Positions 1 through 64,000 of a stretch of DNA of 64,000 nucleotides are shown here, in pieces. The stretch is from Paralichthys olivaceus (lineage: Eukaryota; Chordata; Actinopteri; Pleuronectiformes; Paralichthyidae). How positions within the stretch are numbered: position 1 is the first letter of the stretch; every line of letters begins with the position of its first letter. The notes under the pieces were generated by a model. It did no database searches. It saw only the letters and a program-made list of their open reading frames with translations, and was not told the DNA's origin. The position numbers and the translations under genes are program-made. The stretch lies in NCBI RefSeq assembly GCF_024713975.1, contig NC_091098.1, forward strand, positions 14,060,316 through 14,124,315, written 5' to 3'.

Positions 1-363
1 ATTTGACAAAGAGAATCACTGAGGAAATGAGCATCCATGAAATCGATGATTTATCTGTTAGAGATGATTTAGACGAGCAACAACCATCACACTGTTGCTT
101 TTTGGGTTGACAGCGATTCCAGTGAAAACGTTTGAAAAGTGAGGCTAGAAGTGTCAACCGTCTTGTCTTAGTCTGGGCTATCTGGTTACCAAACGTTTTT
201 GTAATCTCAGGCACACTGGATGAGAGGTTTATAAAGTGAGAGTGCCGGAGCTTACGATTGAGAATAATAGCACACACTAGCAGGCAGGGAAGGATCATGT
301 GTAAGTGCTAGGCTTTGGCTTTTTTTTCCATCTAGGTTGTTGCAAGATTACACCCCCCCCAAC

Positions 364-390
364 CACACACACACACACACACACACACAC
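364..390. repeat. (CA)n microsatellite
   Basis: About 13 uninterrupted CA units preceded by a short C run (about 352-360). Confidence 0.95.
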
Positions 391-2795
391 TCCCTTCCAA
401 GCCAAGTCAGTGAAATGTGGCTCACGTCGTGGTTGCAGCTGACTACACTTTCCATGGCAGGGCTTAAAATCCTTGCTGGGATACGCCGCTGAATTTCAGA
501 TGTCAAATATGATTTTCCTACGCCCCAGGACAGATCCTGTCTGTGTTAGAGGAACATACACCTTTGTTTTGCATGGACAAAAACAAGACGAGCAGTCAGT
601 ATTCCTGCCTATAATCTGAGATGCTACGGCTCAGCTCCCTGGAGATTGAACAGGAAAAGACACAAAGGTCGATGGATTGTTCATTAAGTAGACGTATTTT
701 TGGGTTCATAGCATAGACTTCAAAGTCAGTCTCCAATTTACGGTCAGTGGAGTAGCTCCAGAATGTAGATCTCAGTGGTATTAGCGACTGATGTTTCAAC
801 AGTTTGGCTTGGTGAGTTTCTTGGTTATTTAATTCCAAAATACCTAGACATGACATATAAATACATGAAAACAAGGGCTATTCCCTCTAAATGCCACCCA
901 TGCAGTCCACTGACCAAAGAGTTGAGTACAGAAAGTAAGAGCGAGAAGACTCAGATCAAAAAATAGTGGGAAAATACAAGTTTTCACATCTATCCTGAGG
1001 TAAAGTTGGATAAAATTGGTTTTTGTGTTATATCTTTTAGTCTAGAATACATTTCTTCTGCTCTGTGTGAACATGTTTGTGTGTCTGTATAAACACAAAG
1101 TACATTAGTGTGTCAGAGAAAGCTAAGAGAGCAAGAGCAACCAACTTTATCCATCAACCTTCACCATGGTGTTTGGAAATGCTATCCCCTGGTCGGAAGT
1201 GCAAATCCAGCTGCTGCGAAGTGGCCATAAATTAGATTTTCTTAAACTTGGTGCAGACGTCTCCAGTGTGTCATTCACTAGAGCGCTCAAGCCCCGCCCG
1301 CCCGCAGCAGCCTTCATTATCCTCAACCTAAATCCTTTAAACTCTCCTGATCACTTGTCACGTACCTCAAATTATCTCACTTGTGCATCAGCTCTTTAGT
1401 CTGTTGTAGGGCTGCTTTACACTTCATGTCAAGGCAAACAGTTTAGTTTTCAACTTGAAACTCCAGCAGCACAATTATCTCTTCTAAAGAAATGGGGACA
1501 TGTTGAAAACAAAGCGACTCATGCTTTTGTGCTCTGAGCCTAGAGGTTAGTGTGATGTGCCTGCTGAAAGCTCTTCCAAATCACAGAGAAATCAACTGAG
1601 TCAGTTCAGATTTTTGCAGCTGCTTTCTATTCCTCAATGTGCAGAGTAATTCCAAACAGTTTATTTTCAATCCAGCCACTTCAGCCCCCAAGGTCATTTG
1701 CTTTTTCTCTTTCTAAACAGGCAAAATTCTCACATGTCCTTTCTTGGTGGAAATCCACTCGGCCTGATTCGTTATGCTGGTCTGTTCTTCCCCAGCAGAG
1801 TTGTGACAGTCTCGTTCAGATGTGTCAGAGTTCCTTTAACTTGCAGACCTCATCTTTTGCCTGAGATCTTATGATAAGTAAACAACAGGGCCACTTTTAG
1901 CTGTGTGAAGCGTTTCCCTTCGATAATAGCTCAGCACATGTGTTGATGGAAACAGATACTCTCCATGTATTTTACAGTACAGTTTGGAGACTGCACAAGC
2001 GTTATCAAGTAGATGTGCAGTTTTTATATTTGCTGCATGAGTCGTACAGTTACGGCCTTTATGACGAGCATGCACATGCATGTCAGAACCGTCAACCAAA
2101 TTCTGTAGGATAAAAAAAAAATCAAAGAAGAGGATGAGGAGGAAAAAAACAAAACACCACCCGCCACTAGTGGACTGGGTGAAGGGGGGCATTATAGCTA
2201 GTGTCTGGGTGGCTGTTTGGGGGGTCGTGCTCTGTGCCCAGGCCCTCAGGGCACCAGTAGCAGGATGGGCCTGAGCATCCGCTGGGAGGATGACCCCAGC
2301 TATCCCTGTGGAGTTTGGCTTGTACAGCTGTATCTGATTGGACAGGAACAAAGGCCTGCACTGCACCAGGGGGTTTGGCATTCAGCAGATATAAGAAGTG
2401 ATCCTCTCACACAACAGTCACTACTAGATTTTGACCAAAACATTAATGATAGGGACAATCTGAGAATAATAAATGTTTGTTGAGGTAGAAATATAGGCCT
2501 ACAAATTTTTCTATTTTGCTTTGCATCAAGCCAAATATGTCGGCTGTGAAAACGAACTAATCTTGGCATTTTACAATATCAGACTCAATAATTGCATGGA
2601 TTTAAAAATAATGCTCATTAGTCCCTGTATTGTGGATGGATTAATAACTGTATGAAATTTGGTTTGATGAGACTTTTTGTGTGGTTTTATGTGTCTAATT
2701 CCTGACCTCTATTATTCTGGTCTACAGAAACCTTAAATATTTAAATGTTAAAAAAAAAGTCCCTATTAAATGATAGTCAACCAGAAAACATTCAC

Positions 2796-2855
<60 letters not shown>

Positions 2856-2880
2856 GTCTGTCTGTCTGTCTATCTGTCTA
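2796..2880. repeat. (ATCT)n / (GTCT)n tetranucleotide microsatellite
   Basis: About 85 bp of ATCT units that change to GTCT units toward the 3' end, a compound STR. It is the same repeat class as the TAGA array at 61741-61888, read on the other strand. Confidence 0.95.
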
Positions 2881-3044
2881 TATTTGGGATTATTCTAGAT
2901 TTGTGGGTCACACCTCGACTCATTTGTAAAACCTATTAAATATCACAGTTCCAACAAATCCTCTTAGCACCACAGATAGCACGAGAGAAATATGAGCACA
3001 TTCATTTGGTTATAATTTCAAACTGTCATTTTTTCCCCCCTCAG

Positions 3045-3190
3045 CTGAACTCGTTGTGAGGCACCCCGAGGAAGACATGTATGTTCTTCCGCGGACTATT
3101 TATCCAGAATATAGCGGAGAGGATTGTTCTAAATATGAGAGCAAGCTGGTCGAGCACCGGGGACATTTTGTCACGATGCGCTGGATTTAA
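3045..3190 (+). CDS. possible 3'-terminal coding exon of an unidentified gene
   Basis: A strong 3' splice site (a T/C tract ending in CAG at 3042-3044) is followed by an open frame. Two bases complete a split codon, then 47 codons run from Glu (3047) to a TAA at 3188-3190. The predicted tail is charged and compositionally normal, with motifs such as RHPEED, YVLPRTIYPEY and KLVEHRGHF. The stretch is more GC-rich than its flanks. I do not recognise the family. If real, it is the last exon of a plus-strand gene lying mostly to the left of the window and ending about 8 kb upstream of alx3. A 47-codon chance ORF behind a chance acceptor is quite possible. Confidence 0.28.
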
Positions 3191-5148
<1,958 letters not shown>

Positions 5149-5288
5149 GCTATGATTTCCTGGAGCTCGTGAATACGGAGCAGCGGTAAAAAAGAGTGAG
5201 GCAGCACCGGTCTGTCCTTCATTAAAGCTCCAGTCACAGCAGAGCAGAGGCATTCATCACCACGACAGACCGAGCCTTCATAACCCGG

Positions 5289-5372
5289 ACACACACACAC
5301 ACACACACACTCACACACACACACACACACTCACACACAGACACACACACGCGCGCGCGCGCCTCCTCATTT
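5289..5372. repeat. (CA)n-(CG)n alternating purine-pyrimidine tract
   Basis: CA units with a few TCA interruptions run directly into (CG)n (about 5350-5372). A long alternating purine-pyrimidine tract ending in CG repeats is the classic sequence for Z-DNA formation. The CA part is complementary to the GT array 140 bp upstream. Confidence 0.95.
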
Positions 5373-5570
5373 AGCTCATTACTCCTATGCTAACATTAAA
5401 CTGATAGCATGTCTGAATTTAAGCTAGCACCATTTATTAAAGTATTTATTTTTTCACATCATCCAAATTAAATTAAAAAAGATCCAAGCAAAGTGAAAAG
5501 GAGTCAGATAATTCTCACTCTTGATATGATGTAGATTAAAGTTTCTGTTGTAAGTTTTTCTACCATTTTC

Positions 5571-5923
5571 TACGGTGGCCGAGAGAGAGAGCTCAAGCCA
5601 CTGCAAATTAAGAAAACACATGCAAATAGAAAAAAAGTAGTGCAAATTAAGAAAACAATTTCATCAATTTGACGACACATGCGCTGCAAAAAGTCACAAC
5701 ACATGCAATTACAGAAAACGTGCTGCAAATTGCGAAAACGACAATAGAAATGTTTCCCGGGGACCCAGAAAAGAGATTAACCTGGCTGTAGTTTAATGCT
5801 TTGTGAAGTTCCATCAACACTGACGAGTAGCAGACTTCAATAACTTGACTAGGGGTTAGGGGGTTTCTATAGTTGCATGTATTTTCTTAAATTGCAGTGC
5901 ATTGAGCTCTCACGGCCAACGTA
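5571..5923. mobile_element. MITE-like element with ~55-bp terminal inverted repeats
   Basis: The left end (5571-about 5630) and the right end (about 5871-5923) are imperfect inverted copies. Both carry TACG-TGGCCG at the tip, then GAGAGCTCAA, a CTGCAA-TTAAGAAAA block and ACATGCAA. The interior repeats variants of TGCAAATT-GAAAAC and ACATGC several times. There is no ORF, so it would be non-autonomous. Target-site duplication is unclear. I recall similar sequence from other teleost genomes but cannot name the family. Confidence 0.72.
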
Positions 5924-6026
5924 ACTTTCTGTTTAGGCAACTTGTATCATGGCTTTATAAAAAAGTAAAGTGGGGTTTCAGTAACTGATAATACATTTTT
6001 TACTAATGCTTATTAACATATTAGTT

Positions 6027-6325
6027 ATCAGAGCTGGGCAATGAAATGAAACCATTAATTATCGCAATATCCTTTTCATCAATAGCAGTATAACTAGGAT
6101 TCAATATGCATCAATATATTATGTATATAGTGCAAATACAGTGAGGAGGTTTGATCAACATATTTGATCTGTCTGTCCAAACTAAGGGTTTAAAACCAGA
6201 ACCTTCACTCAGGAGCAGAAATCAGTCTTTAAAATTCAAAGACATAATAATGTGACATTTATTGTGATAATTTGTGATATCGACTGATCTGAACATTTCT
6301 ATCCGGATATATAATTTTTGGCCAT
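6027..6325 (+). repeat. dispersed repeat family B, copy 1
   Basis: Starts with GAGCTGGGCAAT and contains CAGTGAGGAGGT, a 'CCTTCACTCA' block, AATAATGTGACA and a 3' part with ATTTTTGGCC. The same ordered blocks recur at 35845-36072, 37893-38205 and 60797-60960, all in the same orientation, with 25-35% divergence by eye. Confidence 0.7.
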
Positions 6326-9300
6326 ACTGTACAGCAGTTATTGTCCATTAATAACATCAATTCTTGGAATGTCTTGTGAAAAATCTATGCAATTTATTGT
6401 TAGTCAATTTAATCCATCAGCAAAAGTTAGTCAGTCACCTGTAAATAGTTTAATCATTATAAGGAGATAATGATAATCATACAAATCTCCAGTTACACAC
6501 ATTGATAATCTCATTGTTGGTTCAGATGCCATTCTGCCCTGATCCAGAAGGTGACTGGTCAAACAGTCCAGTGAAGGAGTCTGCCTCATGTATTATAAAA
6601 AGAAAAAAGAGACACGCTTAAAGAGGATTTTCCCAAACCTCACAAATCATTGTTCTCATTAAAGGCTTAAATCCAATCTATAAAGAATTAGTACATAATG
6701 TAGGCTATTAACCAGTAATTGAGCCATTTATTACAGTGTATCAAAGGTGAATCATCAGCAAGTGGTATTTTTACTTCTGTCTTGGATTTAAACTAAGTGC
6801 TCCCAATTTCCGAAACTACAGCAAGAGAGCAACACGCAACATGTGTTGCTGCAGCAAATCTTTTATGATGAATCAACCATCGAACATTTCCAATTTTTGA
6901 TTAACAAAAGCTGCAGTGCCTGTCTTTGTTAGCTTGTCCTCATTGTCGAGCATGAAGGGCTTTTGGTTTGAAGTTCACCGGGGGGTTAACTGAGTAGTTT
7001 AATATGTCACGATCTTTCCTGCAGGGAAAAATATTGCAAAGCTTTGACTTTTCAATGTTTTATGATCTTGGAGAGCTGTGTAGAAAAACAAAATCACACA
7101 GTAAAGTTCTAACGAAAACAATACCACTAACCATCTCTGCTTTTTTCGAACATTGGTCAGTGTAAGTCTTTGTCCCTTGTTTTCTGACAGAGATGTACCC
7201 AGCTCATCTCATGTGTGTTGTGGCTGTGGATCCTGACTTGCTGCTCACACTCACTGGGCTTCACTGTGCTCCATGACGCCTCATGTGAGGTCAGACGGAG
7301 GACAGCAACACCACTTTCCACTTCCCTTCAAAACCTCAACCCCCTTTGCTACAGCGGAGCGACATAGGCATCCCAGAATGCACCTCTCCAGCCGGCCGAC
7401 CCCAGGGTCAGCAGCTGCCAATCAAGTCCTCAGCTGGCTGTGCAGCTTCTGGACACGGACTGGAGGATGTGAGGGAGGCCTCAGAGAGGAGCCCTGGCTC
7501 TGCATATGGGATCATCTCTGTGCATTCATGGCGGGTAATTGAATTAGACATCCTTCTCCTATTCTAATGCAAACCTCAGGTTGAATTGCTACCCTGTACG
7601 TGAGAGGAAAGACCTCAGGCAATGATAGTCAGACAAAGACAGGCAGCTTGTGTGAAGTACAGAACACCAGTTCATTCTTGCTGACTCTGTCTATGTTGGT
7701 GTACATCTGGCAGGTCAATCTTAATAATGTCTTTATCTACACACTGTTTTGGGATCTCACTGGAAAAGGTCAGATCTTTGTTTACTCTCTCTACCCGCAT
7801 GCCAGACATTATTCACCAATAAAACAAATCATTGAATCGTCATAGTAACTTTTAATATTCTGTACCTAATGAAGGACAGTTGTGCCTGCGTGCACACATG
7901 CAAGTCTGTGTTTAAGGGATGTTAGGTGTGTGTGTGTAGGATGTAAGGTGTACAACAGGGTGTGACAACGCCCTGCAGACTGACAGCCAGGCAGAGAGGA
8001 TGTAGCAGAGGGAGGGGTGGAAGCAGCTCTTTAGCCCAAGGGCCGCAGGGTGCGTGGTGAGAGTGCGGGGTCACCTTTATCCACGCTGTCTGTGCCCAGA
8101 GCCGGGAGGCGGCGGGGGGAGACCTGGGACTCCCAACAGGCTGAACTGATTTCCTGTGCGGGGTCATGCCCAGGACAGGCTCGGAGGACAAGGGTTTAGG
8201 ACCGCAGGGATCATAGAGTGGAGCTGGTCATGGTATGGACAGCAAGTTGATATTTTCTGCCATTCGACTGCTTTTAAGCACCGCTGCATTCACTGCAAGC
8301 AGGCAAAGACAAATGCTTTGTTTGCTTGATGTTGCTAATACTTGAATGTGTATTTTACCTTGAAAGTTGGACCCCCCCCCCCAACCTCCTCCACTACCCC
8401 ATATACCAGTGTAATTAAGCAAACCACAGCACATATGTCAACACAGACTCATTGGAGACTGTGACTCCTATAGGCAAATAACATACCCATAATCCTCTAC
8501 ATCGTATGCTCTCTTTATGCAATATGCATATAAACACTTTTACCTGCAGCGGCTCCAAGATCATAGAACAGACGTTCTTCCTCTTGCCCGCATTTCTGGA
8601 ATGCATTTACTCAGCTGGGTTTGTGAATTCAAGAGTGCTCGGCTGCCTCGGGCTACAGAGGACATGCTTGACACGAGATTTGAGGAACGTATCCGCATCC
8701 CCCCCCGTGTGTACATTCTAAAACATACTCTCCCACTAACAGAATTATGAGGTTTTTAATGGTGGTCAGCCTGACAGTTTGATAGATGCTGGCAACTCCG
8801 CCCCAGGTTGAAGTTTACGGGGATGGAGACGCTCAAGAGTGTGAGAAGGTAAAAAGTGGCACTGTGCTTGTGATTATCATGACAGCGTGGTCTTTTTCAG
8901 CCACTCAGCTCTGCTCACCAAAACATGTTAATCTAAGTCATGTTACACATAAATGTCATTAGGCCTCATATCTGGGGTCACTAATCACTTTAAATCTAAA
9001 GCAGCTCTTCCTCTCCACATGAGCAGCCGTGTCATTTCAATTGGTGTCCAGATGGAGACTGGAATTTTCATTTTGTCCATGACTGCACTACTATGAGTGT
9101 GTAGTTATTGTTTACTAGAGTTTTATTGTTAATAAACCTCTCGAAAACAGTGATTCAAGCATAAATTTGAGCTGACTGGAGCTATCAATCACAACGCATG
9201 TAAGCTTCATATTTCTCAGTGCAGCTTTTTTTCCCCTGGATGTATAACATGCCTGCTTGGACACTTTGATATTTCAGAGCTCAACATGGAATCAAATGAG

Positions 9301-10796
9301 GCTTATGAGGCCTCTCAACCCAAATGGAGTCCATGTTTACAGACTTGTCCATCAGCTGAGCAGCGCGTGGCCTCAGGTATCCACAGAGATGGTGAGATGT
9401 CCCCAGAAGCATTGGTGCCGCCTCTGATTCTGGTAAGTGCTCTGTGTTTAGATGAAGTTTGTCTAGATTGGAGATAAAGTATCAAAAGCCTTTTATATCT
9501 TACCACAGAGACAATCTCTTTCTGAGCATATTCAGGTTTGAGCTGTGTGGTAAAAAAATGAAGAACACACACTGTTCCACAGACAAAGCATATTTTTTCT
9601 GCTTTCATTTATGTTTAGCTATTTTAATATATCTGGAAGACTTTCACTTAAACAAATGTCAAGTGATTCAAGTATATATCCATAAAAATCAAAGTATAAT
9701 ATCGCATCAATTAAAACTATTTCACTGCAAGCAGATAAATGCTCTGATATTGACAAGTATTGTTTTGCTCTTTCCATCATTTCTGGGAAACAGTGAGTAT
9801 TATTCAGCACAACCACAGGAAATCAGCCCCACGGTTTAAAGTGAAGTGCAGCTGCTGCACGAGTCGGCCAGACACGTCGATAATGTACAGAAACAAATTG
9901 AGGACTAGAGCCTATAAATCCAATTGATCTCTGTATTTGTAATAACCTACATGTTGCTTATTGTCTGATGATCAACCTACATGATCGAATAAGTATTTGT
10001 ATAAATAAATAAAGTAATAACTTAATTCAAAATAAATTGTCTATTTTTCTTAGATAATATAAATACCACATTTTTAATGTCTATATATTAATACGATATA
10101 TAGCGACGAGTAGAACTATACCTTATTTAACATGTAGAGATCGAAAGAGTCACATCTAACTTAAATATTTCAGTGAAATGCCGTCGCGTCCGAAGACCAA
10201 AGCGGTCGAAAAAAACAGTACAGCGAGTGGCCAGTTAAATACATGATATAGATTCATTTTCTTGTATTGCTTTTGTAAATTTTGTTAATTAGTTTCCAGT
10301 ATCTGATGATGCTGCTTGCGTATGAATCTGTCGAATCCATTATCCAGATGTGTTTAACCTGTCCTGCACTGATTTTCACCCGCTTTCTAATTCAATTACT
10401 CTCCTCTGTTTTTAATGAGACATTTTTAAAGAGCAATTTGTGTCGAACAACCGTAAACTGGTCGTTTTATAAGATGACATCTGGGCAAATAAAATCTTTC
10501 CTTTTCGGGTTCTGGCGGTAAACGACCACTTAATAAGCACGTATTTATCCGCAGTAGAATAATGCATGGATGTTATAAGTCAAACAATTAATTTCTGAGC
10601 ATGTTAAAGTAATGAAAGGAAGAAAGCATCAATTTGATAACGTATAAAATGACATCAAAGAAAATGTTGTTTTGAATGACATAAACTAAATTCAATGAAA
10701 TGTTTAAATGAATTGAAGAAAGAAGAAATAAACAAATAGCGGCCTGTATCATCATTGTCCGTCAGGAAAAGTGATTTATTCGGACATTTTTTTCGT

Positions 10797-10843
10797 GTAT
10801 GTGTGTGTTTGTGTGTGTGTGTGTGCGTGCGTGCGTGTGTGTG
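10797..10843. repeat. (TG)n microsatellite upstream of alx3
   Basis: TG units with internal TGCG units, about 350 bp upstream of the alx3 start codon. Confidence 0.9.
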
Positions 10844-10983
10844 CTTCTCCTGTCCTGCTTGATTTGCTGATTAGTCCCATAACAATATATGAAATAGGAA
10901 TTAAATGGTTAATTGGAGGAACAGAAACCACACGTGATTGAATTTTTGGCGGATTATATCAGACTGCTGGATGCTGCAAACGG

Positions 10984-11007
10984 ACACACACATACATACA
11001 CACACAC

Positions 11008-11042
<35 letters not shown>
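10984..11042. repeat. (CA)n microsatellite in the alx3 promoter / 5' UTR
   Basis: About 59 bp of CA units with a few CATA and CGCA interruptions, ending about 150 bp before the alx3 ATG. It is the inverted counterpart of the TG tract 140 bp upstream. A RUNX-like AACCACA and a CACGTG E-box lie between the two (10926-10936). Confidence 0.93.
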
Positions 11043-11043
<1 letters not shown>

Positions 11044-11190
11044 CCCCGGTTTCACGGGTCTTTGTTTCTGATCTGTTAAATCCCACCCACTTGACATGAA
11101 CACAGAAGAAGAAAAAAAACTCTTTCACTCCGGCGCCCACACTATCAGCTCCCAGTCTCTGTTGTCTGTCCTGCCTGCTGGAGCTGGAAG

Positions 11191-11536
11191 ATGGACACGG
11201 AGAGTTGTTTGCCTTTCTCTCCGCAGACCAGCAGGAGGACGCCCGACAACTCCCCAGGACTGGAGCACGGCCGCGGCTCCTTCCTCCCCTGCGACGAGCT
11301 GCAGAAGCCCCCGCATCTTCCTCCTCATCCCCTGCCTCACCGCCTCAGCCTGCGCGGGGACCTCTACGCCGCCGCCATGGGAAGGTTCGGTGATGCGGAC
11401 TTTACGCACGGCGCTGCGCCCGCGAACCCTCCCGCCTCACCGTCCAAACACAATAAGTTCATGGACAGTATTAACCAGGAGCAGAAGGGGACGGCGATAA
11501 GCGGCAAGTCGACGTTTTATGAAAACAACTCGGAAG
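11191..11536 (+). CDS. alx3: alx3 coding exon 1
   Basis: Encodes residues 1-115 plus one base. It starts [10 protein letters not shown], is rich in Pro, His and Ser, and ends before a consensus donor (GGAAG|GTAAGT). The frame shifted by +2 is also open from an upstream ATG at 11096 to 11500. This is a by-product of high GC, but if transcription starts upstream of 11096 it would be an overlapping upstream ORF. Confidence 0.92.
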
Positions 11537-14500
11537 GTAAGTTAGAGATCCTTTACAATTTACTCTTTTAAACTGGAGAATCATTCCAAAAGAGAAACTG
11601 AGCAATGAATTAAAGTAGGAAGAACAGCGAGATCGTTAAAAACCCCGGCCAACACATTGTTTTTATATTTGTAAGAACTATTTGTCTTTACTGGTAACAA
11701 CGCACAATTTCTCGAGAACACATGATTTTAATAAAAGATAGACTTCAGAAGTGTCAGGCTATAATTGCTATTATTATTATTATTATTAATATTATTATGG
11801 AATAAGTTGGTTATTTTACGCCCAAATTTAGTTAGTTCTGCAAACCTTGAATTTTTTTTCCATCTTCACATTAAAAAATAAAATGGTTTCATCCTGCTCA
11901 GCAAAGCGGATGAATTTATGCACAAAATCTGAGAATAAACTTTTCTTTTTAAATGTCTGATTAAAATGGTAAGAAATTAACTCCAACACATCCCTTATCA
12001 TATTTCAAATCAGAAATCATTTTCTTCTTCTTTTTATTACTCTATATAACTGTGTAGCTTCAACTAATAATTACACAAAAGTCTGACTTGATTTTTTACT
12101 GGATGCAAAGGAAATCATGCTTGTGATTAAAATGTCAACAAGTTTTCTTTTAGTTGACAGTCCTTGATGTAAAGGGAGAGAGGTCAAAGGTCAGCCTGGC
12201 AGCAAGTTGGGTGTGTCATTAGGCTACTAGTTAGCTGTCAGCTTGTCTGGCTCAACATTTTGTGTATTTTTCTCGTCTCCTTCTCATTCATTTGCTTCTC
12301 ATTCACTTCATTTGCAAGATATTTGCTGTATAATGTCAAACAGCAGGAAGTGAATCTGAATCATAGCAGGCAGGCTGCGCTCAAACTCAGCACAAGTACA
12401 AATGTCCATCTTGGGAAGTAAACTATCTGTTTCTGTTGTGTAGTAACTGTTGTGTATGTTGGTCTGAGGCCTGAAGAAATAATGTGGTCTTTCACTTTAT
12501 TTATTGGTGTTGATGATTCGGCAAAGCAGAGCACATGAGCACTGATAAGCAACAGTTGATTCATGTTACTGCCAAAGACAGCCGGGAGACTTTCTCACAA
12601 TTAGTTATGATAACAATGTCAACTGTTCTCTTTCAAAGTGGACTTTTATTATTTTTAATAAGAGAAGCATGTATGGTTTCAGCTTTCGTCTCTCTACTAT
12701 GTGCAAGCGCGCACGTGCACACACTCACACACTTGAAAGGTGTCATTTTAATCTATTTTGTAATGTTACTGCAATTGATAGGGCTTTATATGTGCACAAT
12801 GAATGAATGTGTGTGTGTGTGTGTATCTTGTTTTAAGTTTGGGCTCTTTCACCTTCAAAAGTAAACACGTCTTCCTGTTTTGTCTACGGTGGGAGGAAAG
12901 TTCAGTGATGGTGGGACAGGTCAACACATGAAAAACCCTTTGACTATTTTCACACCTTGAAGTTTTACTTTGGTTTGCGTCGTTGTTTTTCACACACATT
13001 CTTGCAAATGTATAACAAAATTATAAAATAGTAATTAATGTCTGATACTTCATGAGGAATTGGTTGATATAATAATGAATACATATACTTTATGTAAAAA
13101 AAAAAATATGTTCACTGTTTTTATCAATATAAGGGAACCATTAAGACTAATGCCGCAGTTGTGCTATTTCACATCAGCGGGTTGGACAATTTGAATGTAT
13201 AATTTAATTCACACTATATTTATTACATTAGTTTTCTTCCTGTGTTTTAATATGTGATGTTATCTCTTTCTCTTTAAATATACATTGCCATCGCTATATA
13301 TAACTGCCAAAATGTATCCAATACAACAGTCTTCCTACCGCGTTCATTTTTCTAATATAGATTAATGCTACTCACTAATTTCTCAATTAGAATAAAATAA
13401 AATATGCCTCACTATAAAACTATTTAAAGTGTTTTGTCACCTCAGCAGCATGAAAAAGGTTAAAAACTCATTCATCGACAGTAAGATTACTTCATTTTTA
13501 ATGATCCTAGTTCATTTCATTTATTTGAATTTCAAATCAGTGAATGTTCCAAAGACTTTTTGTAAACCACAGGCACAAGGGGAAGTGCTGTGTTGCACAA
13601 TTTAAAAATGTTAATGTAGAAAGCAAGAAGCCTGGAAGAGAAGCAGCTTAAATTTCTACCGTGACTCTACGGAGGCAGAGCAGATGTGGCTGCTTGACAG
13701 GGTAAAAGCTACACAATGTCCTGTGGCTCCAGTTTGCAATTTTGATGAAGAATATTCCCAGCATGAACTGTGGTGTGAGGTTGGATCTAATGGACATGAG
13801 GAAATTAATGTTGCAATGAAAAGTGCTCTCAGTTTGGGGCCCATAGTGAATAAGGAGAGTTGCAGAGTGGTGTCTTGGCTGCCCCTGGTGAGTGAGTGCC
13901 TGCAGATGGATGGAGAGTGATTTTGTTTGGGAGCTCAGAGTTAAACTTAATGAACATGGACAATAACATTCAAACACAGGAGGGAGCAGCTCTTTCCATG
14001 CTCTGTCCACAGGAAGGAAAATAAGACTTTCACGTTTCCTTTTACTGCTGAATGTGAAGGTCAGAACGTATATGATGAATTCAAACCCTAATGTGCTTCA
14101 TCATATAAATTTGTCATATTTTGTAGATGCTGTATCCTAGCTGCCTTATTCTTAATGTGAATGTTTGGACATGAAGATTGCAATAACTTTCCCATAGATA
14201 AATTGACATGACTGTATGGAAATGAAATCAAACCTTGTTTTTGTACTTATTGCCTTGTGGGTTTAATTCCAGCCAACTCGCTGAGAGTTCACTGCCTAAG
14301 TATGGCTTGTCTGGGCTAATCCAATTAAAACACTGCTTGGCTGAATTAGGGCTGCCTGTACTGATTGATGTTTGATGTGTGGTGATTTTCTCAGGCGTCT
14401 CACAGCTCGGCCTTCTTTGGCAGGATTTTGTTTGGGAATTAGATTAAGAAGCATAAAGAAAACAGCCAACACATTAAATGGATTCAGGATATATATACCT

Positions 14501-16328
14501 CAGGAATAAAATCTTCGATGTGACCATGTGTTTAATTTGATTTTGCAACAATGTGCGAAGTTACAATTTATGGGTCGTGACCACTGCGTGCCTGAACCAT
14601 ATCTAGGAGAAAGTGCGTTATTTAAGAATTAGGATGAGAAAAAGGCAGAGAAAGGGGAAGTTGTTTGCAGATGTTTGACTCCAAGCACTGCCTAATTCTG
14701 TACAGTGTTGTATGACCCTGTCATCATATTCGTGAGGGTATCTTCTGGATGCTCTAATATTCTCATTCCTGATTTTTAAGCATTTAAGTTGGCTTAAGGT
14801 ATGAATATTATTCAGTGTTACCATGTGAAAGGCTGATGATTTGTCTGTCGTGTTTCTCTGGGTCCTGTTTCGTCTCTGAAACCCTAAAATGAAAGGAAAG
14901 AACATATATTTTATTGAAACTTTTTTTCAACCAGTAAAGCCTCTTTATTAATATATATGACAAAAAGGATTTTTTAAAACAGATTGCACAAAATATTTCA
15001 CACAGGATCAGATTGTGTTGATGTAAAATTATGTAAAGTTGTATGCTAAATCATATGTAAAATCAAAACCTTAAAGACAACACAACAGCACTCTAAAACA
15101 TTAAAAACAATTAATTGATTAAGTCACAATGAAAAAATTCTTGCATATGAATTAATAATTATTTTGAAACATACTTACCCTGTTTTGTGTGTCTGCCACA
15201 GTCAGAGACAAAGGGATTCCAAAGACCATGGGCTATCCTGGGATCGGCACAGACTGCTGCGGCAAGCTGAAGGAGCCGGTGGTCGGTTTACAGGTGGACT
15301 CCATCGCTGACTCCATCGACTTATCAGGCAAGAACAAGAAGCGACGCAATCGCACCACGTTCAGCACTTTTCAGCTGGAGGAGCTGGAGAAAGTGTTTCA
15401 GAAGACACACTACCCAGACGTGTATGCCCGTGAACAGCTGGCACTGAGGACCGAGCTCACAGAGGCTCGGGTTCAGGTATGTTGCTATAAGGCAACTACT
15501 TCAAATTTTATAACTTTTCAATTTATACCTACAAGCAGGATAGAGTTTGTGGCCTGAATGAGACATGTTTTCATTTGAAGATTTTTCTGTTTTCTGTTAT
15601 ATAATCTTTTTGTATTTGAAAGGTTTGGTTCCAGAATCGTCGGGCTAAGTGGAGGAAACGGGAACGTTATGGGAAGATTCAAGAGGTCCGCAACCACTTT
15701 GCTGCTACATATGATATCTCTCTTCTCCCTCGCCATGATACATACCAGGTAGAGCCCACATTACATGCATGTTGTAATGGTGGAAGCACATTACTGATCC
15801 TGCTACAAGAATGAGCGCAGTGCAAAATTCCGCAAACTCAATCTGACCTTTCCTGATATTATACCTTGATTGGTTGTCATAGCAAAGTCTGAAGCATTGA
15901 CACAATTATTTAATCAAATTCCAAATCGGTTTTGTCCTCAATCTCTTCCCGTCCAGATGCAAGGCAACCTGTGGCCCGGGCCAGCTTCAGGAGGAGGCGG
16001 TGGTTCCGGTGCCGGTTGTGTTCTAGGAGCTGACTCCATCCCCTCATCCTGCATGAGTCCATACCCTCATCCCCACAGCAACCTGCAAGGCTTCATGGGT
16101 ATGCCCACATCCCCCAGCCACCCACACCACCACCCCCACCACCACCACCACCATCACCACCCGTCCCACCATCCAGGCATCAATGGCCTCTACTCACTCC
16201 ATGGCTTTCCAGGAGGCCTCGGGCCCCCCTCCATCGAGGGGCCTGAGACCGAATACAAGCCCACGGGCCTGGTGGCGCTGCGGATGAAAGCCAAAGAGCC
16301 GGGCAGCATCCTCTCCTGGCCTACATGA
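11191..16328 (+). CDS. alx3: ALX3, aristaless-like homeobox transcription factor (4 exons)
   Basis: Join 11191-11536, 15202-15476, 15623-15748, 15957-16328: 1,119 nt, 372 aa, all introns GT-AG and in frame. It encodes a nuclear DNA-binding protein of the paired-like class that acts in craniofacial and limb mesenchyme. Visible parts are a Pro/Ser-rich N-terminus, a homeodomain at about residues 162-221 with RRNRTTF at its start and [14 protein letters not shown] in helix 3 (Gln at homeodomain position 50), and a C-terminal OAR/aristaless motif ([11 protein letters not shown]) at about 354-364. ALX3 rather than ALX1 or ALX4 is indicated by [21 protein letters not shown], the GLYSLHGFP block near the C-terminus and synteny with rbm15. 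A His-rich tract (about 304-321) precedes the conserved tail. The start has a good context, and no in-frame upstream ATG gives a better model. Confidence 0.95.
11537..15201 (+). other. alx3 intron 1 (3.7 kb)
   Basis: AT-rich, with a TTA-rich patch near 11770-11800 and no credible alternative exon. The ORFs at 12535-12864 and 13648-14010 do not resemble proteins and lack paired splice sites. Confidence 0.8.
15202..15476 (+). CDS. alx3: alx3 coding exon 2 (most of the homeodomain)
   Basis: The acceptor CCACAG precedes TCAGAGAC. It encodes residues 116-207, from the linker through homeodomain position 46 (TELTEARVQ), and ends at the donor GTATGT. A homeodomain split at position 46/47 is the typical intron position of paired-like genes. 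Confidence 0.96.
15623..15748 (+). CDS. alx3: alx3 coding exon 3 (recognition helix)
   Basis: Residues 208-249. Starts [17 protein letters not shown] and ends at a [13 protein letters not shown] block before GTAGAG. Both boundaries are phase 0. Confidence 0.96.
15957..16328 (+). CDS. alx3: alx3 coding exon 4 (C-terminus, OAR motif)
   Basis: Residues 250-372 and the TGA stop. The acceptor GTCCAG precedes ATGCAAGGC. It carries a Gly stretch, a [10 protein letters not shown] block, a CAC-codon His tract encoded around 16119-16172, and the terminal LRMKAKEP motif. Confidence 0.95.
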   Translation: MQGNLWPGPASGGGGGSGAGCVLGADSIPSSCMSPYPHPHSNLQGFMGMPTSPSHPHHHPHHHHHHHHPSHHPGINGLYSLHGFPGGLGPPSIEGPETEYKPTGLVALRMKAKEPGSILSWPT

Positions 16329-16692
16329 CCACAACTGTGCCAGCCCCCCCATTATGCACTGACTGAGCCAAAGCCTATTACATTCCTAACCCATGCACAG
16401 TCCCAGATGTACACACCCACTTCACCATATGACTTAAATATTTCCCCGTAACATTTATGTAAGCCAACGTGGAGACATTTCACCATTCTTAATCTCTTGA
16501 CAGAGGAATTTCACGAACACTGAGAGCATCTTGAGCCTCCTGCACGAAACTCAACGTATTAATATGAACTTGTTCCCAGGTTTAGTTAGAAATGATAATG
16601 CTGAGACCAAAGAGGAAAGTTATTTAAGCATGTAAAAAAAATGTAATTATCCTATCAATCTTTGTTTTCATGTACTTCATAGTGTGACCAGT

Positions 16693-16698
16693 AATAAA
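16693..16698 (+). terminator. polyadenylation signal, alx3
   Basis: AATAAA about 365 nt after the stop codon, the first canonical hexamer downstream. Confidence 0.6.
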
Positions 16699-18144
16699 GT
16701 TATACATCTAAATCAACTGTCTTATTCAGTAGAAACGTTTTTTATTTTTATTTAAAACAATCATAGTCAAAATTGTTTGGCCTTGACGTGACTCTTTGAG
16801 AAAACAATAACCAAGAGAACTAACCAAAGGTCTGCGTCACATTTTTTTAACAGGGAATGTGGTTGTTAGGCAAAAATGCTTCACAGGCTGTGGTTGCCGT
16901 AAACAGGTTTTCTGCTCTGTGGTGAGACTCTGTTCAGGACATGCACAGGGACGACTGTATGTGCAACCTACTTGGCTTCACTTCAAGAGGCCTTCAGGTC
17001 TCACCTCATGTATCAGCAGCAAGTGGCAGGTTCATTAATGAAAAGCTAACTGAGCGACCACACTTCAGTATCGATGATGAAGTGGAGAGCCTCCCACAGA
17101 CGGCTGGCTTCAAGTTGGGGCAGGCAAGTCTCATTCACATCTGGTATCTGTGGTAAAACCCGACCAACTGAATAATAAGCTACACATCAATAGAAGTAGT
17201 TGGGGTTACCATGGTTCAGAGGGTATTTTGTTCAGTAATATTATTTGTCAGGTCATCCGCTTCCTTCTTTTATTTATAAATATTTACGTATTAATGAGTT
17301 GTTTCTCAAGAAGAAAATTAAATAAATGTGTTTCTGTGGCATAGTCTTTCCTGAATGCATGCTAATAATTGTTTTCAGGAAATCTCCTTGTCGTGCTTTA
17401 CCCCAAACAATTTACTTTATTGTCACGAAACTCTGAATTGCATGGTACCATCCCATCTGGGGTAAATTACTAAATACCAACATGTTCAGGGCAGATGTAC
17501 AAACATTTCAATCAGTTTGAGATTGAAAATCCAACTTGAATTCAGAGGGAAAAAAAGTGTTCCAGTGTTGGACAAAGCCCTCTCAAGCTCCACTTACTGC
17601 CCAGGAGTGTACATGGCTTACAGGGGAATACACTGGCTCTCCTTCCCCTGTGCTTTCTTCACCATGACAGCCATGCTGGGCTGGATTAGCTGCCATTCCC
17701 GTACTCTGTGTCGGGATTTTGTGTGAGCCACTGACATGTGGTTCCAATAGAAGAATGCACAAACCCATCAGAAACACTTTCCACACCCACAGCTTCGAAT
17801 TCCAGCCAGACCCTGGGAGACAGCAGCCCTCACTGCCATTACATAGTCCCCCTGATTAAATCCCAGATTAAGTGGAGAAGATAAGAAGACCTGTCAGTAG
17901 GGATAAGGGATTGAGGAGATGGCCATCTTTAGGAAAGCTAAAGAAATAGCAGATGGTGGATCAGTGCTGTGTTATATATTTATTTTTTAGAGAGGGAGAA
18001 GGTTAATCAAATTGATCCATCCATAAACACAGGAAACTGCATCCTAGGGTATTTTATACATTAACTTGTGAATAATGTCGGTTATAATAGAGTAACTCAC
18101 AATATAATAATTGCACTGTGGTTTATTTAACTGAAAAATACTTC

Positions 18145-18500
18145 AAGTGGTAGTTCACCCAAAAATGGAAATTCACTCATTATCTACTCACCACTATGCT
18201 GATGGAGGGGCGGGTGAAGAGTTTGAGTCCACAAAACACATTTGGGGTTTCAGGGGTAAACAGCGTTGCAGCCAAATCCTAAACAATTGAGGTAACTGGT
18301 GACATCTTCTGCAGAAAGAAAACATACAATTTCTTCATACTGCTCCTGTGGTGCCATCCAAGTGCACGTAAGCACCGACATTCAAATTTGAAATGACGTC
18401 ATTAACTTTTTTTCGCCAAAATGTCCTCTGCTATCCTCCTGCCTGGAGCCACGCACACACCGCACAAGCTCCTGCCTCTATGCTCCCGCCCAAGGGACAC
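18145..18500 (+). repeat. dispersed MITE-like repeat family E, copy 1
   Basis: Begins with GGTAGTTCACCCAAAAATGG, then ATTCACTCATTATCTACTCA, a GATGGAGGGG block, TTTGAGTCCACAAAACAC, TTTCAGGGGTAAACAGCGTTG and ACTGCTCCTGTGGTG. The same ordered blocks appear inverted at 44815-45115. I recognise this as a common teleost dispersed repeat from memory; the boundaries are approximate. Confidence 0.7.
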
Positions 18501-18985
18501 GTGAAGAAACCAGCGAGGACTCATGATAGCTGCAGTTAATGCAGAGGTGCAGCATTAGCTTTTTAAAACTGTACTGACTAAAAGACTGAGTGTGATTTGT
18601 TAGAAATAACAATAACAATAATACATCAACAACATTTAAACAGGCCCCTCTGGAGAAAAAAGAATAATACACTAATAATGATTTTATTATTGCTGCAGCT
18701 GCATATAAATAACCCAAAGGTAACTGAAATTTAACCAAATTAAACTGCAATCCAATCCAATCATAAAAGATTTGAAGCAATGCTCTCTGCCCTTTGTCAT
18801 GTCACACATGAGAAAACTTTATTTAACTTAAAAAGACCTAATCTTACACTATAGTTACATTGGTATTTAAGTAGTTTGGGCATTGGTTTTCTGACCCAAG
18901 CATCAATGGCTGGATGTGATTTGTTAAAAAAGAAAGTACTTCAATTATCCCTATATGCCTCTGTGGCTAGACAAAGTAAAAAAAA

Positions 18986-19040
18986 ATCCAGCCACAGCAT
19001 TAAAACCAGTTACCTGTTTCAATGCTGTGGCTGATTGGAT
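18986..19040 (+). other. 12-bp perfect hairpin stem
   Basis: The 12-mer at 18990-19001 (AGCCACAGCATT) is exactly complementary to 19021-19032, with a 19-nt loop. Adjacent ATCC/GGAT bases extend it after a small bulge. It could be a decayed transposon tip, a structured RNA or chance. Confidence 0.5.
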
Positions 19041-21315
19041 GAAATGAAAATGTTGACATGAGACTGTACAATGCCGGGGGCAGTCACTAACAAAGCATCA
19101 TTTAATGTGTCAGGGTCATAAGGTGAAGACTGTCACTAGAGTCTGGAAGTTACTGTACTCTCAGCCTCATTAATGGACTAAATAAAATATGATCTATTGC
19201 TCATTAAAACCCATAAAGTTGCCTCCTGCATGGACAATGCTCTGAGCTTTGAACTCAACAAGATTTATTATTGACTTATAATGCAAATATTGTGAACCAG
19301 CAGTTCCTTGCATTTGATGTGGTCAATCAGCATTTCAAACATAAACAGTGTGGAAACCCACTGTGTCCAACACAAATTCAAGACAGTCTGCCACGACAGC
19401 TTCATTCAGTAGTCCATCATCCAGAAAATAAAAAGTGATGATTTGCATTATAGTCTTCATAAAATATTTTAAAGGAATATCAAGATTTGTCTTTCTGGGT
19501 CTCTTTTTTTATACCATTTAAGGCAGCGATATTATACCTTCTCCAACTATTGGTATTTTTTATATACTCTCAGCTCAGAATGATTCCATCTACTCCACTT
19601 GCTTACAGAAGGTCATAGCATTCTCCTTGTTATTAGCTTGGAGTTCAATCTTGCTCAAATGGAAAGATGTGTCACCTCCAGAGACCAGCCAATAGACCAG
19701 AGATGTGATGCACAACATTAAGCTGGAAAAAAAAACTCTGATGCTCCCTCAACAGGTCTTTAGAGAAAGAAATCCTGGGAGCCACTGAAAATATATGTTA
19801 ATAGTCACCATCCAAGAACTATGACCTCATACCTCCACATCATGTCTTATTTTACCTTTAATACACTGCAATGCATTTGGTTTTCTGTTTATTTCTCTGT
19901 CTTTTGTGTTTTCCCTTTTACATGGTCTGGTTGTATACTTGTAATTTGAGATGTGTGTTGATGCTGTTGGAAAAAAAAAATAAAAAGGAAGAAATATCAA
20001 GATGTGCAAGAGGTATTTGATAGAAACTGCTCATTTGTGTTGAATTTAGATCCATTGAAAGCTGGGTTCAAAAGGCCCTGAACCGGAAAATGGGGAAATG
20101 ACTCCAGTGAAGGCCAAACAGTGTATCAGGTGGTCATTATCAGGTAATTCTGTTTTCTCATCTTGATTTGAGTCCAATTGACCTCCATTGCTTGATTAAG
20201 ACAGGTTGCCTTTCTATTTAAAGACTGTTTGTTATATCTTTGTATAGGCCACTGTACCTAAACTACTGTTCAAACACTGCCACCTTGTGGTATAAGATCA
20301 CTTTGTGTTACTGAGATAGAAATGTTGCTCTGTCCCTCCCCATCATTGTTTGATGTGAATTTTGCTTAGTTTAAGATTAGGGTTAACCAAACCAGGCTTG
20401 GAGAGTGACACAGTAAGGACACAGACAAGAAGAGGAATGGAGGACATGGAGACAGGAGGGGAGGATTTGGAGATTGAGACAGAAGTAATGGAGTGAGACG
20501 CAGCAACTTTAGAGTCCACAAGGACAAAAATGACTACAGAATTGAATGTTTTGCTATGGTTACCAAATCCAACAGATCCAGCCCATGTTCAGAACAATAT
20601 CAAGTCCAATTCTCAAATTCATATGGGCCCTGTAGTTACTGAGGCCCCTGAGTCCACCATGGTGCTCATAACAACACCTAAAGTCCTGCAGCATTAAAAC
20701 TTACATCAGCCATGATCAAGAATAAATATATGCACACATGGACATGAATGGGATTTTAACCCCTGAACTTTTTTGTCCAAAAGAAAGGGCCCTTTTTCTT
20801 GAGTAAGTAGTTCTATGTATTATATGATTGTACTGACTGTATGTTTCAGTAATTTTCTGTTAATGTACAGTATTTTTTCAGTAATTATAGGGGATTTTTC
20901 CAGATATGTTTAGTTATTCCCTGATATATTTCTGGTAATTTTCCAGTAATTTTATTGGGCCATTTTTTTTTAACATTCTTTGAGTATTTTTTTAGGAAAT
21001 GTCTGTAATTCAAATATTTGATCTTTTACAGTTTTAAATGATATGTGAATAATATTAAACAAACTCTCAGGCATATAGTTGAAGCGTCTTATAATATCAG
21101 CATGTTTTTATTTCTTGTTATCACTAGACGAATAAAATGAGTAGAAGACTAAAGCAGGAAGCTAATATAAAACACAAATAGCTTATATATAATATATTAT
21201 AATACTTCGTCACCTCGGTGATAAATATGAAAATTAAACACAAACAGTTATCTAAATGTTCCATCCCTACCGGATGATTGACAGGCGCTTTAAAAGTTTT
21301 CCACCCACTTTTTAA

Positions 21316-21367
21316 CCAATCAGGGGGAAGAGGCGGGCCTTGACGCTAATCTTTACAAAATGGCGGC
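21316..21367 (+). promoter_or_regulatory. rbm15 promoter: CCAAT box, GC box and YY1-type element
   Basis: In order: CCAAT at 21316-21320, GGCGGG at 21332-21337 and CAAAATGGCGGC at 21356-21367. The last fits the YY1 consensus, which in TATA-less promoters often sits at the transcription start. The start codon follows 130 bp later. The start site itself is inferred. Confidence 0.65.
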
Positions 21368-21395
21368 TGTTGTTGTTTTGCCGCAGGGTCAGTGA
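21360..21395 (+). CDS. short upstream ORF in the rbm15 leader
   Basis: The ATG inside the YY1-type element opens an 11-codon frame (MAAVVVLPQGQ, then TGA) ending 96 nt before the rbm15 ATG. It is translated only if transcription starts upstream of 21360. Such ATGs within YY1 sites often lie right at the cap and are then skipped. Confidence 0.35.
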   Translation: MAAVVVLPQGQ

Positions 21396-21491
21396 ATAAA
21401 TCCGCTTTTCTTTTCTTTCATTTTCTGCACTAATTTGCAGAAACAGCTCTAAAAACCAGGCGCCCCAGGGAACGGCTCCGTGACGACTGAA

Positions 21492-24044
21492 ATGAAAGGC
21501 AAAGAGCGGTCGCCGATTAAAAAGCGCTCCCGGGCCTTGGACGATATTCGAGACCGAGGAGGATGCCACCCGACCAGCAAGAAAATGGGGGCTCTCTCCG
21601 TTTCCAGTGGGAGTAATAATGGAAACAGCTCGACCAAAGGCGACGGCGGCTCCACGAGAAGGAGTCTACTCGGCGAGAAGAGGGACCGGGATTTCGACAG
21701 TCACAGCCGGACTGGGAACAATCACAGTTGTCAGTCTGCTGCCGCCAGCTCCGTCGGTAAAAACCACAGCCTGAGCCTGACGCTGGATTTAGCCTCGCCG
21801 AGGACCACGTCGCGGGGGGAGCAGCGGGTCCAGCCGCCCAGCACCGAGAGTGAGTACAAGACGCTGAAAATAAGCGACCTCGGCACCCAGCTGAGCGACG
21901 AAGACATAGAGGACGGACTCTTTCACGAGTTTAAAAAATTCGGAGACGTGAGCGTCAAGATCAGCCGCAGCAACGACGAGCGGATCGCGTTCGTGAATTT
22001 CAGGAAGCCGGAGGACGCCCGGGCCGCGAAGCACGCCAGGGGCCGGCTGGTGCTGTACGACCGGCCGCTGAAGATCGAGGCGGTGTACATTAACAGGAGG
22101 AGAAGCCGCTCCCCGGTGGAGAGAGACTTGTACGGTGCAACCCAGAGCCACAGACATTTGCAGAGACCCCTCTCGCCCACGGGGCTCGGGTACAGAGACT
22201 ACCGGCTGCAGCAGCTGGCCTTAGGACGGCTCCCCCCGCCCCCGCCGCCTCCTTTGCCCAGAGAGCTGGAGCGGGACCGGGAGTTTGCTCTGTTTGAAGC
22301 CAGGGCACGTCCAGCTTTCATTGCGGAGCGAGCAGCTTTTCGTGAGGAGGATTTTATCTCTCCGGAAGATGACCAAAGAGCCAACAGGACGTTGTTTTTA
22401 GGCAACCTGGATATAACGGTGACAGAGGCCGACCTGAGGAGAGCCTTTGACAGGTTCGGGGTGATCACAGAGGTGGACATTAAGAGACCCACACGGGGAC
22501 AAACCAGCACGTATGGATTTCTGAAATTTGAGAACCTTGACATGGCTCACCGTGCTAAGCTAAGTATGTCTGGGAAAATAGTGGGTCGCAATCCCATAAA
22601 GATAGGCTATGGGAAAGCAACTCCCACCACACGCCTGTGGGTGGGTGGGCTTGGACCCTGGGTTCCCCTAGCTGCTCTAGCAAGGGAGTTTGATCGTTTT
22701 GGTACTATAAGGACCATTGACTACAGGAAGGGGGACACCTGGGCCTACATTCAGTATGAAAGTTTGGACGCTGCACAGGCGGCATGCACACACATGAGGG
22801 GCTTCCCATTGGGGGGTCCTGAGAGAAGACTGAGAGTGGACTTTGCTGACACTGAACATCGTTACCAGCAGCAGTTTCTGCAGCCTCTCCCTATACCACC
22901 TTTTGACATGGTGGCTGAGTCATTTGTCCACCGTGCCACACCTGAACCACTGAGGGTCAGGGAACGGACTCCACCTCCGCTTCACTTTAGGGAGAGAGAA
23001 CTCTTTCCTGGAACTGAGTGGCCCAACCCAGCTATTCGCGAACGGGTACGTGCCTCACCCTTCGAGCCCCTGGAGCACTTGGAACGCGAGCGGCGGGCAC
23101 GGGAGCCTTGGTCTTTGGAACGAGAGCTGCAGGGACGAGAACCTGTTCGCAAACGGCGTGTAATGGAGGATGGCCGTCACATAGACCACTCCCCTGACAG
23201 CACTGAGAGGACAGTAAGGCGAAGGCGTGCTTCTCCAGATGGCAGTCCTGGAGGTAGCAGCAGAGATGGAGGCCGCTTCAGTGACTCAGAGCGCCCTGTG
23301 CGGGGCGAAAGACCCTCCCCAGTACGAGAACGCCACACCAGCCTGGAGAGAGGTGGCACTGAACGGAGATTAAAAAATCAGAGTCTCTCTGACAAGGCAC
23401 CTTCAAGCAGCAGTGTTTCTGCAGTTGGAGAGCGAAAGCGTAAAGCAGGTGAAGGTGGTAAAGGGCCGGCTAAGAGAGAACGTTCTGAGGGAGGTTCTAA
23501 GGGAGGCCAGCTGTCCAAGTCGGACGGCACCAGACTCAGTTTGGCCTGGCAAGGTATGCTGCTGCTGAAAAACAGCAACTTTCCAGCCAACATGCACCTG
23601 CTGGAGGGTGACCACAATGTAGCCAGTGACCTGCTTGCTGAGGGCACAACGGGGAGGCAGGTGAGCGAGCTAAAGATCACCCAGCGTCTTCGCCTGGACC
23701 AGCCCAAGCTCGATGAGGTGTCCCGACGCATCAAGGTGGCAGGTCCCGACGGCTACGCCATTCTACTGGCAGTTCCCGGCACTACAGAAGATGCATCTTC
23801 GTCTGACCCCGCAGCCTCAACCCAGCGGCCACTTCGGAACCTGGTGTCCTACCTCAACCAAAAACAAGCAGCAGGAGTCATCAGCCTGCCTGTGGGAGGG
23901 AGCAGAGATAAAGACAACACAGGGGTTCTTCATGCTTTCCCTCCCTGTGATTTCTCTCAGCAGTTCCTGGATTCCTCTGCTAAAGCTCTGGCTAAAAGTG
24001 AAGAGGACTATCTGGTCATGATTGTGGTGCGTGGAGCATCTTAA
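21492..24044 (+). CDS. rbm15: RBM15 (OTT1), Spen-family RNA-binding protein
   Basis: An intronless ORF of 850 codons plus stop. A spliceosome- and chromatin-associated nuclear adaptor that recruits the WTAP-METTL3 m6A methyltransferase to RNA and influences splicing and blood development. Domains in order: a low-complexity Ser/Gly/Arg N-terminus, RRM1 (about 122-201, with YKTLKISDLG and IAFVNF), a PPPPPPPLP linker, RRM2 (about 298-374, TLFLGNL and YGFLKF), RRM3 (about 379-452, RLWVGGLG and AYIQYE), an Arg/Ser/Glu-rich region, and a C-terminal SPOC domain (about 676-846, with LKITQRLRLDQPKLDEV). RBM15 rather than RBM15B is supported by the MKGKERSP start and synteny. The start is the ATG at 21492: an in-frame GTG lies four codons upstream, but a stop at 21450 precedes it and there is no earlier ATG. 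The human N-terminal extension, as I recall it, is absent. It ends VVRGAS in the same exon. Confidence 0.97.
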   Translation: MKGKERSPIKKRSRALDDIRDRGGCHPTSKKMGALSVSSGSNNGNSSTKGDGGSTRRSLLGEKRDRDFDSHSRTGNNHSCQSAAASSVGKNHSLSLTLDLASPRTTSRGEQRVQPPSTESEYKTLKISDLGTQLSDEDIEDGLFHEFKKFGDVSVKISRSNDERIAFVNFRKPEDARAAKHARGRLVLYDRPLKIEAVYINRRRSRSPVERDLYGATQSHRHLQRPLSPTGLGYRDYRLQQLALGRLPPPPPPPLPRELERDREFALFEARARPAFIAERAAFREEDFISPEDDQRANRTLFLGNLDITVTEADLRRAFDRFGVITEVDIKRPTRGQTSTYGFLKFENLDMAHRAKLSMSGKIVGRNPIKIGYGKATPTTRLWVGGLGPWVPLAALAREFDRFGTIRTIDYRKGDTWAYIQYESLDAAQAACTHMRGFPLGGPERRLRVDFADTEHRYQQQFLQPLPIPPFDMVAESFVHRATPEPLRVRERTPPPLHFRERELFPGTEWPNPAIRERVRASPFEPLEHLERERRAREPWSLERELQGREPVRKRRVMEDGRHIDHSPDSTERTVRRRRASPDGSPGGSSRDGGRFSDSERPVRGERPSPVRERHTSLERGGTERRLKNQSLSDKAPSSSSVSAVGERKRKAGEGGKGPAKRERSEGGSKGGQLSKSDGTRLSLAWQGMLLLKNSNFPANMHLLEGDHNVASDLLAEGTTGRQVSELKITQRLRLDQPKLDEVSRRIKVAGPDGYAILLAVPGTTEDASSSDPAASTQRPLRNLVSYLNQKQAAGVISLPVGGSRDKDNTGVLHAFPPCDFSQQFLDSSAKALAKSEEDYLVMIVVRGAS

Positions 24045-24474
24045 AAATCAGAACACACTAAGTTCAAGTCATGTAAAAAAAAAAAGAAAAAAGATCTGCT
24101 GTATGTCAGTAACTATTGCATGCTGTGTGTTCTGCATTATGGGGTGCACTAGTATGGTTCTTGAGTGTTGTATGTTGCCATGTAATCCACTAAAAAGGAC
24201 AAACTGTGCCCTACAGAAACTAAAAGGTTGTGTGGTTTTGAAATTATTTTTAAAAGGGTGTATGAATTAATTGCTCACAAAGTCATAAACCATTCAGTCA
24301 GAATACTGTAAAACATGAGGAGCATTTGAGGAGTAAATTTCAATGTAATTCAACAAGACTTAGATTATATGGAAAACGTGGTTCATATGCAAGTTTAAAA
24401 TCTCAGCTATCCAGATATAGCACGAGAAAATTCTAGATAAATAGAAGGAGTGGACACAATAACACCTCCATGAC

Positions 24475-24480
24475 AATAAA
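24475..24480 (+). terminator. candidate polyadenylation signal, rbm15
   Basis: AATAAA about 430 nt after the stop codon. Confidence 0.4.
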
Positions 24481-26044
24481 ACCAGAAATGCTGACATCAT
24501 TCACTATAATCACATTGAATCCAGTGCAAACGAGCTACAAATGACTAGCTTAGCAAAGTTCCTGGAAAAATACAAGTATGTAAAGAAAATGTTGTCCGTA
24601 CAGGTTTTGCTGTGTCTACCTCCTAAACAGGTACTTACAAAAGGGGTAATTGGAAGATATTATTTCAAAGCTTTGAATCACAGTGCAGTAATATATTCAT
24701 GTTTTGATTGATGGATACAAAGGTGGGCATGGCAATTTTGAAATCAGGGTTTTCTGTGAAGGTTTAATGAATTATTTTGTACTGAAGCTGCAAAGAAACG
24801 GTCCTGTTAACATTTTGATGGTTAAAACATGTTGCACAGCTCTTCTTCAGTGCATCATGATGGAGGCACGATAGCTTGAAAAATATGGTCAAAGGACAGT
24901 GGTGTGCTGAAGAAGTGTAGTGCTTTTTGTTTTAACTTTAATGGGCTTGAAATGAAGCTCACTTGGTCCCTGTGTTTTCAAAGTAGAAAATTTATTCTGA
25001 AGCTCACCAGATGCATTTCAGTTACCTATATTGTTATCTGTGTTTGAAAAATAATATTAAGGTTCATGGTTTTGGATCTGAGTGTATTTTATTGTGTTCC
25101 TCAGTAGTGGAACACCAAATTGCAAGATAGACAATGAACTCGGTGTGTGTCCCGTCCACGGTTAAAACCAAATCATCATGTCAATTCTGTGGAATGCTGA
25201 ATACTAACAGATGTGAGTTTTGCCCAGGGAACAGCCCATAATACAATACACATAGCATAGTAAAGAAAATACTAACATTTTTCTCATATTTTCTACTTAA
25301 TATTTTATTTTGTGCATCCCTACCTTAGGAATGGTTGTGTAATGTTATCTATGAAAAGAACTACAGTAGTAATGGATAAAAAGCGTAGAGACGTTTGTGT
25401 TGATATTTGACAGTCTGTTTCACTTATTGCTCTGAAACCAGTAGGCCCTCCAAGAATAATAATAATCAATATAATGAAATTGTTGGTAACAAGTAACAAA
25501 TACCTGCCATTTTTTCAGTAAGATGGTTTGTGTCATTTTAAAGTTTTTGCAGTAACTTAATGGTTAACATTGGAATTTAAATTTTAGAGGTCTAAATTTA
25601 TATATTTTACTCATGACTGCAAACATGTTCCAAAGGCAATACTTACCATATTTTATTTTTGTCATTGTATGTTTAGCCTGCAATAGTAATCCACTCTGAA
25701 TTATAATTTGCTGATTTTGGTTTAACATGTATTGAAAACATTCATGTGTGGGAAAGTTGTAATGTGTCAACGTCACACCCACCGCAACGCTGGACTCCAG
25801 AGGAGACGAGTGCAGAGCTGAAAGCCTCTGCAGAGAAGGCCACATTGTGTTTTGTGAGTCCTCGCTCATGAGGCAGCTTTTAAGTTGTGTAGCCCATCTG
25901 CACCTGTGATGACTTCTGTTAAAAATGGAAAAAAATTGAGCAATGTACACTTTGATGTCATGGGAAAGGAAAATCCATAGAGCCCACGCGAAGCTGTTCA
26001 CATACCTGAAAAGTGCGGTTGGGCACTCAATGTGACCGAATATC

Positions 26045-26050
26045 AATAAA
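26045..26050 (+). terminator. candidate distal polyadenylation signal, rbm15
   Basis: AATAAA about 2.0 kb after the stop codon; would give a long 3' UTR. Confidence 0.3.
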
Positions 26051-27139
26051 TTGTTCATTTGAAGGGAAACATGTTTCTTCGATGGAAGTCAATTGAAGAA
26101 ACACGCTACCATGCCTTATTGTGTTTCGAAGGAGTTGTCACTTGCAATTTTGTTTCTGCACACGCGAAGGGAGACAATTTGCAATTTGTTTAGCAACACC
26201 GACGAGAGACCCCTGTTTCGTGTGAGGATCGCAGTTTGCTTACATGCCTGTTCTGAGCTGCTAAGGTGCCCAACATAAATTACTCCCAACCCCGTATTAT
26301 ACCCTCAACTGTTCCTGTTGGCATGTGAACACCTGATCAGGATGGAGGAGCCTCCGCATCCCTTGTTTACAGCCAGAGTCCAGTTTGCAGTTTGAAGCAG
26401 TGGCAGATAAAGACAGCGGTGCAGTTCGGGAGGAGAGGGCCGGAGTAAACAGCAGCACGTGCCAGTATCCTGTTGTCCTCCCTGCTCTTTACTCCTAAGG
26501 TTTCATGTGCATTGTTCCGTGTACTGAATAGGAGCTGAGGAAGAAATCTCATCACCTGCCGTCACACACTCCACTTGGGAGATTGTGGGTGACACTGCTC
26601 TGAAATGTGCATAGCGTCTCCAGTTCAAGCTGTGTCACCGCAGAGGCCGAGCTGAACCGCTGGGCTGATTTGTCTTCTGTTCTGTTTTTCTTTTCCCAGT
26701 TATGATTTGATTCGACTTATTGTTTGGCTCAGGGAAGAGGATGGCCCAACCTCAGCTAGGAATATTGTTTGCCCCCATCTTCATGTGTTCTCCTCTGATT
26801 GAACGCTCTCCGAGGAGATGAGTGAACAAGTGTTTGCTGCGCTGAAGCTGCACTCTTGTCATCTGAGGTCTGCTGCAGCCTGGAAACAAAACAAGCACAG
26901 GCCAGGTTGTTTACCCTTTTCGACACCGCTGGAAGGAACCCACTCTGCGGACTCCACCCTTCCCCCTAATTCATCTAGGAGACCTTTTTTTATTTTGCCC
27001 CTTTGTAAGTTTAAGGCCATTTTATACAGGAAAGAAAGTTCCTGCCATCCATTTTGAGTCATGAATGAAAACAATTGAGGTGTTCTGTGCCGAGAAGGAC
27101 CCCTCACTTCACTAGAGAAACATTGCCATCTTGAGGACC
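26051..27139. other. intergenic, moderately GC-rich
   Basis: Less AT-rich than its surroundings and free of the dispersed repeats seen elsewhere. There is no recognised exon; the ORFs at 26818-27057 and 26859-27107 lie on opposite strands of the same segment and are unconvincing. It could be a promoter region for the exon-like ORF at 27140. Confidence 0.4.
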
Positions 27140-27257
27140 ATGGAGCACCTGCTTCCCTCTCTCACAGTCATCTCCCTGATACATCTCACTTGTGCACACC
27201 AGGCACCCAGGACAGAGCTGGTATCACTGTACGACTGCAGTGTAGAAGGGCACAATG
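27140..27257 (+). CDS. possible signal-peptide exon of an unknown secreted protein
   Basis: An ATG in a strong context (GGACCATGG) opens 39 codons plus one base, followed by a consensus donor (AATG|GTGAGT). The product starts MEHLLPSLTVISLIHLTCA, a textbook signal peptide with likely cleavage after Cys-Ala, then a short hydrophilic stretch with one cysteine (ELVSLYDCSVEG). I do not recognise the family. A compatible second exon can be read at 27423-27538: acceptor CTTATGGCAG, phase 1, 38 codons to TGA, containing AGICPGPEIIG. The two would make a secreted protein of about 78 aa with about 59 mature residues. The second exon is much weaker evidence than the first, and the whole could be chance. 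Confidence 0.32.
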
Positions 27258-27986
27258 GTGAGTAAGAGAACAAGTGCTGCCCGCCACATCTGTGTCGGTG
27301 GCATAGGCAGCAGTGGTAAGTACAATGTGTCAACACCACATGTTTTACAACGACAAATGCAAAATGGCACACTCTGGTTTCAATCCAAAGTCATTACTGA
27401 GGTCATTTTCCTCTTATGGCAGCTGGCATATGTCCCGGACCAGAGATAATAGGATCATTTACTGCCCACAGTAACATGCATAGTGCTGTTTTGATTACTG
27501 AAAGTAGGATTGATGTAACAGAACAACCATCTCTTTGATAATATCCTCTTGCAGATATTTCTGTTCTATTCATTATCAAATCGCTGGTTTGGAAAAGGTT
27601 GAAGTGCTTTAAAGATAAATAAAGTCGAGGTTTTAAGTAGAAAACTATAGCTGTAGTTTCTCGATTAGATCCATGTAAGAAAATTCTGCACATTTGGTTG
27701 CAGCCTGATCAGACATGTAAATGTAGACCTCACCTTTAATTTTGGTGAAGATTTATTATGTCACTGATGGAGACAAAAAATAGCCATAAACTAGAGGCAA
27801 GGTTATCGTGATGTGGTGTGAGGAAATTTGTTTTTATATTCAGTTGTAAAATCTTGATTGCTTTTCGCAAAAGGGCAGGAATCCACAATTGTCACTTCTT
27901 TTCAAACTCCCAGTCATCATGTTCATGAGGAACATCATCGTCAAGCCACTCCTGGTCATACACTAAGTTACTAATGATGCAGAACT

Positions 27987-28374
27987 TTAAAGGTTCAGTG
28001 TGTAGAATTTAGTGACATCTAGTGGTGAAGTTACATGTTGTAGCTGAATACCCCTCACCTCACCCACCCTAACTCTAACCCTAAACATGTAAGAGAACCT
28101 GTGGTAGACTTCAGTTTCCATTAAAACTCAAAAGGTGTTTAGTTTGTCCAGTCTACTGTAAAACAAAACAAAACATGGCAGCCTCCATAGGGAGGACCCG
28201 CTCCTGATGTAAATATAAAGTATTTAAATATAAAGGTTCCATTCTAGTGTAATGAAAACAACAGTTCATACAATTTGGATGAAACATACAAGTGAAAACA
28301 TCACTGGGATAATTTTATATTCAATTTCTGCCAATAAATCACTTTCTCCTAGATCTGACACACTGGACCTTTAA
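27987..28374 (+). mobile_element. MITE-like repeat family A, copy 1, with TTAA ends
   Basis: Left end TTAAAGGTTCAGTGTGTAGA; the right end inverted reads TTAAAGGTCCAGTGTGTCAGA. These terminal inverted repeats match in about 18 of 21 positions and both tips carry TTAA. The interior includes TGACATCTAGTGGTGAAGTT and AAACTCAAAAGGTGTTTAGT. No ORF. Inverted copies lie at 58291-58659 and, truncated, at about 49092-49155. TTAA ends would fit a piggyBac-type target but do not prove it. Confidence 0.78.
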
Positions 28375-29059
28375 AGAGTTATAATAACAGATGAAAATGG
28401 TTTCTGGTAAGAAATAGTGTTTTGCATTAGGAGTCTACAGGCCACAGATTTTAACCTCCACTTAATGAAATGGCTAATGTGAACAAACACAGACTACAGG
28501 AGAAAGCATCAAATACCACCAGCTACCATTCAAAACCTAACCTGTAAAAATGAACATTATCAATATTTGATCAATACTGGCAGCCACCATGTCACAGATA
28601 ACTTTTACTTTGCTCCCTGTGTTGTCAGGGTGTATGAGCAGTTAACTGTACTTTACTGCCACAGTAATGAACTCAAAGACATATAACTACATATATATAT
28701 TTATACTCAATGAGGTCTGACTCATCAAACACTAGTGGAGCAGTGTTACGATGCTTATCGAGGTTATAAATACAGACAAATTAAGGCAAATTAAATTTAA
28801 ATTTGAGAAATGTATCTATTTCACAGCTTAGACTTTAAGATTCAAAATATTGACAGATTAATAATTACTACTACTAAAAATAATTAATACTCAGTGTCTT
28901 TACATTTTCAAATGATGACTTTCACCTATTCATCTTTCTAAAGATGTCACATTATAATTATGGGCCAGTGTTAGTAAGACAGCATGATTTTGGATATTGG
29001 CATTATACAACTTTCTCAGTTCAGAACATCTCATGATATACCTAGATGTTATAACATGA

Positions 29060-29330
29060 GATGTAATAACCAGAGGTTTGGTCTTCTCTCCTGTCTGTAA
29101 ATTTGTTTTTAAGCAAGATTACGCAAAAATAAATGAACAGATTATCACAACACTTGGTGTAAGGATGCAGTATACATCAGGGTACAGCCCCTTAGGATTT
29201 GTTTTAACTTTCTTTAATATTATGAGATATTTTCACTTCCCAGGGAATAATTCATGGATCAGGCACATTTAGGGAACTGATATCTATGAGTGTTTGAAAT
29301 TTGATGTAGCTTGATTGAATTTAAAGGAAC
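29060..29330 (+). repeat. dispersed repeat family C, copy 1
   Basis: Ordered blocks: GTAAATTTGTTTTTAAGCAAGA, TTACGCAAAAATAAATGAACAG, CACTTGGTGTAAGGATG, CAGGGAATAATTCATGGATC, GGCACATTTAGGGAACTGAT, TCTATGAGTGTTTGAAATTTG. The same blocks occur in part at 31545-31705, 44558-44770 and 60075-60600. I remember this as an abundant teleost repeat of uncertain class. Confidence 0.65.
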
Positions 29331-31544
29331 TGATGGCCTTGGGTGAGGCTTGTGACAAACTAAGCTACAAAAGTCATAATTAAGAAGTCACATAGATTTT
29401 TTATCATCTGTTTTAACTGTAGTGCAGTTCACTGTAGTATGAAAAGTCAGAGAGATATTGTTACAGTGCCAATCAGAATATACATTCTTTGCAATAAAAA
29501 ACATATTTTACTGGTTTTTATAAATTCAACACAATCAAACCGTTGTTTGTGACCATTTCAGACTGTTTACTTCTGTCAACATTAAAATGTATTTGTATGT
29601 CGCCTATACAGAACTCCACTGGATGGCTGCTGGCGCATCACTTTAATTCCAGGCCACTGATAAACACACCATCAGGTCTCATCTCCTGTAAGTAACCCTG
29701 CTTTGATCAATGGTATTAAATAACAAAGTGTGTGTTAGATGCTAAAGTTGATATTTTCTGAGAAATAATTGTAACAAGCCTTTGCTGGGTCCAAGATGAA
29801 AATGAATCCTAATTCACAAATAATCTTGTTTATTCACTGTAGTATGTCGTAATAATGTGTCAATAAAAATGTTAAATCTATTGCAACTTGTGTGTTTTTT
29901 GCATTGAGATAAATTGGTCTGGTATCAGTGCATCTATTACTTTAAGTCATCTTGATGACACAAAAACAGACTGAGTAATGCGTCAGTTTATTGGAGCTGA
30001 GTGCGCACTGTTACATGGCTTGGAAAATGACATCTATGATTGGTTAAGCATATTTTCTAAACTCAGTTTTCAAATCCAAGAGTAAAGAGTTGGAACAAAA
30101 CAGTGCTTCACCCATGAACGCATTCGCTGCAACGAGAACCTCCAACATCATTAAACAGAACTCACCTTACTAGTGAGGTTTGAGACATTACCAAAGAGCC
30201 ATAAAATGTATTGCTTGAACGTACAGTTCCTAAACATACCCAGATAACTAACAAGTAAAGTCATTCCAAACTGGATCTACCTTTAAAGCATCAAATACAT
30301 TTCATAAAAGATTTATTATGGTACAAAATATACAGAGGCCCTAAATCCTGAAAGCATACTGGTGGTGAATACAACCCGTGAGGCTAAAGAGCTTGTGTGC
30401 ATGACTGTCGTTATTGAAACAATACAAAGAGCCTTGCTCAGTATTGTGAAAGTGAGTTGAGGGGGAATAACTTGGTACTAATTGACACAGCATTCTTTAA
30501 GTAGATGCATTCCTCTGCCATAAGAGGGCAGCATAACAAAACACATTGGATTCTGGGCCGTCCATAATCAAGACTTGAAGATGACTGAATAATGGATGGT
30601 CAGAGTGGTCTAAATTATATACGCTGTCCAAACTCATCACTCATAATGAGCTTCAAGTTGTAGATAGGTTTCGAATGTGTCTTTGGCTGACATCACAGGA
30701 AGTTAATTAAGATACAACACAGTACCTTGTAAGGCAAACCGGTGAAAAACGAGGAATCCACTGACAAAACAAAAACCTCTACTAAATATATAAAAAAAGA
30801 TTCAACAACCAATAGACTCCCATGTATAAACAAAATAAAATAATAAGTTGCATTGCCATTAATTGGCTGCCTGCAGGCACTGTAAAGGCTGGGCAACAGT
30901 CAGTGTGGGGGCCCTTGCATTTTTACGGGCGACATTGGCAAAACATCTTTGTAACACAGTGGGTCAGAGATTTACAGACATAAAAAGCTGATAAAATGAC
31001 ACTTTATCACACAGAAGCTCCGGCTGTTCAGCAGACAACAGCTCTGTCAGCTCTCTCTGTGGTTCGTTTCTTCAGGACACATTAAAAAACATTTAAACAC
31101 GACCAAACAGAGTTCTTCTTTCAGGAGCTGGAATCTTAACTAAAGTTAAAATGATTGTGTGTGTAGGCGGGCGGACAAAACAAAATCCTGCTCTGTGAGC
31201 TTTTGCATAGAACTGTTCTCTCACGATGAGCAGTGCGTGAGTGTTTTCTTATCAGCAGGTACTTCCAAATACAAGATATCTGCAGGGAGATTTAAATGCT
31301 GATTATCATTACTGACCCACAAAAGTAGCAGTTTCTAGTTGCAGCATTTAAAAAGGTCACCACTGAGGTTTTAATATCAACATTTCTGTGGGGAATGAAG
31401 TGAGCTCATCTGTGTGGAAAATTGCAGATGCAATGATTGTAAACAGGGTAAAAAGGTGTTAAGATGTGGTGTAAGGAGCTGAGGGGTTGATTGAAGTTAA
31501 AGAACTGAAAGGAGCGCAGGTGACAGCAGCAGAGTTTGAATTAC

Positions 31545-31705
31545 CTCTGCCAAGGAGGTCATGTTGTTTTGTTTGATTTGAAGACTACACAAAGACATTT
31601 TCACAGATTTCCCATGGAATCATTTGCGGATCTCGATGAGAAAAATATCAGGCATATATTGGCGGAGTTATGCGCTCTACTGAGTTTAAGCAACTGAGAC
31701 GTCAG
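31545..31705 (+). repeat. dispersed repeat family C, copy 2, internally deleted
   Basis: The start (CTCTGCCAAGGAGGTCATGTT) is joined directly to the later blocks (CATGGAATCATTTGCGGATC, ATCAGGCATATATTGGCGGAG, TTATGCGCTCTACTGAGT), so the middle of the element is missing. Confidence 0.6.
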
Positions 31706-32310
31706 CTTCTTTTGTAAGCAGTTAAAATTACATGTCTTAGCTATGAAACCAACCAGAGCATGTTTCAACCGAGAGCTATAATGTCAAACTTTGACATTAC
31801 AGTGTTGAATTTGAAGCTGTTGGAAGTTCGCCTGAAGTGAACGTGAGGGAGACAGTTGAAGCATGTGCACTGTGAGCAGTTTCAGTATAGGTTTGTCCAA
31901 CATGTCTGCACAGACTCCGAAAGTAGCTGAGCTCTCAGTTCAGGGGTGAGAGATCAAAGTCAGTTTATATTACGGGGTTTTAAAGGGGTGAAAGGGTTAA
32001 AACATTAAGTTACAGTTTTTTTCTGAATCGCTAAAACAAATGACCTGAAACTTCCTCTCCAATTATCAAAATAGTAAACACAAAAATTCAAACTCCATTC
32101 ACAAAACGTTTGACTTGTCTTGCAAAATCAAACAACTGATTCAAAACTATTTTATCTTTACCCAGAACCAAACAGTGCCATCAAATAACACAGAAAGCCA
32201 GCTCATGCATAAACACTACTCAGCAAACATTACATTAAAAAAATGCTAAACACTGAACTCTGAGCATAGCTCGAAAAAAAAAACTGTTACTGAAAAATTA
32301 CTGAAAAAGA

Positions 32311-32316
32311 TTTATT
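32311..32316 (-). terminator. candidate polyadenylation signal, slc16a4
   Basis: TTTATT on the plus strand (AATAAA on the coding strand), 1.1 kb beyond the stop codon. It is the nearest canonical hexamer I found; more distal ones exist. Confidence 0.35.
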
Positions 32317-33413
32317 GTTGGATATCTGAACACTCCTGCCAACTATGTAATTGATTCAATAAAGTTGTTTTACCAGTTGACAGTTTTGTTTAGAGAACAG
32401 GGTTTAGTGTTTTAGGAATTCAGAAAAACTGTAAAGCACTTTCCCTTAGGAGCACAGATCTGTGTCACCAGCCGTTATAGTTTCTAAAAATCTTTAAAAA
32501 AAGACTGAAACTTCAACCTACAGAAAAACTGTAAAAGGTATAAGAAAAGCTGAAGGTATGAATGAGTATGAAAGAGTTGATGAGGAGCGTAAAATGTGTA
32601 AAGACGAAAGGAATGCTCACATGTTGAACATTTTGCCCAATCATTTCTATACCTCTAAATGCCAGAATTGACCATATAATCTATTCTTGTGCCCACAAAC
32701 ATTTGTTTGGGTTAAGATATTCTATTTCTTTCTTGTTTGTGATCTATATGGAGCAAATTACACATTGTGTCTTTAGAGGCAGGCTGCAATTACGTTGTTG
32801 GTCAGTATCTCAACTATCTAAGTTAGAGGAAATGTCATGCAGCATGATCACAGTTTGGCCCAAAGTGCATATCAGTGAGATAAGGTGTACAGACACAGGT
32901 AAAGGCTTTCAAGGAGATCAGGTGAAATGCCTTCCCTTGTGGATATGTGCTTGCATTTATGTCATCGCAGAAAAATTAATTGAAGACCGGAAGTCAAGCT
33001 CAACTGCATAGCTTAGTTTCCAGCAATGAGATGTTACTGCAAAGCTGTTGTATTCGAAAACAGAGCATGTTTCAGTAAGTCGTGGTTGCTTAGCTGCTAA
33101 CATGCTGGCTCTGGTCTGTAGGGTGTTGTTCTCGGTTGGGATGCATGTATCTCTGATACTATAAAGATAGGGGGTATAATATTTTGCAGTTTTACTGTAA
33201 AAATTTGGCATTTTAAAAGTTCAATACAATAATCTAATAACGTCCCAACTACCGTACGCTCTTAAAAATCATGCTACTGTGGTCATATGCCCCACCCCCC
33301 ATCCTATGTTACTCTCTTGCAGACATTAAGAGTCACTTAGGTTCCAACATTAAGCTGCTGTCCATGGTCCAAGGTTTGCAGAGCCACTGCAAAGCTCTCC
33401 CTGGGTGTCATTC

Positions 33414-33622
33414 TTACACAACGCCGTTCTGCAGGCGCTCGAGGGTGAAACAGCCATTGGTCTTGCAGCTGCTTTCTGCCCTCTTGGCCTGAGCCAATTT
33501 CTGCTTGGCCTTCCAACGCCGAGCCAGCGGTTCCATGAACAGGGAGAGGGAGGAGATCAGGTAGCAGAGCCCGGCCAGATAGAATGAACAGTCGTAAGTC
33601 TGAGTGTAGTCGTACAGGAACC
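33414..33622 (-). CDS. slc16a4: slc16a4 coding exon 8 (last helix, cytoplasmic tail, stop)
   Basis: Residues 505-573. Acceptor TTTTGCAG, then [18 protein letters not shown], the last helix, and a basic tail ending NGVV. The tail beyond LARRWK is longer than I recall for human MCT5. Confidence 0.94.
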
Positions 33623-36600
33623 CTGCAAAACAGCAACAACACAGGAACACTTCAAGAGCCTGTCTTTATCTGTATATAATGCCAAGTGCTGAGGTGGTGC
33701 TTTCACACTGTGTCTAGTTTGTCTGCACATCATAATGGCCGGATACAGTCTGTGGTTATTATGATTTAGTATATACACTGCTAATGTGGCATCAGAGATA
33801 TTGTAAAAAACAAAATTCCAACTCAAAGAAAGGACCAACCACACACTCAAATCTGGGCAAAAAGTTTTCTACTGATCGACAAGATCTATTAATTGCAAAT
33901 TATACATTTGAGTGTGTGTATTCATAGAATACAACATTATGATGTCAAAGTGACCACAAATCCCCAATTTGTTCATCTTTGAGCTGGAGTTTCGCTAATA
34001 ATGGTATAGTTAATAATAGCAATTAACAATAGTAATATAATAATAAAAGATCATTGTTTTTATTGATTAGTAATTGCAAACATTTCCATCACAGTGTGGC
34101 CTCAATCAAAACTAGTTCACAGTGTGTGTCAAACTAAAGCCCATTAAAGAGGCTCACCAAATAAAAAAGCTATTTCAGATGACGTTAAAGAATAAGTAAG
34201 GTATTTTCCATGCCTTGTACCCCAATTACTCTTATTAATCCTGTAGAACAGCTTCATAAGCAATCATTACCATCAGAAACCATTCGATACAAAACTAATT
34301 TATCAGCCACAACGTTAAAATGTAAAAACTATTAATAGTTGATGCTTTATTCAAAAGTGGTGAAAGAATTGTTTAAAATTCTTTATGGACATTTATGTTT
34401 TTCAAATATCAGTCAGTTAATTTAAGTATATTTAAGTTAATATTGTCTGGAATGGTTAAATAACTTTCTAAAAGTAAACTTTTTGTGTTTCTCATTGGAA
34501 AGGTTTTTTTTCATTCTTCACATTACAGATAGTTAATGCTCACCTGTTTGGCATATGGATGACCTTAGTGTCGACTATATGCAGGTGGCAGTGTACCATA
34601 ACTTAATTCCTGTGTTCTTACTTGTTTTCTTTAACAATGAGTCATGTTGACATTTCATTTCAAACAGGTGCATTGTGGGAGGCAAATGAAAAGCAGGCGC
34701 GGTGGCTGCTGGTAAAACAGTTGACAGAGAAACTGGTCAACAGGGATTTTATCACAACCTGTGGCCCGAAGGCACAACAACGCTTTACCTAAAACCAGTT
34801 TCTTACTTGAACTACAGGGGTGGTAAACAGAGCCTCTGGCTATTTCCGTTTCACCCTAAAGGGGGGTCATTAGTCATATTTCAATCCCGAAACACCCATA
34901 CCCCCCCCACTACACTTTAACTGGGGCCAAATGTTAACTGCAAGGGCCAGAAGATTGTTTTTTCCTGGAAATACCTCACACAGTCAGAGAAAGCTCTGCG
35001 CAAAGTTTCAGTGCTCCATATATTGATATAAAGTGGTTCATCTCATGTGTTGACCAGATGATCGGTGTTGCTGGTATTTTCTGAGCTGACCTAGAAAGGA
35101 CATTGTTCAACCTGATCTGACAAAAACACTGTAACAAAAAACTGATCTCAGATTAGAAACAGCTCTGTGCGGCTAACAAGCACAATCTGCCATCACTTAA
35201 ACAAAGTGACTCAAACCATGCCATGAACACATGATTCGCCCGTAGGCAGCATGAAATCTGATCCAGCAACCCCCAAAGTCCCAATCTGCACTAACTTTAG
35301 GCTGTTTTTCTCCAGTGCATTTCAAGTTTCATCCTCCATAGTCTGTTCCGTGCTCATAAGCCGGCAAACACACACTTAGAGGCACTGCAAGAAATTCAGG
35401 GCCTCAAACAACGACAAAAGAAAAATGTCAGACCCATCACCCAACCCTGCACTCCCTTACTGCCTGTTTGAAGCTATTACACCTGTGTACAAGCCTCAAC
35501 CTCTCACTCTGTGCTACAAATCACTTCAGGAAAAGTAACGTCATGGCTATTGGCTCCAATCCTGTGCACATGCAGTGCACATGTATAAATATTTGTTATT
35601 GTGTACAAATCCTGAAGGTTTTAAACGGCACAATCCACTCACCGGCTAACGGAGGCCCTGTGAGGCAGCCCAGGCCGACAAAGAACATGGAGAAGCCCAT
35701 GGAGTTGTTGAGTTTCTCTGCCCCCACGAGATCGACCTGAAGAGCAGAACAACACGTTACCACTGACTCTAACTGATATAACTAATAGTGAGTGTTTTGT
35801 ATATTTTATTTCTGTACAACTCACATGAATAAGTAGCGATAGGCTGGGCAATAAAACGCTAGCACAAAAGCATTTCATAAGCACAGTGAGGAGGTGTAAC
35901 ACATGATTGATCTGCTTCACATAGGTTAAATGTTTTGTTGTTTGTCAGTCTCTGCTCATATAGAAGAATTAAAGACTAAAAGAGTTAAAAGAAATAATAA
36001 TGTGACAGTTCTCATGATCATTATCAACATCAATATCGACATGTACATTTTTATCAGTAGTTTTTGGCCATCCAGTTCTACCAGGAAGATGAAAAGATTC
36101 ATCAATTTAAATGCTTACAATGTAAGAAACTAAAATTGATTTATAAATAAAGGGAAAAGAACAGCAAGTGAAACCTCAAACGACCAAATGTCCAAATCAC
36201 AGTTTATAAACCTGTTATAACTGAAAATATAAGGTATATGTCACTGCTTCAGCTGCGTCAGCAAACATCAGTAACTCAGTTCTAATATTTGCCTCGAGCT
36301 GAAAGAGTCATTAATCTTTGGGAGTGAAAGCAGCTTCCAGGCCTTTGCTTTGCACATTGGCCTTAGGCTGACCCTTTAGTTAGCCTTTGGATTTACGGTG
36401 CATAATTTTGATGCACATGTCTGTCAACACAAACACACACGTCGTAAAAGAACGTCTCAGATAACAGTCACTACTTGCTTCAGTTCAAACTAGATGGCAG
36501 GACATGATGACAGCGTGTTTTATGACGTGTAGACACCTGTCATCCTTTTTAAACAGGGGCAGACATGCTTTAATTCAAAGTGCCCATATTTACAGCTTTA

Positions 36601-39600
36601 TAATTGTTAGGTTCTGGTAAAATTGTTTTATATGATCGTCTTTTAAATATTCATTACTTAGTTTTATACATTCAATACATTATTTACCCCACTGCTGTGG
36701 CCCTTCTTTTCACCTTACAGCTAAAAATTACAGCTCCTTCATCTGCTGTAAACACTGCTGTGGCCACTGTGACAGTGACGTCATTTCTGCCTGTACTCAT
36801 TTGAGTAGTGACCACAAAAAAGTTCCCTAAAGGAAAGAGAATGGGCATCTGTCTGTGTGTGTGTCAGGTTTCAGGTTAAAAATAGTTTTGAGTGAAGGTA
36901 AGGCCAAGGGCTGAGATTAGGCATTTGTGATGGTTGAGGTTTGGATAAGAACCATGATGAGTGACCTCAAAAAGCTGGAAGTATGTGTGTGAGGTATGTG
37001 TGTGTGTAATCATGGCAAAATGTATTCCTGCTGTGGCGGGAATAACAACTGTAACAGGTTTTGAGTACTTTGGCACGGTAATGTCATGGTATCAAAACTC
37101 AGATCACAATGAAGTCCCATCTTGAAGATGGGTGTGGATAAACCCAGGAGTACAAATCCAATAATTTAGTAATGACTACCGAGCACTGGCTCACAACGTC
37201 ACCATGTTGTCAAGTGTCACGGTCGGTGCGATCCCATCCCAAGATGGTCTCCAGTCACGCTTCTCATCTTTTTGGCCCTGAGGCCAGTCTTGGCCTTTGA
37301 GACTGCACCATTGCCAAATGAAGTCACACCACATATGTTCTCATGTTTTTGTTTTCAGGTGTGATGGGACCTCAAGACACTGGATACTCGCTGACCTAAT
37401 GCGTTGTTCCACCCACAACGGCAGCTGAGGAATATCACCGATCATCTGCTTCAACAATACTTTTCCCTCTCAGTACGTAGCACAATGATGTAATGATGTA
37501 ATTTCACCTTTACGTGGTAGAAAAGTCCCCCAACACAAATAGAGTTTACTGTGAATTCACCCGGTATAATAGTCTGATATGATCTAATACTGAAGGGTCT
37601 TGCGTGGTTAATAATCTAACCTCTGATAATAGCGAGAGTGACGCTGATGGTGTCGTGTGAACAGTCAAGTGATATAGAGAGAGCACTGTGTGAGCCTTCA
37701 GGGACCACGGAGTCACAGAATCTTAACTGCACTGTGACGATGACAAGTTTATGACTAAAGCTGAGCTGAACCATTCTAACATCTTTGAATTTATCAGTGA
37801 AAGTTTGGCAACAGTATATAAAACTTTTAGAACACCAAATTAACAATTGGAGATCTTGTTTTTGCACATCCAGCATCTGAGCAAATTTGTGATCAGGGTT
37901 GGGTGAAAAAAACCAGATATCAATATTTATCTCAAAATAATTTTCATTGATAGCAATAGCAATCAATAGAGATATAACAATGTTTAAATCAATGTTAATA
38001 TTTCTTCTGCGTTGCATAAGCACAGTGAATAGGTCAGATGTCTTTAGCCGTTTATCAAGTGTTGTCATTGTCTGTAGGGTTAAAACTAGAGCCTTCACTC
38101 AATATCAAAAATCTGTCTTAAAACTTCAAATAAAAAATAATGTGACATTGAACATTATATGTATCAGTATCAACTGATAGGAACATTTGTATCATGATAT
38201 ACTTCTTCAATATATCTCCTACTCCTACTTGTGATGATTCTTTCTATGATGGAAAATCAAATGTTGCTCAGAGTTTGTGTACTGCACTCAAACCTGCTCG
38301 CTGGGGTTTAAGTCTGGAGAATGTGCTGCTCTGCCTTTACCTAACCTCTAACCTATATGATCATTATCTATTTGCAGGATGAGCACCTGACCAACAGGTC
38401 TGTCCTCTGGTCACAACATACACTCTACAACTTCCTGCACCAGAGGGTGTAGGGACAATTTGTTCCAACCCTGCTTTGTAGAAACACAGAGTTTATTTTA
38501 TTTTAATACTTTAGCTTTATTATTGTATATATTCTATTTCATTTTTTATATTCTATTTTTTTTTTTCCCTTGTGTCATTTTCTGAGCATGGCTGGAGGGG
38601 AGCCTGTGACTCAAGCATTTCATTGCCAGCGACTGCAAAATGTAATTGTTGTGCATATGACAATAAACCCTTGAATCCTTGAAAGTTGTAATTTAACTGA
38701 GTTTACTGTTGACTTTTGTACCAACTGGCAAAATGGGGAGTGTCCTAAAACACCAGTAATGTTTGCTGAGAAAAATTACGTATTTAGTCAAAAACGAGTT
38801 AGCTGTGTTGGGTTTGGAAGAAGTTGTTGAATTTATCTTTTAAAGAACGTCTTCATTCACTGTGATATTTTATCGCTTTGGTCCAGACAGAAGAAACGCA
38901 TTATTGCCTTGACATTTTTACTTTTTTATTTTATTTTTAATCTTTAAATGGTATCGCCAATCCCTTAACTTGGCTTTAGGTGAACTGCCTCTACAACTAT
39001 TGGATGAAATCTATGAAATTTGGTGCAGAAATTCATTATCTCCAGAGAATGTCTCGTAATCACTGAGGTGATCCTCTTACTTTTCATGTAGTTAAAATTT
39101 GTCTAATTTTTTGGTTTGTGACCAAAAGTCTATAAAAAAGAAAAGACACCTCCTTCTGCTCTAGCTGCACGCATGTTCTTATTGTTTGCTTGTTGCATGT
39201 TCAGTTTATCTGCTGTAAACAGATCCGAATACAGGACAACTAATTCCACAAACAATGAATAATATAAACCATGTGGACAAACCAACTGAACGAAGATCTT
39301 CATTTATACGAAAGTCTTCTCAGCTTATTCCAGGAAACCCTCACATGAATTTCATTAATAATTTTTCATCACTAATTAAAAGAAAAGTATGGCACCTGTA
39401 ACCTGTAACAAAGCATTTAGGGCGAGGACTAAAGGAAAAAAGGGGTGAATCCATCGAATGATCTTGAGAATGAATTGAAAGCACAATGTACAGTTTTAAA
39501 GGATGTTTTAAAAATAGAGTCCCAGATAAATAATCATATTAATAATTAATGAAGTAATAATATTGGGTTTTATGTGTTGGAGATGGTGATAGTAAAGTAA

Positions 39601-42600
39601 TAGTTATTATCTGGATAGTGAAGAATATGTAAAAGTTTGGATGCGCTAGAGTAAAGTGCTATGTGTGATGAGAATGGGCGTCTCAGTTTCAGCCTACACC
39701 TTAACGGACAATTTATATATTAATAACACATTTATGTTGTTATTATTTCATGCAAAAACAAACTTGACCAAATAAATCTGTTTATCTATTATTTCTGAAA
39801 TTTTTAATCCTGGTGAACTATAGTAACAGAGGTTGATTGAAGTGAGAACACAGGCATGACACTGCTCGGATATGATGGTCTCCTTACTAGAACAGGCAGC
39901 AGCAGCGCCATGTAGCCGCCACAGAAGACGGCAAAGAAGATGGCGTAGACCATGAGCAGGATGTAGGAGTTTGCGAGTGGGGACAGCAGGTTGACCAGGC
40001 CACAGAGGATCAGGTAGGCTTTGTGGTAGTGGTATTTATGAAACAGGTTCCTGTCTGTCATCCACCCCGAGGCTAGCTGGGCGATGGTCTCTGTGATACC
40101 TGTAACAAGAGGCAAACAGGTGGGGGGGATGGGCAGATGGAGATACATTTGTGTGAGATGTGTGTAAATGTATATGTAGAAGAATTTATCATGCAGCCTG
40201 AACACAATTAGAGGAATTATTTGCTACATTTGAAGAAAAATGTTTTAAATTCACATCATGCACACTTATGTTACAGCAAATGTATTGAGGAAGTCAAAGG
40301 TCTTAAGTTGCACAGCTGAGAACAGGAATTCTTCCTCTGGCCCTAAAAGTTAATTGATGAAAAACATCTCTGAGGACAACAGGTTAATTGTCTGAATTCC
40401 AAGAGGTTGAGAATGAATAACATTTTCTTCTGTACTAGCCTCAGAATATCTATATTAAATGAAATGTTACACAACTGGTCCTGGTCTCTCTCTTTCTTCC
40501 CTCCCCTCTTTTCTACCCTCCTCTCTTCTCTCCCACAGTTTCATCCTCTCACTACAACCAGTCGAGGCAGATGAGTCTCAATCTTGTAAGGTCTCGATCT
40601 CACCTTAAAGTCCCTTGAGATAATTCATGCTGTGATACAAAACAAATTGTATACTACTTTTAAATCTGGGAAAAAACACGAGGATGGTTTATTTGTTCAA
40701 CATTGTTCTTGATGCTGCTACCCTGGTTTCTTTCTTTCCTTTTTTGTTCTTTTTCTTTTCTCTAAATAATGGTGTATTGTAATAAAAAAACAACCAATCA
40801 ATCATGTATGTTGAAAATAAAATAAAAAGCGACGTTAGAAATAAAGTAAACTGTGAAGGAGAGAGTGAGATGAAAGGAGCCTCTTAAAAGGAAGGAATGA
40901 GAGAAGAGGGACAGACGGGGGGGAACACATCCACCACAATAAAATATTCAGGTAGTAACAGAAAGCTGCTGTTTGGAAAGAGCTGCTCTCTTCTCCTTTA
41001 GAAATCCAGATTCATTCCAGCCTAGAAACCAGAGTGATCTACAATTATTTAAAAACATATTTACTACTATTTAGGTTTCATGGGGCGGATGCACATTTAT
41101 CTATTTATCTGTCAAACACATAACTGGTAGTGAAGTTTAAATTCACCTGAAATAATCTGTGAAGGATGGATGCAGGAAGCTCTGAGCATACCAAGTGTTT
41201 TGGTATTTTTAGAATAATGCTCCTCTTGTCTGCTCTATAAAACAAATGCAGGAAGGAGTGTGGGAATATATTGCACGTGCATGTGCTTGTGTGATTGTAG
41301 GGCAAAGAAAGAATGTGATGCACCCTGTAACAAAGGGGCGTAGATGTAATAATACATTGCACCAAGTCTAGACAAGTCCCTGTTGTCTCCTTTCGGTGAA
41401 ATAAGAATGCTGCCATACCAGAGAAAGAAGGCAAAAACATATTTGCATGTTAAGAACTGAATAACACAGACAACACCCAGCTCAGCTACAATCCAGCCCA
41501 TCCTGATAGATTGTATGCTCCATGCAGGTACAGTATGATGACTGGCCAAATATGTGCTGAGGTCAACTGGAACGCGATAGGCGATGCGGAAACTGCAGTG
41601 GTGTATTGACCTGTCACAGGAATAGCTACAAGCAGGCAGCGCTTAGCCACACTGATCAATGAAACAAACTGGTTCTGTGCAGATCAGAGTTACCCATCCT
41701 CTTTCTCAGCCTCTGCAGCACAACTCCACACTGAGCTCAAACCAATGCAGAAGAAACATCTGCTGAATATGAGCATTCATGCAGCACTTACGTGAAAGTG
41801 CCAAGTTAAGAATTTACATGTCATCTTACATCCATCAACACGTGGACGTTAATAAATGATGATCAGTTACATTTTCAATCTTTGAGGCTCTGAATGAAAC
41901 CCAAATGAATGAACAGTTTTTTAGTCCCATCAGTGAACGCCTCCACTTTCCTTACATAACAGAATGGAGAGCGTCCCTCTCCTCCGAGGTTAGCGAGATG
42001 ACATGATGCAGCTGTGCTATGTTTGTGTGTCCTTCTCTGGCGACCCAAAGACAACGTCCCGCGGTGTCTCCTGCTTACATACAGACGAGTTGTGAGTTTG
42101 TTTGTGTCTCTTAGTCTCAGCAGGTCTCTCCAGGCCTACAGCTGTTCGTGTTCAAACGCAGCACAATGCGGTTTGGATTTGGCCTCTCCAAGTAGCAGCT
42201 GAAGCTGAGTGCACTGGGGACTTGATCAGTTTTGTCCGGTTTTCTCTGTAGCTCTAAAATGTATAGGTGTATTAGCTGTCACATCTCATCCTGCTGCTGC
42301 TAATGTCGTGTTTGTCTATTCCTATGGGCCCTGTCTCACATCCAATGCATCCAATGCGCCATTTGCAACGTGAATGTTGATTTCAGACTCATGCAGTCGT
42401 AAATGTTCTTGTCCAAACAGCACATGCACTTTTGTCATGTGCTTCAGACCATGCACTTATATCGTTTAAGTAGAGAACCTTGTGTTTCAGTAATTATTAC
42501 CTGTTTTATTATGAAATATTCACCTCTTGTCTTGTTTCACTTCCTGCTCTACACCCTCTCATTACCTGCTCCTCTGTAATGGGTTTCTCCTGAATTTATT

Positions 42601-45600
42601 TGTCTCCCCTCCACCAGAGAACAGTCCCTGTCCTGATCTGGTTTCTCCATTTGAGATGTGCATCTGAGTCTTTGAGTCTGCTTGTGCCTATGTCTTAAAC
42701 AGGGAGGGTGTCAACAAATGCAAGCTGCAATCCCTCTGATTCAAAGCACGACATTTCATCACTAGATTAAAGCAGCGGCTCATAACAGGAATATTGGTCC
42801 TTCCAGCTCCTCTGACGTTGTTGTTGGCCCGTCTTGCCTCCTCTTTTGTACAGATTGCCGCCTCAGTGCGCCTCTGAAAAGGATCGGCCACTTTAGAACT
42901 GGACATGAACAACATTGAGAGCCCCCTCTTGTCACCACGCCAACAACTTTACTCGGTAAGCTGTTGCTTAGCGACTTCAGTTAGCTCCAGTTTCGGTGGC
43001 TGAGAGTTGACGAACAGACCCGACCCGGATGATAGTGGCCTCCCTCGTTCAGCCCAGTCAATGGGCCTCTATGACGAGCACTGGGCCCGGGGGAAGGAGG
43101 CACAGCGGGACACTGGGATGTCGGCTTTGTGGTGCTGGTGGCACCCTGTCTCCCTTGCTCTGTCTCTCTTTCTCTCTCATTACAGCGCACATGACCAGAC
43201 AATGTGACAGAACAAACGTGTTGCTTGCTACTTGCTGGGACAAATCCTCATCTTGGTAAACCAACAGCCCACCAGATAGTGTTTGTTTACAGCTCAATAG
43301 ATGAGGTTCCATAAAAACTGGTCTAAAACCTGTTTTAGTATATCCAGTGTAATTTCACACAGCCATGTTATTTGACCCCAATCATAGTTTGGTCTCAAAA
43401 CATTAATGCCTCCATCTCAGCTGCCTTTCTCGTGAAGGAAGTAGTGTTTTCTTGCGTCCTCTGTCTTTTTTCCCCACTTTCTCTTGCATTGGTGGCGCTC
43501 AGCTGCGGTTTCGTCTACGTTGACAAAGGTAACACTGTATTTTTGCTGGAAGTCAGGATAACATACTGTGGATATAAAAAGCGTACACAGCCCAGTTTAA
43601 AAGGTAGGGTTATGTGATATGAAAAATTAGACATAAATAAATAATTTCATAACTTTTTCCACCTTCAATGTGACCTATAACCTAAAATAACTTGGGGAAT
43701 ATAATTACAGCACACTTGTTCCATTAGTGTGTTACAATAGAGGATGGGGCTGTGTTCAGAATCCACCAATCATATTCTAATTTATGTTCAACAGTAGTTT
43801 GTATTACTGTGAAATTAAAATGACTGATAAACCCCAAAATATAAACCTAAAATAAGATTTTCTTAGTTGTACAAAATCCATCCTCCACAAAGAGCCTGAA
43901 GCATGAAAGAGATGTAACAGTGACATCTCTCCAAAAAGGAGAACTTGTCATTGAGAATTTAGCTATTTGACCTAAACGAACACTGAAGAAGCAATGGCAA
44001 CTAAAAAAGTAATGAAGCCTAGAACCAGGTATGGACAGGCCTTTGACACTGGAGTAACAATAGTTGTTGCTTCCTACATGTGACATCAATCTCCAGGAGG
44101 CTGCATAAATATCTGGGCTATAAAAAAACATGTCCTGCTAAATTTAAAAAAATGATGTCTTCCAAAACCACATGAAAAACACAAAATTTCCACCAGTAAA
44201 AACCAGCATAGTGTTCATTACTTATCACCAAGTGGTTCCATTGGAAATTCCCATCTCAAGTGAATGCAGCATAAAATGACAATTACCAAGGGTGAAACAT
44301 AAAACAGAGTGTAGTGTAGTGTTACTATAAATGTTAACGGATATTATCACGGTGTCAGCATCATGCTTTTCTTGTGTCAGAGGTGGGGTCAAAAATAGCT
44401 CCCAAAAATAATCCTGAAGGTGACCTGAAGAAACGTTTTTGTGGGCAATTACAGTCAAGTCAAGATGTGCCAAGCTGATAAACTAGCACATACAACCAGG
44501 ATATTGTACAATTCTTTAATATCTATTTTTAGTTTTATGTCATGGGACCACATGTTTTCACCACTGTCCATTTGCTTGTTGGTTGGTTTGTTTGCAAGTA
44601 AGATTATGCAAAACGTACAGGACGGAACTTTGTGGAAGGATGCGGTGTAGGTCAGGGATGAACTTATTACATTTTGATACAGGTCCAAATAAAAACACAG
44701 CTATAGTGAATGTTAGATGTAGTTTTATAAAAGGACTATAGGATCTTGGCAGAGGTATGAGTACGCAAACACTGCACACAAACTCTCGCCCAAGGATACG
44801 TGCGATGTGCAGGGTAGCATCGCTACTTCTGGGAGCGGACCTTTAGGCTAACCACAGTGTAAATGACACCATTTAAAGTTGAATTTGAATGTCGAGGCTT
44901 ACGGAGACTTGGATGACACCACAGGAGCAGTATGGAGGCATTTTCTGTTTTTTTCTGTTTGAAGAATCGGCCATCAGTTATTTCTATTGTAATAGATTTG
45001 GCTGCCACGCTGTTTACCCCTGAAACTCTAAAAGTGTTTTGTGGATTCAAACACTTCACCCACCCATCCATCGGCAAAGTGCTGAGTAGATAATGAGTGA
45101 ATTTTCCCTTTAAGGAAACAATCAGATGTAATTACAAGTTTAAAAGATGCGCAATGAAAATAACTGTATGTATGTGCATCTATCACACCATCAACTTCAA
45201 TACATCTTCAAACCATGTGAAAGTTACATTTAAAAGGTAACACTCTCTCCACATACCTTTACTGAGTACGGAGGGAGAGATTACAAAACAGAAGCAAGTA
45301 ACTCATAAATGCTCGACCCCATCTGGAGCATTTCAATTATTCACACAGCCTGACAAAGCACTCCTACAGAATTACACACGCACATGTGGCCTGTGGTCAA
45401 CATGTTAATGCTGTTTTCTGTTCATATGGAGTGGCCTCATCAATGGCGTACTGCTGAACCCACCCACCCTGGCCAGTGGACCAAAGTTCAGCTTTTATGT
45501 AAGCACATTCATTACATAAGACTGCAGAGACTGAGCAGCTCACAAATAATTAATGCCTAGAAGTTGACTAGGGAATTTTTTTTTTTTTTTTTTGAATCAC

Positions 45601-48600
45601 CCCTTAAACCTGGACCTCCTTCCTCACAGTCTATGAAATTCCTGCTGGAAGCCACAGTCAAAGATACACAGCAGTCAGTTCATAAAGAGTGTGTTTGTTT
45701 GACTTTGAGCTTTATCCATGTCTCAGACATGTGTAAGCAGTGTCTTATCTAATAGACATTTGTGCAACAGCTTTCGTGATGAGAACAGCTTTGACCTTCA
45801 TAAGGGACATTAAACAATTACCTATGTTTAAAAAGTATGACGAGGTGAGACAAAAATGAACAGTTACAGTGTTAGATGTGAACTCCAGATAATGTGCAAA
45901 TCAATTTGTCCAGACATTATCCTGACTTTGTCTTTCAGGAGATTATCTGGGTCAGATGCGATTACAACAACAGGAAAATGTCCGGAGTGTTTAGGTGAAG
46001 GGTGGCGCCTGCTGGGTTGATCATAAAGGGGACAGGACATAACGTATAGATTCCTCCACGTGTTTCTGTTAACAGCACATTGATAATGCAGGCTTGCCCC
46101 TTATCAACAAAAGCTCTCAAATAGTGTTGTCTTTCATTCTAACATCTTTGTATCCATTTTGTTTTTTTTTGTTTTATGTGTGTCACATGTCAGAAACATC
46201 ATCATCGTGCCCACTCACTCACAGTCAATTCTCCATAAAATATCCATCTCCACTCTCACATAGGCTCACTCTCCTGAGTTTTAACCAGGGGGCCGGCAGG
46301 AAGAATATCTGCAGACAATGACTCGGATGTTTGTGTTCTCACATAATTTCAGAAGAATATCTGGAGTCCAGTGAATGTCTGAAAACAGCTCTACAGAGTT
46401 AACCAGGGATGGAAGTCTTGTGAAAAGGGTTCTTCCATTAGATATTAGATATTAGATTAATTTAAAATGTTTTAATTAGGGAGGTGAGGTTAAAGAGGGG
46501 ATTTCTGGTTGAACTTCACCTGCTCTTCACAACTAAACACTGTGACACCAATTACAGGACACACCCTTTACTGATCGACCACAAAACAAAACCGTCTGTG
46601 TGTGTGTGAAAATCATGTTTCTCAGACGCCTGTGTATTTATATATGACTGATTGTCTTGTGTAAAAAATATTTAATTCTTTTGTGTAATCTGCTGAACGA
46701 AGTTTTGTTTTTACACTGGTGCTTGTACACATTCCACTGAAGAGATTCAACTCATTAGTGAATTATTGATTGGAGCTGTTTCTGCTTTTCTATTTGATGC
46801 TATGCTACGAGAAGCAGCTCTGCTCATAAACATGATAGTGGTGTTAATCACATCATGTAACCCTAATCAAGAGAGCGAATAGACTTCTGCCACACTATTC
46901 CTTTTAGATGGATAATAACAGCACAGTAGGAACTTTTGACCGATGTGTGCCTCACCTGCCACAGAGATGATAAATGAAGCATCCATGGCATCGATGCCCA
47001 GGGTTCTGGCTCGGGCAGACAGGTGGAAATAAGGGATGAAGTAGGCCAGCTGGCTGAAGACCACGGACCAAGTGTAGATGCAAAAGAACGGGTCCTTAAG
47101 CAGGGAAAAATCCAGTACTTTGGTTTTTCTGACGGCCACCTCGCTGGGTGTGCTGGCATGCGAGGGATGTCCAACAATGGTGGAACCATTCATGCCGCCG
47201 TTGTGCTCGGCTGAGCCGTCCGGAGTGGTGGGTTTACACTGAACCGAGTCATGGTGAGGCTCGTGGCCATTCACACCACTGAGGACCAGTCTGGTCAGTT
47301 CAGGTTTCACTGACTGGTCCTCGGGTCCCTGAGTACATTGGCCCCCCAGGTCCTCAGTGTCCCTGTGAGGGGGAGCAAGGGAAGGGGAAGAGTCTGATTT
47401 GGCGGTGCCATTGGATAAGTGAGAGGAGCCGTTCAAGCAGCCCTTGGTGTATTCCTTCTCTGAGGCACTCTTGAGGGAAACAGCAGGGCTCTTTTGGGTG
47501 GGGGAAGAGGTAGCGTTTGTTACAGGAGGCTTTACATTGATGGGTCGCAGAAGCATGCCAGAGGCCACCAGGTTCAGCATTAGACCTCCAAGAATCAGCA
47601 TCGCCCCTGTGGAACAAAATAAAACTCAACCTTCCACAGAAAATGCTGAGAAAACACTGGCTGCTAATTTTAAAGATTTGTGCTGCCTACCTTGCCAGGC
47701 ATATAGGTCCAGGAGCAGCTGAGTGAACGGGGCAAGGGCAAACGTCAAACCCATCCCAGAACGTCCAATCGCATACGCTGTTGCTAACCTCTTTCGAAAG
47801 TAAAGAGCTGTGACCACTGAGAAGGACTGGTATAGTAGTGCGAAACCCATCCCTAAGTGAAAAAGGTGGTCAAAGAGCATGTCAGTCATAGGAATGTGGG
47901 CAGTCAAGAGAGAGTCGTTCACAAACAATGTCCTTAAATCAGTAGTTGTCAAACTTTTTCTGTCGTGACCCACTTCAGAAGTCACGAATTTGACATATTT
48001 GTGTCATAATGATAGGGGAAACAACACATAAAGAAATTCCAACTTGAATTGAACTTGTTTATTTACCTCCCCTGCCACCCTTGCAGTGGCTGTATGCCCC
48101 CACCCTCCAGTTTGACATCCACCGACTTAAATAGCTGTCCTCATGCAGAGGAGGGCCATAGAAAAACTGTTTAATTTGAGTCTCATTTCAACTCACCAAC
48201 TATCACTCCCATGCTGACGTAGAGGAACACCACGCTGTTTGCTGAAATACTCATGATGAAGCCTCCGCTGACCAGCACCGCCCCAGTGATGGAGGTCACC
48301 CGAGCTCCAAACTTGGCACACGCCACAGAGGCCATGGGTGCTGTAATACACACAGAGGAGGAAGCACAAAACCTCAGGATCTAAATATGTCGCTTGTTTT
48401 CTGCCGTTCATCCTTGAGAGTAAACACGCATGCAGAGGAAAACAAGAGCTAAAGAAGGAGGGAGAATTCAATCAAATGAGCTACATAGACGATGCAGATT
48501 CAAACCTCCAGACAGCCGCATGCTCGACATGATGGAACCAATCCAGCTGATGCTCTCTGCCGAGCCTCCGAAGTCGTCTTGGAAAGCCACAAAGAAGATC

Positions 48601-49403
48601 CCAAAGCTCTTCAGTGTTCCCATCACAAGGACATTTACCTGAGTACACACATGGAAATAATGAGAAACAGACCATCAGCTGCAATTACAGCAACAATTAG
48701 TGTTGACAAAAAGTGGCACAAGTGATGATAAATGTTATTGGATAAGATTTTTCCAACACATTTCTTTTTTGCATAATATTGAAGCAAATTTGTGTAAAAA
48801 TTCCAGAATCTGTTATTTTTTTGAGGTTCAGGATTTAGGATTTAGGATCAATAATCAAAAATTAAATATAATATATTGAATCATTATGATGTTTTCACCT
48901 GAAGCTAAAAATCATCCGTTACCTTAGAATGAGCCTTTTATACTACACAGCTGGTGGGTTGTGTTTCACAAAGTCTGCCATTGTTGCACCTCTACAGTCG
49001 TTCATAACAGATGAATGAACCAAGCAGTGACTCTAGAGATTATTTTATGTTTTTTAATCTGAAGACCATCGTAGGTTCTCCTACATGCTTAAAAGGTGAG
49101 GTGCATTCATTTGGTTGCAATATGCAACTTTACCACTAGATGCCAATAAATCGATCCAACCAGGCATCCATTCTCTATACCTCTTACCCTTTAAGTTTTC
49201 CCATCTGCCATTAGGCAAGAGGTAATACTTTGACATTATTACACTGGATAAGTCACCATCATAATATACACATGAAGTGGACATACCAGGAAGCAATGCA
49301 GCACCACCATCCAGCCCCAGCCTCCATCTGGAGGGTCCTCATATTCGATCTCTTTATCCTTCTCCTTCTTTGAGCTCATGGCGTCCTTCCTGAACAGGTT
49401 CAT
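33414..49403 (-). CDS. slc16a4: SLC16A4 / MCT5, orphan monocarboxylate-transporter-family protein (8 coding exons)
   Basis: Complement join 49403-49287, 48638-48506, 48340-48197, 47852-47691, 47606-46956, 40099-39888, 35736-35643, 33622-33414: 1,722 nt, 573 aa plus stop, all introns GT-AG, frame intact. A predicted 12-helix membrane protein of the major facilitator superfamily; the substrate of MCT5 is not well defined. The N-terminal DGGWGW motif is the MCT signature before TM1, RSGMGLTF lies at TM5, and a long Ser/Asn-rich cytoplasmic loop separates the two six-helix halves (about residues 205-355). SLC16A4 rather than other MCTs is shown by KKYHYHKxYLILCG-like and LYDYTQTY segments and by position beside lamtor5. 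It is longer than the human protein (487 aa as I recall), mainly in the central loop and C-terminal tail. Within TM8 the Asp/Arg pair of MCT1 is Glu406/Gln410; the TM1 Lys is kept (Lys49). Confidence 0.95.
33838..35642 (-). other. slc16a4 intron 7
   Basis: AT-rich, no exon or recognised repeat. Confidence 0.8.
35643..35736 (-). CDS. slc16a4: slc16a4 coding exon 7
   Basis: Residues 474-505. Reads [19 protein letters not shown] then [12 protein letters not shown], the conserved pore-side Gly-Pro-Pro segment of MCTs. Acceptor GCTCTTCAG, donor GTGAGT. Confidence 0.95.
35845..36072 (+). repeat. dispersed repeat family B, copy 2
   Basis: Carries GGCTGGGCAATAAAACG, CAGTGAGGAGGTGTAACACA, AATAATGTGACA and TTTTTGGCC in the order seen in the other copies. 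Lies in slc16a4 intron 6. Confidence 0.7.
37893..38205 (+). repeat. dispersed repeat family B, copy 3
   Basis: Begins GGGTTGGGTGAAAAAAACC and keeps the AAGCACAGTGAATAGG, AGAGCCTTCACTCAATATC and AAAAATAATGTGACATT blocks. More diverged at the 5' end than copies 2 and 4. In slc16a4 intron 6. Confidence 0.65.
38540..38690 (+). repeat. possible retroelement 3' tail
   Basis: Contains TTTCATTGCCAGCGACTG and GTTGTGCATATGACAATAAA followed by CCCTTGAATCCTTGAA. Tails ending in 'TGACAATAAA' plus short TTGAATC repeats are frequent at the 3' ends of fish non-LTR-derived repeats; assigned from memory only. Confidence 0.4.
38985..39140 (+). repeat. fragment of a dispersed teleost repeat
   Basis: Reads CTACAACTATTGGATGAAAT, CTATGAAATTTGGTGCAGAA, CATTATCTCCAGAGAATG. 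I know closely similar sequence as a repeat in many fish genomes; only a fragment is present. Confidence 0.45.
39888..40099 (-). CDS. slc16a4: slc16a4 coding exon 6 (TM8 to TM10)
   Basis: Residues 403-473. Acceptor TTGTTACAG, donor GTAAGG. Contains [12 protein letters not shown] (TM8), [14 protein letters not shown] and the helix [11 protein letters not shown]. Glu406 and Gln410 occupy the positions of the Asp and Arg needed for transport in MCT1. Confidence 0.95.
42963..42975. promoter_or_regulatory. RFX-like X-box in slc16a4 intron 5
   Basis: GTTGCTTAGCGAC is an inverted pair of GTTGC-like half-sites that fits the RFX consensus. It lies just after a possible donor site in the GC-richer patch. 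Function is unproven. Confidence 0.35.
44558..44770 (+). repeat. dispersed repeat family C, copy 3
   Basis: Contains TTGGTTTGTTTGCAAGTAAG, ATTATGCAAAACGTACAGG, ACTTTGTGGAAGGATGCGG, TTTTGATACAGGTCC and GGATCTTGGCAGAGGTATG. This copy keeps the 5' and 3' blocks and lacks much of the interior. Confidence 0.6.
44815..45115 (-). repeat. dispersed MITE-like repeat family E, copy 2 (inverted)
   Basis: Reverse-complement counterpart of 18145-18500, sharing the CACCACAGGAGCAGTATG, CCACGCTGTTTACCCCTGAA, GTGTTTTGTGGATTCAAACA and GAGTAGATAATGAGTGAATT blocks. Confidence 0.7.
46956..47606 (-). CDS. slc16a4: slc16a4 coding exon 5 (TM6, long central loop, TM7)
   Basis: Residues 186-403. Starts [18 protein letters not shown] (TM6), then a hydrophilic loop of about 150 residues rich in Ser, Thr, Asn and His, then [15 protein letters not shown] and TM7 ([17 protein letters not shown]). 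Acceptor TTCCACAG, donor GTGAGG. The loop is where this protein is longer than the human one. Confidence 0.95.
47691..47852 (-). CDS. slc16a4: slc16a4 coding exon 4
   Basis: Residues 132-186. Reads [18 protein letters not shown], then [19 protein letters not shown], the second conserved MCT segment. Acceptor TCACTTAG, donor GTAGGC. Confidence 0.95.
47940..48124. mobile_element. small non-autonomous hAT-like element with 8-bp TSD
   Basis: Ends are CAGTAGTTGTCAAACTTTTT and, inverted, CGGTGGATGTCAAACTGG: 13 of the first 16 positions match and both resemble the CAGNGGTTCTCAAACTTT tip of Charlie-type hAT elements. Flanks are CCTTAAAT (47932-47939) and ACTTAAAT (48125-48132), a 7/8 match of the length hAT transposases duplicate. 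185 bp, no ORF, inside slc16a4 intron 3. Confidence 0.75.
48197..48340 (-). CDS. slc16a4: slc16a4 coding exon 3
   Basis: Residues 84-132. Encodes [20 protein letters not shown], then [12 protein letters not shown] and [13 protein letters not shown] (TM3-TM4). Acceptor TATTACAG, donor GTGAGT. Confidence 0.94.
48506..48638 (-). CDS. slc16a4: slc16a4 coding exon 2
   Basis: Residues 40-84. Completes TM1 ([19 protein letters not shown], with Lys49 matching the essential TM1 Lys of MCT1), then [19 protein letters not shown] (start of TM2). Acceptor ACTCAG, donor GTTTGA, which is weak. Confidence 0.93.
49092..49155 (-). repeat. repeat family A fragment
   Basis: Inverted remnant with ATATGCAACTTTACCACTAG and ATGCCAATAAAT, matching the 5' third of the element at 27987. 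The remainder is missing. Confidence 0.55.
49287..49403 (-). CDS. slc16a4: slc16a4 coding exon 1 (start codon)
   Basis: Residues 1-39; the exon itself begins at 49419 after a TTCTTCTAG acceptor, so at least one non-coding exon lies upstream. Starts [17 protein letters not shown] and reaches the DGGWGW signature. A second in-frame Met at residue 9 is possible as an alternative start. Donor GTATGT. Confidence 0.93.
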
Positions 49404-49419
49404 GGCTGCCTTTGTTTCA

Positions 49420-52400
49420 CTAGAAGAAAATAAAAACTTATATTGTTTTCAGGTCAGACTGGATAATCGGAAGCATCCACAATCACGTGGTAACATGAAT
49501 ATAAATAGAAATAGGTGCAGCATTTGAAGGTCATGTTTAAGATTCATAGAAAATAAACAAAAAAACGTTCATGTGGTAACTAACATGGTTTCACAGTTGA
49601 ATCCGCATATTATAGCTTTTCACATTTTTAAGAAAAATATAAAGCATATAAGAGTTTTCTTTCTTAAAAAAAGCTCAACTACTTTTAAATCAATCACTGA
49701 TATTGTTATTTTTCTTTTCACTGCCATTGCTTCATACAACCACCTAGAAACCTGCACATCAAAAACTTGTTTTCATCCATTGGCATCAATTTGATGCTTT
49801 GCTGACGACAGACCACGGTATTATTGTATGTGTATTGTAACTTGTTAAGTCACTGAGCTGTGAAACTGCTCAGTTACAGTGCAGTTTCACCAAAGGACTC
49901 AGCAGTGTTAACATTAAGTGTGACTGAGCAAGTGCAATATTTAAGCTCCCTGTCAGCATGTAACAGCATGTATAAATGTGCTTTGATGATGATGATGTCT
50001 CATGATAATTTAATCTGTGAAAGGAAAACTCTCTGGCTTTTCAAGGAGGTGGTTATACAAAGTTATCTGGAAACCTTGCAGAGTAAAACAAGGAAACCCT
50101 TAGTCATTCACACTCAGTAACCAGAAGAAGCGTTTGAACAACTTGAAACCACACAGTCGAAAAACATGACTGACTTGCTCAAATTTACACTGCTGTTTCC
50201 GTCAGAACCGGAATTTAATTATTTTGGATAAAAGGACTTGAAGCCCTGTGGCATTTTTTTCCTTCTCATGCTGTCATAGCAAAGCCTTTATCATGCACAT
50301 ATGATGTAAGAGTTGGTGGTTGTAGCAATGTGCTCTAAAAGGCCGGGACGATGTCTACTGGAACGCAGACAAGGATGTAAACAATACACATCTAAAACCC
50401 GTCCTATATGGATGGAAATGTTCACACAACCATTTAAAAGATCTCAAGGGTACATACAGTAGAAATGGTTCTGATGGGAAAGAGAAAGAAACCCTTTCTT
50501 AGGAGACCTATATAGTACATTTAAAAACATTGAAATTAACAGGCTATATAAATGTGTGTTCACACTCATGGTCTGTAGGAAATGATGTTTTTATTGTCCA
50601 ATTGCAGTGGAGGGTCAATACACTGCATTAATAATACCATGTATTTTTGGTGTGCATAATGTTTTGCCATGTGTTTTGTGTTTGTGTACAGTATATGTGT
50701 AACATATGACTTAAGCCTTAAGTATGCAACTTTCCTTTGAGAGGAAAGTCAGGAGCTACATGTTTCTGCCTGTGATGTGACACAACTGCACTGCAGTTTG
50801 CAAACCAAGCAGGCAGACTGTGACCTTGAATTTAACCTGGGTAATAACTCCCTCTGCAACAACTTACAATTTATATATGTGTACTGATACTTTGATCTCA
50901 TCTTATTTGTCTCTTTCCCCTCAGACCTTCTCTTCTGAATTCTGAAAATTAGATTTTTGAAGAACCAAACATTTAAAATTATCGCAAAAAATACGAAATT
51001 CTTCGTTAGTCAGCCATTCAAGACATACATTAGAACGACATTGTGACACCTGCCAATATAAAATTGATCAGATTGGCAGTTTAATACATATTAAGGTCAG
51101 GTGAGTTTACTTTAAATGTGCTGCAGTCACTCCAGTCTTAGGGCCAGGTCACACATACGCAAATGCAAAAGGTATTTCGCAGGTCAAAGTTCACCAAAGT
51201 TGAACAGCACATGAAGCCACACTACGATTTGCTTTGCTAGAGGATGCAAATGTTTTACCTCTTCCTCGCTCACAGAGATTGGAAGTGAACCGGAGGAGAA
51301 GGTTTGCTGCTGATATGTTCATGTGACTGGGCCTTTGCTCTGAACCTGTCACATATGGGATTGGTCAGGACCCCTTGGCATCACGCACCGTGTCTTTTTA
51401 TCACTTTTCAATGTGCAGGAAAGTCCAATACGCCTCCAATGTTGTTTAGTGCATTGAAAGATGAAGTAAATCAATATGTCTGCCTATGTTTGTGGAAAAA
51501 AAATCGCAAAATAGCTCACAGTGAATATTGTTCTTTTTTAAAACACTCTACAGTGTTTTCCTAAACTTAACAAATTGTGTATGTGGATCAGAGTCGTTCC
51601 TCATCTGCCTGAATCCCACTTTAACCTCTGAGTATAATAATGTGCCAACATGTCCTGAGTTAACATGCTTTTCAAGATAATAAATCGCGGTGTGGTGACA
51701 TGTGTGTAGCTGTTCTCAGGTCTGCGTGTGCGTCAGCAAGTAATTAAATTGAAACGTCTGTTAAAAACAGTCTTTCCCAACCACCTTGTCAACACATGGA
51801 GAATGTATAATAAAACCTCGCCTCAGATACGGAAAGTCACCTTGAACACAGTAGGAGAAGGGGGCATAATAAACCAGTGGCGTTCAGCACTTACTCAGTC
51901 TGACTTAAACCTGCATAAAAAGCCGTGACCAAATTAAGGAGAGAGCAGAGAGCGGATTAAAAAGGGGAATGAATTGGGCCAGTGTACTGTGGGGAAAATA
52001 TTTCCCCCATGTGCTGTTCACAAGTTGTCCTCAGAGTGTGCTTTTGTGCATGTTTGTAAACGTGCCGGAGTTGCGAGGGTTGGAGCTGTGGAGGATTGTG
52101 TTAACACCATGTTACTGCACACTACCAGCAGGACATATGGAATGAATGTTCTCCACATTCTGTCTCCATTTGACCTACATTCCATTTTTAGAGATATACA
52201 TTTAAAAATGTATTTCCTGCGGGAGGAAGGACTCACACAGACAATGAGATGCCACTCAGATCTTCTGAAAGTCTGATTCAGGAGTTCAAAAGGGAGTACC
52301 TCTCTCAGTTAAACAGAGTGGGCGCCAGGAAAAAGACACGCAGGGCCAGTAAAAACTTTATGGATTTTTGATGGTCCATTGCCTCCAATGGTACAGGTTT

Positions 52401-54092
52401 ATCCTTGGGCAAATTCTGCTAAGAGGCTCCTCCCTGACCTGAAGCATATGACAATTACACTACAACTCACTTCATCTTTTGTGTCAGAATAAGCAGACTT
52501 ATGCACAACAGAATCGGGTATAAATTGATATTGATAGAAAATGTTCGTTAAAGGTTTTAAAATTTTTTTTTTCCTATCAAATTCTATTTTTGTAATTTAA
52601 ATTAGAGGGAATAACCAAACGTTCATATATAATCTGTCCAAAAAGACCCTGTCCATCATCACCCCCCTAGTGCTCTACATTTATATTTGTCTGCCATTTA
52701 CAGAGAATAAAACAGTGGAACAAGGGAGAAAAAAACATTACACAAACATCTTTCTATTTTCAGCCAGAGAAGATGCTAAAAGATAATGTGTATGAAATCT
52801 CAATTTACTGCTTATTACACAAAAAAACTACTGTCCAATAAAGAGGGGGAAGTGAATGAGCGATTTAAGACAAAGCTCCAGAAAAAGAACGTTTTGCTTT
52901 GCGTAAGCCGCCATCACTGAGGGAATGTAAGGAATGCAGAGGTTCACTCTCTTTGCCCAGACTGCCACACCCTCCTTCCACCTTTCTACCAGTCAACTGA
53001 TTTGTAAACCATATACATTATATTATAATGGTAAGAAAAGATTTCTGTTTTACAGGATATGTTTATAAGTTCATTATAATTCATCACAAAGAGAAGAAAT
53101 TAATTTTAAATGTAGCTGTTGAGTTTGTCTCTAAATGTTCTGGTAGTCACTGTGGTTTCTCTCTTTTTAATTTTAGTAATGGAAACATTCTGTTATATTA
53201 CAATCACAGATTATTTATTTGTGCCTTTTTTTTTTTTTTAATTTACACCAAAGTGAGCATGAGCAACAAGACACAGAACAGTAAAAGTGATTGTATCAGA
53301 GTTTCACTTGCATATCAGCAATATCTATAGTATGCATGGTTGAAAGAAGAAGAAGACAGACAGCCACAGGAAAGAATGCAGGTGAGAGGGCAGACAGCTA
53401 AACCGCCCAAATCAAATATTAAACTTGACATCTGCCATCCAGTCAAGTTGCACTTTACACCCATGACTGTCTCGACACATTACATATATGTAGTTAAGGG
53501 CTTTGATGAAATTTAAGTAAACATATAAATTGTATTTTTGAATTATCAATATACTGACAAGGTTTTTTAGAAAGAGATGTTGAATGTCCCTTGTACGTTT
53601 GAAGGTCTTCTTCACAATTTAGAATTTAGCTGTCAACCAATAATTCATTAAAACCAAACTTTGCAGAAAAATGAACACATACGTCAGTGTGATCTGAACT
53701 ACCTAAATTAATCATCTTTGAGAAAAAATGTACGTGTACTTTGATTTTTCATTTTGTCAATGTCCCACCCATTAACATGAAGGAGGCAGGATTTATGACC
53801 TATACAGCAGCCAGCCACCAGGTGGTAATCGAGACACTTTGGTTGTCATATCATCCATCTTTATTTACAGCGTGATCATCTCATACAAATTTCAGGTGAA
53901 CTATTCCTAAAAGTTGCACATTCTTAGCAAGAAATACCAAAACCGCTAAAGGATACCTGAGTAAATCCTAGAGTTAGCATAACGTATGCTTCCTCCGGCA
54001 GGATAGAGATTTAAATAGCATTGGGAGCTACTTCAAATGTGAAGGAAAGGAATGAAACAGATAATTTTGATTGGATCATCTTGTGTGGTTAC
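49420..54092 (-). other. slc16a4 5' UTR intron
   Basis: No supported coding exon; ordinary AT-rich sequence with a repeat fragment at 53765-53885. Confidence 0.6.
53765..53885 (+). repeat. fragment of a dispersed teleost repeat
   Basis: Contains GGATTTATGACCTATACAGC, CAGCCACCAGGTGGTAATCG and CATATCATCCATCTTTATTT. I know similar sequence as a frequent fish repeat; family not named. Confidence 0.45.
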
Positions 54093-54221
54093 CTGTTATA
54101 CGGTTTTGGTTGTATGCCTGCAGGCTGCAGAGGTGAAGAATAATGTCACAACTCCTATTCTCTGAGTGTCATCTTCAGGTTTGATGAAGGGCACTTGGAA
54201 CTATGGCTGCATCAAGATTAC
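54093..54221 (-). other. probable slc16a4 5' UTR exon
   Basis: Acceptor CTTCTTGCAG before 54221 and donor ACAG|GTAACC after 54093 on the minus strand. It holds a three-codon upstream ORF (Met-Gln-Pro-stop) near its start. Inferred only from splice sites and position. Confidence 0.4.
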
Positions 54222-54398
54222 CTGCAAGAAGAAGAGTACAACTAAAAACTGAAATAAAACATTACTCCATATCTGACACCTGAAAGCAGAGACACACTAT
54301 AAAGTTACACTCACCAGACAATAACGTGGGGACTGGACATGAAAATACTGTACTTGAAATTTCAAAACTGTAATATCTCTAAATATATATATATATAT

Positions 54399-54442
54399 AT
54401 TTAGATTTTATATATATATATATATATATATAAAATCTAAAT
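54399..54442. repeat. 44-bp perfect AT palindrome
   Basis: ATTTAGATTT followed by alternating TA and then the exact inverse AAATCTAAAT, with no spacer; the dyad centre is between 54420 and 54421. A second TA tract (54382-54400) adjoins it. Such sequence can extrude as a cruciform. Confidence 0.95.
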
Positions 54443-56759
54443 CTTTAAGTTTTACAAAGTTCGTCACAGGAAATTAATCTTCAATTGTCACCAAGCTGTA
54501 GAGCACTGGTACCTCAACCTGTTTTTTTTCCTAATTTTTTAGGGAAATACCTCACTTACTATTGCTGGCATTGTCACAGTTTATTGTATTTGTCCCCATT
54601 GCTTTTTAAACTGGAATGTCACATACTGTACCTCCATCAAGGTCCAATAGTTTCCTTAGGTGCACCAAATTGGGCACACTAATGGAAATCAGTTCCCTAA
54701 ATAAGTATGATTTTTTAAATCAAGATCCATGAAATATTCTGAGAAATCAATGAAAATGTTGCAAAATCTCACAAATTTGAATATCCCAACCCCTTAACAA
54801 AATGTCATGGACATCGGTTCAGGCTATGAGAGGTTAGAGAATCCAGCCCCTGCACAGGGATGCAGAAATAATGCTTCAGTCAGCAGTTTAACTCAACATG
54901 TGCAGCACAGAGACAGAGTGTCGCACTCTCTTTTCATTCACTACGAGAACTGTGACAAGCAGATCTCATGACTAAAAGATGCTCATCTGTGACGGAAAGT
55001 CAGCAAGAAGTTCAGCTGGGGATACGGCAGGTAATAATAGTCACGTGAACATGTCAGAGTGATGCAGATGGATGCAGCAACGATGTGAAAACATGTGAGG
55101 TACTTTAACCAAACCCCTTTTCAAGTGTTATCAAATCATAAACTATATATTCTAATCATTATGTAGTCTGCATTGTGTTGGCTTTGCAAAATGTGGTAAA
55201 AGTATAATGTGACAATATTAAGAGGAAAATTTGTCTATGTTATAGACTACTTTCTTTCTCTTTTTTTAAAGTGTGGGTGCCAAAGAGGCAATTGTAGAAA
55301 TCAAGCCCTTTTAATCTGGGCCACTGAATAAAGGAAGGTTTTACACAAATAGGTGGATCCAAGTTGTAATAGCTGCACTGAATATTTCTTTCTCAGGCTC
55401 AGGGTGACCTGTCACACATGCAGACACATCTAGAGGATTATTAAAAAGATCAACTATCAAATAGACCATTCACAAGCCCCTCCAATATATATATGTTGTC
55501 TAATAATAGGAAGTTTAATCAATTAAATTTAGCTCGGTGTCATTTTGTGGCCGACTTCTGAGCTCTTACCCCAACCTCAGTGAGGAGGAAAAATGCTGTT
55601 TGTGTGGAAAGCAGGAGAATACCCCCATCTTCCACAGCTGTACATTAGGAAACTTCCTCGCCCAGGTTTAGAGTGTCAACATACTTGTCCTGCTGTGACA
55701 CATCCTGTTTGAGTTTAGAGCTCAGTGCCCCTTTGTCAACAAATGCATGTATGAGGAAGAGTTTGTCGTTTGACTGATGTAACAAGGGCCTGAATGCCAG
55801 TGGTTTGAAAGGACCTGTCAAAGGGATTACTAAAGGACAGCTCACTAAATAGTTATGTCAGCTTCACTGCAAGAGTTGACAGAACATCTGCACAGACATG
55901 TTTCAAGGTAAAAAAAAAAAAATGGGCAGCTGAAAAGTGCTCACAGTAAACAATCAAGTTTATTGTCAGAGGATCGGTGAAAAAGAAAAATAGATCACAC
56001 AGTCCAACAACCAAAATACTGAATTAGCAGGAAAACAGACTTGAAGACAGCTGAATATGAACTGAATTAGCAGGAGAGAAACATGAAGCAACACAAGGTC
56101 TGAGCTAAATTAGCTGAACAGAAATGCATTGCCTAACTGAAAATCCTATGAGCTAAAATCTAATGGCAGAGTGAAAGTTGTACAAAACAGGAAAATATTG
56201 TTATATTAGGCATATTATCAAACCTCAATTAATAAATGGCTCTTATTTGTTTCACTGGGAGATTTCTTCTTAAACTGGATCTGCATTTCTACATTTCTGA
56301 CTCTGCATGGTGAAAGTAAGAGAACAGTGTTACAACTCTAAAAAAATACCAGTTTTTTCAAAACTTTTCCAAATAACTTTTTCTTGCTATTTTCTCCTGC
56401 ATGGTCTGTCTGTCTGACTGTTTCCTCCAAGATAAATCTAACTTCTTCATTTTGTTCTGAGAAAATCCAGACATCAGTCCTGAGGAATTGTGAGATTACA
56501 GGCTCTTAAATGAGCGTTCAGCTGAGAGCTTTTTGGCTTAGCCCACACAACACCATATGACTGAGGAGAAAACAGAGAGGTCTTACTGTGCCAGGCTGTG
56601 AGCCAGAGGTGATCTTCTCTCCACTCAGGCCTGTTGCATCGCAGCCCCTCACTCAACTCCAGTCAACTGGTGCTGGAGGGGCGAGATAAGGGTCGTTCAG
56701 TGAATCTCAACAAGACGTCATCTAGCTGACAAAAAAAGAGCCACAAACCTGCGCAATAT

Positions 56760-56786
56760 GGGGGGGGGGGGGGGGGGGGGGGGGGG
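56760..56786 (+). repeat. 27-nt homopolymeric G tract
   Basis: Uninterrupted G run, a strong G-quadruplex candidate on the plus strand. It is C-rich in the slc16a4 transcript, where it would lie in the first intron. Confidence 0.93.
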
Positions 56787-57017
56787 TATACACCCATAAA
56801 TAACCTGACAGAGAACAAAAAACAATTTATGTTTTTTTGCAGAGAAAAGTTTGGCGAGGAAAAATAGTTCACCAATAAAAGGAATTGTAAATAAATGATC
56901 TCAGATTCTAGGCTGTATCTAGATATCTGGACTGTTTATGTTGCTTGATTAGTTGAAAGCAAATAAAGATGAAAACAAAAAAACACACACATATGTTCAT
57001 AAAATTGGGAAAGTTAC

Positions 57018-57240
57018 CTGAATTCTCCTTCAACCCTCGACTCGCTTCTATCCCCCGAATTCAATTAGTTTAATTTGGTGCGTAATTTGGGGGCTTCTCG
57101 CTCCGGTGTGGTGCGTCCCAGAAATGCGTGCGCGTCGCCGGTGATGGACTTTTTGGCAGAGAGGAGCTGCTGCAGGACCTTTCCCTCCGAGCACGGCCGT
57201 GCCATAACTTCACTCCTATACTAGCGGGCCCCTCTGGAGT
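57018..57240 (-). promoter_or_regulatory. slc16a4 promoter / first non-coding exon
   Basis: CpG-richer patch (CGCGTCGCCGG, CACGGCCGTG) ending at a donor TTCAG|GTAACT at 57018. It is 0.5 kb beyond the lamtor5 polyadenylation signal and in the same direction. It contains a 46-codon minus-strand ORF (57205 to about 57065, starting MARPCSEGKV) that stops before the donor and would be an upstream ORF if included. Start site unknown. Confidence 0.45.
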
Positions 57241-57811
57241 TGCATTTTACATCTCAGCCTCAACATCGCTGGGCTGAGCCGAGGAGCCGCAGGAAGGCAA
57301 AGGAGCTTTCACTGAGGAAAACCACGTGACTGATGCGAAGCAATGAACCTCATCTGCGGGCTCAGGAGGGGGGAGAGAGAGAGAGAGAGGGAGATAAGAG
57401 AGCTCTGCGGTGTAAACATCAGGTGCCACCGCAGACTTCCCTCTAGTGCGCCACCGGGGTGCGTTCTGCTGTCAGGCTCTGCGGATGTAAGCAGCCATGT
57501 GCCGAGGAGGGCAGGAGGCAGAGTGATGGCAGACACACGATGATATTAATATACCTGCTTCCAGACCTGGTGCTCCACCTTTACTTGTCACCACACGCTC
57601 CCATACAATCAATATATGCGAGATCTCAGCGTCATGCTTCATGGCTGCATTAATGATTGCAAACTGTAAATCATGTTTTTTTTCCTTTTGTCACGTCCAG
57701 GATGAAAGATGTCCTGCCAAAGACAATGTATGGTTAACCATGAAACACTGAGCAAAGGAGAAAATAATAAATACTTAACAAAGAAGAGGGCAGCACAAAG
57801 TCAAGTTAAAC

Positions 57812-57817
57812 TTTATT
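57812..57817 (-). terminator. polyadenylation signal, lamtor5
   Basis: TTTATT on the plus strand, AATAAA on the coding strand, about 340 nt after the lamtor5 stop codon. Confidence 0.6.
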
Positions 57818-58154
57818 AAGAGTATTCTGTGCATGACTGACTTGGACTAGAGGACATGGATGCACAAACACGTTACATCAAATAAGACCTGTTCTGCTCA
57901 CGGCATCAATAAAATATTATTACCAACAGATTGGTGTATGTTCATTTTTTTTTTAATAATAGAGATAATTAACAATCCAGTTTTCAGTAGCTGGTAGAAC
58001 TTGAGCAAGCACTCTGGTTTAAATACAGCAAACACAGCAGATCAATGGGTAAAGCCCAGACTTCTCTTCATCAGAGCTCATTGAGACGTTGGTTTGATAG
58101 TTTGTGTACATGTACATTTGTTTACATTAAAACCCCTGGTGAGCACCCCTGTCC

Positions 58155-58215
58155 TCAAGATGCTATCTTGTGAACCGCCACTGTGATGGTCCCATGACTC
58201 CTCACCAGAATGTTT
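58155..58215 (-). CDS. lamtor5: lamtor5 coding exon 4
   Basis: Acceptor TTTTTTTGTAG, then [19 protein letters not shown] and TGA. Residues 72-91 (Gly72 is split across the intron). Confidence 0.95.
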
Positions 58216-61208
58216 CTACAAAAAAACAGAATGAAAAGTTAATATATGGTAAGATTAGTGTGAAAAATTTTTTTGCACATGATTAGACTCCAGGTCCAGT
58301 GTGTAAGATTTAGGTGAAAGGGAACTATTAGGAGAAATTTAACATAGAATAATCCTCATGATGATTTCAATAGTTAATTTAATCTAAATTGTATGAATTG
58401 TAGTTTTCTTTACCCCAGAAAAGGCCCTTTATATTTAAATACTTTATATGTACATGGAGGGGACCCTCTATGGAGGCACCCATGTGTTTTACATTAGTCC
58501 AGACTTGACAAACTAAACACCTTTTGAGTTTTTATGACAACTGAAGCTACCACAGGTTCTTTTTCACTTTCAGAAGGGGATTGTGAGGTGAGGGGTGTTC
58601 AGCTGCAACATGCAACTTCAACACTAGATATCACAAAATTCTACACACTGAACCGTTAATTTGTAAATTAGATCAAACCAATACTGACACAACTTATTAG
58701 TTGAGTAATTTTGTTATGGTATTTAATCATTAATAATCAGAACAGAAAAAGCACACCACCAGCTGAGACTTAATATCTGTCCTGATCATTCATTTTCATT
58801 CATATTAATGCTCATTGATTTGCACCTTGTTGACACATGTAGAATAAATCTATCTAAGGTCCATGGTTTAATATGACATCTTCCTCATCTTCATTTATGT
58901 TGAAGTATTAAGTATTGTACAAGTGCAGCAGATGATGTTTTACAGCGTCCAGAGGGTGGCAGCATAACCACACAAATGACAAAACACTCCTGTGCCAAGA
59001 CTTTTGAGCAGAGGCGTTCATTCTTTGATTCTGGATCATTCTCAGCAGCTTTTCTAGATTTACTGAGCTCGACAAGCATTCATCAAAATAACCACAGAAA
59101 AAAATGTTGGATTAATGAAAACTGAGAAAACGGAGAACAGGTGCAACAAAAGACAAAAGGTCTGTGCTCACCCTGACTCAGACTCCAGGCACACAGTCGG
59201 AGCGTCTGTTGGGTCTCTGGAGAGAGCTGCAGCTTGTTTGGCCAGAACTGACACAACACCGCCATGTTCATCAGACAGCGAGCCGCGGCCTGGTGATTTG
59301 TGAAATTTAAAGGAATGTCACAGTGAAATACTTGAGACACATCAATCATAACACAAATATGGATTCAACTTATTAATAACTTGTTATTTACAATTTGTTT
59401 ATTTCTATTGGAAGCTAATAGCTGCCTTTAACACTTGAGAAGTCAAATCAACATGTTTTTGTCATATTTCTCATTTTACAATTGGGTTTTTGTTGAGACA
59501 AAACAAACCAGATCTTATATGAAAATTAGTGTTGATTTCAGTGATGCTGTCTCTCAGATTTTGTTACCTTTAGACAGACCCAGGCTTTATCTGTCCCCCT
59601 TGTCTCCCTGGGTTTCTATATTTAAGTATAACTGAGAAATAGCAAAAGTAAACACAATGTTTGTGTCTTTCTTAGTGATAGAGGGATTTTCAGCTTGGTG
59701 GCTGCAGTAATCTGGTTGATAAATGTATTTACTTTCAACACAAGTTATCTATACTGCTATTCCAATATTTCAAATACTATTTATACCAACAATAAATCAG
59801 GGTTCTATAAAGCAACATAATCAGTCAATTGTGTATGTTTCATGTGTAGAAAACAAGTAGTGAAACATAACTAACTACATTTACAATTTTTCCACCTCTA
59901 CTTTGCAGATATACAAACTATACTCCACAAATTTAATATGACGAATAATTTTAGATTAAGTTCATCCTGCAGTTTTACTTCAAATAATTTACTTCAACCA
60001 TTAACAGTTTTTAGTCAAACATAAAGATTGGCCCTTTCCACCTGGCTTTAAATTTAGGTTGCCCCATGATTTTATTTATATTACCTCTGGCAAGGTTGTT
60101 TTTTCAACCATGTTTGCTGTTTGCTAGTTTATTTGTGAGCATGTTTGCACAAAAATTGATTTTTGTGCAAACATGCTGGAGGGGTGGGGCCTGGGCCTGA
60201 GAAGAACACATTACATTTTGGTGTGGATGTGGATTAAGGCAGGGGGTTCTCGAAGTGGGGTCTTTTTGCCAGGGTCTTGGACAAAAAAGGGGAATCATTT
60301 ATTTTCACCATATTTTTATCCTTATGTAACACACTGACAGAATGTTTGACTATTTTGAAATTGAAGTCCTTCTTGTAATACAATCTTGTCAAATGGGGGT
60401 CTGTTGTATAGATAGTGTACTTTCAAGGATCCTTGAAGTGCAAAAGTTTGAGATCAACTTGATTAAGGGGCAGATCCAGGATTTATGGCAAATAAATCAC
60501 CTTTTCTTTTATATTTCTACAGTCAGAACTGGTCAATCATGTGCAGGATTAATTGGCCATGGCAGAGTTATGCTCTCTATCAAGTGTCATTCTTTTCAAA
60601 GCATTTTTACTGCATTCATATATTTTTAAATTTTCTCTTAAATCTCAAATTTCTCTTGGATTGACTTCCCTTTTATCATGGCACTAACTGTGTCTTTGCA
60701 TATTCTTCTATTGCTATTGTGCAGTGACTGTAAAGCATGTATGGTCAACACCAGTAGTTTTTAAATGTGCATAACAATTATCTATATCTGAAGTTAGGAC
60801 TGGGCAATAAAACAATATCACAATATAATTCCAATAAATAGTTATATAACAAAAGTTCAACATATATGGATATAATGCCAATGCATTGTGCAAACAGTGA
60901 GGAGGTATAACACATAATTGATCCACCTCAGCTTTGTAAAATGTTGCTTAAAATCACAAATCTATACATTTTACATTTGAATCAGTATTACTAGTATTAC
61001 TTTTGGGGGATTTGACAGCAGCAAACACAGTTTATTTAAAGCTCAGCCGACAGATTTGACTTCTCCTTCGGTCAGAGGTCAGTTTGGTGAGAAGACATTT
61101 CAGAGCTCACACAGAACAAGAATCTGACTCAGTGTTTACTTACAGCCCAGGTTGTGTCCTTGTTGGTCCGTGCAGAGCACACCGACAACTGCTGGGTTCT
61201 TCATGCTG

Positions 61209-61266
<58 letters not shown>

Positions 61267-61281
61267 AGACACACACACAGA

Positions 61282-61344
<63 letters not shown>

Positions 61345-61371
61345 ACACACACAGAGACAGACAGACAGACA

Positions 61372-61441
<70 letters not shown>

Positions 61442-61544
61442 GAGAAAAGTCGTGTTTAACACCAAACCATCTCACACACGCCCTCACACACAGGCTGGTG
61501 TTCACCTACGTGTCATCCAGGTGCTGCTCCAGAGTCGACTCCAT
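58155..61544 (-). CDS. lamtor5: LAMTOR5 (HBXIP), Ragulator complex subunit (4 exons)
   Basis: Complement join 61544-61510, 61205-61144, 59289-59172, 58215-58155: 276 nt, 91 aa, the same length as human. A roadblock-fold subunit of the pentameric Ragulator, which anchors Rag GTPases on the lysosome and supports amino-acid signalling to mTORC1. Recognised by [53 protein letters not shown] and the C-terminal [10 protein letters not shown]. All introns are GT-AG and the frame is intact. The second Met (residue 13) begins exon 2 after one base. Intron 1 is only 304 nt and about three quarters of it is a TG array. Confidence 0.96.
58291..58659 (-). mobile_element. MITE-like repeat family A, copy 2 (inverted)
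   Basis: Ends AGGTCCAGTGTGTAAGAT and, inverted, TTAACGGTTCAGTGTGTAGA. The interior mirrors 27987-28374 (AAACACCTTTTGAGTTTT, CAACTTCAACACTAGATATC). Lies in lamtor5 intron 3. Confidence 0.75.
59172..59289 (-). CDS. lamtor5: lamtor5 coding exon 3
   Basis: Acceptor ATCACCAG, then residues 33-72 ([19 protein letters not shown] through VCLESES), donor GTGAGC. Carries most of the roadblock-fold core. Confidence 0.96.
60075..60600 (+). repeat. dispersed repeat family C, copy 4, near full length
   Basis: Starts TACCTCTGGCAAGGTTGTTT, continues with GGGGTGGGGCCTGGGCC, GAAGAACACATTACATTTTG, GGGGCAGATCCAGGATTTAT and ends GGCAGAGTTATGCTCTCTAT. A hairpin occupies the position where other copies carry the GCAAGATTACGCAAAAA block. 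Confidence 0.6.
60138..60177. repeat. near-perfect inverted repeat, 18-bp arms
   Basis: Arm AGCATGTTTGCACAAAAA (60138-60155) and its exact inverse (60160-60177), separated by TTGA, whose outer bases can pair too. Confidence 0.95.
60797..60960 (+). repeat. dispersed repeat family B, copy 4
   Basis: Contains GGACTGGGCAATAAAACAAT, GTGCAAACAGTGAGGAGGT and ATAACACATAATTGATCCACC in the order of copies 1-3; the 3' half is missing. Confidence 0.68.
61144..61205 (-). CDS. lamtor5: lamtor5 coding exon 2
   Basis: 62 nt, residues 12-33 ([20 protein letters not shown] and GC). The acceptor is TGTGGCAG, directly after the TG array; the donor is GGGCT|GTAAGT. Confidence 0.95.
61210..61438 (-). repeat. (TG)n array forming most of lamtor5 intron 1
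   Basis: On the plus strand (CA)n with GAGA and (CAGA)n interruptions, 229 bp. Read on the coding strand it is TG/TC-rich and contains no AG before the acceptor. Confidence 0.97.
61510..61544 (-). CDS. lamtor5: lamtor5 coding exon 1
   Basis: 35 coding nt, [11 protein letters not shown] plus two bases of Thr12, donor AC|GTAGGT. Confidence 0.94.
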
Positions 61545-61740
61545 CTTTAACACAGGCAGAAACTTCAGAAACAACAAGTTCTGCTCGAAAAGTTCTTCTT
61601 GTTGTGGCTCACTGCAGCTTCCTCACAGCTTCCGGCTGCAGTCAGGTGACCATCACATGGTCTACGGGTCCCTATGAGGAGCAAACTGCACGGAGCGCGA
61701 TTTAATACGAGTTTAAACAAGACGGAGCAAAGTGAGATGT
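61545..61740 (-). promoter_or_regulatory. lamtor5 5' UTR / promoter interval
   Basis: Moderately GC-rich between the start codon and the TAGA array. It includes an ETS-type CCGGAAG on the coding strand (about 61629-61635). The start site is not resolvable. Confidence 0.45.
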
Positions 61741-61889
<149 letters not shown>

Positions 61890-62508
61890 GGAAAGATGTT
61901 CATGTCTTTTCACTAAGAAATGAAATCATGTCTAGAAACAAAAATAAACATTTGTCCCAATCATGACAGAGTAACGATTCAGCATGATAAACACTTTAAA
62001 CTTTGACCAATGCAATGCAAACTTTACCAATTAGTTTTCTTTATTGTTCATAAAGGTGTTAATACAATCAGTATAAATCAGACAACTTTTATGATGGATT
62101 TCGGTAATGTGTTGTTCTTAAAGTCGGCCGCTGGCCAACACCAGTTGGCTCACGTCCCTGCATGATTTCTGCTGCCTGTCCCGACACAGTGAGGCTTCAC
62201 CGCTCCTGCTGACGGGGCAGAAAAGGCTGAATGTAATTATGTGGCCACTGCATTGGAGGAATCCATCACCTGTGCAGCAGCAGGATACTGTCCCACTGAC
62301 TAACTCATGGGATACACAGCCCCTCCTCTTTAATTCTTCTCTCTCTTCCTCCCCTTCTCTATCACTCATATTTCTTTTTCCACTGCTTAAATCAGCAGAG
62401 CCCGGCCGCCTCCGCTGACAGCCTGCTGCCCATCACTGTCCGAGCATACACGTAGACAAACACACTCATACAGGTGCAGGTTTACACATCTGGCAAAATA
62501 TCTTCTTC

Positions 62509-62594
<86 letters not shown>

Positions 62595-63394
62595 AAAACT
62601 GCAGATGAGACAAACTGAACCTCAAATAGAAATCGGACTCAGTGTCGATGTATCATCATCCTGCCATACCCAGTATAATGGCTTCCATAATTCAGATATA
62701 TCGGGACTCATTGTTCATATTCTTGTTTCGATTTAGTGACAATATGGCTTAATAAGTAATGTCAGAGAGTTGAAGCAGGTTCTTCATTTGTTTTCTAATG
62801 AAATAAATGTCAAATTTATTTAGACCTGGAAACAAACCAAGTTCTCTTTCATTCAAAATGACCCCATCTGGCATCTTCTGGACAGAGGTAACACATGTTT
62901 ACATTTATTTCTACGATATGCACTAAAACCATCTTTAACAACATACACCCAACAGAAGTTACAGAGTAGCTTCTGTGACAAAGCAGACTGTGGCCTCAGA
63001 TGCCTTATTCTCTCAGCATGGGATAACAGGTGATACAGCTAAGGATGACAACAGATGGCAGTACTGGCACACATATCCCTTAATAAAACAAGGAATATCA
63101 CTTCCCAGCATATAGAAAGGTTTTATTTGAAGCCTGGTCCATGAGTCAGCCTGGGATCATTTCAGTGAACTTGATAAATGGCTGCGAGATTCATTTCACT
63201 TCATAGCAATGTCATCAGTTTCTAGTCCATATAATATGTGTGGGTTTGAAATATTCGAGTCATGGAAACTCTGTCAAACCTCACAGCATGTAAGAGGGCT
63301 ACGGTGACCCTCCATCAGCCATCGTCCTGAAGAGCAAGATGACGAAGCATCTGAGGAGACAGTCAGGGAGGGCGTGGGGAGATCTCAGACATGA
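61890..63394. other. lamtor5-prok1 divergent intergenic region
   Basis: About 2 kb separates the two divergent start codons. It holds one CA array and a GC-richer patch at about 62100-62420 without a credible ORF. Confidence 0.55.
62511..62588. repeat. (CA)n microsatellite
   Basis: About 39 CA units preceded by a TTC repeat. Confidence 0.96.
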
Positions 63395-63412
63395 GGGGGG
63401 GGCGGGTTGGGG
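63395..63412 (+). promoter_or_regulatory. G-quadruplex-type motif upstream of prok1
   Basis: G8-C-G3-TT-G4 meets the four-run pattern. It lies about 175 nt upstream of the prok1 ATG; a CCCCCACCCCACC element follows at about 63448. Confidence 0.5.
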
Positions 63413-63584
63413 TCGGAGTTGGGTAAAGAGAGGGAGAGAGTGTGGCTCCCCCACCCCACCTCTGAGGAGTTCTGGGAAGCTTCATGATTGACTGGAGAGT
63501 CGTGGATCCGGAGTGAGGTGGCGGAGAGTGTGTAACAGCAGCTGTTGTCCAGTGTTGCGAGAACCCAGTTCTCCTGTTGCTGTC

Positions 63585-63659
63585 ATGGGCTTCACGGCGG
63601 TGCTGCTGTCCCTCCTCCTGGTGTCTCTGAGCTGGTCCAGAGGAGCCATCATCACAGGG
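63585..63659 (+). CDS. prok1: prokineticin 1, signal-peptide exon (partial gene)
   Basis: 25 codons, MGFTAVLLSLLLVSLSWSRG then AIITG, followed by the donor GTGAGT at phase 0. Prokineticins are small secreted cysteine-rich ligands of the GPCRs PROKR1/2. The family's mature N-terminus is AVITGA, and exon 1 ends right after its Gly as here; the residue at mature position 2 is Ile instead of Val. prok1 rather than prok2 is inferred from position next to lamtor5 and slc16a4. The cysteine-rich exons lie to the right of the window. Confidence 0.87.
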
Positions 63660-64000
63660 GTGAGTGAGGGGTTTCAGACTATGCTGCACAGTCCTGATGT
63701 TATTTATTTGATCATATATTATTGTGTAACCACTTTTAAATGAGTGACTAATTACTCTGATGATTAATCTAATTAGATTTTACATTGTTATTGTCATCCC
63801 TTTCTATGATTGTTTTCTGTCTTTTCTGTAAAGTTGAATATACTGTGTGTTTTTGCACTGAAATTAAAATGATTTACTTTTGTAATAATGACTTTAACTA
63901 ACAATTATCTGCATTATTGGATAGTCTGATTGTTATTTGTATAATTAATCAAATAATGAAGTAACATGTAAATAGTCAGAAATTATTGTTTCATGACATG
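63660..64000 (+). other. prok1 intron 1 (partial)
   Basis: AT-rich, no second exon before the window ends. Confidence 0.8.

Follow-up and report, generated by a model that had tools for sequence, protein, structure and literature searches.

How is a 3' splice site recognised when a TG microsatellite runs almost up to its CAG? The question is raised by intron 1 of lamtor5 in Paralichthys olivaceus, which we analysed within a 64,000-nt stretch of contig NC_091098.1 (hereafter, the window). The gene (Table 1), apparently that of a core protein of growth signalling, encodes a complete product of 91 aa that matches the LAMTOR5 profile from end to end (Pfam PF16672, E 1.5e-33, positions 1-88 of 88), and exons 1 and 2 together match the solved LAMTOR5 chains (phmmer, E 1.2e-15). 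A search of the genome with lamtor5 DNA returned 20 places, 19 of which correspond to the array alone, with exon sequence covered only at the gene's own locus, and the protein search returned two, exons 2 and 3 of lamtor5 itself. With no second place matching an exon in either search, the existence of a paralogue was rejected and lamtor5 is apparently single-copy in this assembly, although the protein search missed the short exons 1 and 4 and a very short or diverged copy could escape it. No relative of lamtor5 was found in viral_contigs and genome_contigs, neither of which is a fish collection; among exon pieces of the neighbouring SLC16-like gene, none of three matched Pfam and the one compared with PDB gave no match.

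Table 1. Features of lamtor5 and of its first intron (window positions)
Feature	Position	Strand	Remarks
Exon 1, coding part	61510..61544	-	last codon split; tblastn and translation
Intron 1	61509-61206	-	304 nt, GTAGGT...GGCAG
Intron 1 5' splice site (AC/GTAGGT)	61504..61509	-	keeps the LAMTOR5 frame
Five-adenosine cluster, predicted branch-point zone	61450..61457	-	intron +53 to +60; best word TGTTAAA, A61456
Polypyrimidine tract CTTTTCTCTCC	61439..61449	-	11 nt, directly 3' of the branch-point zone
TG microsatellite with C interruptions	61210..61438	-	229 nt, A-free and AG-free; TRF
Intron 1 acceptor CAG	61206..61208	-	no other AG within the final 265 nt of intron
Exon 2	61144..61205	-	62 nt; tblastn and translation
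Intron 2	61143-59290	-	1,854 nt
Exon 3	59172..59289	-	tblastn and translation
Intron 3	59171-58216	-	956 nt
Exon 4, coding part including stop	58155..58215	-	tblastn and translation

The preliminary description was right about the lengths of intron 1 and of its array (304 and 229 nt; TRF), which comprises pure GT tracts of 33, 28.5 and about 27 repeats, contains 12 C interruptions and starts ~105 bp past the start codon; the gap that it gave between array and acceptor, three bases, is in fact a single base, G61209. The next AG upstream of the acceptor is indeed found at 61472-61471, at an AG-to-AG distance of 265 nt. What that description had missed is the complete lack of A from 61449 to 61208, a stretch of 242 nt that constitutes the longest A-free run in the window on either strand, the runner-up on the same strand (83 nt) being likewise a TG array. 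Because microsatellites arise by slippage, base composition is the wrong null for such an array, and it is the placement that counts. Among the 3,950 YAG words of the window, the intron 1 acceptor ranks first both in A-free length (242 nt, the next being 39) and in AG-to-AG distance (265 nt, the next being 220). Further microsatellites are present upstream of lamtor5, at 61741-61897 and 62511-62592, making three within 1.4 kb (TRF).

Given that the array contains no adenosine, an adenosine branch point must be located at least 244 nt from the end of the intron. Apart from the acceptor A, the intron holds 13 adenosines, each at least 244 nt from its last base; only the five at +53 to +60 are 50 nt or more away from the 5' splice site, ~50 nt being the minimum distance between it and the branch (PMC6093180, excerpt). 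These place the branch point 244-251 nt from the intron end, a position that appears nearly forced. None of the candidate motifs is strong: A61456 and A61453 each match TACTAAC at 4 of 7 positions, the former lacking a pyrimidine after the A and the latter the T at -2. The five adenosines directly precede the pyrimidine run, which agrees with the earlier suggestion that the branch point is distant and that the array acts as an AG-free spacer. By contrast, the accompanying claim that the array replaces the polypyrimidine tract fails, since the 11-nt tract, correctly noticed beyond the array but placed one base off, survives beside the branch-point region, displaced together with it, and only the AG is far. 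Other acceptors were considered and rejected, because splicing to the next AGs in exon 2 would lose 7, 14 or 17 nt and with them the reading frame, whereas those upstream of the array would leave an intron of <40 nt.

When the array is subtracted, 75 nt of intron remain and the candidate branch adenosines come to lie 15-22 nt from the end, as in a minimal intron (~76 nt, with the branch ~20 nt from the AG); the teleost short-intron length distribution peaks at ~76 bp (PMC9438311, excerpt) and the human branch-to-AG optimum is 19-23 nt (PMC9508853, excerpt). What sets lamtor5 intron 1 apart from minimal teleost introns is the 229-nt array, which puts the AG far off, and its position in the gene: one would not ordinarily expect a first intron to be minimal, because those of teleosts are markedly more often >256 bp long (PMC9438311, excerpt).

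The best explanation, and one that we regard as probable, is that the array grew inside a minimal intron and that splicing uses a distant branch point. Starting from a lamtor5 intron of ~75 nt, a TG microsatellite would have grown in the few bases that separated the AG from the polypyrimidine tract, so that the 5' splice site, the branch adenosines and the pyrimidine tract were kept together as a normal U2/U2AF platform and the AG alone moved off. Step 1 would then proceed from an adenosine in 61457-61450, most likely A61456 in TGTTAAA, with U2AF bound to CTTTTCTCTCC and the array possibly occupied by helpers that recognise UG, PUF60 for example, and step 2 would use the earliest AG past the branch, 244-251 nt off, across a spacer free of rival AGs and of other adenosines. 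Exon 2, expected to be needed in every functional lamtor5 mRNA, would be included efficiently. Against the distant-branch account, a pyrimidine tract of 11 nt seems modest for step 1 without a nearby AG. A structure of the intron core bridging branch and splice sites was considered and dropped, since the 71-nt core folds no more stably than its shuffles do (z -0.36; 67 of 200 as stable or more).

With this anatomy, lamtor5 intron 1 fits the known distant-branch-point class, which is characterised by an AG exclusion zone (AGEZ) of at least 100-150 nt upstream of the acceptor. Here the zone spans 265 nt, with the candidate branch adenosines and the pyrimidine tract at its far end and none near the acceptor, the quality of the motif being weak. 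In the human examples GABBR1 exon 23 and PTB exon 11, AGEZs of 287 and about 380 are accompanied by branches at -275 and -351, respectively, and in Fugu the branch of PTB exon 11 is predicted at -566 (PMC1431707). The lamtor5 intron shares with these exons, and with alpha-tropomyosin exon 3, the long AGEZ, the branch candidate and pyrimidine tract at the far end and the lack of an adenosine near the acceptor, but differs in its TG microsatellite spacer, its otherwise minimal size, its weak motif and a branch that is a prediction. The exon is also expected to be constitutive, whereas all experimental distant-branch-point exons cited by Gooding et al. are alternatively spliced (PMC1431707). A repeat-made AG-free zone is in itself no proof of a distant branch point, because an AGEZ of 369 derived from a repetitive element has its only good branch site at -17 (Gooding et al. 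2006, PMC1431707); unlike in that case, there is no A so near the lamtor5 acceptor. A comparable arrangement is found in the PUF60-activated GANAB exon 6 and OGDH exon 4b, where a distant branch is followed by a pyrimidine- or UG-rich stretch within a long AG exclusion zone (PMC6093180, PMC7969005, excerpts). In GANAB splicing to the natural 3' splice site depends on the UG-rich segment right after two distant branch points (PMC6093180, excerpt), and in OGDH the branch zone lies near the minimum distance from the 5' splice site, as it does in lamtor5. According to the same excerpts, the segments are composed differently, with 27 nt of UG and 40 nt of UC in GANAB and a megaPPT of ~65 nt in OGDH, as against 11 nt of pyrimidines followed by 229 nt of TG. 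Judged by its sequence, lamtor5 intron 1 looks like an extreme natural case of a known kind of splice site, not a new mechanism.

If the branch lies where the sequence nearly forces it, the locus offers a clean natural test of a long-standing question, how step 2 finds a far AG. The spacer consists of nearly a single repeat motif with no rival AG and no adenosine, so that little else varies with distance, and, as a long microsatellite, it should vary among individuals, making exon inclusion measurable against branch-to-AG distance in living animals. The locus would also show that a spacer prone to mutation can be tolerated by an essential exon, or can tune it.

A plausible, although not the favoured, reading is that the array is a neutral passenger or has an assembly-specific length, being tolerated or wrong in length with splicing unaffected. 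TG arrays are very common, roughly 3,000 of them adjoining CAG genome-wide, the lamtor5 locus carries three microsatellites, and the array length rests on one assembly. Genome-wide, TG arrays followed by CAG, CAT and CAA numbered 1,912, 1,769 and 519 in forward rows and 1,518, 1,328 and 448 in reverse rows; as the forward rows listed contain double entries and the reverse rows listed contain none, the reverse counts were compared, in which CAG exceeds CAT 1.14-fold and CAA 3.4-fold (the CAG/CAT ratio in the window is 1.03). The backwards control for the same three words gave 927, 911 and 914 (forward) and 1,095, 1,231 and 1,094 (reverse), of which the lower, forward counts were used on the assumption of mirrored doubling; a CA-array control (12,939 and 7,047) is confounded, as the array itself supplies CA. 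The 30 loci that came first among 3,430 matches were sampled; all of the 30 lie on contig C1, so the sample is not random. Of its 25 distinct junctions, 5 (L010, L013, L027, L031 and L036) could be read in an open frame as far as a donor-like word. Four of these peptides were searched against Pfam, L010 being too short, and L013 alone gave matches, neither of which reached the curated cut-off (Adt-1, E 1.1e-4, 22.8 of 31.8 bits; Salp15, E 0.037, regarded as a chance hit); neither L013 nor L031 matched PDB or NCBIfam. Few of the TG arrays adjoining CAG thus appear to be acceptors. Neutrality is, however, compatible with array growth in a minimal intron and a distant branch point, as a neutral array too leaves only distant adenosines, while normal spacing would return only if the length were wrong by ~200 nt, and the interruptions of the array would speak against simple stutter.

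We consider it unlikely that the array is a length-sensitive regulator, in which TDP-43 or CELF binding, or a growing branch-to-AG distance, would cause exon 2 to be skipped, or intron 1 to be retained, in longer alleles, repeat length thereby tuning lamtor5 output through NMD. As the preliminary description had anticipated, skipping of exon 2 shifts the frame, yielding 17 aa, with the stop lying 99 nt upstream of the exon 3/4 junction, the last coding junction, so that the skipped mRNA is predicted to be subject to NMD; retention of intron 1 leads to a stop after codon 12, as does use of a second donor-like word, GTGAAC, located 4 nt 3' of the intron 1 donor. All three outcomes would suit such a regulator, as would the poor excision of longer branch-to-AG gaps in S. 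pombe (PMC9508853, excerpt), the commoner cassette-type alternative splicing of human exons with AGEZ >=100 (PMC1431707) and CFTR exon 9, where an extended UG tract at the 3' splice site impairs recognition via TDP-43 (PMC12171016, excerpt). The CFTR parallel drawn earlier holds in that the (TG)m(T)n of intron 8 also places a TG tract near an acceptor whose exon it would be harmful to skip, but it is a loose analogy with the order reversed: some 11-13 repeats precede the T tract in CFTR (PMC12171016, excerpt), whereas about 100 follow the pyrimidine tract in lamtor5. Furthermore, a core Ragulator gene should face selection against large loss, and the polymorphism of the array is itself an expectation.

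It is doubtful that the array itself works as a polypyrimidine-like tract, recognised by PUF60 or CELF in place of U2AF, and that it contains, near the AG, a branch point other than an adenosine (C or U). Non-A branch points are rare, and one would be required here even though an intact branch and pyrimidine module lies just upstream. In favour of this possibility, PUF60 has a higher affinity for TGTGT than for T5, and exons activated by PUF60 have UG-rich tracts in front of them (PMC6093180, PMC7969005, excerpts). At L013, moreover, a TG array lies between TATAAC and a candidate ADAMTS-like exon with a putative start, without a separate pyrimidine tract. A DNA-level role, with the long TG tract near the start codon acting on transcription and its intron placement incidental, is very unlikely; effects of TG tracts on transcription through Z-DNA or nucleosome exclusion are a known class, and the array lies in intron 1 close to the start codon, with more microsatellites upstream. 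More speculative still is a scheme in which a hypervariable microsatellite determines how far branch and AG of an essential constitutive exon lie apart. The UG spacer would fold into as many as six consecutive pUG quadruplexes, shortening the 244-251-nt gap to a bridgeable span, and TDP-43, binding only unfolded UG, would reopen it, so that the efficiency of step 2 in lamtor5 would depend jointly on repeat length and TDP-43 level. The pUG fold takes at least 12 GU repeats, and the three pure tracts, each of at least 26.5 repeats, leave room for up to six 12-repeat folds; the array fold energy was 0.0 kcal/mol in ViennaRNA, which does not model the pUG fold. Finally, Lin et al. (2016) reportedly described fish introns in which an AC repeat base-pairs with a complementary GT repeat at the other end of the intron, a pairing that takes the place of U2AF2. 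This class, summarised in a review (PMC7404189, excerpt), shares with lamtor5 the GT repeat at the 3' end, half of the architecture, but was rejected for intron 1 as next to impossible, because the defining AC partner near the 5' splice site is absent: the longest AC alternation is 4 nt in the 71-nt remainder of the intron and 6 nt in 58155-61700, and the predicted duplex of core and array reached -21.0 kcal/mol, with 157 of 200 mononucleotide core shuffles as stable or more, against -80 for an (AC)20 control.

The window occupies C6:14060316-14124315 of a 588-Mb, 25-contig assembly. On its minus strand, tblastn recovered all four coding exons of lamtor5. Joined, they encode a 91-aa product with every exon junction in frame, to which Pfam assigned PF16672 LAMTOR5 (E 1.5e-33, whole profile covered), and exons 1 and 2 matched solved LAMTOR5 chains at E 1.2e-15. 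A DNA search of the assembly gave 20 matches, of which none but the locus itself covered exon sequence, and both matches of the protein search fell inside lamtor5; it therefore appears to be a single-copy gene. No lamtor5 relatives were found in viral or prokaryote contigs.

The preliminary description of an intron 1 largely made of TG repeat proved real and nearly exact. The array, called as a single one by TRF, contains three long pure GT tracts (33, 28.5 and 27 repeats) and 12 C interruptions, and a single G stands between it and the acceptor CAG. The acceptor A is preceded by 242 nt free of adenosine, and the nearest upstream AG lies 265 nt away. This acceptor tops the 3,950 YAG words on both strands of the window in A-free length as well as in AG-to-AG distance; the remaining lamtor5 acceptors are ordinary, with the next AG at 41 and 72 nt and the nearest A at 3 and 15 nt. 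At 25 other TG-array/CAG junctions of the assembly (the first ones on contig C1, hence non-random), the A-free length is at most 128 nt.

Features of lamtor5 intron 1 (window positions)
Feature	Position	Strand	Remarks
lamtor5 intron 1	61509-61206	minus	304 nt
TG array	61210-61438	minus	229 nt
Candidate branch adenosines	A61457, A61456, A61455, A61453, A61450 (+53 to +60)	minus	directly before CTTTTCTCTCC
Tandem donor-like words, AC/GTAGGT and TAG/GTGAAC	61500-61510	minus	4 nt apart; the second, if used, would lead to an in-frame stop after codon 12

Besides the acceptor A, intron 1 holds 13 adenosines, each at least 244 nt from the last intron base. One of them lies in the donor (+3) and seven at +8 to +40, too near the 5' splice site if the minimum of ~50 nt to the branch reported in PMC6093180 holds. 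The best candidate branch word, TGTTAAA (A61456), agrees with TACTAAC at 4/7 positions, with T at -2 and A in place of the pyrimidine after the branch; A61453 equals it at 4/7, without the T. As the sequence stands, a branch nearer the acceptor than 244 nt would be possible only with a non-adenosine. The distant branch point proposed earlier is thus close to a deduction, the array being A-free.

The proposal that the repeat replaced the polypyrimidine tract, however, has to be revised: the tract is displaced instead. Subtracting the array leaves an intron of 75 nt with the five candidate adenosines 15-22 nt from its end, so that both values return to normal, teleost short introns peaking at ~76 bp (PMC9438311) and the optimal human branch-to-AG distance being 19-23 nt (PMC9508853). 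We infer, as the simplest history, that a short TG run between the pyrimidine tract and the AG of a minimal intron expanded. Counting against expansion within a minimal intron, teleost first introns are markedly more often long (>256 bp), according to PMC9438311.

Most likely, lamtor5 intron 1 belongs to the distant-branch-point class as a new and extreme case, which a microsatellite within a minimal intron brought about; its value is that of a natural test case. Together, donor, branch zone and pyrimidine tract would provide an assembly platform of ~70 nt, on which step 1 would be feasible if U2AF65 on the 11-nt tract suffices without U2AF35 at a nearby AG; in step 2, no AG would be encountered between the branch and the annotated acceptor. 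The human distant-branch exons described in PMC1431707 span comparable distances, with an AG exclusion zone (AGEZ, the AG-less distance upstream of the acceptor) of 287 and a branch at -275 for GABBR1 exon 23, and about 380 and -351 for PTB exon 11; the predicted branch of Fugu PTB is at -566. The same source counts an AGEZ of at least 150 in 165 of 67,334 exons and gives reason for caution, a repeat-made AGEZ of 369 whose sole good branch site is at -17. PUF60 has a higher affinity for TGTGT than for T5, and in GANAB exon 6 two distant branch points are followed by a UG-rich segment that is required (PMC6093180); SDE2/CACTIN/TLS1 assist branch-distant acceptors in S. pombe (PMC9508853). PUF60 and SDE2/CACTIN/TLS1 are candidate helpers that could matter here.

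In fish, short GT repeats were reportedly predicted to act as intronic splicing enhancers (Yeo et al. 2004), and AC/GT-bridged introns have reportedly been described (Lin et al. 2016). The enhancer prediction is compatible with the lamtor5 array, though not specific to it. In human RNAs, poly-UG tracts of at least 12 repeats are reported to be more frequent in the vicinity of splice sites (PMC12276007). The order in CFTR is TG tract first, then T tract (PMC12171016); in lamtor5 intron 1 the TG array follows the pyrimidine tract. AC/GT-bridged introns depend on an AC repeat close to the 5' end (PMC7404189), and this reading is contradicted by AC alternation reaching only 4 nt in the 71-nt rest of intron 1 and 6 nt in 58155-61700, and by predicted core:array pairing no better than with shuffled cores.

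At L013, one of the sampled junctions (C1 near 3358049-3358081, minus strand), the TG array is flanked by TATAAC on one side and on the other, right after the array and CAG, by the start of an open stretch. We take this stretch to be ADAMTS-like; its Pfam match (Adt-1) is below threshold, and PDB and NCBIfam gave none. L013 is a possible in-genome comparator in which the array itself would take the pyrimidine tract's place. An AC repeat follows its donor-like GTACAA, and the locus is also a possible AC/GT-flanked exon. L031, another junction, without a family match in Pfam, PDB or NCBIfam, may be a further comparator.

In the assembly, 1,912 forward and 1,518 reverse TG arrays of at least 14 repeats have a CAG no more than two bases away; because the forward matches listed include double entries, about 3,000 junctions is a fair estimate. 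Comparison of CAG with CAT and CAA after TG arrays is mixed as to an excess at acceptors. Across the whole assembly, CAG and CAT each follow TG arrays about three times as often as CAA does, whereas the backwards words before TG arrays occur at about the same frequency. The CAA/CAG/CAT pattern is an asymmetry of microsatellite flanks. Judged by reading, one or two junctions in the sample of 25 resemble exon starts, though no family match there was above threshold. Very roughly, this would correspond to 100-250 such acceptors genome-wide, so that the arrangement probably recurs and lamtor5 is an extreme instance of it. At C23:179864-181016, TG-type blocks (loci L003, L004, L007 and L008 among others) form a cluster and are 80-87% identical to the lamtor5 array.

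Skipping of exon 2 shifts the frame, as had been claimed, and yields a 17-residue product whose stop ends at CDS nt 54; NMD of this mRNA is expected, because 99 nt lie between the stop and the exon 3/4 junction. Intron 1 retention ends the frame after codon 12, as does use of the second donor. The accompanying proposal that repeat length tunes lamtor5 output is hypothetical.

The three pure tracts offer room for up to six pUG folds, and a chain of folds shortening the spacer, with TDP-43 opening it, is conceivable, if highly improbable. RNAs with at least 24 GU repeats slowly adopt double folds, with (GU)36 and (GU)50 forming double and triple folds (PMC12276007); any single uridine of the fold is replaceable, multiple uridines not by cytidine (PMC12962679), and TDP-43 binds UG RNA unfolded, not folded (PMC12697283, preprint). 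Folding before splicing is doubtful, since its half-life in vitro is at least 13 minutes (PMC12276007) and TDP-43 binding is reported to be kinetically favoured at nuclear concentrations (PMC12697283, preprint).

Elsewhere in the window, several open stretches at 46870-49448 (minus strand) read like SLC16 monocarboxylate transporter exons. Three pieces had no Pfam match and one no PDB match; the piece with DGGWGW (49242-49448), presumably an SLC16 motif, lay outside these searches. An 863-aa open stretch at 21453-24041 (plus strand) carries three RRM_1 stretches and a SPOC domain, and we take it to be RBM15/SPEN-like. Upstream of the intron array lie a 157-bp TATC array (61741-61897), starting ~200 bp upstream of the lamtor5 start codon, and an 82-bp TG array (62511-62592); the three arrays fall in a stretch of 1.4 kb. 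On the minus strand, 61641-61650, located ~100 bp before the start codon, reads GTCACCTGAC, presumably one base off the CLEAR/TFEB consensus GTCACGTGAC of lysosomal genes, lamtor5 being a lysosomal Ragulator gene.
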